This document shows, one piece after another, positions 1 to 37,852 of a stretch of 37,852 nucleotides of DNA. Below the pieces are notes generated by a model, which saw only the letters and a list, made by a program, of their open reading frames with translations, was not told where the DNA came from and did no database searches. Made by a program: the position numbers and the translations under genes. Every line of letters starts with the position of its first letter. Position 1 is the stretch's first letter. Origin of the DNA: Sulfuritalea sp. (GTDB lineage: Bacteria > Pseudomonadota > Gammaproteobacteria > Burkholderiales > Rhodocyclaceae); the NCBI GenBank assembly GCA_030651305.1, contig JAUSCI010000060.1:1-37852 (forward strand), written 5' to 3'.

Positions 1-1170
1 CGTGCGGCGGTAGCGCGCCCGGCTTCGTCTTCTTGTTCGGCTCTGCTGCGGGCTGCGCGTGTCGCGTCCTGTTCTGCCTCTGCTCGCGACAGAGCGGCGG
101 CTTCGGCGCTCTGTTCGGCCAGCACCTGCCCGGCCGCGATCTCTGCCGCGCGTCGTTCCGCTTCGGCCCGCGCCGCGGCGACTTGCGCCAATTCTTCTTC
201 TGTCTTGGCCCGGGCAGTAGCTGCACTTGCTAGTTCGGCGGCGGCGGCTTCCTGGCGCTGTGCTTCCGCCAGGGCGTGCTGTTCGGCCGCGAGCCGGACC
301 TGCAGTGCGGCTTCGGCCAGACGCTCGGTCTGGGCCTGCGTTGCCATGGCCGCCTCGGCTTCGGCAACGGCGCGTTCGGCTTGCGCAGCAGTGGCTTGCG
401 CCTCGGCCACCAGGCGTGCGGCGGTAGCGCGCCCGGCTTCAGCTTCTTGTTCGGCTCTGCGGCGGGCTGCGCGTGTCGCGTCCTGTTCTGCCTCTGCTCG
501 CGACACGGCGGCGGCTTCGGCGCTTTGTTCGGCCAGCACCTGCCCGGCCGCGATCTCTGCCGCGCGTCGTTCCGCTTCGGCCCGCGCCGCAGCGACTTGC
601 GCGAGATATTCTTCTGTCTTGGCCCGGGCAGTAGCTGCACTTGCTAGTTCGGCGGCGGCGGCTTCCTGGCGCTGCGCTTCCGCCAGGGCGTGCTGTTCGG
701 CTGCGAGCCGGACCTGCAGTGCGGTTTCGACCAGGCGCTCGCCTTGGGCCTGCGTTGCTATGGCTGCCTCGGCTTCGGCAATTGCTCGTTGGGCTTGCGC
801 CTCACTGGCTTGCGCCTCGGCCACCAGGCGTGCGGCGGTAGCGCGCCCGGCTTCGTCTTCTTGTTCGGCTCTGCTGCGGGCTGCGCGTGTCGCGTCCTGT
901 TCTGCCTCTGCTCGCGACAGAGCGGCGGCTTCGGCGCTCTGTTCGGCGCGTAGCTTCTGGTTCGCCATCTCGGCTGCGCGGCGTTCTGCTTCGGCCCGCG
1001 CTGCGGCCACTTGCGCGAGATCTTCTTCTGTCTTGGCCCGGACCTCGGCTGCACTTGTCAGTTCGGCAGCGGCGGATTCCTGGCGCCGGGCTTCCGCCAG
1101 GGCGTGCTGCTCGGCTGCGAGCCGGACCTGCAGTGCGGCTTCGGCCAGGGGCTCGGCTTGGGCCTGGCGT
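1..1170. repeat. 414-bp tandem repeat inside the coiled-coil gene
   Basis: The same start word, gtgcggcggtagcgcgcccg, occurs at 2, 416 and 830, so the period is exactly 414 bp (138 codons). Two full units and about 340 bp of a third are present, differing at only scattered bases. Similarity fades after about 1170, near the N-terminal coding end. The left edge is cut by the window, so the total copy number is unknown. An exact codon-multiple period and high identity point to recent in-frame duplication. Confidence 0.9.
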
Positions 1171-1394
1171 ACTGCGGCGACGCTTGATGCCTTCTCTGCT
1201 GCGGTGCGGCCGCGGGCCTGCTCTGCGGCGCGATCTTCGGCTTGCTTGCGCCGGTGCGCGGTTGCAATGTGCTCGGCGTCTGTCGCCTTTGCCTTGGTCG
1301 CCGTTCCTCCGGCAGCGCGTTCTTTACGCTGCCGCTCCGCCTCCATCAATCCGGTCAACAGTTTGCTCAAACCTGCGCTCCCATTTCCGGACAC
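1..1394 (-). CDS. Ala/Glu-rich coiled-coil repeat protein, partial (C-terminus outside window)
   Basis: The minus frame beginning at a GTG (1394-1392) stays open to the window edge, giving about 464 codons. A GGGAG ribosome-binding site lies 8 bases upstream. After a short N-terminus with SKLLTGLMEAERQRKERAAG, the protein is almost entirely Ala, Glu, Gln and Arg in heptad-like runs such as AEAERRAAEIAAGQ and LAAEQHALAEAQRQEAAAAE, which predicts a very long helical coiled coil. No signal peptide or membrane segment is visible in the part present. A 138-residue unit repeats at least twice in near-identical form. The opposite strand is also open over most of this stretch (205-1449), but that is a composition artefact: only the minus frame has a plausible start and a protein-like pattern. 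An in-frame ATG at 1346 is an alternative start. The function is unknown; a structural, TolA-like or filament role would be guesswork. Confidence 0.7.
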   Translation of the reverse strand, partial: MSGNGSAGLSKLLTGLMEAERQRKERAAGGTATKAKATDAEHIATAHRRKQAEDRAAEQARGRTAAEKASSVAAVRQAQAEPLAEAALQVRLAAEQHALAEARRQESAAAELTSAAEVRAKTEEDLAQVAAARAEAERRAAEMANQKLRAEQSAEAAALSRAEAEQDATRAARSRAEQEDEAGRATAARLVAEAQASEAQAQRAIAEAEAAIATQAQGERLVETALQVRLAAEQHALAEAQRQEAAAAELASAATARAKTEEYLAQVAAARAEAERRAAEIAAGQVLAEQSAEAAAVSRAEAEQDATRAARRRAEQEAEAGRATAARLVAEAQATAAQAERAVAEAEAAMATQAQTERLAEAALQVRLAAEQHALAEAQRQEAAAAELASAATARAKTEEELAQVAAARAEAERRAAEIAAGQVLAEQSAEAAALSRAEAEQDATRAARSRAEQEDEAGRATAA

Positions 1395-1458
1395 GATTCT
1401 AGCTCCCGGTAACACAGGCTACCCTAGAGCCGACAGCCGCCGAAGGTAGAATAGCTTG

Positions 1459-1827
1459 ATGGAAGTATCTCAGACTCGCTGCCAAACCCTGCTCGTTATA
1501 ACCAGTCTGCCGGACGAGACCAGTGCGCAAGCCTTGGCCACGAAGCTGGTGACTGAACGCTTGGCGGCTTGTGTGAACGTGCTGGCGCCTTGTGGTTCGG
1601 TTTATCGCTGGCAGGGTGGGATCGAGAGTGCGCAGGAAATTCCCCTGTTGATCAAGACCACGGCAGCACGCTATGCGGAGCTGGAGGCGGCGATCCGCGC
1701 CCGCCACCCCTATGAACTTCCCGAGATCATCGCGGTCCCAATCGCGCACGGTCTGCCCGAGTATCTGCGCTGGGTCGCCGCCGAAACCCTTGCCCACCTC
1801 ACTGACGGGAATTCCGCTCCATGCTGA
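1459..1827 (+). CDS. cutA: CutA family divalent-cation tolerance protein
   Basis: A small cytoplasmic protein of about 122 residues, the usual size for CutA, which forms trimers of ferredoxin-like folds and has been linked to copper and other divalent-cation tolerance. Recognisable family stretches are RLAACVNVLAPCGSVYRWQG, LLIKTTAARYAELEAAI and HPYELPEIIAVPI, followed by GLPEYLRWVAAET. An in-frame TTG lies directly before the ATG at 1459; ATG is preferred. The gene overlaps dsbD by 7 bases, so the two are probably co-transcribed, a common pairing in proteobacteria. It is divergent from the coiled-coil gene, with only 64 bases between the starts. The family's molecular function is not firmly settled. 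Confidence 0.93.
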   Translation: MEVSQTRCQTLLVITSLPDETSAQALATKLVTERLAACVNVLAPCGSVYRWQGGIESAQEIPLLIKTTAARYAELEAAIRARHPYELPEIIAVPIAHGLPEYLRWVAAETLAHLTDGNSAPC

Positions 1828-3587
1828 TCCGCCTTCTGTTCCTGCTGCTGTTCGCCGTGACGGGCCTGGTTCGCGCCGAGGAACCGCTGCCGCCTGAACA
1901 AGCCTATCGCTTCTTTGCGCAGGCAATCGACGCAAAGACGATCGAAGCCCGCTGGCAAATTGCCGACGGCTATTACATGTATCGCGACAAGTTCAAGTTC
2001 AAGCTGGAAGGCGGAACTCTGGGGTCGCCGAAACTGCCGCCCGGCAAGGTCAAAGATGACGAGATCTTCGGCAAGGTCGAAACCTATCGCAAGGAAGTGA
2101 AGATTCTGTTGCCGGTCGACGCCGTCGGCCCAGTTACGCTGAAAGTAGTCTCGCAGGGCTGCTGGGACGGCGGCATCTGCTACCCGCCGCTCAACCAGGA
2201 AGCACGGATCGAACTTGCCGCGGCGACCGCAGTCATCGGCGCCGTACCGCCAGAGCCGACTCCTGAAATGCAGTCCTCGGCAGCGCCGGCCGACGAAAGC
2301 TCGCGCATTGCCAACTTGTTCAAGAGTGCCAATCTGGCAGAGGTGATGGTGACCTTCTTCGGCTTTGGCCTGCTGCTGTCGCTGACACCCTGCGTGTTCC
2401 CGATGATTCCTATCCTGTCGGGGATCATCGTCAATCACGGACACGCGGTGAGCCATCTGCGTGCCTTCGTCCTGTCGCTTGCCTATGTGCTGGGAATGGC
2501 CCTAACCTACGCCGCAGTCGGTGTCGCCGCCGGGCTTTCGGGCACGCTGCTGTCGACCGCGTTGCAGAACGCCTGGGTGTTGGGCAGCTTCGCGCTGGTC
2601 TTCGTCGTGCTGTCGCTGTCCATGTTCGGCCTCTATGAACTGCAAATGCCGGCGGCATTGCAAAGCCGGGTCTCCGACACGGCCAACCGGCAGGGCGGCT
2701 CTTTGCCAGCCATTGCGGTCATGGGAGCGCTCTCGGCGCTGATCGTGGGGCCCTGTGTCGCTGCGCCGTTGGCCGCCGCGCTGCTGTACATAGCGAAGAC
2801 CGGCAATGCTGCCCTCGGCGGTTCGGCGCTGTTCGTCATGGCGCTAGGCATGGGCGTGCCGCTGCTTCTCGTCGGCGCCTTTTCCCGTTCACTGCTGCCG
2901 AAATCCGGGCCGTGGATGGAGGGCGTCAACAAGTTTTTTGGCGTCATCATGCTCGCTACCGCCCTGTGGCTGGTTTCGCCCGTCATCCCGCTGTGGCTGC
3001 AAATGCTTGGCTGGGCGCTATTGATGGTGATCCCGGCGATTTATCTGCATGCGCTTGACCCGTTGCCCCCAAACGCCCACGGCTGGCAGCGCCTCGGCAA
3101 GGGCTTCGGCGTCATCCTGCTGCTCGGCGGCGCGGCAATGCTGATCGGCGTGCTCGGCGGCGCCAGGGATCCGCTGCAGCCCCTCGGCTTTCTGCGTGGC
3201 GGCATCGCGGCAGAAACTCCCGTGACGGCTTTCGAGCGTGTTGCCTCGATTGAACGACTCGATGCCCGTCTGGCGGAGTCGAAGACCGCGGGCAGGCCAG
3301 TCATGCTGGACTTCTATGCAGACTGGTGCGTCAGTTGCAAGGAAATGGAGCGCTTCACCTTCGCCGACCCCAAGGTCGCTGCGCGTCTGGCGCAGTTCGT
3401 CCTGTTGCAAGCTGACGTGACCGCCAATAGCGAAGCGGACCTTGCGCTGCTCAAACGTTTCGAGCTGTTCGGTCCGCCAGGCATCATCTTCTGGGACGCC
3501 AAGGGACGTCGGATGGATGACCTGCGCGTGATCGGCTTCCAGTCTGCGGAACAGTTTCTGCCTACCCTCGAGCGCGTCCAGCGCTGA
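1821..3587 (+). CDS. dsbD: Thiol:disulfide interchange protein DsbD
   Basis: Inner-membrane reductant transporter that carries electrons from cytoplasmic thioredoxin to periplasmic partners such as DsbC and cytochrome c maturation proteins. The 588 residues show the full three-part layout. A signal peptide (MLIRLLFLLLFAVTGLVRA) precedes the periplasmic alpha domain with its redox pair in CWDGGICYPP. The central membrane domain has LTPCVFPMIPILSG and GPCVAAPLAAALL, holding the two membrane cysteines. The C-terminal thioredoxin-like domain has the CxxC motif in FYADWCVSCKEME. All six redox cysteines expected for the family are present, so it should be functional. The start overlaps the end of cutA. 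Confidence 0.96.
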   Translation: MLIRLLFLLLFAVTGLVRAEEPLPPEQAYRFFAQAIDAKTIEARWQIADGYYMYRDKFKFKLEGGTLGSPKLPPGKVKDDEIFGKVETYRKEVKILLPVDAVGPVTLKVVSQGCWDGGICYPPLNQEARIELAAATAVIGAVPPEPTPEMQSSAAPADESSRIANLFKSANLAEVMVTFFGFGLLLSLTPCVFPMIPILSGIIVNHGHAVSHLRAFVLSLAYVLGMALTYAAVGVAAGLSGTLLSTALQNAWVLGSFALVFVVLSLSMFGLYELQMPAALQSRVSDTANRQGGSLPAIAVMGALSALIVGPCVAAPLAAALLYIAKTGNAALGGSALFVMALGMGVPLLLVGAFSRSLLPKSGPWMEGVNKFFGVIMLATALWLVSPVIPLWLQMLGWALLMVIPAIYLHALDPLPPNAHGWQRLGKGFGVILLLGGAAMLIGVLGGARDPLQPLGFLRGGIAAETPVTAFERVASIERLDARLAESKTAGRPVMLDFYADWCVSCKEMERFTFADPKVAARLAQFVLLQADVTANSEADLALLKRFELFGPPGIIFWDAKGRRMDDLRVIGFQSAEQFLPTLERVQR

Positions 3588-3603
3588 TCTTTCAGGAGTT
3601 TCC

Positions 3604-4200
3604 ATGTTCACCGGCATCATCACCGCCGTAGGAAAAATCAGCCACGTCCAGCCTCTGGAAAAGGGCGTGCGGCTCACTGTCGAAGCGCCCGGCCTCAAGC
3701 TTGCCGACGTGACGCTGGGTGACTCAATTGCCCACGGCGGAGTATGCCTGACAGTGATCGCCAAGAAGAAGAGCAGCTACCAGGTCGATGTCTCGCGCGA
3801 AACGCTGGATTGCACGGTCGGCCTCGACACGCCGGGCGGCGAAGTCAACCTGGAAAAGGCCATGCGCCTGTCGGATTTCATCGGCGGCCATCTGGTCTCG
3901 GGGCATGTCGACGGCGTCGGCGAAGTCGAGAAATTCGAGGCTATCGGCGAATCGCACGAACTGGTGATCAAGGCGCCGAAGAATTTGGCGAAGTTCATCG
4001 CGCGCAAGGGCTCGATCACGGTCGATGGCGTGTCGCTGACCACCAACCGCGTCAAGGGCCGGCGCTTCTCGATCAACCTGATCCCGCACACAGTCGAGGT
4101 GACCACGTTACGCCACCTCCAACCCGCCAGCCGGGTCAATCTCGAAATCGACCTGATCGCACGCTACGTGGAACGGATGCTGACGGCCGACGCGGCGTAA
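3604..4200 (+). CDS. ribE: Riboflavin synthase, alpha subunit
   Basis: Catalyses dismutation of two 6,7-dimethyl-8-ribityllumazine molecules to riboflavin, the last step of the pathway. At 198 residues it has the expected two tandem lumazine-binding halves: the first begins MFTGIITAVGKI and includes GDSIAHGGVCLTV; the second begins about residue 98 with GGHLVSGHVDGVGEV and includes GSITVDGVSLTTN. An AGGAG ribosome-binding site precedes the ATG. It sits 16 bases after dsbD and 33 bases before the ribB-type gene, with ribH just beyond, so the substrate-making and substrate-using enzymes are together. Some databases call this gene ribC. Confidence 0.96.
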   Translation: MFTGIITAVGKISHVQPLEKGVRLTVEAPGLKLADVTLGDSIAHGGVCLTVIAKKKSSYQVDVSRETLDCTVGLDTPGGEVNLEKAMRLSDFIGGHLVSGHVDGVGEVEKFEAIGESHELVIKAPKNLAKFIARKGSITVDGVSLTTNRVKGRRFSINLIPHTVEVTTLRHLQPASRVNLEIDLIARYVERMLTADAA

Positions 4201-4233
4201 AATGCGCGGCTTCCCAAGTTTGGTACTTTCGCC

Positions 4234-5340
4234 ATGAGCATCAGCCCCGTTCTCGATATCGTCGCCGACATGCGCGCCGGTCGCATGGTCATCCTGGTCG
4301 ATGAAGAAGACCGCGAAAACGAAGGCGACCTGGTGCTTGCGGCCGAGCACGTTACGCCGGAAGCGATCAATTTCATGGCCAAGTGGGGGCGCGGACTGAT
4401 CTGCCTGACACTCACCGAAGCCCGCTGCCGCCAGCTCGACCTGCCCTTGATGGTGCGCGACAACAAGGCCCAGCACGGCACCGCATTCACCGTCTCGATC
4501 GAAGCCGCGGAAGGCGTCACCACCGGCATCTCGGCGCAGGACCGCTCGCGTACGGTGCAGGCCGCCGTGGCGAAGAACGCCACCCCGGTCGATATCGTCC
4601 AACCCGGCCACATCTTCCCGTTGATGGCGCAAAACGGCGGCGTGCTGGTGCGCGCTGGCCACACCGAAGCCGGCTGTGACTTCGCCCAACTGGCCGACTG
4701 CGAGCCTGCCGCCGTGATCTGCGAGATTCTGAAGGAGGACGGCACGATGGCGCGGTTGCCGGATCTGCTCGAGTTCGCCGCCGAGCACAAGCTCAAGATC
4801 GGCACTATCCGCGACCTGATTCACTATCGCTCGGAAACCGAAAAGCTGATCGAGTGCGTCGCCGACAAGAACGTCGAATGCGCACAGGGCATCTTCCGTC
4901 TGCGCGCCTTTGCCGACCGCAGCAGCGGCGACGTGCATCTGGCGCTGTCCTGCGGCGAGATCGCGACCGCGGAAGAAACGCTGGTGAGGGTACATGACTC
5001 GATCTGCGTACTCGACTTCCTCGATCAGAAAAGCAGCCGCCATACCTACGGCATCAATTTTGCCCTGCGCTCGATTGCGGAGCAGGGCCGCGGTGTGCTG
5101 GTGCTGCTGCATCGCGCGGAATCCGGCAACGCCTTGCTGACGGCGCTGAACGACGACCGGACGACGCGTCCGGCGCAAAAATGGGACCCGCGCATCTACG
5201 GCATTGGCGCCCAGATCTTGCGCGAAGTCGGTGTCGGCAAAATGCGCCTGATGGCCAGCCCGAGGAAGATGCCGAGCATGGCCGGATTCGGTCTGGAAAT
5301 TACGGGCTACTTTACGCCGGCAGGAGAAAAAACAGCATGA
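4234..5340 (+). CDS. ribBX: 3,4-dihydroxy-2-butanone-4-phosphate synthase fused to degenerate GTP cyclohydrolase II-like domain
   Basis: The N-terminal half (about residues 1-200) is a complete DHBP synthase, which makes the four-carbon riboflavin precursor from ribulose 5-phosphate. It shows [41 protein letters not shown] and [12 protein letters not shown]. The C-terminal half aligns with GTP cyclohydrolase II ([30 protein letters not shown]), but the zinc-binding RCDCG segment is replaced by SSRHTYG and the EGRGIGL segment by AESGNALL. It therefore probably lacks cyclohydrolase activity. This matches the RibBX variant reported as widespread in proteobacteria. A separate ribA elsewhere is then needed. 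The stop overlaps the ribH start as ATGA. Confidence 0.92.
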
Positions 5341-5807
5341 CCATCCGCGAACTCGAACCCGATCTGGCCGGCAAGGGCTTGCGCGTCGGCGTAGTACAAA
5401 GCCGCTTCAATGAAGATATCGGCGAGGGTCTGCGCTCGGGCTGTCTGGCCGAACTGGCGCGCCTCGGCGTGGCCGATGCCGACATCACCTTCACCACGGT
5501 GCCCGGTGCGCTGGAACTGCCCCTGGCGTTGCAGGTCATGGCTCAAAGCGGGCGCTTCGACGCGCTGGTGGCGCTGGGCGCTGTGATACGCGGCGAAACT
5601 TATCATTTCGAGATCGTCTCCAACGAGTCGGCGCGCGGTATCACCGACGTGCAACTGAACACCGGCATTCCGATTGCGAACGCAGTACTGACCACCGAAA
5701 ACGACGACCAGGCTTTGGTGCGCATGGCGCAAAAGGGCGCGGAAGCCGCGCAGGCGGCGATTGAAATGGCGAACTTGACAAATGCGCTACTGAAAGCAGT
5801 CAAGTAG
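5337..5807 (+). CDS. ribH: 6,7-dimethyl-8-ribityllumazine synthase
   Basis: Condenses 5-amino-6-ribitylaminouracil with 3,4-dihydroxybutanone phosphate to give lumazine, the substrate of riboflavin synthase encoded upstream. The 156-residue protein has [12 protein letters not shown] near the start, [13 protein letters not shown] in the middle, and the active-site region [20 protein letters not shown] with the conserved His. The ATG at 5337 overlaps the preceding stop (ATGA) and follows CAGGAG. A longer reading frame extends upstream but would lie inside ribBX, so the overlapping ATG is the start. It runs by a one-base overlap into nusB. Confidence 0.96.
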
Positions 5808-6238
5808 TGAGCAGCAAATCACCACGGCGACGCGCCCGCGAATTCGTCATTCAGGGCCTCTACCAGTGGCAGGTCGGCGGTCAGGATGCGGCGGCGATTC
5901 AAGTGCAGGCGGAGGGTGTTGCCGGCTTCGACAAGGCCGACCGCGAACTCTACGGCATTCTGCTTGACCAGACTCGGCAAAATGCCGAAGTGCTCCAGGT
6001 CGATCTCACCCCTTATATCGACCGCGCCTGGGACGAAGTCTCGCCCATCGAGCGCTGCATCCTGCTGCTGGGCGCCTGCGAACTCCGCATGCATCCTGAA
6101 ACGCCGTACCGCGTGATCATCAACGAAGCCATAGAACTTGCCAAGACCTTCGGCGGCACCGACGGCCACAAGTTTGTCAATGGCGTGCTGGACAAGTTGG
6201 CCGGGGTCCTCCGGCCCGGAGAAGCAAAACCCAAATAG
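5807..6238 (+). CDS. nusB: Transcription antitermination factor NusB
   Basis: All-helical RNA-binding protein that, with NusE (S10), binds boxA in rRNA operon leaders and supports processive antitermination. The 143 residues begin SSKSPRRRAREFVIQGLYQW, the arginine-rich RNA-binding start typical of NusB, and end with TPYRVIINEAIELAKTFG and GHKFVNGVLDKLAG, the family C-terminal signature. A GTG start overlaps the ribH stop by one base, so expression is probably coupled. ribH-nusB-thiL order is common in proteobacteria. Confidence 0.95.
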   Translation: MSSKSPRRRAREFVIQGLYQWQVGGQDAAAIQVQAEGVAGFDKADRELYGILLDQTRQNAEVLQVDLTPYIDRAWDEVSPIERCILLLGACELRMHPETPYRVIINEAIELAKTFGGTDGHKFVNGVLDKLAGVLRPGEAKPK

Positions 6239-6308
6239 CCACAGAGGACACAGAGATCACAGAGGAAAAGCAAGGGGGTTTTCTCTGTGCCCTCTGTGAT
6301 CTCTGTGG
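6239..6308. repeat. CACAGAG-type imperfect inverted repeat element
   Basis: The 83 bases between nusB and thiL are almost filled by a dyad. The left arm has three CACAGAG words spaced nine bases apart (ccacagaggacacagagatc and on), and the right arm has the complementary CTCTGTG words. The loop is about aagcaaggggg. The arms pair imperfectly because the heptamers are in different orders. Repeats of this kind recur between genes in many environmental bacteria, and their accidental translation gives the often seen CDLCVLCG peptide. It may act as an RNA hairpin between the two genes, or be a small non-autonomous mobile element. Confidence 0.8.
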
Positions 6309-6321
6309 CAAAAAGGTTTTC

Positions 6322-7257
6322 ATGCCATCTGAATTCGAACTGATCGACCGTTACTTCAGGCGTCCGACACGGCACACGGTACTCGGCGTTGGCGACGACG
6401 GTGCCTTGATCGCGCCGACGCCCGGCGAGGAGTTGGTGATTTCCACCGATATGCTGGTTGAGGGCACACATTTTCTGGCTGTAACCGATCCCGAGGCGCT
6501 GGGCTGGAAAACTCTTGCCGTGAATGTCTCCGATATGGCGGCGATGGGCGCAAAGCCGCGCTGGGCGCTGCTTGCCGCCGTGCTGCCAGCACCGACTCCT
6601 GAGTGGATCGAGGCCTTTGCCCGCGGCTTCTTCGACTGCGCGAATAGCCACGGCATCGACCTGATCGGCGGCGACACCACCCGCGGACCACGCGCGTTCT
6701 GCGTCACCATCCTCGGTGAAGCTCCCGTCGGCAGGGCGCTGCGCCGCGATGGCGCGAAAGTCGGCGATTCGATCTGGGTGTCCGGCAGGCCTGGACGCGC
6801 AGCACTTGGGCTGGCACACCTGCAAGGGCGCACCACGCTGGCCGAACCGTTGCTCGGCGAATGCCTCGCGGCGCTGCACCGGCCGCAACCGAGGGTTGCA
6901 CTGGGACTGGCGCTGCGCGGCATCGCCAGCGCCGCCATCGATGTCTCCGACGGCTTGCTGGCCGATCTCGGACATATCCTCGAACAGTCGCGACTTGCCG
7001 CCCGGCTGCGCATTCCCGGCCTGCCTGCCGCAGGCCTTGAGCGCGATTGCCTGCTGGCCGGAGGTGACGACTATGAAATGCTGTTCTCCGCCCCGGCCCG
7101 GTCTGACGACGAGATCGCGGCTTTGGCCGGCACACTCGATCTGCCGCTGACCCGCATCGGTGAAATCGAAGCCGGCCCGCCCGGCGCACTCATCCTGTGC
7201 GACGATAGCGGCACCGTAATCACACCCGCAAGCCACGGCTACAACCACTTTCTGTAA
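6322..7257 (+). CDS. thiL: Thiamine-monophosphate kinase
   Basis: Phosphorylates thiamine monophosphate with ATP to the active cofactor thiamine diphosphate. The 311-residue protein belongs to the PurM/ThiL fold and shows GVGDDGALIAP (metal and ATP binding), STDMLVEGTHFL, LAVNVSDMAAMGAKPRW, GGDTTRGP and the C-terminal AIDVSDGLLADLGHI and AGGDDYEMLFS motifs, all in the expected order. The start ATG at 6322 is the first after the inverted-repeat element. The stop overlaps the start of pgpA by one base. Confidence 0.95.
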   Translation: MPSEFELIDRYFRRPTRHTVLGVGDDGALIAPTPGEELVISTDMLVEGTHFLAVTDPEALGWKTLAVNVSDMAAMGAKPRWALLAAVLPAPTPEWIEAFARGFFDCANSHGIDLIGGDTTRGPRAFCVTILGEAPVGRALRRDGAKVGDSIWVSGRPGRAALGLAHLQGRTTLAEPLLGECLAALHRPQPRVALGLALRGIASAAIDVSDGLLADLGHILEQSRLAARLRIPGLPAAGLERDCLLAGGDDYEMLFSAPARSDDEIAALAGTLDLPLTRIGEIEAGPPGALILCDDSGTVITPASHGYNHFL

Positions 7258-7754
7258 TGGCAAGACTGCCCCCGCCCCCACTCAAATTTCTGTTCCACCA
7301 CCCGGCGCATTTCATTGCCTGCGGCATGGGCAGCGGGCTTTCGCCTTTCGCGCCGGGAACGGCGGGCACCGCGTTCGCCTGGCTCACTTATCCGCTGTTG
7401 CGCATGTACCTGGAAAGCGATCTGGGGCTGGCGATATTCCTCCTGCTGGCCTTCGCCGTCGGTGTCGCGGCCTGCCAGATCACCGGCCGGGCCCTCGGCG
7501 TGGTCGATCACGGCGCCATCGTCTGGGACGAAATCGTGCCCTTCTGGGCAGTGTTGATGCTGACCCCGCCCGAGTTGCTCTGGCAGCTCGCGGCCTTCCT
7601 GTGGTTCCGCTTTTACGACATCGTCAAGCCTGAGCCAGCCCGATTCTTCGACACGCAGGTGAAGAACGGCTTCGGCGTGATGATGGACGACGTTATCGCC
7701 GCCGGCTACACGGTGCTGACCATTGCCGTATTCAAAGCATTTCTGCCATTCTGA
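7257..7754 (+). CDS. pgpA: Phosphatidylglycerophosphatase A
   Basis: Removes the terminal phosphate of phosphatidylglycerophosphate to yield phosphatidylglycerol, in the inner membrane. At 165 residues it has the family size. It shows the N-terminal ACGMGSGLSPFAPGTAGT signature, a central acidic motif in IVWDEIVPFW, and WFRFYDIVKPEPARFFD followed by GFGVMMDDVIAAGY. Several hydrophobic helices (for example AIFLLLAFAVGVAA) fit a membrane protein. The ATG overlaps the thiL stop, a conserved arrangement in gamma- and betaproteobacteria, and pncC follows directly. Confidence 0.95.
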   Translation: MARLPPPPLKFLFHHPAHFIACGMGSGLSPFAPGTAGTAFAWLTYPLLRMYLESDLGLAIFLLLAFAVGVAACQITGRALGVVDHGAIVWDEIVPFWAVLMLTPPELLWQLAAFLWFRFYDIVKPEPARFFDTQVKNGFGVMMDDVIAAGYTVLTIAVFKAFLPF

Positions 7755-8258
7755 ATGGATGCCGATCTCGTCGCCTTGTCGGCAGCCTTGGGATCGGCCG
7801 CATTGGCCAGACCCGACCAGCGCCGACTTCTGCTCGCTACCGCCGAGTCTTGCACCGGAGGCTGGGCGGCGCAAGTAATCACTCACACGGCGGGAAGTTC
7901 GGCATGGTTCGAGCGCGGGTTTATCACCTACAGCGACCAAGCCAAGGTCGATATGCTTGGCGTGCGACTGCAAACCCTCGAAAAATTCGGTGCCGTGAGC
8001 CCGGAAACTGCGGTGGAAATGGCCACCGGTGCGCTGAAGAACTCCAATGCCTTGATTTCGTTGGCTATAACTGGAATCGCCGGGCCGACGGGTGGCTCAC
8101 CTGGTAAGCCAGTGGGCACCGTATGCTTTGCCTGGTGTCGGGTCGGTGAAGCAGCGAACGCGGAATCCGCGGTTTTTGCCGGTGACCGCGAGGCGATCCG
8201 CCGTCAGGCGGTGGTTCATGCCCTGCGCGGCTTGCTGCTGCGACTCGATGCAGCTTGA
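7755..8258 (+). CDS. pncC: Nicotinamide-nucleotide amidohydrolase (CinA C-terminal family)
   Basis: Deamidates nicotinamide mononucleotide to nicotinate mononucleotide in the pyridine nucleotide salvage cycle. The 167 residues form a stand-alone CinA C-terminal domain: [16 protein letters not shown] with the conserved Ser/Cys region, [30 protein letters not shown] and [11 protein letters not shown], followed by [10 protein letters not shown]. The ATG follows the pgpA stop with no gap. pncC next to recA is a well-known neighbourhood in proteobacteria. Confidence 0.95.
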
Positions 8259-8326
8259 AAACCGGGGTAGCGCAAAAACTGTGCCATCCATGCCATAATC
8301 GAAGCACAACTGAAGGAAGCTATTCA

Positions 8327-9358
8327 ATGGACGAGAACAAGAGCAAGGCACTCCAGGCCGCCCTGGCCCAGATCGAAAAACAGTTCGGCAAGGGCTCCAT
8401 CATGAAGATGGGCGAAGGCCTGGCGATCGACGACATTCAAACCGTTTCCACCGGCTCCCTGGGGCTGGATATCGCTCTCGGCATCGGCGGTCTGCCGCGT
8501 GGGCGGGTGGTCGAGGTTTATGGACCGGAGTCTTCGGGCAAGACCACGCTGTGTCTGCACATCGTGGCCGAAATCCAGAAAGCCGGGGGCACCGCGGCCT
8601 ACATCGATGCCGAAAACGCGCTGGATCCCGGATACGCGGCAAAACTCGGGGTGAACGTACCCGACCTGCTGATTTCGCAACCCGACACCGGCGAACAGGG
8701 CCTAGAGATCACCGACATGCTGGTGCGCTCCGGCGGCGTCGATTGCATCGTGATCGATTCGGTCGCCGCGCTAACGCCGCGCGCCGAAATCGAGGGCGAA
8801 ATGGGCGACCAGTTGCCCGGCCTGCAGGCGCGGCTGATGTCGCAGGCGCTGCGCAAGCTCACCGCCAACATCAAGCGCACCAACACGCTGGTGATTTTCA
8901 TCAACCAGATCCGCATGAAGATCGGCGTCATGTTCGGCAACCCCGAAACCACGACAGGCGGCAATGCGCTGAAGTTCTACGCCTCGGTGCGCATGGACAT
9001 CCGCCGCACCGGCGCCATCAAGAAGGGCGACGAAGTGATCGGCAACGAGACCAAGGTCAAGGTGGTCAAGAACAAGGTCGCGCCGCCCTTCCGCGAGGCT
9101 CGTTTCGACATCCTCTATGGCGAAGGCATTTCGCGTCAGGGTGAAATCGTCGAACTCGGCGTTGAACACAAGATTGTCGAGAAGTCGGGCGCCTGGTACG
9201 CCTACAAGGGAGAAAAGATCGGCCAGGGCAAGGACAACGCCCGTGAATTCCTGCGCGAACATCCGGAGATCGCCGTGGAAATCGAAAACCTGGTGCGGGA
9301 GGCCGTGGGTGTTGCCGTTCCAGGCGTCGCCGAACCTGCGAAAGGAAGCCAGGCCTAG
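8327..9358 (+). CDS. recA: Recombinase RecA
   Basis: DNA-dependent ATPase for homologous recombination and activator of SOS autocleavage. The 343 residues begin [20 protein letters not shown] and contain the Walker [10 protein letters not shown], the Walker B region [14 protein letters not shown], the L2-loop stretch [20 protein letters not shown], and a C-terminal domain ending in a short tail. The ATG at 8327 with GAAGGA upstream matches the family N-terminus; the open frame extends back to 8255 but would overlap pncC. In the 68-base gap I see no clear CTGT-N8-ACAG LexA box. recX follows after 65 bases. Confidence 0.98.
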
Positions 9359-9423
9359 CGAACACGGGGCACCTTGAAAGATGGCATACACCCTGTCGAA
9401 CGGCGCTGGCTACGGTCGAACTC

Positions 9424-9873
9424 ATGTCGAATGAATTACGCCAGCAGGCGATCCGGCTGCTGGCCCGGCGCGAGCACACCCGTGCCGAACTGGCGCGCAA
9501 GCTGGCGGGTCTCGGCACACAGGAGGAAATTGACGCGGTGCTCGCTGACATGGCGGCCTCGCAATTGCAATCCGACAACCGGACTGCGGAAAACTACCTG
9601 CGCAGCAATGCTTCACGTCTGGGCACCTCGCGATTGCGTCACACCCTGAAAACACGGGGCGTGGCGCCCGAAATGATCGACGAGCAACTGGCGCAGGCCG
9701 ACCTGCCAGATGAAATCGAGCGTGCCCGCGCCGCATGGAGCCGAAAATTCTCCGCCACGCCGTCCGGCGCGAAGGAATGGGCCCGTCAGGCGCGCTTTCT
9801 GCAAAGCCGCGGATTTGCCAGCGACGTCATCCGCCGCCTGCTCAAGGAACCGACGGGGGCAGCCGAAGAATGA
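9424..9873 (+). CDS. recX: Regulatory protein RecX
   Basis: Modulator that binds RecA filaments and usually limits recombinase activity. At 149 residues it has the three-helix repeats of the family. The first is [20 protein letters not shown]; the next modules show [19 protein letters not shown] and [14 protein letters not shown], and a last one ends with [17 protein letters not shown]. It lies directly downstream of recA, as is usual. Its stop overlaps the start of lptB (ATGA), which is less usual. Confidence 0.93.
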
Positions 9874-10628
9874 CTGCGCGAATGAATGCGCCGGTTGCCA
9901 CGCTCTCGGCACACAACCTGCGCAAGAAATACAAGTCGCGGACGGTGGTGACCGATGTGTCCTTTGAGGTTGCCGCCGGCGAAGTGGTGGGTTTGCTCGG
10001 CCCCAATGGCGCCGGCAAGACCACCTGCTTTTACATGATCGTCGGCCTGGTCGCCGCCGACGGCGGAGAGATCCGCATCGAGAACGACGACGAGCACCTG
10101 CGCCTCACCCACATGCCGATTCACCAGCGCGCCAAACTGGGTCTGTCCTATCTGCCACAGGAAAACTCGGTATTCAGAAAGCTCACGGTGGCCGAGAATA
10201 TCCGCGCCGTGCTGGAACTGCAGGACATGGATGAATACGCCATGGACCAGCGCGAAGAAATTCTGCTGCAGGAACTTCACATCACCCATATCCGCAAGAA
10301 CCTGGCGGCCTCGCTCTCCGGCGGCGAGCGCCGCCGTGTCGAGATCGCCCGCGCATTGGCCACCAGTCCGCGTTTCATCCTGCTCGACGAACCCTTTGCC
10401 GGCGTCGATCCGATTGCCGTGATCGACATCCAGAAGATCATTCGCTACCTCAAGGAAAGCGGTATCGGGGTGCTGATAACCGACCACAATGTCCGCGAAA
10501 CCCTGGGCATTTGCGATCGTGCGACCATCATCAACGCCGGCGAAGTTCTTGCCGCTGGACACCCGGCGGAGATAGTCGATAATGAAAGTGTGCGCCGGGT
10601 TTATCTTGGCGAGAACTTCAGAATGTAA
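9870..10628 (+). CDS. lptB: LPS export ABC transporter ATP-binding protein LptB
   Basis: Cytoplasmic ATPase that powers extraction of lipopolysaccharide from the inner membrane with LptFG and LptC. The 252 residues contain Walker [10 protein letters not shown], the Q-loop in [16 protein letters not shown], the signature [15 protein letters not shown], Walker [14 protein letters not shown] and the LptB-typical [10 protein letters not shown] switch region. The ATG at 9870 overlaps the recX stop; ATG 9882 is an alternative. In many proteobacteria kdsC, lptC and lptA lie directly upstream, but here they are absent and recX takes that place. rpoN follows 7 bases later, as usual. Confidence 0.96.
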
Positions 10629-10635
10629 TGACGCA

Positions 10636-12087
10636 ATGAGGCAAGGACTCCAACTCAGGCTCTCGCAACATCTGGCACTGACGCCGCAGTTGCAGCAGTC
10701 GATCCGACTGTTGCAGTTGTCGACTCTGGAGTTGAACGCCGAGATCGATCAGGCTTTGCAGGAAAATCCACTGCTGGAACGGGATGAACCCGGTGAGCCG
10801 CCCGCATTCAGCCTCGGCTCGGCGGTGGAATCGGGAGCAGCAGCGCAGACAAGCACGCCGGCCGACAACGAAGAGCGCCAGGAACCACGCGGCGGCGACG
10901 ATGAAGGCTGGGGTATGGATTTTTCCGGTAGCCACGGCCAGCGCGATCCCAACGATGACGATCTCGACGGCAGCGAGTCGCAGGCCAGCTCGACCTCCCT
11001 GCGCGAACATCTGGGAGAACAACTGGCGATGACCCAGTTGCCCGATCGCGAGCGGGCGCTGGTAGGTTTTCTGATCGAGGCCCTGAGTGAAGACGGTTAC
11101 CTGACGCAGCCGCTGGACGAACTGATCGACCTGCTCGTGGCCGAGGACGACGAGCTGCGCGAGGCGCTGCTGGAAGAACTCGCCATCGCCCTGCGCCACT
11201 TGCAGAATTTCGATCCGCCGGGCATCGGCGGGCGCAGCGCCCAGGAATGCCTGGCGCTGCAACTGAAATGCCTGCCCGCCTGTTCGGCGCGAAAATTGGC
11301 GCTGGCCATCGTCGGCGATCACCTCAATCATCTGGCGGCCCACGATTTTGCGCGCATCAAGAAATCCCTCGGCTGCGACGACGACGAGCTGCGTGCCGCA
11401 CAGACCCTGATCCACTCGCTGAATCCCCGCCCCGGCGCGCAATACGCGCCGATCGAGACGCGCTATGTGATACCGGACGTGGCGGTGAAGAAGCTGCACG
11501 GACAATGGGTCGTCAGCCTTAACCGGGAGGCCATGCCGCGCCTGCGCATCAACCGGCTCTACGCCGACATCCTGAGCCGCCATCGCGGCGGCAACGGCTC
11601 GTCGGCCGGGCTGGCCAGCCAGTTGCAGGAAGCCAAGTGGCTCATCAAGAACGTACAGCAGCGCTTCGATACCATCCTGCGCGTATCGCAGGCGATCGTC
11701 GATCGGCAGCGGGCATTTTTCGATCACGGCGAGGTAGCGATGCGGCCGCTGACGCTGCGCGAGATCGCGGAAACGGTCAAGCTTCACGAATCGACGATTT
11801 CGCGCGTGACCACCCAGAAATATCTGGCGAGTCCGCGCGGCATCTATGAACTCAAATACTTTTTTGGCAGCCACGTCGCCACCGATACCGGCGGCGCGGC
11901 TTCCTCAACCGCGATTCGGGCGCTGATCAAGCAATTGGTCGGTGCCGAGGTCGGCAAAAAGCCGCTCTCGGACGCCCGTCTTGCGGAAATTCTCGGCGAG
12001 CAGGGCATCGTCGTGGCACGTCGCACGGTAGCGAAGTATCGCGAGCTGCTCGGCATACCGCCGGTCAACCTCAGGAAAGTTCTCTGA
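10636..12087 (+). CDS. rpoN: RNA polymerase sigma-54 factor
   Basis: Alternative sigma factor for -24/-12 promoters that need AAA+ activators. The 483-residue protein begins with the Gln-rich activator-interacting region I (LRLSQHLALTPQLQQSIRLL), has an acidic region II (about residues 50-120), the core-binding region III, and the DNA-binding C-terminus. Helix-turn-helix features appear in HESTISRVTTQKYLASPRG, and the RpoN box is ARRTVAKYRELLGIPP near the end. The start is placed at ATG 10636, because upstream residues would overlap lptB. hpf, ptsN and hprK follow, the classic rpoN neighbourhood. Confidence 0.97.
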   Translation: MRQGLQLRLSQHLALTPQLQQSIRLLQLSTLELNAEIDQALQENPLLERDEPGEPPAFSLGSAVESGAAAQTSTPADNEERQEPRGGDDEGWGMDFSGSHGQRDPNDDDLDGSESQASSTSLREHLGEQLAMTQLPDRERALVGFLIEALSEDGYLTQPLDELIDLLVAEDDELREALLEELAIALRHLQNFDPPGIGGRSAQECLALQLKCLPACSARKLALAIVGDHLNHLAAHDFARIKKSLGCDDDELRAAQTLIHSLNPRPGAQYAPIETRYVIPDVAVKKLHGQWVVSLNREAMPRLRINRLYADILSRHRGGNGSSAGLASQLQEAKWLIKNVQQRFDTILRVSQAIVDRQRAFFDHGEVAMRPLTLREIAETVKLHESTISRVTTQKYLASPRGIYELKYFFGSHVATDTGGAASSTAIRALIKQLVGAEVGKKPLSDARLAEILGEQGIVVARRTVAKYRELLGIPPVNLRKVL

Positions 12088-12113
12088 GAAATAACTTCCG
12101 ACAAGGAGACAGC

Positions 12114-12428
12114 ATGAACCTCAACATCACCGGACACCACATTGAAGTCACCCCGGCCATACGTGAATATGTAAAGGGCAAACTCGAGCGAGTGCTGCGG
12201 CACTTTGATCAGGTGACCAGTTCACACGTCATCCTGTCAGTTGAAAAACTCCAGCAGAAGGCCGAAGTAACCCTGCACGTGAAGGGCAAGGACATCTTCG
12301 CCGATGCCATCGACGCCGACCTCTACGCCGCCATAGACCTGGTGGCCGACAAGCTCGATCGGCAGGTGGTCAAACACAAGGAAAAAGTCTCCAACCACAA
12401 CCACGACAAGCACCCTCAGGTCGAATAG
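12114..12428 (+). CDS. hpf: Ribosome hibernation promoting factor (short HPF)
   Basis: Small protein that binds the 30S decoding region in stationary phase and promotes 100S ribosome dimers together with RMF in organisms that have it. The 104 residues are the short HPF type, with a single YfiA-like domain: MNLNITGHHIEVTPAIREYV, ERVLRHFDQVTSSHVILSVE, and DLYAAIDLVADKLDRQV near the end, plus a His/Lys-rich tail. A good AAGGAG site precedes the ATG. The location between rpoN and ptsN is the standard one. Confidence 0.95.
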   Translation: MNLNITGHHIEVTPAIREYVKGKLERVLRHFDQVTSSHVILSVEKLQQKAEVTLHVKGKDIFADAIDADLYAAIDLVADKLDRQVVKHKEKVSNHNHDKHPQVE

Positions 12429-12470
12429 GACGGCAATCGCGGGTTCGCAGCCGGGCGACGGCGTTAGCGG

Positions 12471-12476
12471 TATACT
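12471..12476 (+). promoter_or_regulatory. Possible -10 element for ptsN-hprK
   Basis: In the 97 bases between hpf and ptsN a TATACT hexamer stands 49 bases before the ptsN ATG. No convincing -35 lies at 16-18 bases, so this is only a weak indication of a separate ptsN promoter. Confidence 0.25.
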
Positions 12477-12525
12477 GCGCGCCGCCGCAACTTCCGGCTC
12501 ATTTGCAGAATTGCATCCTTCCACC

Positions 12526-12984
12526 ATGAATCAGATCGCCAGCCTGCTGCCACTCGACAACGTGGTGGCCAATCTCGACGCCAGCAGCAAGAAGCGCGTA
12601 TTCGAGCAAGCCGGCATTCTTTTCGAAAATCATCAAAGCGTGGGTCGCAGCACGGTCTACGATGCCTTGTTCGCACGCGAAAAGCTGGGGTCCACCGGCC
12701 TCGGCCAGGGCATCGCGATTCCCCACGGACGCATCAAGGGCCTGAAGACGCCGGTCGGCGCGTTTGTCCGTCTCGAGTCGCCCGTGCAGTTCGACGCACC
12801 CGACGGCAAGCTGGTCGGACTGGTGTTCGTGCTGCTGGTGCCGGAGGCCGCCAACGAGCATCATCTGCAATTGCTGTCCGAGCTGGCGCAGATGTTCTCC
12901 GACAAGAGCTTTCGCGAACAGCTCGCCACCGCGCCGGATGCTGCTGCACTGCACGGCCTCTTCGCCAATTGGCACGCCAACTAG
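12526..12984 (+). CDS. ptsN: Nitrogen-PTS EIIA component
   Basis: IIA-Ntr is the terminal phosphoacceptor of the nitrogen-related phosphotransferase system and a regulator of potassium, nitrogen and carbon metabolism. The 152 residues show the EIIA fructose/mannitol fold, with the active-site His in GIAIPHGRIKG, the substrate-domain stretch LVGLVFVLLVPEAANEHHLQ, and LSELAQMFSDKSFREQL near the C-terminus. ATG 12526 is preferred over an upstream in-frame TTG at 12511. It overlaps hprK by 16 bases, so the kinase that controls HPr phosphorylation is translated together with it. Confidence 0.95.
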   Translation: MNQIASLLPLDNVVANLDASSKKRVFEQAGILFENHQSVGRSTVYDALFAREKLGSTGLGQGIAIPHGRIKGLKTPVGAFVRLESPVQFDAPDGKLVGLVFVLLVPEAANEHHLQLLSELAQMFSDKSFREQLATAPDAAALHGLFANWHAN

Positions 12985-13922
12985 TCGTTTCCCAACTGTT
13001 TGAGCGCAACCGCGAGCGACTCCAGCTCACGTGGGTCAGCGGCGCCATGACGCGGGCAATTTGCGCCACCGAACATGTGGTGTCGCCCGCGGACCTGATC
13101 GGTCACCTCAATCTGATGCATCCCGAACGGGTGCAGGTCATTGGCACGCCGGAAGTCATCTGGTCGGCGCGGCACGCGCAGGAAAAGGTGGCGCATCACA
13201 TGCAGGAAATCTACAGTGCCCGTCCGCCCGCCATCATCGTCGCCGACGGCTGCGCCATCGACCCCGATGTGCGCAAAGGGTGCGAAGCCTCGGGTACGCC
13301 CCTGCTGCAAACGCCTCTGTCCTCGGCGTTTGTGATCGACACCCTGCGCGCTTTCGTTTCGCGACAACTGGCCGAAACCGCAACGCTGCACGGCGTCTTC
13401 ATGGATGTACTGGGGATGGGCGTGTTGATTACCGGCGACTCCGGCGTGGGCAAGAGCGAGCTCGGCCTCGAACTGATTTCGCGCGGGCACGGGCTGGTCG
13501 CCGACGATGTGGTCGACGTGTCGCGCATCGGATCGGACACGCTGGAAGGGCGCTGTCCGGAACTGCTCAAGGACTTCCTTGAAGTACGCGGCCTCGGTCT
13601 GCTCAACATCCGCGCCGTGTTTGGCGAAACCGCCTGCCGGCGCAAAATGCGCCTCAAGCTCATCGTCCATCTGCAAAAGCCGACTCCCGGCGTGCCGGAT
13701 GCCGCCCGTCTGCCGCTCGATGCCCAGAACGAGACGATTCTGAGCGTACCGATCCGGCGCGTCACCATTCCGGTCGCCGCCGGCCGCAACCTGGCGGTGC
13801 TGCTGGAAGCGGCCGTGCGCGCCACCGTGCTGAAACTGCGCGGCATAGACAGCATGCAGGAATTTGTCGATCGCCAGGAAGCCGCGCTCCGGGCGGACAA
13901 CGGCGGCGACCCGGTCAACTAA
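12969..13922 (+). CDS. hprK: HPr kinase/phosphorylase
   Basis: Bifunctional enzyme that phosphorylates and dephosphorylates HPr on a serine. The 317 residues show the N-terminal domain (VSQLFERNRERLQLTWVSG), the Walker A ITGDSGVGKSELGLELISRG, the acidic LVADDVVDV, and the C-terminal signature EVRGLGLLNIRAVFGETACR. There is no ATG near the expected N-terminus; the TTG at 12969, inside ptsN, gives the family-like beginning. In many betaproteobacteria rapZ and PTS genes follow, but here the next gene is an unrelated small secreted protein, so the operon is cut short. Confidence 0.95.
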   Translation: MARQLVVSQLFERNRERLQLTWVSGAMTRAICATEHVVSPADLIGHLNLMHPERVQVIGTPEVIWSARHAQEKVAHHMQEIYSARPPAIIVADGCAIDPDVRKGCEASGTPLLQTPLSSAFVIDTLRAFVSRQLAETATLHGVFMDVLGMGVLITGDSGVGKSELGLELISRGHGLVADDVVDVSRIGSDTLEGRCPELLKDFLEVRGLGLLNIRAVFGETACRRKMRLKLIVHLQKPTPGVPDAARLPLDAQNETILSVPIRRVTIPVAAGRNLAVLLEAAVRATVLKLRGIDSMQEFVDRQEAALRADNGGDPVN

Positions 13923-13999
13923 CGCGGCTGCAGGGCGTTATGCAAACGCGGCCCAGAACTCCATTTTCCCAGCCAGACCACACACTTAGGAGACTCACG

Positions 14000-14434
14000 A
14001 TGCACAAACTCATTGCCCTTGCCCTGTCCGCCCTGTTCGCTGCCAACGTAGCACTCGCCGCAGCGGAAAAGGCCGCTGCGCCAGCCGCACCTGCCGCCGC
14101 TGCTCCAGCGAAAGCGGCGCCAGCCCCGGCCAAGGCCGTCGAAGCCGCGAAACCTGCTGCCGCCGCCGCCAAACCGGTCGCCGCGAGCGACTGCGAAGCC
14201 AAGGCAGTGAGCAAGGACGGCAAGCCCCTGCACGGCGCCGCCAAAGCCGCGTCGATCAAGAAGTGCGAAGGCGGTGGCAAGCCTGCCGAAGCTGCCAAAC
14301 CCGCTGCCAAACCCGCCGCCAAGCCGTCGGGCTGTGCAGACAAAGCCGTCAGCAAGGAAGGCAAGCCGCTCGCCGGCGCCGCCAAGGCCACCTTCATGAA
14401 GAAGTGCAACGCAGACGCCAAAGCGGCCAAGTAA
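14000..14434 (+). CDS. Secreted Ala/Lys/Pro-rich protein with two PsiF repeats
   Basis: A 144-residue protein with a clear signal peptide (MHKLIALALSALFAANVALA). An Ala/Pro/Lys-rich linker is followed by two copies of a Cys-containing module: DCEAKAVSKDGKPLHGAAKA ending in IKKC, and GCADKAVSKEGKPLAGAAKA ending in MKKC. These resemble the PsiF repeat, named after the E. coli phosphate-starvation-inducible PsiF. Each module holds two Cys, which could form a disulfide in the periplasm. The ATG at 14000 follows AGGAG by 7 bases, and the frame upstream lacks such a site. A strong terminator closes the gene. The function of PsiF proteins is unknown. Confidence 0.85.
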   Translation: MHKLIALALSALFAANVALAAAEKAAAPAAPAAAAPAKAAPAPAKAVEAAKPAAAAAKPVAASDCEAKAVSKDGKPLHGAAKAASIKKCEGGGKPAEAAKPAAKPAAKPSGCADKAVSKEGKPLAGAAKATFMKKCNADAKAAK

Positions 14435-14455
14435 TCTCGCCGAGATCCCACAGGA

Positions 14456-14484
14456 AGCCGGCCCCGCAAGGGGTCGGCTTTTTT
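14456..14484 (+). terminator. Rho-independent terminator
   Basis: A ten-base-pair stem (agccggcccc pairing with ggggtcggct, with one G-T pair) and a GCAA tetraloop are followed by six T. It starts 21 bases after the stop of the PsiF-repeat gene and isolates it from the padR unit. Confidence 0.93.
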
Positions 14485-14519
14485 GCTTTCAACGACCACC
14501 CCCTACGCAACGCACCCTG

Positions 14520-14548
14520 TGCAACGGCTTGCATTGCAACTCGTTGCA
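14520..14548. promoter_or_regulatory. Candidate PadR operator cluster
   Basis: Just upstream of padR there are two overlapping dyads: TTGCA-T-TGCAA (14529-14539) and TGCAAC-TC-GTTGCA (14535-14548). A further TGCAAC lies at 14520. A possible -10 (CATAGT, 14547-14552) abuts the second dyad. PadR proteins commonly repress their own operon from short palindromes, so autoregulation of padR-fadH is a reasonable inference. Confidence 0.6.
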
Positions 14549-14564
14549 TAGTATCGTTCGCGGC

Positions 14565-17137
<2,573 letters not shown>

Positions 17138-17141
17138 GCGC

Positions 17142-18236
17142 TTAGGAGAGGAACTCGCTCCACGCACCCGGCGCACGCACCGACAGGGGTTCGTAGCCGG
17201 GCAGCGCAATCAGGCGCTGGCGGAAGGTATTGCCCTGCAGACGTGCGAGGAAAGCCTTGCCCTCCGGACTGCCGGCGGTGGTGGAGCGCATGACAAAGCC
17301 GTAGCGCTCCCAGATCAGCGGCACGAAACCGAGGTCGTAGCGCGCCGCTGCCGCCTCGATGCCAAAGCCGACATCGGCCTGTCCGCCGGCAACCGTCGCG
17401 GCGATGGCCTCATGGGTGAATTCCTCATGCGCGTAGCCGTCGATGCTCTCCGGCCGCAAGCCGTTGGCCGCCAGCAACTGGTCGATCAGGCTGCGCGTAC
17501 CCGACCCGCGCTGCCGGTTCACCATGCGCAGTCCGCGCTTCGATGCATCGGCAAGGGTTTGCAGCCGGTACGGATTGCCGCGCGCCACGATCAGGCCCTG
17601 ACAGCGGCGCATTAGTGGCAGGCAGACATGCAGCGAGGGCTTCAGCCAGCGACCGAGCCAGCTCACGAGTTGCTCTGCGGTCCAGCTTTCCGGCACATGA
17701 AAACCGGCGATGTCGCATTCGTCGCGCCCCAGGCTCGCCAGCGCCTCATCGCTGCCTCGCCAATACACATCGAAACTGATGCGGCGGCCATGTTCGACCC
17801 AGTCGGCCAGCGCCAGATCATGGCTCGCCGCCAGCCGCAGGCGTTCCGGCACGGCCCGCACCACTGGCGCCAGCAATTCCTCCAGCCGGCGCTGCCACGG
17901 CGCATGCACCGCATCGAGCGCGACGCGTGCCGCCTCATCGAGCTGCACCAGCGCCGCGCCGAACTCCGTCAGGCGGGTGCCGCGTCCGCGCTGCATGACC
18001 ACCAGCGCCGCGCCCAAAGCCTGCTCGCAGTCGCGCAGCAAGCCCCACGCCGAACGATAGGACATTCCCGCCTGCCGCGCCGCATTGCCCAAGGCGCCCT
18101 CCGCGGCCAGTGCTGTTAGCAGGGCCAGCAAACGGCTGGTATCGACATCGCCGAGCAACGGTCCGAAGTCCCAGGCCCAGCGCAGACGCGGTAGCGATAT
18201 GTTCTGTTGACGCGGTTTTGTTGCAGCAGCCGACAT
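17142..18236 (-). CDS. ModE/LysR-type winged-helix regulator with periplasmic-binding-like domain (likely tungstate regulator)
   Basis: The 364-residue protein has an N-terminal ModE-like winged helix (LLALLTALAAEGALGNAARQ, SYRSAWGLLRDCEQALGAAL, VVMQRGRGTRLTEFG). A C-terminal PBP-like domain (LRLAASHDLALADWVEHG, DIAGFHVPESW, RGNPYRLQTLADASKRGLRM, NRQRGSGTRSLIDQLL) is of the type found in molybdate- and tungstate-related regulators. It lies divergent to the tup genes, with 74 bases between the starts, so control of tungstate uptake is likely. ATG 18236 is preferred; an upstream start at 18311 would overlap tupB. It converges on fadH with a 4-base gap. Confidence 0.85.
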   Translation of the reverse strand: MSAAATKPRQQNISLPRLRWAWDFGPLLGDVDTSRLLALLTALAAEGALGNAARQAGMSYRSAWGLLRDCEQALGAALVVMQRGRGTRLTEFGAALVQLDEAARVALDAVHAPWQRRLEELLAPVVRAVPERLRLAASHDLALADWVEHGRRISFDVYWRGSDEALASLGRDECDIAGFHVPESWTAEQLVSWLGRWLKPSLHVCLPLMRRCQGLIVARGNPYRLQTLADASKRGLRMVNRQRGSGTRSLIDQLLAANGLRPESIDGYAHEEFTHEAIAATVAGGQADVGFGIEAAAARYDLGFVPLIWERYGFVMRSTTAGSPEGKAFLARLQGNTFRQRLIALPGYEPLSVRAPGAWSEFLS

Positions 18237-18251
18237 ATTCAGTCCTTTGTT

Positions 18252-18303
18252 TACATAGCTTACCCTTGCCAGCCCATATGTAGCACGCTGCATAGATTGC
18301 ATA
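18252..18303. promoter_or_regulatory. Candidate operator between regulator and tupB
   Basis: The 74-base divergent gap contains an inverted pair TACATA (18252-18257) and TATGTA (18277-18282), a CATATG core, and a direct repeat TGCATA at 18289 and 18298. The position fits control of both directions. No clear promoter hexamer pair was found, and no match to the known E. coli ModE site. Confidence 0.4.
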
Positions 18304-18310
18304 TTCCTCA

Positions 18311-19015
18311 ATGAACGACTTCAACGACCCTCTGGTCACCGCATGGCAGTTGGTTGCGGGAGCCGATGCGCGCCTCGCCGACATCGTCCTGCTCAGTCTG
18401 CGCGTCAGCATTACGGCCACGCTGATTGCCTGTGTCGCCGGCATGCCGATCGGCGCCCTGCTGGCAGTCGGCCGCTTTCCGGGGCGGCGCGTGCTGATCG
18501 TACTGTTCAACGGCCTGATGGGTTTGCCGCCGGTCGTGGTGGGCCTGCTGGTGTATCTGCTGCTGTCGCGCGCCGGTCCGCTGGGTCAATTCGGACTGCT
18601 GTTCTCGCCGACCGCCATGGTGATTGCACAAGCCGTGCTGGTGACGCCGATTGTCGCGGCGCTGACCCGGCAGGTGATAGCCGATGAATGGACCGAGTAC
18701 CGCGAGCAACTGCGTTCGCTCGGCGCCAGCCGTAGCCGCGCCGCCGCCACCCTGCTCTGGGATGGCCGCTTTTCGCTGTCGACGGCGGCACTGGCCGGCT
18801 TCGGCCGCGCCATCGCCGAAGTCGGCGCGGTAATGATCGTCGGCGGCAACATCGACGGCGTAACGCGCGTCATGACTACCACCATCGCGCTGGAAACCAG
18901 CAAGGGCGACCTGCCGCTGGCACTGGCGCTGGGTGTCATCCTCATTGCACTGGTGCTGTCGATCAACGCGGTGGCCTATGCGCTGCGCGGCTGGGCCGAA
19001 AGGCACTGGGGGTGA
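18311..19015 (+). CDS. tupB: Tungstate ABC transporter permease TupB
   Basis: Inner-membrane permease of 234 residues with several hydrophobic helices (SITATLIACVAGMPIGALLA, VLFNGLMGLPPVVVGLLVYL, AVLVTPIVAALTRQV). The cytoplasmic EAA-like loop is in the ATLLWDGRFSLSTAALAGFG region. FGRAIAEVGAVMIVGGNIDG followed by TRVMTTTIALET is typical of TupB/WtpB-like permeases. The gene order here is permease, ATPase, binding protein. The product channels tungstate released by TupA. The ATG at 18311 is divergent from the regulator. Confidence 0.92.
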   Translation: MNDFNDPLVTAWQLVAGADARLADIVLLSLRVSITATLIACVAGMPIGALLAVGRFPGRRVLIVLFNGLMGLPPVVVGLLVYLLLSRAGPLGQFGLLFSPTAMVIAQAVLVTPIVAALTRQVIADEWTEYREQLRSLGASRSRAAATLLWDGRFSLSTAALAGFGRAIAEVGAVMIVGGNIDGVTRVMTTTIALETSKGDLPLALALGVILIALVLSINAVAYALRGWAERHWG

Positions 19016-19029
19016 GGCCGGGGTTTCGC

Positions 19030-19078
19030 GGAGCACTGCTCCGTGCCGGACGAACCGGCCGGCTGTGCAAAGCCGGCC
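19030..19078. repeat. Two tandem hairpins between tupB and tupC
   Basis: The 79-base gap between the permease and ATPase genes contains two perfect dyads: GGAGCA-C-TGCTCC (19030-19042) and GGCCGGCT-GTGCAA-AGCCGGCC (19057-19078). No T-run follows, so they are not simple terminators. They may stabilise mRNA, tune expression of the ATPase, or be a REP-like element. Confidence 0.75.
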
Positions 19079-19094
19079 GTGGGACGGAGGTCGC

Positions 19095-19781
19095 ATGAAC
19101 ACCTGGCTGACGATAGAAGCTCTCGGCCTGACCGAGCGCGCGACGTGCATCATCGACGACGTGTCGCTGCAGCTCGACGCCCAGCGCACCGTCGTCCTCG
19201 GCCCCAACGGCGCCGGCAAGAGCACGCTGCTGCGACTGATCCACGGCCTGCTCCATCCTACGGGCGGAAGCCTGAACTGGCCGCAGCCGCTGACCCAGGC
19301 CATGGTTTTCCAGCGCCCGGTGATGCTGCGTACGACAGCGCTGGCCAACGTGATCTACGGCCTCAAGCTCAAGGGTTACGCGGCAACCGAATGCGAACGG
19401 CGCGCCCGCCAGGCCTTGGCGCGCGTCGGTCTCGAAGCACTGGCGAAGCGCCCGGCGCGCCTGCTTTCGGGAGGCGAGCAGCAGCGCGTGGCGCTGGCGC
19501 GCGCCTGGGCGCTGGAGCCGCAACTGCTGATTCTCGACGAACCGACCGCCAGCCTCGATCCGGCCAGCAGCCGCGAAGTCGAACGCATCATCAAGGCCAT
19601 CGCCGGCGCCGGCGCACGCATCCTGATGACCACCCACAACCTCGGCCAGGCGCGCCGGCTGGCCGATGAAATCGTCTTCATCGACCGCGGCCGCATCGTC
19701 GAACAGGCGCCGGTCGCCGAATTTTTCAACAAGCCGCGCACGTCCGCGGCGCAAGACTTTCTCAAGGAGGAAATACCATGA
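19095..19781 (+). CDS. tupC: Tungstate ABC transporter ATP-binding protein TupC
   Basis: ATPase of 228 residues driving tungstate import. It shows Walker A GPNGAGKSTLLRL, a Q-loop in QAMVFQRPVMLRTTALANV, the signature LLSGGEQQRVALARAWALEP and Walker B LLILDEPTASLDP, then the switch His in LMTTHNLGQARRLADEI. ATG 19095 follows GGAGG. It is short, without the C-terminal molybdate-sensing domain of ModC, which agrees with a Tup-type system. The stop overlaps the tupA start. Confidence 0.92.
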   Translation: MNTWLTIEALGLTERATCIIDDVSLQLDAQRTVVLGPNGAGKSTLLRLIHGLLHPTGGSLNWPQPLTQAMVFQRPVMLRTTALANVIYGLKLKGYAATECERRARQALARVGLEALAKRPARLLSGGEQQRVALARAWALEPQLLILDEPTASLDPASSREVERIIKAIAGAGARILMTTHNLGQARRLADEIVFIDRGRIVEQAPVAEFFNKPRTSAAQDFLKEEIP

Positions 19782-20599
19782 TGTCACGTCGCCTGTTCTG
19801 TACCGCTATCGCCGCCCTGGGTTTGCTTGCATCGACTGCAAGCCACGCCCAGGAACGCTTCATCACCGTCGCGTCGACCACGTCAACGGAACAGTCCGGC
19901 CTTTTCAAGCATCTGCTGCCTGCTTTCGAAAAAGCCAGCGGCATCCAAGTACGGGTGGTGGCGCTGGGCACCGGCCAGGCGCTCGACATGGCCCGCCGCG
20001 GCGATGCCGATGTCGTTTTCGTGCATGACAAGGCCGCCGAGGAAAAATTCGTCGCCGAAGGCTACGGTGTCAAGCGCCAGGAAGTCATGTACAACGACTT
20101 CGTCGTCATCGGCCCCAAGGCCGACCCGGCCAAGGCGGCGGGCAAGGATATCCTCGAAGGCCTGCGCCGCGTCGAGGCAGCCAAGGCGCCTTTCGTTTCG
20201 CGCGGCGACAAGAGCGGCACCCACGCCGCCGAGCTGCGCTACTGGAAAGCCGCCGGTGTCGATCTCGACAAGGCCAAGGGTCCGTGGTACCGCGATACCG
20301 GCTCCGGCATGGGTCCGGCGCTCAACACGGCGGCCTCGATGAACGCCTACATCCTCGCCGACCGCGGCACCTGGCTCTCGTTCAAGAATCGCGGCGAACT
20401 CGGCATCGTCGTCGAAGGCGACAACAAGCTGTTCAACCAGTACGGTGTCATTCTGGTGAATCCGGCCAAACACCCGCACGTCAAACAGGCCGACGGCCAG
20501 AAGTTCATCGACTGGGTGGTCTCGGCCGACGGCCAGAAGGCGATTGCCGACTACAGGATCGGCGGCGAGCAGTTGTTCTTCCCCAACGCCAAGCGCTGA
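19778..20599 (+). CDS. tupA: Tungstate-binding periplasmic protein TupA
   Basis: The 273-residue substrate-binding protein starts with a signal peptide (MMSRRLFCTAIAALGLLAST, then ASHAQ). Right after cleavage comes the TupA hallmark VASTTSTEQSGLFKHLLPAF, where TTST contacts the oxyanion. It continues with LGTGQALDMARRGDADVVFV, VSRGDKSGTHAAEL and a glycine-rich TGSGMGPALNTAA, all as in the family. AAGGAGG lies 7 bases upstream. Tungstate over molybdate specificity follows from the family. Tungsten uptake suggests tungsten enzymes such as aldehyde oxidoreductase, class II benzoyl-CoA reductase or formate dehydrogenase elsewhere in the genome. Confidence 0.94.
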   Translation: MMSRRLFCTAIAALGLLASTASHAQERFITVASTTSTEQSGLFKHLLPAFEKASGIQVRVVALGTGQALDMARRGDADVVFVHDKAAEEKFVAEGYGVKRQEVMYNDFVVIGPKADPAKAAGKDILEGLRRVEAAKAPFVSRGDKSGTHAAELRYWKAAGVDLDKAKGPWYRDTGSGMGPALNTAASMNAYILADRGTWLSFKNRGELGIVVEGDNKLFNQYGVILVNPAKHPHVKQADGQKFIDWVVSADGQKAIADYRIGGEQLFFPNAKR

Positions 20600-20650
20600 C
20601 AAGTTGTAGCAAGAGGACACCGGCATGCGGGGGTGCCGTGCCGCCATTCG

Positions 20651-21547
20651 CTACCCCGGCATCGCCCACAGATGCGCCGCCACCAGCGCCCGCCAGGGCG
20701 TGAAGTCGGCCAGCCAGCGGCGGGTGAAGTCCTCGCCGAGCTTTTCCGGCGCGCGCAGCAGAATTTGCAGCTTGCGCCGCACCGCGACGTCGCCGTGCAG
20801 GGAACCGTCGAGCCAGCCGAAGCCGCGCAGCAGCGCGTAATTCACGGTCCATGGGCCGACGCCGCGCAGGGACAGCAGTTGCGCACGAATTTCTTCGACG
20901 GGGAGCGTCACGGTCCACGCCTCCAGCGGCAAGCGCCCCGCCGCGATCTCGCGACTCAGGTCGAGCAGTGCCCGCGCCTTGGTTTGCGAAAACCCGGCGC
21001 CACGCAAGTCGCTTTCGCCAAGCCGCGCGATGCGTTCGGCATCCGGATGGCAAAGCAGACCGGTCGAATGCGTCGAGCCCGCAAGCCGGATCAGCCGGCG
21101 GCGGATACCAATGGCGGCGGCAACGCTTATCTGCTGGCCGGTGATGGCCCAAGTCAGGGCTTCGAAGGGCGTTGCCGCCAGCGGCACGCGCAGCCCAGCC
21201 TGGCGGGCGACGAGCGGCCCCAGCTGCGGATGCCGGCGGGAGGTCGCTTCGAAGGCCTCGACCGGCTGGGTCAGGCCCAGCATGCGTCGCACCAGGTCAG
21301 CGACGGCTTGCGCCTTGATCGTGGCGCTGCCTTTCAGCCTGTCCACGGCCAATTCAGCCACGGCATGAGCGGCATCGAAGCGGATCGCCAGGCAAGCGGC
21401 CTGGCCTTGCCACATCAGGCCTTTGCGCAAGGCGCGGCCATCAACCTGCTCGGCAACGCCCTGCGCATCGCGGCCATGGAAGGCCAGGACACCGGCCAAG
21501 CGAAAATCGGCAGGCAGCGCGATGACGCAGGACACTGACGATGCCAT
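20651..21547 (-). CDS. alkA: DNA-3-methyladenine glycosylase II
   Basis: Base-excision glycosylase removing alkylated purines. The 298-residue product has an N-terminal AlkA-like domain and a helix-hairpin-helix/GPD core: PFEALTWAITGQQISVAAAI, LLSLRGVGPWTVNYALLRGF and the catalytic Asp in LHGDVAVRR (about residue 253). ATG 21547 begins MASSVSCVIALP, two bases after the ada stop, so the two are co-transcribed. The open frame continues upstream to 22684, but those residues are out of frame with ada and are not protein-like, so an Ada-AlkA fusion is not supported. It converges on tupA across 51 bases with no obvious terminator. Confidence 0.92.
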   Translation of the reverse strand: MASSVSCVIALPADFRLAGVLAFHGRDAQGVAEQVDGRALRKGLMWQGQAACLAIRFDAAHAVAELAVDRLKGSATIKAQAVADLVRRMLGLTQPVEAFEATSRRHPQLGPLVARQAGLRVPLAATPFEALTWAITGQQISVAAAIGIRRRLIRLAGSTHSTGLLCHPDAERIARLGESDLRGAGFSQTKARALLDLSREIAAGRLPLEAWTVTLPVEEIRAQLLSLRGVGPWTVNYALLRGFGWLDGSLHGDVAVRRKLQILLRAPEKLGEDFTRRWLADFTPWRALVAAHLWAMPG

Positions 21548-21549
21548 GC

Positions 21550-22626
21550 CTAGCGCGTGACCGTCTCGCGTTCGATCAGAGCGCGCTTGCGCTCGACGCC
21601 CCAGCGGTAGCCAGCCAGGCTGCCATCGGTGCGCACCACGCGGTGGCAGGGAATCGCCACTGCCAAGGCATTGGCGGCACAGGCGGCACCCACGGCCCGC
21701 ACCGCCTTGGGCGCGCCGATGCGTCGCGCGAGCTCCGTGTAGGTGACGGTCACTCCGACCGGAATTTCCCGCAAGGCCCGCCACACCCGCTGCTGGAAGG
21801 CCGTGCCGCGCACGTCGAGCGGCAGCTCGAGCCCCAGTTGCGGCGCCTCGACGAAACCCACCACCCTGGCCACCAGTTGCTCGAAACCGGCATCGCCGCC
21901 GATCAGCGTGGCGCGGGCAAAACGGTCCTGCAGTTCGCATACCAGCGCGGCCGCGTCGTCGCCCATGAGGATGGCGCAGACGCCGCGTTCGCTGGCCGCC
22001 ACCAGGATTTCGCCCAAGCTGCTGCGGCCGACGGCGAAGCGGATTTCGGTGCCGGCGCCGCCGGCCCGAAAGCGCCCCGGCGTCATGCCCAGAACCTGGT
22101 TCGACGCAGCGTAGAAGCGACCGCTGGAGTTGTAACCGGCCTCGTAAATCGCCGCCGTCACGCTCTCGCCGCGCTCCAGTTCGGCCCGCACCCGCCGGGC
22201 GCGATGCGCCGCGGCGTAGGCTTTTGGCGTGAGGCCGACCGTCGCCTTGAAGACGCGGTGCAGATGCCAGGGACTGAGCCCGGCGCGCTCGGCCAACTGC
22301 TGCAGGCTGGGCGCTTGCTCGGCACTTTCGATCAGGCGGCACAGCTCGGCGAGCAGGGCCGCATGGTGACCGGGCGTGTCTGCCCGGTCCGGCCGGCAGC
22401 GCTTGCACGGACGGAAGCCGGCGCGCTCGGCGGCGGCAGCGCTCGGGTGGAACTCGACGTTCTCCGGCCGCGCAGTACGGGAGGCGCAGGACGGTCGGCA
22501 ATAGACGCCGGTGGTCCTGACCGAATAGAAGAAGCTGCCGTCGGCAGCCGGATCGCGGGCAAGAACGGCGGCCCAGCGTGGGTCTTGCGTCGTTACGGCG
22601 GCTCGCGCGGTGATCTTGGGGGTCAT
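21550..22626 (-). CDS. ada: Ada: methylphosphotriester sensor, AraC-type regulator and O6-alkylguanine-DNA methyltransferase
   Basis: A complete three-domain adaptive-response protein of 358 residues. The N-terminal zinc domain has Cys 43, 47, 74 and 77 (VYCRPSCASRTARPENVEFH, RPCKRCRPDR), of which the first is the likely methyl acceptor. An AraC helix-turn-helix region follows (SLQQLAERAGLSPWHLHRVF, GYNSSGRFYAASNQVLGMTP). The C-terminal methyltransferase has the active-site Cys at about 327 in VAIPCHRVVRTDGSLAGYRW. ATG 22626 is preferred to an upstream ATG at 22656. Ada methylated on its N-terminal Cys would be expected to activate its own operon with alkA. Confidence 0.95.
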   Translation of the reverse strand: MTPKITARAAVTTQDPRWAAVLARDPAADGSFFYSVRTTGVYCRPSCASRTARPENVEFHPSAAAAERAGFRPCKRCRPDRADTPGHHAALLAELCRLIESAEQAPSLQQLAERAGLSPWHLHRVFKATVGLTPKAYAAAHRARRVRAELERGESVTAAIYEAGYNSSGRFYAASNQVLGMTPGRFRAGGAGTEIRFAVGRSSLGEILVAASERGVCAILMGDDAAALVCELQDRFARATLIGGDAGFEQLVARVVGFVEAPQLGLELPLDVRGTAFQQRVWRALREIPVGVTVTYTELARRIGAPKAVRAVGAACAANALAVAIPCHRVVRTDGSLAGYRWGVERKRALIERETVTR

Positions 22627-22860
22627 GGTTCGGATGATGGCCGGGATTGATGGCAAGAATATAGCGATAACCGCGAATCAGCACACTCCGGGTCTTGCTG
22701 TTGAATTCGCCGTCCCGCCAGAGCCGACTATTGGCCGGTGCTCCAGTAGAATACGGCCCTCGCCGAATTCCCCGGCGCCCCTTTAGTTCCGGCCGCTACG
22801 CTTAACGCCGATAAGGCCAGCGTTAGCCTTCACTGAAATTTCATTTTCGGTTGCATCCCC

Positions 22861-24492
<1,632 letters not shown>

Positions 24493-24519
24493 GCAGCTTG
24501 CTTGCAGCACGCCGCGGTT

Positions 24520-24537
24520 TGTATTACAGTTAATACA
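24520..24537. promoter_or_regulatory. Palindromic operator in front of the toxin-antitoxin pair
   Basis: A perfect dyad TGTATTA-CAGT-TAATACA sits 24 bases before the antitoxin ATG. It overlaps a possible -10 (TATTAC, 24522-24527), which has a TTGCTT 18 bases upstream (24498-24503). Autorepression by the ribbon-helix-helix antitoxin or the TA complex is the likely function. Confidence 0.75.
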
Positions 24538-24560
24538 TCGACCATTCTGGAGTTTTGGCC

Positions 24561-24860
24561 ATGACTACCACCGTTCGCCTTCCCCTGCGCGTCGAGCAGG
24601 CGCTTGCGACCTATTGTGTCGAGGCGAAGCGCACCAAGTCGGAAGTGATCGTCGAACTGCTGGAGCAGCGCTTCACGGGTACACAGGCTGAGCGCACGCC
24701 TTACGAACTGGCGCAGGAGGCCGGTTTCATCGGCTGCTTATCTGGCAACGGCGGTGGCAACAGCGCCGGCAAAAGCGCGGGCAAGCCCTCTGCCGGCAGC
24801 ACCAAGGAACGCGTTGCCGCCGCGATTCGTGCAAAACACGGCAAGAAGCACGGACAGTGA
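24561..24860 (+). CDS. Ribbon-helix-helix antitoxin (VapB-like)
   Basis: The 99-residue protein begins TTTVRLPLRVEQALATYCVE and continues AKRTKSEVIVELLEQRF, a ribbon-helix-helix DNA-binding domain of the CopG/MetJ type. The second half holds a flexible Gly/Ser/Lys stretch (NGGGNSAGKSAGKPSAG) and a basic tail, the likely toxin-wrapping segment. A TTG two codons upstream is in frame, but ATG 24561 with TCTGGAG before it is preferred. It overlaps the PIN toxin start by four bases. It probably binds the palindrome at 24520-24537. Confidence 0.85.
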   Translation: MTTTVRLPLRVEQALATYCVEAKRTKSEVIVELLEQRFTGTQAERTPYELAQEAGFIGCLSGNGGGNSAGKSAGKPSAGSTKERVAAAIRAKHGKKHGQ

Positions 24861-25273
24861 GCTCAATCCTGGTCGACACCGGTCCGCTGGTGGCACTGGC
24901 GGACAAGCGCGACCACGCCCACCTCGACTGCAAGTCCTTTCTCGAAAACTATCGCGGCCGGCTGGTAACGACCTGGGCCGTGCTCACCGAGTTCTCGCAC
25001 CTGGCGCCCTCAATAGCCGCCACCCTGCCGCTGTATCGCTGGATCGACAAGGGCGGCCTGGAACTGTTGCCGCTCGGGCGCGACGAACTGGTGCGCGCGA
25101 TCGACTGGATCGAGAAGTATGCCGACCGGCCGATGGATCTGGCCGATGCCTCGCTGGTGGTTGCCGCGATGAGCACCGGCATCCACACCGTGTGGACGCT
25201 CGACCGCAACGATTTCGAAACCTACCGGCTGCCGGGGCGCAAGCGTTTCCGGCTGGCGACCGGCGCCCGATGA
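24857..25273 (+). CDS. vapC: PIN-domain toxin ribonuclease (VapC-like)
   Basis: Toxin endoribonuclease of 138 residues. The acidic metal-binding residues of PIN domains are visible: Asp7 in ILVDTGPLVALAD, Glu45 in AVLTEFSHL, Asp97 in DLADASLVVAA and Asp116 in TLDRNDFETY. All appear intact, so the toxin should be active. A GTG start overlaps the antitoxin stop (GTGA), and its own stop overlaps the next ORF (ATGA). The PIN type fits VapC; the RNA target cannot be read from the sequence. Confidence 0.9.
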   Translation: MSSILVDTGPLVALADKRDHAHLDCKSFLENYRGRLVTTWAVLTEFSHLAPSIAATLPLYRWIDKGGLELLPLGRDELVRAIDWIEKYADRPMDLADASLVVAAMSTGIHTVWTLDRNDFETYRLPGRKRFRLATGAR

Positions 25274-25826
25274 GCCTCCTGCGCGGTGCGGCCCGCTTCA
25301 CGCTGAAGCTGCTGGGCTGGAAACTGATGGAGATTCCGCAACTTCCGGCCAAGGCGGTGGTAATCGCCTATCCGCACACGTCGAACCGGGATTTTCCGAT
25401 GACGCTGCTGGCGCTGGCCGCCCTGCCCTACAGCGCGCAATGGGTGGGCAAGGACACCCTCTTTCGCGGGCCGCTCGGGCCGATCATGCGTGCATTGGGC
25501 GGTGTCGCGGTGAATCGACGCGAGCGCACCGGCTTTGTCGAGCGCGTCGCCGACGAATTCCGCAAGCGGGAAAGCTTCCACCTGATCATCGCCACCGAAG
25601 GCACGCGCCGCCTGCAGGCCGGATGGAAATCCGGCTTCTACCGAATTGCGTTGGCCGCCGCGGTGCCTGTCATCATGGCCGTCGTGGACTATGGCAAGCG
25701 CGAAGTCGGCCTGCTGTCCTGCATCGAACTGACTGGCAACGAAGCCGCCGACATGGCGCGCATCGCCGCCTGCTACGAAGGCCGCAAAGGCTATCACCCC
25801 GAAAATGCTTCACCCATCCGACTACT

Positions 25827-25830
<4 letters not shown>
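25270..25830 (+). CDS. PlsC-like lysophospholipid acyltransferase family protein
   Basis: A 186-residue membrane-associated acyltransferase of the glycerol-phosphate acyltransferase superfamily. It shows the catalytic HX4D motif (His36 to Asp41, in YPHTSNRDFP), a substrate-binding stretch GGVAVNRRER and the EGTR motif (Glu109 to Arg112 in IIATEGTRRL). It is shorter than PlsC and resembles small acyltransferases of unknown acceptor. It starts by ATGA overlap with the PIN toxin and ends by ATGA overlap with the next ABC-F gene, so it is translated within the same run. The acyl donor and acceptor are unknown. Confidence 0.83.
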
Positions 25831-27752
<1,922 letters not shown>

Positions 27753-28937
27753 ATGGCAGCTAAAGCGACGACCCCGAAGCAGGTCCCGGTGGTCTCCGAC
27801 ACGGCAGCAGCCAAGGCCCCGGTCAAGCCCGCCGCCAAAGCGCCGACTCAGCGGTCGCGGCGGCCGGCCGCCGGCGACGTGACGCCCTCCCGCACGGCAA
27901 AGGGCATCAAGGATTTCGTGATCAAGGATCGCTCGAACGCGGCTCGCGATTCGAAGATGGAGGCGGTGCGCGACATCGTGGCCCACGCCAGGCATGGCGA
28001 AGGCGCCAAGCTGGCGCAAGGGCTCAAGGCCATGGTCGAAGGCGCCTCGCCCGACGATATCGAGGCGCTCAAGGAAGCCCTGCTGCAGCGCGAAGTGGCC
28101 GCCAGCCAGCACCCGGACGACGAACTGGCGCCGAACTGGCGCGAAGGCGGCTACCCCTACCTGCACCTGATGACGCGGCGCAATTACGAGAAGCAAAAAT
28201 ACCACCTGCAAGTCGAACTGCTCAAGCTGCAAAACTGGGTCAAGGAAACCGGGCAGAAAGTGGTGATCCTGTTCGAGGGCCGCGATGCGGCCGGCAAGGG
28301 AGGCACCATCAAGCGTTTCATGGAACACCTGAACCCGCGCGGCGCAAGCGTCGTCGCGCTGGAAAAACCCTCCGAGGTCGAACGCGGCCAATGGTACTTC
28401 CAGCGCTACGTGCAGCATCTGCCAACCGCCGGCGAGATCTCGCTGTTCGACCGTTCCTGGTACAACCGCGCCGGCGTCGAGCGCGTGATGGGCTTTTGCA
28501 CCGATACCGAATATGAGGAATTCATGCGGCAGACGCCGGAGTTCGAGCGCACCCTGGTCAGAAGCGGCGTGCATCTGATCAAGTTCTGGTTCTCGGTGTC
28601 GCGCCCCGAGCAGCGCCGCCGTTTCAAGGAACGCGAGACGCATCCGCTCAAGCAATGGAAGCTCTCGCCGATCGACCTCGCGTCGCTCGACAAATGGGAG
28701 GACTACACCACGGCCAAGGAGTCGATGTTCTTCCACACCGACACCGCCGACGCACCGTGGACCGTGATCAAGTCCGACTGCAAGAAGCGCGCACGGCTCA
28801 ATGCGCTGCGCTATATCCTGCACAAGCTGCCCTACACCAACAAGGACGTGAAGCAGATCGGCACGCTCGACACGCTGCTGGTCGGGCGCGCCCACATCGT
28901 CTACGAGATCGGCGAAAAGAACGGCGTGGTGATCTGA
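27753..28937 (+). CDS. ppk2: Polyphosphate kinase 2
   Basis: Uses polyphosphate to phosphorylate nucleotides, or the reverse, in the cytoplasm. In 394 residues it has a basic Ala/Lys/Pro-rich N-terminal extension (about 1-60) and a single PPK2 domain, with Walker A FEGRDAAGKGGTIKRF, the lid region ALEKPSEVERGQWYFQRYVQ and Walker B FDRSWYNRAGVERVMGF. The C-terminal part has FKERETHPLKQWKLSPID. One domain points to class I or III rather than class II, which has two. AAGGAG lies before the ATG, which follows the ABC-F stop directly. Confidence 0.94.
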   Translation: MAAKATTPKQVPVVSDTAAAKAPVKPAAKAPTQRSRRPAAGDVTPSRTAKGIKDFVIKDRSNAARDSKMEAVRDIVAHARHGEGAKLAQGLKAMVEGASPDDIEALKEALLQREVAASQHPDDELAPNWREGGYPYLHLMTRRNYEKQKYHLQVELLKLQNWVKETGQKVVILFEGRDAAGKGGTIKRFMEHLNPRGASVVALEKPSEVERGQWYFQRYVQHLPTAGEISLFDRSWYNRAGVERVMGFCTDTEYEEFMRQTPEFERTLVRSGVHLIKFWFSVSRPEQRRRFKERETHPLKQWKLSPIDLASLDKWEDYTTAKESMFFHTDTADAPWTVIKSDCKKRARLNALRYILHKLPYTNKDVKQIGTLDTLLVGRAHIVYEIGEKNGVVI

Positions 28938-28956
28938 GTCGGCGCGAAGAGACTGA

Positions 28957-29598
28957 ATGTACCTGCCCGCCCAATTCGAGGAATCCCGCACAGAGGTGCT
29001 GCACGCGCTGATGCGCGAGCACCCCTTCGCCACGCTGGTTGCGACTGGCGCGGACGGTCTGACGGCGAATCATCTGCCGCTGCGTCTGGCCGCGGAAATC
29101 GGCCCGTTCGGCGCCCTGCAAGGCCATGTCGCCCGCGCCAACCCGCTGTGGCAAGAATCGGCGGACGCCGAAGTGCTGGTGATCTTCCACGGCCCACAGA
29201 CCTATGTCACGCCCTCGTGGTACGAGACCAAGCGCGAGCACGGCAAGGCGGTACCGACCTGGAACTACGTGGTGGTCCAAGCCCGCGGCCGCCTGCGGGC
29301 AATCGACGATCCGCTCTGGCTGCGCCGGCAGTTGGAAACCCTGGTCGACCGCCACGAGGCCGGCTTTGCCGAACCCTGGCACCTTGCCGACGCGCCGCCT
29401 GACTACATCGACAAGCTGCTGACGGCCATCGTCGGCATCGAGATCACCGTCACCGATCTCAAGGGCAAGTGGAAAATCAGCCAGAACCAGCCGCCCGCCA
29501 ATCGCGCCGGCGTGGTGGCCGGCCTGCGCCAGCAGGGAACGACGGACGCCCTGACAATGGCCGAACTTGTCGCCGCCATCCGGCCATCTTCGGCCTGA
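28957..29598 (+). CDS. PaiB-like FMN-binding protein
   Basis: A 213-residue member of the FMN_bind_2/PaiB family, related to flavin-binding split barrels. It begins MYLPAQFEESRTEVLHALM and has HPFATLVATGADGLTANHLP, VLVIFHGPQTYVTPSWYETK and VPTWNYVVVQARGRLR, all typical. Bacillus PaiB is described as a negative regulator of sporulation and protease genes, but in Gram-negatives the role is open, and an FMN- or heme-related function is possible. It lies 19 bases after ppk2 and overlaps the next gene by one base. Confidence 0.87.
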   Translation: MYLPAQFEESRTEVLHALMREHPFATLVATGADGLTANHLPLRLAAEIGPFGALQGHVARANPLWQESADAEVLVIFHGPQTYVTPSWYETKREHGKAVPTWNYVVVQARGRLRAIDDPLWLRRQLETLVDRHEAGFAEPWHLADAPPDYIDKLLTAIVGIEITVTDLKGKWKISQNQPPANRAGVVAGLRQQGTTDALTMAELVAAIRPSSA

Positions 29599-30773
29599 TG
29601 CAAACCGACCTGCCTGAACCTTCGGCCGATGCGCACGCCGCCAGCGACGCGCTGACACGCCTCATCGCGGCCGAGATTGAGACCGGCGGCGGCTGGCTGT
29701 CCTTCGCCCGCTACATGGAGCTGGCGCTGTATGCGCCGGGCCTCGGCTACTACTCCGGCGGCTCGCGCAAGTTCGGCGCCGAGGGCGACTTTCTCACCGC
29801 GCCCGAACTGACGCCCTTGTTCGGTCAGGCGCTGGCGCGGCAAGTGGCCCAGGTTCTGGCGGCTTCCAGCCCGCGGGTAATCGAAGCCGGCGCCGGCAGC
29901 GGCCGGCTGGCCGCCGACCTGCTGCCGGCTCTTGATGCGCTCGGCTGCACTCCCGAGCGTTACCAGATCCTCGAACTGTCCGGCGAATTGCGCGCGCGCC
30001 AGCAGGCCACGCTGGCCGTCCATGCGCCGCAGTTCGCTGGCCGCGTCGAATGGCTCGACCAGCTGCCGGAGCGATTTTCCGGTTGCGTACTGGCCAACGA
30101 AGTGCTCGACGCCATGCCGACCCACGCCGTGCGCTGGGACGATGACGGGGCGGAGGCCGGCGTCCTGGAAGGCGGAGTCGGCATGGCGAATGAACAACTG
30201 GTGGCCGTCGAACGCCAGGCGGCAGGCGCCTTGTTGACGGCGGCCAGAGCGCTGGGGGTGATCGCGCCGTATCGCGGCGAGGTCAGCCTGGCGGCCAGAT
30301 CATGGGTTGCCGAACTGGCGCGGCGCCTGGAAAAAGGCGCGCTGCTGCTGATCGACTACGGCCTGCCGCGCGACGAGCTGTATCATCCGCTGCGCGACGG
30401 CGGTACGCTACGCTGCCATTACCGCCATCGGGTGCACGAAGACCCCTTGTGGCGGCCCGGGCTGTCCGACATCACCGCGCATGTCGACTTCACCGCGGTG
30501 GCCGAAGCCGGCTTCGAGGCCGGGCTGGAGGTGTTGGGTTATACCAGTCAGGCCAACTTCCTGATCAACTGCGGAATCGGCGAATTGCTGCTGCAGCAAG
30601 AAGTCGGCGCTGGCGGCACGGCGGCAGCCGTGGAACTACGCACGCGCGGCGCGGTGAACGTACTTATTTCACCCGACGAAATGGGTGAATTGTTCAAGGT
30701 GATCGCACTGGGACGCGGCATGCCGGTGCCTCTGCTCGGCTTCGCCGGCGGCGACCGGGTGCATGCCCTGTAG
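29598..30773 (+). CDS. SAM-dependent methyltransferase, MidA/NDUFAF7 family
   Basis: The 391-residue protein belongs to the DUF185 (MidA) family, whose mitochondrial member NDUFAF7 methylates an arginine of complex I subunit NDUFS2. Family stretches are ARYMELALYAPGLGYYSGGS, FLTAPELTPLFGQALARQVA, the SAM-binding VIEAGAGSGRLAADLL, VLANEVLDAMPTHAVRW and LLIDYGLPRDELYHPLRDGG. Bacterial targets are not established. ATG 29598 overlaps the PaiB-like stop. It converges on the luxR gene with about 30 bases between stops, which hold a small GC-rich dyad (30776-30796) but no T-run. Confidence 0.92.
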   Translation: MQTDLPEPSADAHAASDALTRLIAAEIETGGGWLSFARYMELALYAPGLGYYSGGSRKFGAEGDFLTAPELTPLFGQALARQVAQVLAASSPRVIEAGAGSGRLAADLLPALDALGCTPERYQILELSGELRARQQATLAVHAPQFAGRVEWLDQLPERFSGCVLANEVLDAMPTHAVRWDDDGAEAGVLEGGVGMANEQLVAVERQAAGALLTAARALGVIAPYRGEVSLAARSWVAELARRLEKGALLLIDYGLPRDELYHPLRDGGTLRCHYRHRVHEDPLWRPGLSDITAHVDFTAVAEAGFEAGLEVLGYTSQANFLINCGIGELLLQQEVGAGGTAAAVELRTRGAVNVLISPDEMGELFKVIALGRGMPVPLLGFAGGDRVHAL

Positions 30774-30802
30774 GGCGCCGCCTTGGATTCGCGGCGAAGG
30801 CT

Positions 30803-31525
30803 CTAGTCGATTAGACCCAGGCGCATCGCCAGGGTCACGGCATGCGTCTTGTTGGTCGCTCCGAGCTTGGTGATGATGTTGCCGATATGAAAGTTGGCAG
30901 TACGTTCGCCAACGCCAGTCAGTGCCGCGATATCGCCTGCGGTGCCGCCTTCGGAGGCCAGACGCAGAACCTCTATCTCGCGCTCGGAAAGTCTGGGGCT
31001 GCATTCGTTGCGCTGGCGGGCGAGGAAGGGGCGAAACAGCCTGGCATGAACCACCTGCGCCAGCCATTGCATCATCGGCAGTTTCGCCTCCAGCTCGTCG
31101 GTGCTGATGGCGCCCTGACTGCGGGCCAGGGTCAGTACGCCGAATTTTCCGTTGGTATCGCGCAGCGGCTGCGTCCAGCCGTGGTTAAAGCCGATCTCCC
31201 TGGCATCCCTGGCAAGCGCCGGATCGAACAGGGCGCTGGACCAGGTCAAGGGCAGAACATTGGTCTTGGCATGTTCTATCGTCGGGTCGATCGCCTGGTA
31301 GCCCTGCCTCAGATAGTGCTCCTGCCAGGATCGGGGAAAATTGCTGGTCATCACGAAGCGCCAGCCGGCGCCTCTCACGGGAACGCCGATCAGGTAGCCG
31401 CAGTGCTCGAAGCCGAGGCTGCGAGCACCGAGCACCACGCCCCGGAAAAAATTCCGATGCGCGTTGTGGACCAACAGCAAGTGCGGCGATTCCCGGTGCG
31501 GAGTTGTAGGGTAGTGATCGGTCAT
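30803..31525 (-). CDS. LuxR-family regulator with autoinducer-binding domain (solo)
   Basis: A 240-residue regulator with an N-terminal autoinducer-binding domain and a C-terminal GerE helix-turn-helix. Residues that hold the acyl-homoserine lactone in TraR/LuxR have counterparts here: Trp67 and Tyr71 (SWQEHYLRQGY), Asp80-Pro81 (AIDPTIEH), Trp95 (LPLTWSSALF) and a Gly at 116 (NHGWTQPL). The HTH reads LSEREIEVLRLASEGGTAGD, then ANFHIGNIITKLGATNKTHA. No luxI is in the window, so it is a solo or is served by a distant synthase. An upstream ATG at 31561 is an alternative start. It is divergent from the sensor kinase, with a lux-box-like site between them. Confidence 0.92.
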   Translation of the reverse strand: MTDHYPTTPHRESPHLLLVHNAHRNFFRGVVLGARSLGFEHCGYLIGVPVRGAGWRFVMTSNFPRSWQEHYLRQGYQAIDPTIEHAKTNVLPLTWSSALFDPALARDAREIGFNHGWTQPLRDTNGKFGVLTLARSQGAISTDELEAKLPMMQWLAQVVHARLFRPFLARQRNECSPRLSEREIEVLRLASEGGTAGDIAALTGVGERTANFHIGNIITKLGATNKTHAVTLAMRLGLID

Positions 31526-31589
31526 CGAGCGATACTCATTCTGGTTCGCGGATCGCGTCATTCATTTCACTTGTAGCGGGAAGCAATCG

Positions 31590-31636
31590 ACCTGTCAACT
31601 CTGACAGTTATGGCCGGGAGCGATCTTCGCTATCAT
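31590..31636 (+). promoter_or_regulatory. Lux-box-like site with class II promoter upstream of lqsS
   Basis: ACCTGTCAACTCTGACAGTT at 31590-31609 contains the perfect dyad CTGTCA-ACTC-TGACAG and matches the ACCTGT-N8-ACAGGT lux-box pattern except for one base. A TATCAT hexamer starts at 31631, exactly 21 bases after the box, which places the box over the -35 position, as in LuxR-activated promoters. The predicted start of transcription is near 31643, about 94 bases before the lqsS ATG. On the other strand a weaker TGAAAT (31569-31564) could serve luxR itself. Confidence 0.75.
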
Positions 31637-31736
31637 GGTCCCGAAGCACCGTCGCCATGAAGCCATTTCTTCCCTCACCCATCACCCTGCGATCGCCCCC
31701 CGGCCGCGAGCGCGCGCCGCTTGCAATGAGCGCCCG

Positions 31737-33044
31737 ATGAAGCTCACCGGTTCCAGTCTGAGGCAGGCGGCGGCGCGGCTGTTCGAGCCGGCCTTGCGCA
31801 ATGTCGAATATTTTCAGCGTCGACTCACGGCGTTTGCCATTATCGGCATCATCGCCTTTCCGTTCTACTACTGGGTCTGGCACAGCGTCTTCCCGCAGCC
31901 CTACGAAAATCTCGCCCTGCGGCTGGTCGGCTCGGCCCTGTTCATTCCGCTTGTCTTCAGCAAGCGCTGGCCCCCGGCCTTGAAAGCCTGCCTGCCGTAC
32001 TACTGGTATTTTTCCCTGCTCTACTCCCTGCCGTTCTTCTTCACCTTCATGCTGCTGAAGAACAACGGCTCGGATGTCTGGGTCGGCTCGGCCCTGGTGG
32101 CGGTTTTCGTGATGATCCTGCTGCTCGACTGGATCACCCTGATCGCCCACTTTGTCCTCGGTACGGGCCTGGCCATCATCGCCTTCAGGCTGACCAGCGA
32201 TATTTCATTCACCGCCTACCATCACTACGAGTACCTGGCAATCGCGCTGTTTGCCGTGGTGGCCGGAGCCGTGTCGAACTACGACAGCGAGCGCATCCGC
32301 ATCGAACAGGAACGGGCGATGCTGGCGACGGCAGGAAGCATCGCCCACGAACTGCGTACGCCACTGCTGGGCATCCGCGCCGGCGCCGCCGGTCTCGACA
32401 AGTACCTGCCGACCCTGATCGAAGCTTATCGACTGGCGCTGCAGCACGAACTCCCGGTCGCCGCCGTTCGGACCGCACACCTGGATGCGCTGAAAAGCGT
32501 GCTCGATAACATCGATGCCGAAGCCCGCCACTCCAATGCCATTATCGACATGCTGCTGGTCAATGCCCGCGCAACGGGCGCCGTTGCACAGGAAATGGTG
32601 GTCTGCTCGATGTCCCGCTGTGTCGAAATAGCCTTGCAGCGTTACCCGTTTTCCGAAGACGAACGCGCACTGGTTTCATTGCGCCCGGGCGCAGACTTCG
32701 AGTTTCGCGGCGCGGAACTGCTGATGGTCCACGTCCTCTTCAATCTCATCAAGAATGCCTTGCGCCATATCGGCAAGGCAGGCAAGGGCGATATCCTGAT
32801 CCGCGTCGAGACGGCGCGGGATTCCAATCGCCTGATCGTGCACGACACCGGCGGCGGCATTCCCCCGGATACCCTGCCGCACATCTTCAGACGCTTCTAC
32901 ACCTCCGCCGGTGACAGCGTGCTCGGCACCGGGATAGGCCTCGCCTTCTGCCGCGACGTGATGGGCTCGTTCGGCGGTACTATCGAGTGCAGTTCCGTCT
33001 ACGGTGAATTTTCCGAATTCGTCCTGACTTTTCCCCAGCCATGA
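31737..33044 (+). CDS. lqsS: LqsS/CqsS-type sensor histidine kinase
   Basis: A 435-residue membrane kinase. The N-terminal half has about six hydrophobic helices with almost no periplasmic loops (LTAFAIIGIIAFPFYYWVW, LVGSALFIPLVF, SLLYSLPFFFTFMLL, VAVFVMILLLDWITLIAHFV, LAIALFAVVAGAV), as in the alpha-hydroxyketone sensors CqsS and LqsS. HisKA has the phosphoacceptor His204 in AGSIAHELRTPLLGIRAG. The HATPase has LFNLIKNALRHI, DTGGGIPPDTLPHIF, RRFYTS and LGTGIGLAF. There is no C-terminal receiver, so it is LqsS-like rather than CqsS-like. ATG 31737 gives the family N-terminus; the frame is open back to 31635. It overlaps lqsR by four bases. Ligand assignment rests on the linked synthase. Confidence 0.87.
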   Translation: MKLTGSSLRQAAARLFEPALRNVEYFQRRLTAFAIIGIIAFPFYYWVWHSVFPQPYENLALRLVGSALFIPLVFSKRWPPALKACLPYYWYFSLLYSLPFFFTFMLLKNNGSDVWVGSALVAVFVMILLLDWITLIAHFVLGTGLAIIAFRLTSDISFTAYHHYEYLAIALFAVVAGAVSNYDSERIRIEQERAMLATAGSIAHELRTPLLGIRAGAAGLDKYLPTLIEAYRLALQHELPVAAVRTAHLDALKSVLDNIDAEARHSNAIIDMLLVNARATGAVAQEMVVCSMSRCVEIALQRYPFSEDERALVSLRPGADFEFRGAELLMVHVLFNLIKNALRHIGKAGKGDILIRVETARDSNRLIVHDTGGGIPPDTLPHIFRRFYTSAGDSVLGTGIGLAFCRDVMGSFGGTIECSSVYGEFSEFVLTFPQP

Positions 33045-34072
33045 AATCCTACGCCATTCATCCCTTCCACTTTCCGACCACGGTTGCCTTCGTCGACGAC
33101 AACCCGCAGTTTCTCGCCAACCTGAGCCTGCAGCTGGATTCGCAACTGGCCTTCCGCCTGTTCCATTCGCCGTTTTCGGCCCTGGTTGCTTTGAATGCCG
33201 CCAGCTCGGTGCCACCCATGGTCGAACGCTTCTTTTCGCTGTACCGCCATCGCGGCGACGCGAGCTACACCCGCCACGTCATCGACATCAGCCTTGACAT
33301 GATTCACCGGGAAGTGCACAACGAGCGCCGCTTCGAACAAGTATCGGTGGTGGTGGTGGATTACGACATGCCCGAGATCGATGGACTCGAATTCTGTCGC
33401 AGCCTGAAGAATCCCGCCATCAAGAAGATCCTGCTGACCGGCAAAGCCGACGAGCAGGTCGCCGTGCGTGCCTTCAATGAAAGGACCATCGACCGCTTCA
33501 TCCGCAAGCAGAACGACGACGTCATGGCCGTACTCAATCGCACCATTGCCGAACTGCAACAGGAGCACTTCGGCCAGATCGAGCACATGCTGTCCGACGC
33601 GCTCGCCGTCGGCTCGCACCTGTTTCTCGGCGATCCAGAATTTGCACGGCGCTTCGAGGAAATCCGCGAACGCCTCGGCATCGTCGAGTACTACCTGTCC
33701 TGTGCCCCGGATGGAATTCTGATGCTGGACACAACCGGCGCCGCTCACCTGCTGATCGTGCAGACGGAAGCGATGATGCAGGGTCACTACGAAGTCGCCT
33801 ACGACCAGGCGGCCCCCGAAGGCCTGCTGGAACAATTGCGCAGCGGACATTCGCTGCCCTACTTCTGGAAGACCGCCGGGAACTACTCGCCGATTTATGA
33901 AGACTGGCGAGCCTGCCTGCATCCGGCGACCGAATTCCACGGCAGGGATTGCTACCTTTACAGCCTGGTCAAGAACCCCGGCGCCTTCAACCTGAAGTAT
34001 GTCTATCCCTATAGCGAGTATCTCGACCGCCTCGACCGCGAGGCACGGCAGGGGATCACCAGTACCCCTTGA
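33041..34072 (+). CDS. lqsR: LqsR-type response regulator
   Basis: A 343-residue protein with an N-terminal receiver: acidic pair in VAFVDDNPQFLANLSLQL, the likely phosphorylated Asp107 in VVVVDYDMPEIDGLEFC, and the Lys region KKILLTGKADEQ. The receiver is enlarged by an insertion of about 45 residues (50-95) before the phosphorylation strand, as in Legionella LqsR. The long C-terminal part (about 160-343; VEYYLSCAPDGILMLDTTGA, LPYFWKTAGNYSPIYEDWRA) has no common output domain that I recognise. It overlaps the lqsS stop (ATGA) and converges with lqsA across 16 bases. Its partner is therefore the LqsS kinase. Confidence 0.85.
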   Translation: MKSYAIHPFHFPTTVAFVDDNPQFLANLSLQLDSQLAFRLFHSPFSALVALNAASSVPPMVERFFSLYRHRGDASYTRHVIDISLDMIHREVHNERRFEQVSVVVVDYDMPEIDGLEFCRSLKNPAIKKILLTGKADEQVAVRAFNERTIDRFIRKQNDDVMAVLNRTIAELQQEHFGQIEHMLSDALAVGSHLFLGDPEFARRFEEIRERLGIVEYYLSCAPDGILMLDTTGAAHLLIVQTEAMMQGHYEVAYDQAAPEGLLEQLRSGHSLPYFWKTAGNYSPIYEDWRACLHPATEFHGRDCYLYSLVKNPGAFNLKYVYPYSEYLDRLDREARQGITSTP

Positions 34073-34088
34073 TCCCCCCTCAGCGAGA

Positions 34089-35393
34089 TCAGGCCGCCTC
34101 GGCCCGTCTTGGCGCGGCATCGATGACACCATTGCTCGCGACCGCAGCGCCGACCCTGGTGCGATGCTTGCGTCGCGTCGAAGGCCATGACGCCAGGTCG
34201 ACCTCGCCGCGAATGTCGCGACAGACGGTTACGATGCGCTCCAGTTCCGCATTCGTCAGCGCGGCATTGACCGAGAAGCGCATCAGCGCGCGGCTCTTGG
34301 GCGTCGCGGGAGCGCAGAAAATCGAGCCGAATATACCCCGCGACTCAAGCGCCTCGCGCAGCACGATGGTCTGCTGCTCGGTGCCCGATTCGAGGGAGAC
34401 TATCTGCGACTGGCTGTCGTTGAGGTTGTATCCCAGTGCATCAAGTTGCGTGCGCAGATATGCGGCATTGGCGTGCAGTCTCTGCCGGCGCCAGCCCTCC
34501 AGCCTGACGACATCCAGCGTTGCGTCGAGTCCGCGTACGTCGTGGGGCAGCAGCGTGGAACTGAAAATCGCCGGATTCGATTCGCTCTTGAAATATTCCG
34601 CAAAGCGTTTCGAGCAGCTAATGAAGCCGGCCCGCCCGGCAAAGGCCTTGGCCAGGCTGGCCGTGCGGAAATGCACACGCTCGGCCAATCCCAGTTCGAC
34701 GACCAGGCCTTCGCCGTTCCGGCCATGCGTTCCCAGCGAATGCGACTCGTCGGCCACCAGCACGCATCCATGCATTTCGCATATCGCCACGATCTCCCGC
34801 AGTGGAGCAACACTGCCAGTGGTGCTGTAGATCGAATCCACCGCCACGATTCCCGGACCATAACGCAGGATCTGCCGTTCCAGATGTTCGGGGTCGTTGT
34901 GGAAGACCGTGATGGCCTTGGCGCCGGCGCTCTTGATTCCTTCCCAGAGCGACATGTGCGCCATCATGTCGGCATAGACTGGCGTCCGTTCGTCGGCAAT
35001 TGCCTGGATCAGCCCGGTGTTCGCCGCATAGCCCGACTGGCAGAGTACGCCGGATTCGGCGTGCATAAAAGCCGCCAGCCGCTGCTCCAGATCGATCTGC
35101 GGACAGGCGCCGTGCAGGAAAATGCCCGACATCAGCAAACCGTTGCCGTCGCGCCGGATGCTCTCGGCCATCGCACCCAGAATCGCTGGATGGCGAGCCA
35201 GCGAGAGGTAGTCGTTGCTGCAAAGCTGCAGGGCATTGGCGCCGGGCGTGCGGCCGCGCATGATGTGTCCGCCGTTCCAAGTGTTCTGCACCCGCTCACG
35301 GTAGTATCGTTCAACACGCAGCGACGCGAAATCGGGAAGCTCGGCATTATGCAAATGCAATGCCGGGCGAAGATTGCTTATCTTGCTTTTCAT
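34089..35393 (-). CDS. lqsA: Alpha-hydroxyketone autoinducer synthase (LqsA/CqsA type)
   Basis: A PLP-dependent alpha-oxoamine-synthase-fold enzyme of 434 residues. CqsA and LqsA make alpha-hydroxyketone signals (CAI-1, LAI-1) from acyl-CoA and an aminated substrate. Visible features are LCSNDYLSLARHPAILGAM, SGIFLHGACPQIDLEQRLAA, the cofactor-binding VLVADESHSLGTHG (Asp215, His218), and the lysine for PLP at 249 in TASLAKAFAGRAGF. A biotin (BioF) or heme (HemA) role is less likely because of the linked lqsS-lqsR and the CqsA-like NDYL and HGACPQ segments. The C-terminus (about 400-434) is longer than usual and basic. ATG 35393 follows AAGGA; an upstream ATG at 35456 is less likely. Confidence 0.88.
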   Translation of the reverse strand: MKSKISNLRPALHLHNAELPDFASLRVERYYRERVQNTWNGGHIMRGRTPGANALQLCSNDYLSLARHPAILGAMAESIRRDGNGLLMSGIFLHGACPQIDLEQRLAAFMHAESGVLCQSGYAANTGLIQAIADERTPVYADMMAHMSLWEGIKSAGAKAITVFHNDPEHLERQILRYGPGIVAVDSIYSTTGSVAPLREIVAICEMHGCVLVADESHSLGTHGRNGEGLVVELGLAERVHFRTASLAKAFAGRAGFISCSKRFAEYFKSESNPAIFSSTLLPHDVRGLDATLDVVRLEGWRRQRLHANAAYLRTQLDALGYNLNDSQSQIVSLESGTEQQTIVLREALESRGIFGSIFCAPATPKSRALMRFSVNAALTNAELERIVTVCRDIRGEVDLASWPSTRRKHRTRVGAAVASNGVIDAAPRRAEAA

Positions 35394-35760
35394 GACGTGG
35401 CATCCTTTTTGTCGGGTTGTCGGAAAACGGCGTGATCCATGAATATTCTGGCCCAATCCCGCGAAAAGCCTAGTACCAGCCCGCCCGCAATGCTTTTCCA
35501 GCCGGATTTGGGCGTCCCGCGCCCAAGTTTCAACCTGTCATTTCTGTCAGTAGGAAAGTCCACTGCTTTCGCTTAGGCTTGGGATGCACTTCAGCCTGAC
35601 TCGACCGCCGGCAATGGACGCCCCTGCGTCATGGCACTTGCGCGAGCGTTTCGAACCCACCCGGTTGGTCTTGTCGGCTTCGAGCCACAACGCAGCTACC
35701 CGGCCGCTACCTCGGAGCAATAGCGGGCGCCGGCGATTCACCCCAAAGGGAGCAGACTTC
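35394..35760. other. Intergenic region between lqsA and the hybrid kinase
   Basis: 367 bases without a convincing gene. It holds the second lux-box-like site (35533-35552) and its -10-like hexamer. The hybrid-kinase frame is open back to 35584, but those residues look like non-coding sequence and lack a ribosome-binding site. The lqsA promoter should also be here, on the minus strand; I found no clear hexamer pair for it. Confidence 0.6.
35533..35579 (+). promoter_or_regulatory. Second lux-box-like site with -10 element upstream of the hybrid kinase
   Basis: ACCTGTCATTTCTGTCAGTA at 35533-35552 agrees with the site at 31590 in 16 of 20 positions, including the whole ACCTGTCA half. The right half (TGTCAG) has one change from a perfect dyad. 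A TAGGCT hexamer starts at 35574, again exactly 21 bases after the box. The resulting transcript would begin near 35586 and lead into the hybrid kinase at 35761. It may also act on the divergent lqsA. Confidence 0.6.
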
Positions 35761-37515
35761 ATGACTGCAAGAATTTCAGCCAAGAGAACGCAAAAAGTCC
35801 CGGTTCGCGTGGCGCAGTTCGGCATCGCGCGCGCTTCCGGTATGGCCGGTCCTGCCGTTGAGAGTTCGTTGCGCCGTCCGGCGCAACGAAACTCGCAGGA
35901 TCATCGCGCAGAACTTGAGAAGCTGGTGCTCGAACGCACCGCCGAGTTGCGCCAGGCACTCGAGACGGCGCAACGGACTGACAAGGCGAAGGACGCGTTC
36001 ATCGCCAATGTCAGCCACGAGCTGCGTACGCCGCTGGGCGCGATCACGGGCTTGTCGGCCCTGGCGCTGGAGCACAGCGACGATGCGCGGCAAAGGGATT
36101 ACCTGGAAAAGATCTGCAACGCCGGGCGCCACATGGCACGCATCATCAACGACCTGCTCGATTTGTCCAAGGTCGTCGCCGGCCACATGGAATTCGAAAG
36201 CATCCCCTTCCGCCTGCGCGCCATGATCCAGCATGCCCAAGACGTAATACGGCACAAGGCCGAAGCCAAGAGTCTGTGGCTTCGCTTCCGGATTCGTGAC
36301 GAGGTACCCGACATCCTGATCGGCGACCCCTTGCGGCTCGAGCAGATCATGCTCAATCTCGTCGGCAATGCCATCAAGTTCACCACCACTGGCGGCGTCG
36401 AGGTGCGCATCGCCCATCTTGCCAGTGCCGACGGGCGCATCTGGCTCGCCATCGACGTCGAGGACAGCGGTGTTGGCATACGCTCCGAAGACCTCGCCGG
36501 ACTGTTCCAGCCCTTCGCCCAAGCCGAGGTCTCGACCACCCGCAAATACGGCGGCACCGGTCTCGGGCTGGCGCTCAGCCAGCACCTGGCGCAATTGATG
36601 GATGGCGGCATCAGCATCAGCAGCCGCGAGGGGATCGGCAGCATTTTCAGCCTCAAGATCCGCCTCGGGGTCGGCCAGGCCGCAAACCTGTCCGAGAATC
36701 AGGCCAGCGCGGCAGCGCCTGCCATGCGCGAGCACTACGAAAACGCCCTCATCCTGGTCGTCGAAGACGATTCGATAAACATCGAAATCGTCGGCGAGCT
36801 GCTGGGCGACATCGGCATCACTCCGCGCGTGGCACGCAACGGTCAGGACGCCCTCGCGATACTGACCGAGGCTGGCCCCGGCGTCTTCGACCTGGTGCTC
36901 ATGGACATCCAGATGCCGGTCATGGACGGCCTCACCGCCACGCGCCGGATTCGCACTTGGCCCCGCTATGACAGGCTGCCGATCGTCGCCATGACGGCCC
37001 ACGCCCTGGAGCATGAAAAGCAGATTGGCGCGGCAGCCGGCATGAACGACCATGTCGTCAAGCCCTTCGACGTGGATAGTTTTTACCGAACACTGGCGAA
37101 GTGGCTACCGGCACACAAGAAGATGCTGGCGGACAGCCTCGCTACGACACCGCAACGGCCCGCTGCGCCGGAACTGCCCGCCCTGCGTGGCATCGATACT
37201 GCTCGCGCCCTGAAGCGCCTTGGCGGCAACGAGAAGCGTTATCGCCACTGGCTGATGAAATTCGTCGAGGAAAGCCCGGCCGTGGCGACCCAAGTCCGCG
37301 CGGCGCTGGCCGCCGGACAACTTGACCTGGCCACCCGAACCATGCATACGTTCAAGGGCGGCGTCGGCATGATCGGCCTGTGCGATCTGCACGAGCGCGC
37401 GGCGGCTCTCGAAGCAGCGCTGAAAACTTCGCAAGCCGCAGAGGCCGAATTGCAACAATTGGAGTGCGCCATCGCGACGGCCCGCCAAGAGATCATTTCC
37501 GCACTCGGTCTATGA
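35761..37515 (+). CDS. Soluble hybrid histidine kinase (HisKA-HATPase-REC-Hpt)
   Basis: A 584-residue kinase without membrane segments. A basic N-terminus and a short coiled coil (HRAELEKLVLERTAELRQAL) lead into HisKA with His86 (ANVSHELRTPLGAITG), HATPase (LNLVGNAIKFTTTGG, DSGVGIRSEDL, GGTGLGLALSQ), a receiver with Asp382 (VLMDIQMPVMDG), and a C-terminal Hpt domain with His529 (TRTMHTFKGGVGMIG). It can thus run a full His-Asp-His relay by itself, but a final Asp receiver must be elsewhere, and LqsR is a candidate. ATG 35761 with GGGAG about 11 bases upstream is the start. No sensor domain is recognisable, so input may come from a partner protein. It is separated from lqsA by the second lux-box-like site. 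Confidence 0.93.
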   Translation: MTARISAKRTQKVPVRVAQFGIARASGMAGPAVESSLRRPAQRNSQDHRAELEKLVLERTAELRQALETAQRTDKAKDAFIANVSHELRTPLGAITGLSALALEHSDDARQRDYLEKICNAGRHMARIINDLLDLSKVVAGHMEFESIPFRLRAMIQHAQDVIRHKAEAKSLWLRFRIRDEVPDILIGDPLRLEQIMLNLVGNAIKFTTTGGVEVRIAHLASADGRIWLAIDVEDSGVGIRSEDLAGLFQPFAQAEVSTTRKYGGTGLGLALSQHLAQLMDGGISISSREGIGSIFSLKIRLGVGQAANLSENQASAAAPAMREHYENALILVVEDDSINIEIVGELLGDIGITPRVARNGQDALAILTEAGPGVFDLVLMDIQMPVMDGLTATRRIRTWPRYDRLPIVAMTAHALEHEKQIGAAAGMNDHVVKPFDVDSFYRTLAKWLPAHKKMLADSLATTPQRPAAPELPALRGIDTARALKRLGGNEKRYRHWLMKFVEESPAVATQVRAALAAGQLDLATRTMHTFKGGVGMIGLCDLHERAAALEAALKTSQAAEAELQQLECAIATARQEIISALGL

Positions 37516-37603
37516 TGACACCCTAGTCCATTCCAATCGAGGTTTGAGTCTGAGCGATCGGTTTTGACGTTGAAATCCAAATAAAAAAGATCTGGCGTTT
37601 GGC

Positions 37604-37663
37604 GGGGCGGTGGATATGTGGGGAGGTCGCCGTCAGGCGAGCTATCCACATATCCACCGCCCC
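37604..37663. repeat. Perfect 18-bp inverted repeat (long hairpin)
   Basis: GGGGCGGTGGATATGTGG (37604-37621) is followed after 24 bases by its exact complement CCACATATCCACCGCCCC (37646-37663). The loop contains an inner hairpin TCGCC-GTCA-GGCGA. For minus-strand transcription it stands after the partial gene and is followed 15 bases later by a T-rich run (37592-37582), so it could be a bidirectional or minus-strand terminator; it could also mark the edge of a mobile element. Confidence 0.9.
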
Positions 37664-37687
37664 TTCGCTTTTCGTCTCTTTGTTGGG

Positions 37688-37852
37688 TCAGGCAGCCGTT
37701 TTCGATCGGTTAAAAATGGTTTTGAAGAGCCTTGAACGAGCGTCGTTCATGCGCTCCGCCGCCGCATTGTCGCTCATCGCGCCGGCCAGTGCATCAAGCT
37801 GTGCGAAGGTGATCCCCGGCTTGAGGAAGGTCGGCGCCTGCGGCAACGACTT
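37688..37852 (-). CDS. C-terminal fragment of an unrecognised protein
   Basis: The minus frame entering from the right edge is open for 54 codons and ends in TGA (37690-37688). The visible tail includes QAPTFLKPGITFAQLDALAG and ends MNDARSRLFKTIFNRSKTAA, a helical, basic end. Protein-like composition and the hairpin behind the stop support a real gene. I do not recognise the family. The neighbouring 18-bp inverted repeat raises the possibility of a transposon-associated gene, but nothing in the fragment proves it. Confidence 0.45.
   Translation of the reverse strand, partial: KSLPQAPTFLKPGITFAQLDALAGAMSDNAAAERMNDARSRLFKTIFNRSKTAA

Follow-up and report, generated by a model that had tools for sequence, protein, structure and literature searches.

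Results

The window (the whole 37,852-nucleotide stretch of DNA that was analysed) carries, at positions 30803..37515, five genes that a first, sequence-only reading had described as lying together, and all five are indeed present: luxR (minus strand), lqsS-lqsR (plus), lqsA (minus) and a hybrid histidine kinase gene (plus). The luxR gene (30803..31525, with an alternative start at 31561) encodes a LuxR-type regulator with an acyl-homoserine lactone (AHL) domain. lqsS (31737..33044) encodes a sensor histidine kinase with its histidine in the motif HELRTPL, and overlaps by 4 nt with lqsR (33041..34072). lqsA (34089..35393) encodes a predicted alpha-hydroxyketone (AHK) autoinducer synthase, and the hybrid kinase gene (35761..37515) has an open reading frame that opens at 35584. 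The starts given here for luxR, lqsS, lqsA and the hybrid kinase are later starts, which we suggest because of the promoter positions and the alignments of relatives.

The proteins largely agree with the roles first proposed for them. In a preset test that relied on curated cutoffs and solved relatives rather than on a tree, the synthase proved to be of the CqsA/LqsA type: it scores 590.6 bits against the AHK synthase model NF005526 (cutoff 428), its domain is PF00155, and its best relatives among solved structures are CqsA. An identity as BioF or Kbl was rejected (bioF, 256 bits against a cutoff of 426; glycine C-acetyltransferase, 218 against 460), and LqsA is predicted to produce a hydroxyketone. 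For LqsS, described as a six-helix kinase, the kinase domains were recovered (HATPase_c, 80 bits; HisKA, slightly below its cutoff at 23.3 against 26.9), but a Kyte-Doolittle scan found two strong hydrophobic segments only and the six helices were not confirmed; its hydrophobic N-terminal region is conserved across the 16 lqs-linked homologues compared. LqsR combines a receiver with the LqsR C-terminal fold, and its match to the solved LqsR of Legionella spans the full length; besides 6sy9, its matches among PDB structures are to receiver domains only and have no bearing on the relatives of the C-terminal domain. No recognised DNA-binding domain was found in LqsR. Three LqsR rows whose coordinates ran into a stop were dropped (our locus handles L052, L054 and L125), and the final 27-row set excludes L059, L104, L042 and L043. 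The hybrid kinase has a HisKA-HATPase-REC-Hpt arrangement and, in line with its description as soluble, shows no strong hydrophobic segment in a Kyte-Doolittle scan.

The LuxR protein matches PF03472 (116 bits) and PF00196 above cutoff and carries a GerE helix-turn-helix. It is the only PF03472 match in the window genome, in which LuxI (PF00765) has no match, and it is thus a LuxR solo. It had been credited with an intact AHL pocket. This stands for the six WYDPWG residues, which are intact in the window LuxR and in eight of the nine lqs-linked Rhodocyclaceae LuxRs, but not for the residue aligned to TraR Tyr53, which is Phe75. At this position, which was chosen post hoc after inspection of the data and which we take to be a ligand contact where Tyr is usual rather than an established requirement, Tyr occurs in 3 out of 9 lqs-linked Rhodocyclaceae LuxRs versus 19 out of 22 other LuxRs of the family. 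The L041 LuxR has neither the W nor the Y of this motif, L081 has IDS instead of IDP, and the LuxR-HTH proteins of L042 and L043 diverge in their N-terminal domain. Seven of the nine luxR-lqs genomes (draft genomes) have no PF00765 match, and in G402 and G413 a single match reaches 24.4 bits (cutoff 24); that of G402 scores 182.6 bits as OlsB versus 32 as TraI synthase. Of 31 genomes in which LuxR is unlinked to lqs, seven were tested, and a strong LuxI was found in five of these, versus none of the nine with an lqs-linked LuxR.

We newly found predicted LuxR-type boxes in both divergent intergenic regions, oriented towards lqsS-lqsR and the hybrid kinase and with a fixed spacing to the -10. 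Box 1 (CTGTCAACTCTGACAG, 31592..31607, plus strand), a perfect palindrome, overlaps the -35 of a sigma70-like luxR promoter (31570..31598, minus strand; TTGACA at 31598-31593, 17 nt, TACAAG at 31575-31570), and the predicted lqsS-lqsR promoter has its -10, TATCAT, at 31631..31636 (plus). Box 2 (CTGTCATTTCTGTCAG, 35535..35550, plus) lies between lqsA and the hybrid kinase gene, with the -10 of the predicted hybrid kinase promoter, TAGGCT, 23 nt past it (35574..35579, plus). The luxR promoter (TTGACA-17 nt-TACAA(A/G)) also occurs in six of the eight relatives' loci scanned (L046-L050, L171); L051 has TTGACA-17-TGAAAT and L165 none before luxR. Exact CTGTCAN4TGNCAG has seven sites in the 3.9 Mb window genome, two of them in the two intergenic regions of the lqs locus, one being box 1.

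Each of the seven hybrid kinase loci has the 16-mer CTGTCATTTCTGWCAG. This 16-mer has 18 sites in 7 of 395 family genomes, all with luxR-linked lqs, and none in the other 388, nor in the reversed control (Fisher p = 3e-14, not adjusted for relatedness and overstating independence because the genomes are related). The seven box-bearing genomes have one PF03472 protein each (E 1e-10). In all 19 boxes (the 18 sites and one further relative) a TANNNT -10 stands at +23, as it does at no other offset from 10 to 37, with a background of 0.27% per position. LuxR-dependent promoters of class II have the box centred near -42.5, and the arrangement of the 19 boxes is, as far as sequence can tell, this class-II geometry. 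A looser spaced pattern gave 24 sites in the nine luxR-lqs genomes (reversed control, 9) versus 4 in 17 genomes of the same genus that have no lqs (reversed control, 6). At lqsS, a clear box with TANNNT 23 nt on is seen in the window, L046 and L051 only, and L047-L050 are without it; the genome of L051 (G724) has a variant in place of the exact 16-mer.

Several other candidate sites were set aside. Bare palindrome counts were rejected as regulon evidence, since it takes the specific 16-mer or the spaced pattern to discriminate: for generic CTGNCAN4TGNCAG, sister genomes are not enriched over the reversed control, the window genome being the exception (11 versus 1), and there is enrichment in some lqs genomes that have no linked luxR (G472, 16 versus 0; G683, 17 versus 3). 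In L165 the palindromes are some 0.45 kb upstream of lqsA and 0.6 kb past luxR and do not show the +23 spacing, and at L041 and L081, where a LuxR stands beside lqs, no box was found at the locus. The perfect palindromes before lqsA in L042 and L043 (8258, 8265) have no -10 at +23 and were not accepted as independent LuxR boxes; second palindromes there overlap the luxR start codon, are confounded by coding conservation and give a hint only. In the 103 lqs stretches, looser CTGNNAN4TNNCAG also has 17 matches in 15 loci that lack a neighbouring luxR, each of these matches lying inside lqsR (L076) or at least 2 kb from the lqsA and lqsS starts.

We surveyed relatives of the locus, taking the best 80 of 543 confirmed ones, so that frequencies refer to the nearest relatives. 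The five-gene order occurs in 5 of these 80 lqs loci (L046-L050) and in L171, and luxR without the hybrid kinase in L051 and L165 (Rhodocyclaceae). The proposed co-occurrence of luxR and hybrid kinase with lqs is therefore found in relatives. Matches to the hybrid kinase below 60 bits were filtered from the tables. Some loci are duplicated between sets (for example L046=L163, L051=L164, L050=L168, L048=L169 and L049=L170); genome counts take duplicates once, and the LuxR-neighbour survey of 102 loci includes them. We did not count as LuxR neighbours the weak HTH matches of L078 and L087 (E about 1e-5, 485-aa open reading frames), which lie 0.3 kb from lqsS, or the more distant ones of L066, L071 and L104. 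The majority of lqs loci lack a neighbouring LuxR, so LuxR appears dispensable for AHK signalling in general. Within the genus of the window, a PF03472 LuxR is found in six of six sampled lqsA genomes versus 1 of 17 without lqsA. In a LuxR tree of 35 rows, the nine LuxRs linked to lqs in Rhodocyclaceae come out as a single clade (98/100), and for the seven five-gene genomes the LuxR and LqsA trees are identical in topology. L051 is not resolved in the LqsA tree, where L165 falls with Propionivibrio-type lqs that have no linked luxR, and co-inheritance is thus shown for the seven five-gene genomes only.

Outside the locus, the box-bearing genes (open reading frames called in the present analysis) include small proteins, transporters for type I secretion and an operon that contains a Tle1-like hydrolase. 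Pfam gave no match for 7 of the 10 regulon proteins scanned. Of the transporters downstream of boxes, L224 was scanned with Pfam and L223, L227 and L229 were recognised by likeness; a further Pfam-scanned transporter, L174, is not downstream of its own box. The boxes suggest that LuxR activates parts of the locus itself as well as a small number of other genes, several of which serve secretion.

Discussion

To our knowledge, the route from hydroxyketone signalling to DNA is poorly known outside Vibrio, and the receptors of hydroxyketone signals known to us are membrane kinases. We consider it likely that, in a Sulfuritalea-like clade of the Rhodocyclaceae, an Lqs/Jqs-type locus for AHK quorum sensing has taken in a solo LuxR, which serves it as a direct regulator of transcription and class-II activator. 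LqsA would make the AHK, and LqsS would sense it and phosphorylate LqsR. luxR would be expressed from its own sigma70-like promoter, and active LuxR, on palindromic boxes centred near -42.5, would activate lqsS-lqsR (in the window, L046 and L051), the hybrid kinase (in all seven loci having it) and a handful of unlinked genes. LuxR probably represses its own gene at the lqsS box, since box 1 overlaps the luxR -35. Given the boxes, and with a single AHL-domain LuxR and no LuxI found in the genome, the hydroxyketone system is very probably under direct LuxR regulation. The sequences themselves show gene content, conservation, agreeing trees for the five-gene genomes, the position and spacing of the boxes, and their restriction, in the family sample, to genomes with luxR-linked lqs; box binding and activation by LuxR, as well as the enzymatic and sensory roles, are what we infer. 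The joint circuit first proposed for the locus thereby gains support at the DNA level from conserved, correctly spaced boxes at the hybrid kinase and lqsS promoters. If so, LuxR is a plausible DNA-binding arm for a hydroxyketone locus, and its box, its target genes and the exact geometry of the promoters are defined.

Of all steps in this circuit the ligand is the least certain, and our default reading is that LuxR would answer an AHL-like compound from other bacteria. Two signal languages, as first proposed, may meet in the locus. We hold it possible, though unlikely, that the hydroxyketone synthase has replaced LuxI: LuxR would have lost its lactone partner, joined lqs and come to respond, in the cytoplasm, to what LqsA makes or to a related compound, and one signal would have two receptors (LqsS in the membrane and LuxR in the cytoplasm) that close on each other through the LuxR boxes at lqsS-lqsR and the hybrid kinase. 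The LuxI counts (5 out of 7 versus 0 out of 9) and the loss of Tyr at the Tyr53 position in six of nine LuxRs are in keeping with such a replacement, which would make LuxR a LuxR-type receptor for a class of signals whose receptors, as far as we know, are otherwise membrane kinases. The intact WYDPWG motif counts against LuxR sensing the LqsA product.

We also think it unlikely that LuxR is an ordinary AHL eavesdropper that adjoins lqs and answers the lactones of neighbours, with any effect on the hydroxyketone genes incidental. The conserved WYDPWG residues and the failure to find a clear LuxI in luxR-lqs genomes would fit this, and LuxR solos that respond to exogenous AHLs are a recognised class, as far as the source consulted goes (PMC10134790). 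However, exactly spaced boxes at the hybrid kinase and lqsS promoters and the co-occurrence of luxR and lqsA in the genus argue for a link that is more than incidental. Eavesdropping as such would fit the preferred reading too. We regard it as improbable that another regulator binds the box and that luxR is a passenger of shared ancestry. The genomes are related, and box and luxR may have been inherited together for other reasons. Moreover, CTGNCAN4TGNCAG is strongly enriched in G472, an lqs genome outside the PF03472-positive set, so that similar sites may be usable by other regulators, and the divergent LuxR-HTH proteins of L042 and L043 have similar palindromes nearby. Against this, a relative has a box of this CTG-N10-CAG type in the interval from luxI to luxR (G683:C28:305657), no exact box occurs in the 17 genomes of the genus that have no lqs, and the class-II spacing holds in 19 of 19 cases. 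Chance gene order or a mobile island without a joint circuit, for which the patchy presence of lqsA (12 of 395 family genomes) might speak, is very improbable and already disfavoured, since six other genomes retain the order at 51-94% protein identity and share the promoter architecture.

We found no earlier description of a LuxR joined to an lqs locus in the open-access library searched. Among the closest known systems is the Jqs system of the betaproteobacteria Janthinobacterium and Duganella (jqsA-jqsS-jqsR), in which synthase, sensor kinase and LqsR-type regulator are likewise adjacent (PMC3566124). The accessible portions of the Jqs descriptions mention no adjacent LuxR or hybrid kinase, with luxR solos elsewhere in some such genomes, and they place a palindrome upstream of jqsA and of regulated genes (PMC3566124, PMC5080296). 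The reported JAI-1 motif of Janthinobacterium, TTGAN6/7TCAA, was rejected as a regulatory site here: it has no match in the window or in seven of the eight relatives' loci, and its two matches in L165 are both more than 2 kb from lqsA and luxR. In Legionella pneumophila the genes are ordered differently, hdeD standing between convergent lqsS and lqsR, and, unlike at the window locus, no LuxR appears in the part of the description available (PMC3376566). The Vibrio Cqs system (CqsA/CqsS) resembles the window in its synthase, CqsA being the closest solved one to LqsA, but the V. cholerae cqs cluster is described, in the text accessible to us, as being without an LqsR homologue (PMC3566124). LuxR solos include the non-AHL receptors PluR and PauR, and the window LuxR is likewise an AHL-domain protein for which no LuxI was found. 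The corresponding motifs of PluR and PauR, in the portion of the source available, are TYDQCS and TYDQYI (PMC4414361), versus WYDPWG in the window LuxR, which, unlike them, has a whole hydroxyketone two-component system as its neighbour.

Results and Discussion

An alignment of 18 LqsA rows was used to search contigs representing one genome per species; of 543 confirmed relatives the best 80 were retained, and we sought the neighbouring genes at their lqs loci by tblastn. Among these 80, five MAGs titled Rhodocyclales or Sulfuritalea (loci L046-L050; 51-94% identity per protein) carried the order kinase-lqsA-lqsR-lqsS-luxR, and a sixth locus (L051) carried luxR without the kinase. The majority of lqs loci in this set, in Paraburkholderia and others, consisted of lqsA-lqsR-lqsS alone. 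In a sample of the family, lqsA was present in 12 of 395 genomes. Among those of the 12 not represented above, G598 (L171) had all five genes; in G413 (L165) luxR was present but the kinase gave no match reaching 60 bits; and G450 and G502 lacked both beside lqs. The sequence-only reading had taken luxR and the hybrid kinase to belong with lqs, and their co-occurrence in L046-L050 (among the best 80 of 543) and L171 bears this out. Histidine or hybrid kinases 31-38% identical to that of the window also lie within several kb of lqs in other lineages (L053, L057, L058, L060, L068, and L120), so a kinase neighbour of lqs may be a wider theme.

Within the window's genus, a LuxR with the acyl-homoserine lactone (AHL)-binding domain PF03472 was found in all six sampled lqsA genomes versus 1 of 17 without lqsA. 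The nine lqs-linked Rhodocyclaceae LuxRs formed a single clade (98/100; tree of 35 rows), and the LuxR and LqsA trees agreed in topology for the seven five-gene genomes. Outside these seven, co-inheritance holds less simply: L165 clusters with L063 and L173, both without a linked luxR, in the LqsA tree, which leaves the placement of L051 unresolved.

Alignment of the window's lqsA-kinase intergenic region with those of six relatives (L046-L051) revealed a single strongly conserved block, TACTGACAGAAATGACAGGT or a near variant (in the kinase-ward reading, ACCTGTCATTTCTG(T/A)CAG); the rest of the gap aligned poorly. The pattern CTGTCAN4TGNCAG has seven exact sites in the 3.9 Mb window genome, two of them in the divergent intergenic regions of this locus: box 1 (31592-31607, between luxR and lqsS) and box 2 (35535-35550, between lqsA and the kinase gene). 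Allowing one mismatch gave 73 strand-hits, compared with 32 when the pattern was reversed. The 16-mer CTGTCATTTCTGWCAG occurred 18 times in 7 of the 395 family genomes, all with luxR-linked lqs (G000, G413, G546, G598, G618, G721, and G753), and was absent from the remaining 388, including the four that carry lqsA with no linked luxR (G450, G472, G502, and G683); the reversed 16-mer occurred in none of the 395. The eighth luxR-lqs genome, G724, carries a variant. The general palindrome CTGNCAN4TGNCAG was non-discriminating, being near control level among the eight sister luxR-lqs genomes, and was enriched in G472 and G683; therefore, similar sites can serve other regulators too. In G472 (L055, L167), an lqs genome outside the PF03472-positive set, the count was 16 versus 0 in the control, and another regulator may use such palindromes there.

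The spacing downstream of the boxes was uniform. In the 19 boxes with readable flanks (L047 being added to the family-sample set), TANNNT lay exactly 23 nt past the 16-mer in every case and at no other offset from 10 to 37 in any; its background is 0.27% of positions (nine stretches of the window genome). With this spacing the centre of the box falls near -42.5, the class-II position of LuxR-type activators. The predicted -10 element of box 2 is TAGGCT, toward the kinase gene, and that of box 1 is TATCAT, toward lqsS, as also in L046 and L051; L047-L050 have no box 1. A sigma70-like luxR promoter, TTGACA-17-TACAA(A/G), lies on the opposite strand in the window and in 6 of 8 relatives' loci, and box 1 overlaps its TTGACA. 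With 142 nt between box 2 and the lqsA start, box 2 may also influence lqsA. A looser spaced pattern gave 24 sites in the nine luxR-lqs genomes (reversed control, 9), compared with 4 in 17 lqs-free genomes of the same genus (reversed control, 6). The boxes and the 23-nt spacing thus lend good support, as predicted wiring, to the joint LuxR-hydroxyketone circuit proposed earlier, with LuxR predicted to bind and activate at the boxes.

The locus itself is of a known hydroxyketone type; what appears to be new, and is well supported at the level of sequence, is a solo LuxR wired in at the promoters. The jqsA-jqsS-jqsR genes and the JAI-1 motif are described for Janthinobacterium and Duganella in parts of PMC3566124 and PMC5080296, and PMC3376566 had already noted that Burkholderia, Polaromonas, and others carry lqs-like clusters. 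The terms lqs and hydroxyketone are absent from the main text of a LuxR-solo review (PMC10134790), and among the papers listed in searches of an open-access library, no title or abstract connected a LuxR with an lqs locus.

In a scan of 102 lqs loci, duplicates included, 12 had a LuxR-type HTH no more than 0.6 kb from an lqs gene; two weak hits on 485-aa ORFs were left uncounted. Apart from loci named elsewhere here, these are L041, L042, and L043, in which the AHL motif is mostly or partly missing. In L042 (11795-12652) and L043 (11738-12715), which come from a different bacterial family in the same order, the LuxR-HTH protein beside lqsS has a divergent N-terminal domain, and a perfect CTGTCAN4TGACAG palindrome lies just upstream of lqsA (L042:8258, L043:8265); this is possibly a second, independent LuxR-lqs link. 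In L081 (Burkholderia sp. SRS-46), also one of the best 80, an AHL-domain LuxR 31% identical to that of the window (7914-8609, minus strand) is divergent from lqsA, with no box at the lqs locus; LuxI matches occur elsewhere in that genome.

The window genome encodes one PF03472 protein and gave no match to PF00765 (LuxI), nor did 14 control genomes searched alongside; LuxIs found in other genomes served as positive controls. Seven of the nine luxR-lqs genomes likewise had no match. G402 and G413 had matches at 24.4 bits (cutoff 24): the G402 protein scored 182.6 bits for ornithine acyltransferase (below that model's cutoff) versus 32 for TraI synthase, and the G413 protein and its neighbour look alike. 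Clear LuxIs were found in G007 (one internal stop), G255, and G405, and in five of seven tested genomes, drawn from 31, whose LuxR is unlinked to lqs (G479, G470, G683, G502, and, at a contig end, G781); the remaining two were G513, without any, and G738, with a 25-bit match. G502 (C3:97264-99006) and G683 (C28:305037-306804) retain luxI and luxR as a pair unlinked to their lqs loci (L173, L063), and a palindrome lies at or close to the gap separating the two genes; this is perhaps the ancestral arrangement.

The six AHL-pocket residues WYDPWG are intact in the window LuxR and in 8 of the 9 lqs-linked Rhodocyclaceae LuxRs; in L050, Ala replaces Gly. In the known non-AHL receptors PluR and PauR four of these positions are changed, and the motif alone does not settle specificity, according to passages of PMC4414361. 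Because the motif is intact and does not by itself fix specificity, we take an AHL-like ligand as the default and keep a hydroxyketone as possible. At the position of TraR Tyr53, the nine have Phe, Leu, or Tyr (Tyr in 3), versus Tyr in 19 of 22 other LuxRs with fetched loci (p=0.007, unadjusted, for a position picked after the data were seen).

Twelve of the 19 boxes are off-locus. In the ORFs downstream of them, predicted from their length and codon-position GC content, secretion is a likely theme. Type I secretion-like ABC transporters lie directly behind the box in L223, L224 (PF00664 and PF00005; the one transporter scanned with Pfam), and L227, and as the second gene in L229; in L225, a Tle1-like hydrolase (PF09994) follows a first small gene. 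No Pfam match was obtained for 7 of 10 proteins scanned, a set that includes three not known as direct targets; among the box-downstream proteins without a match are proteins of L226 and L229 that we take to be J-domain-like. Apart from that of L175, the off-locus box in the window genome is C9:1951 (L174); it is followed by a lipoprotein-like ORF and by an ORF that the end of the contig truncates, neither with a Pfam match. Mutually similar small proteins stand behind boxes in L175 (window genome) and L222: the L175 protein (4573-4908) and the 93-aa ORF of L222 are acidic, each with a LuxR box before it, have no Pfam match, and are perhaps secreted. An lqs cluster is also present in L083, a MAG labelled Bordetella parapertussis, a label that is probably wrong.
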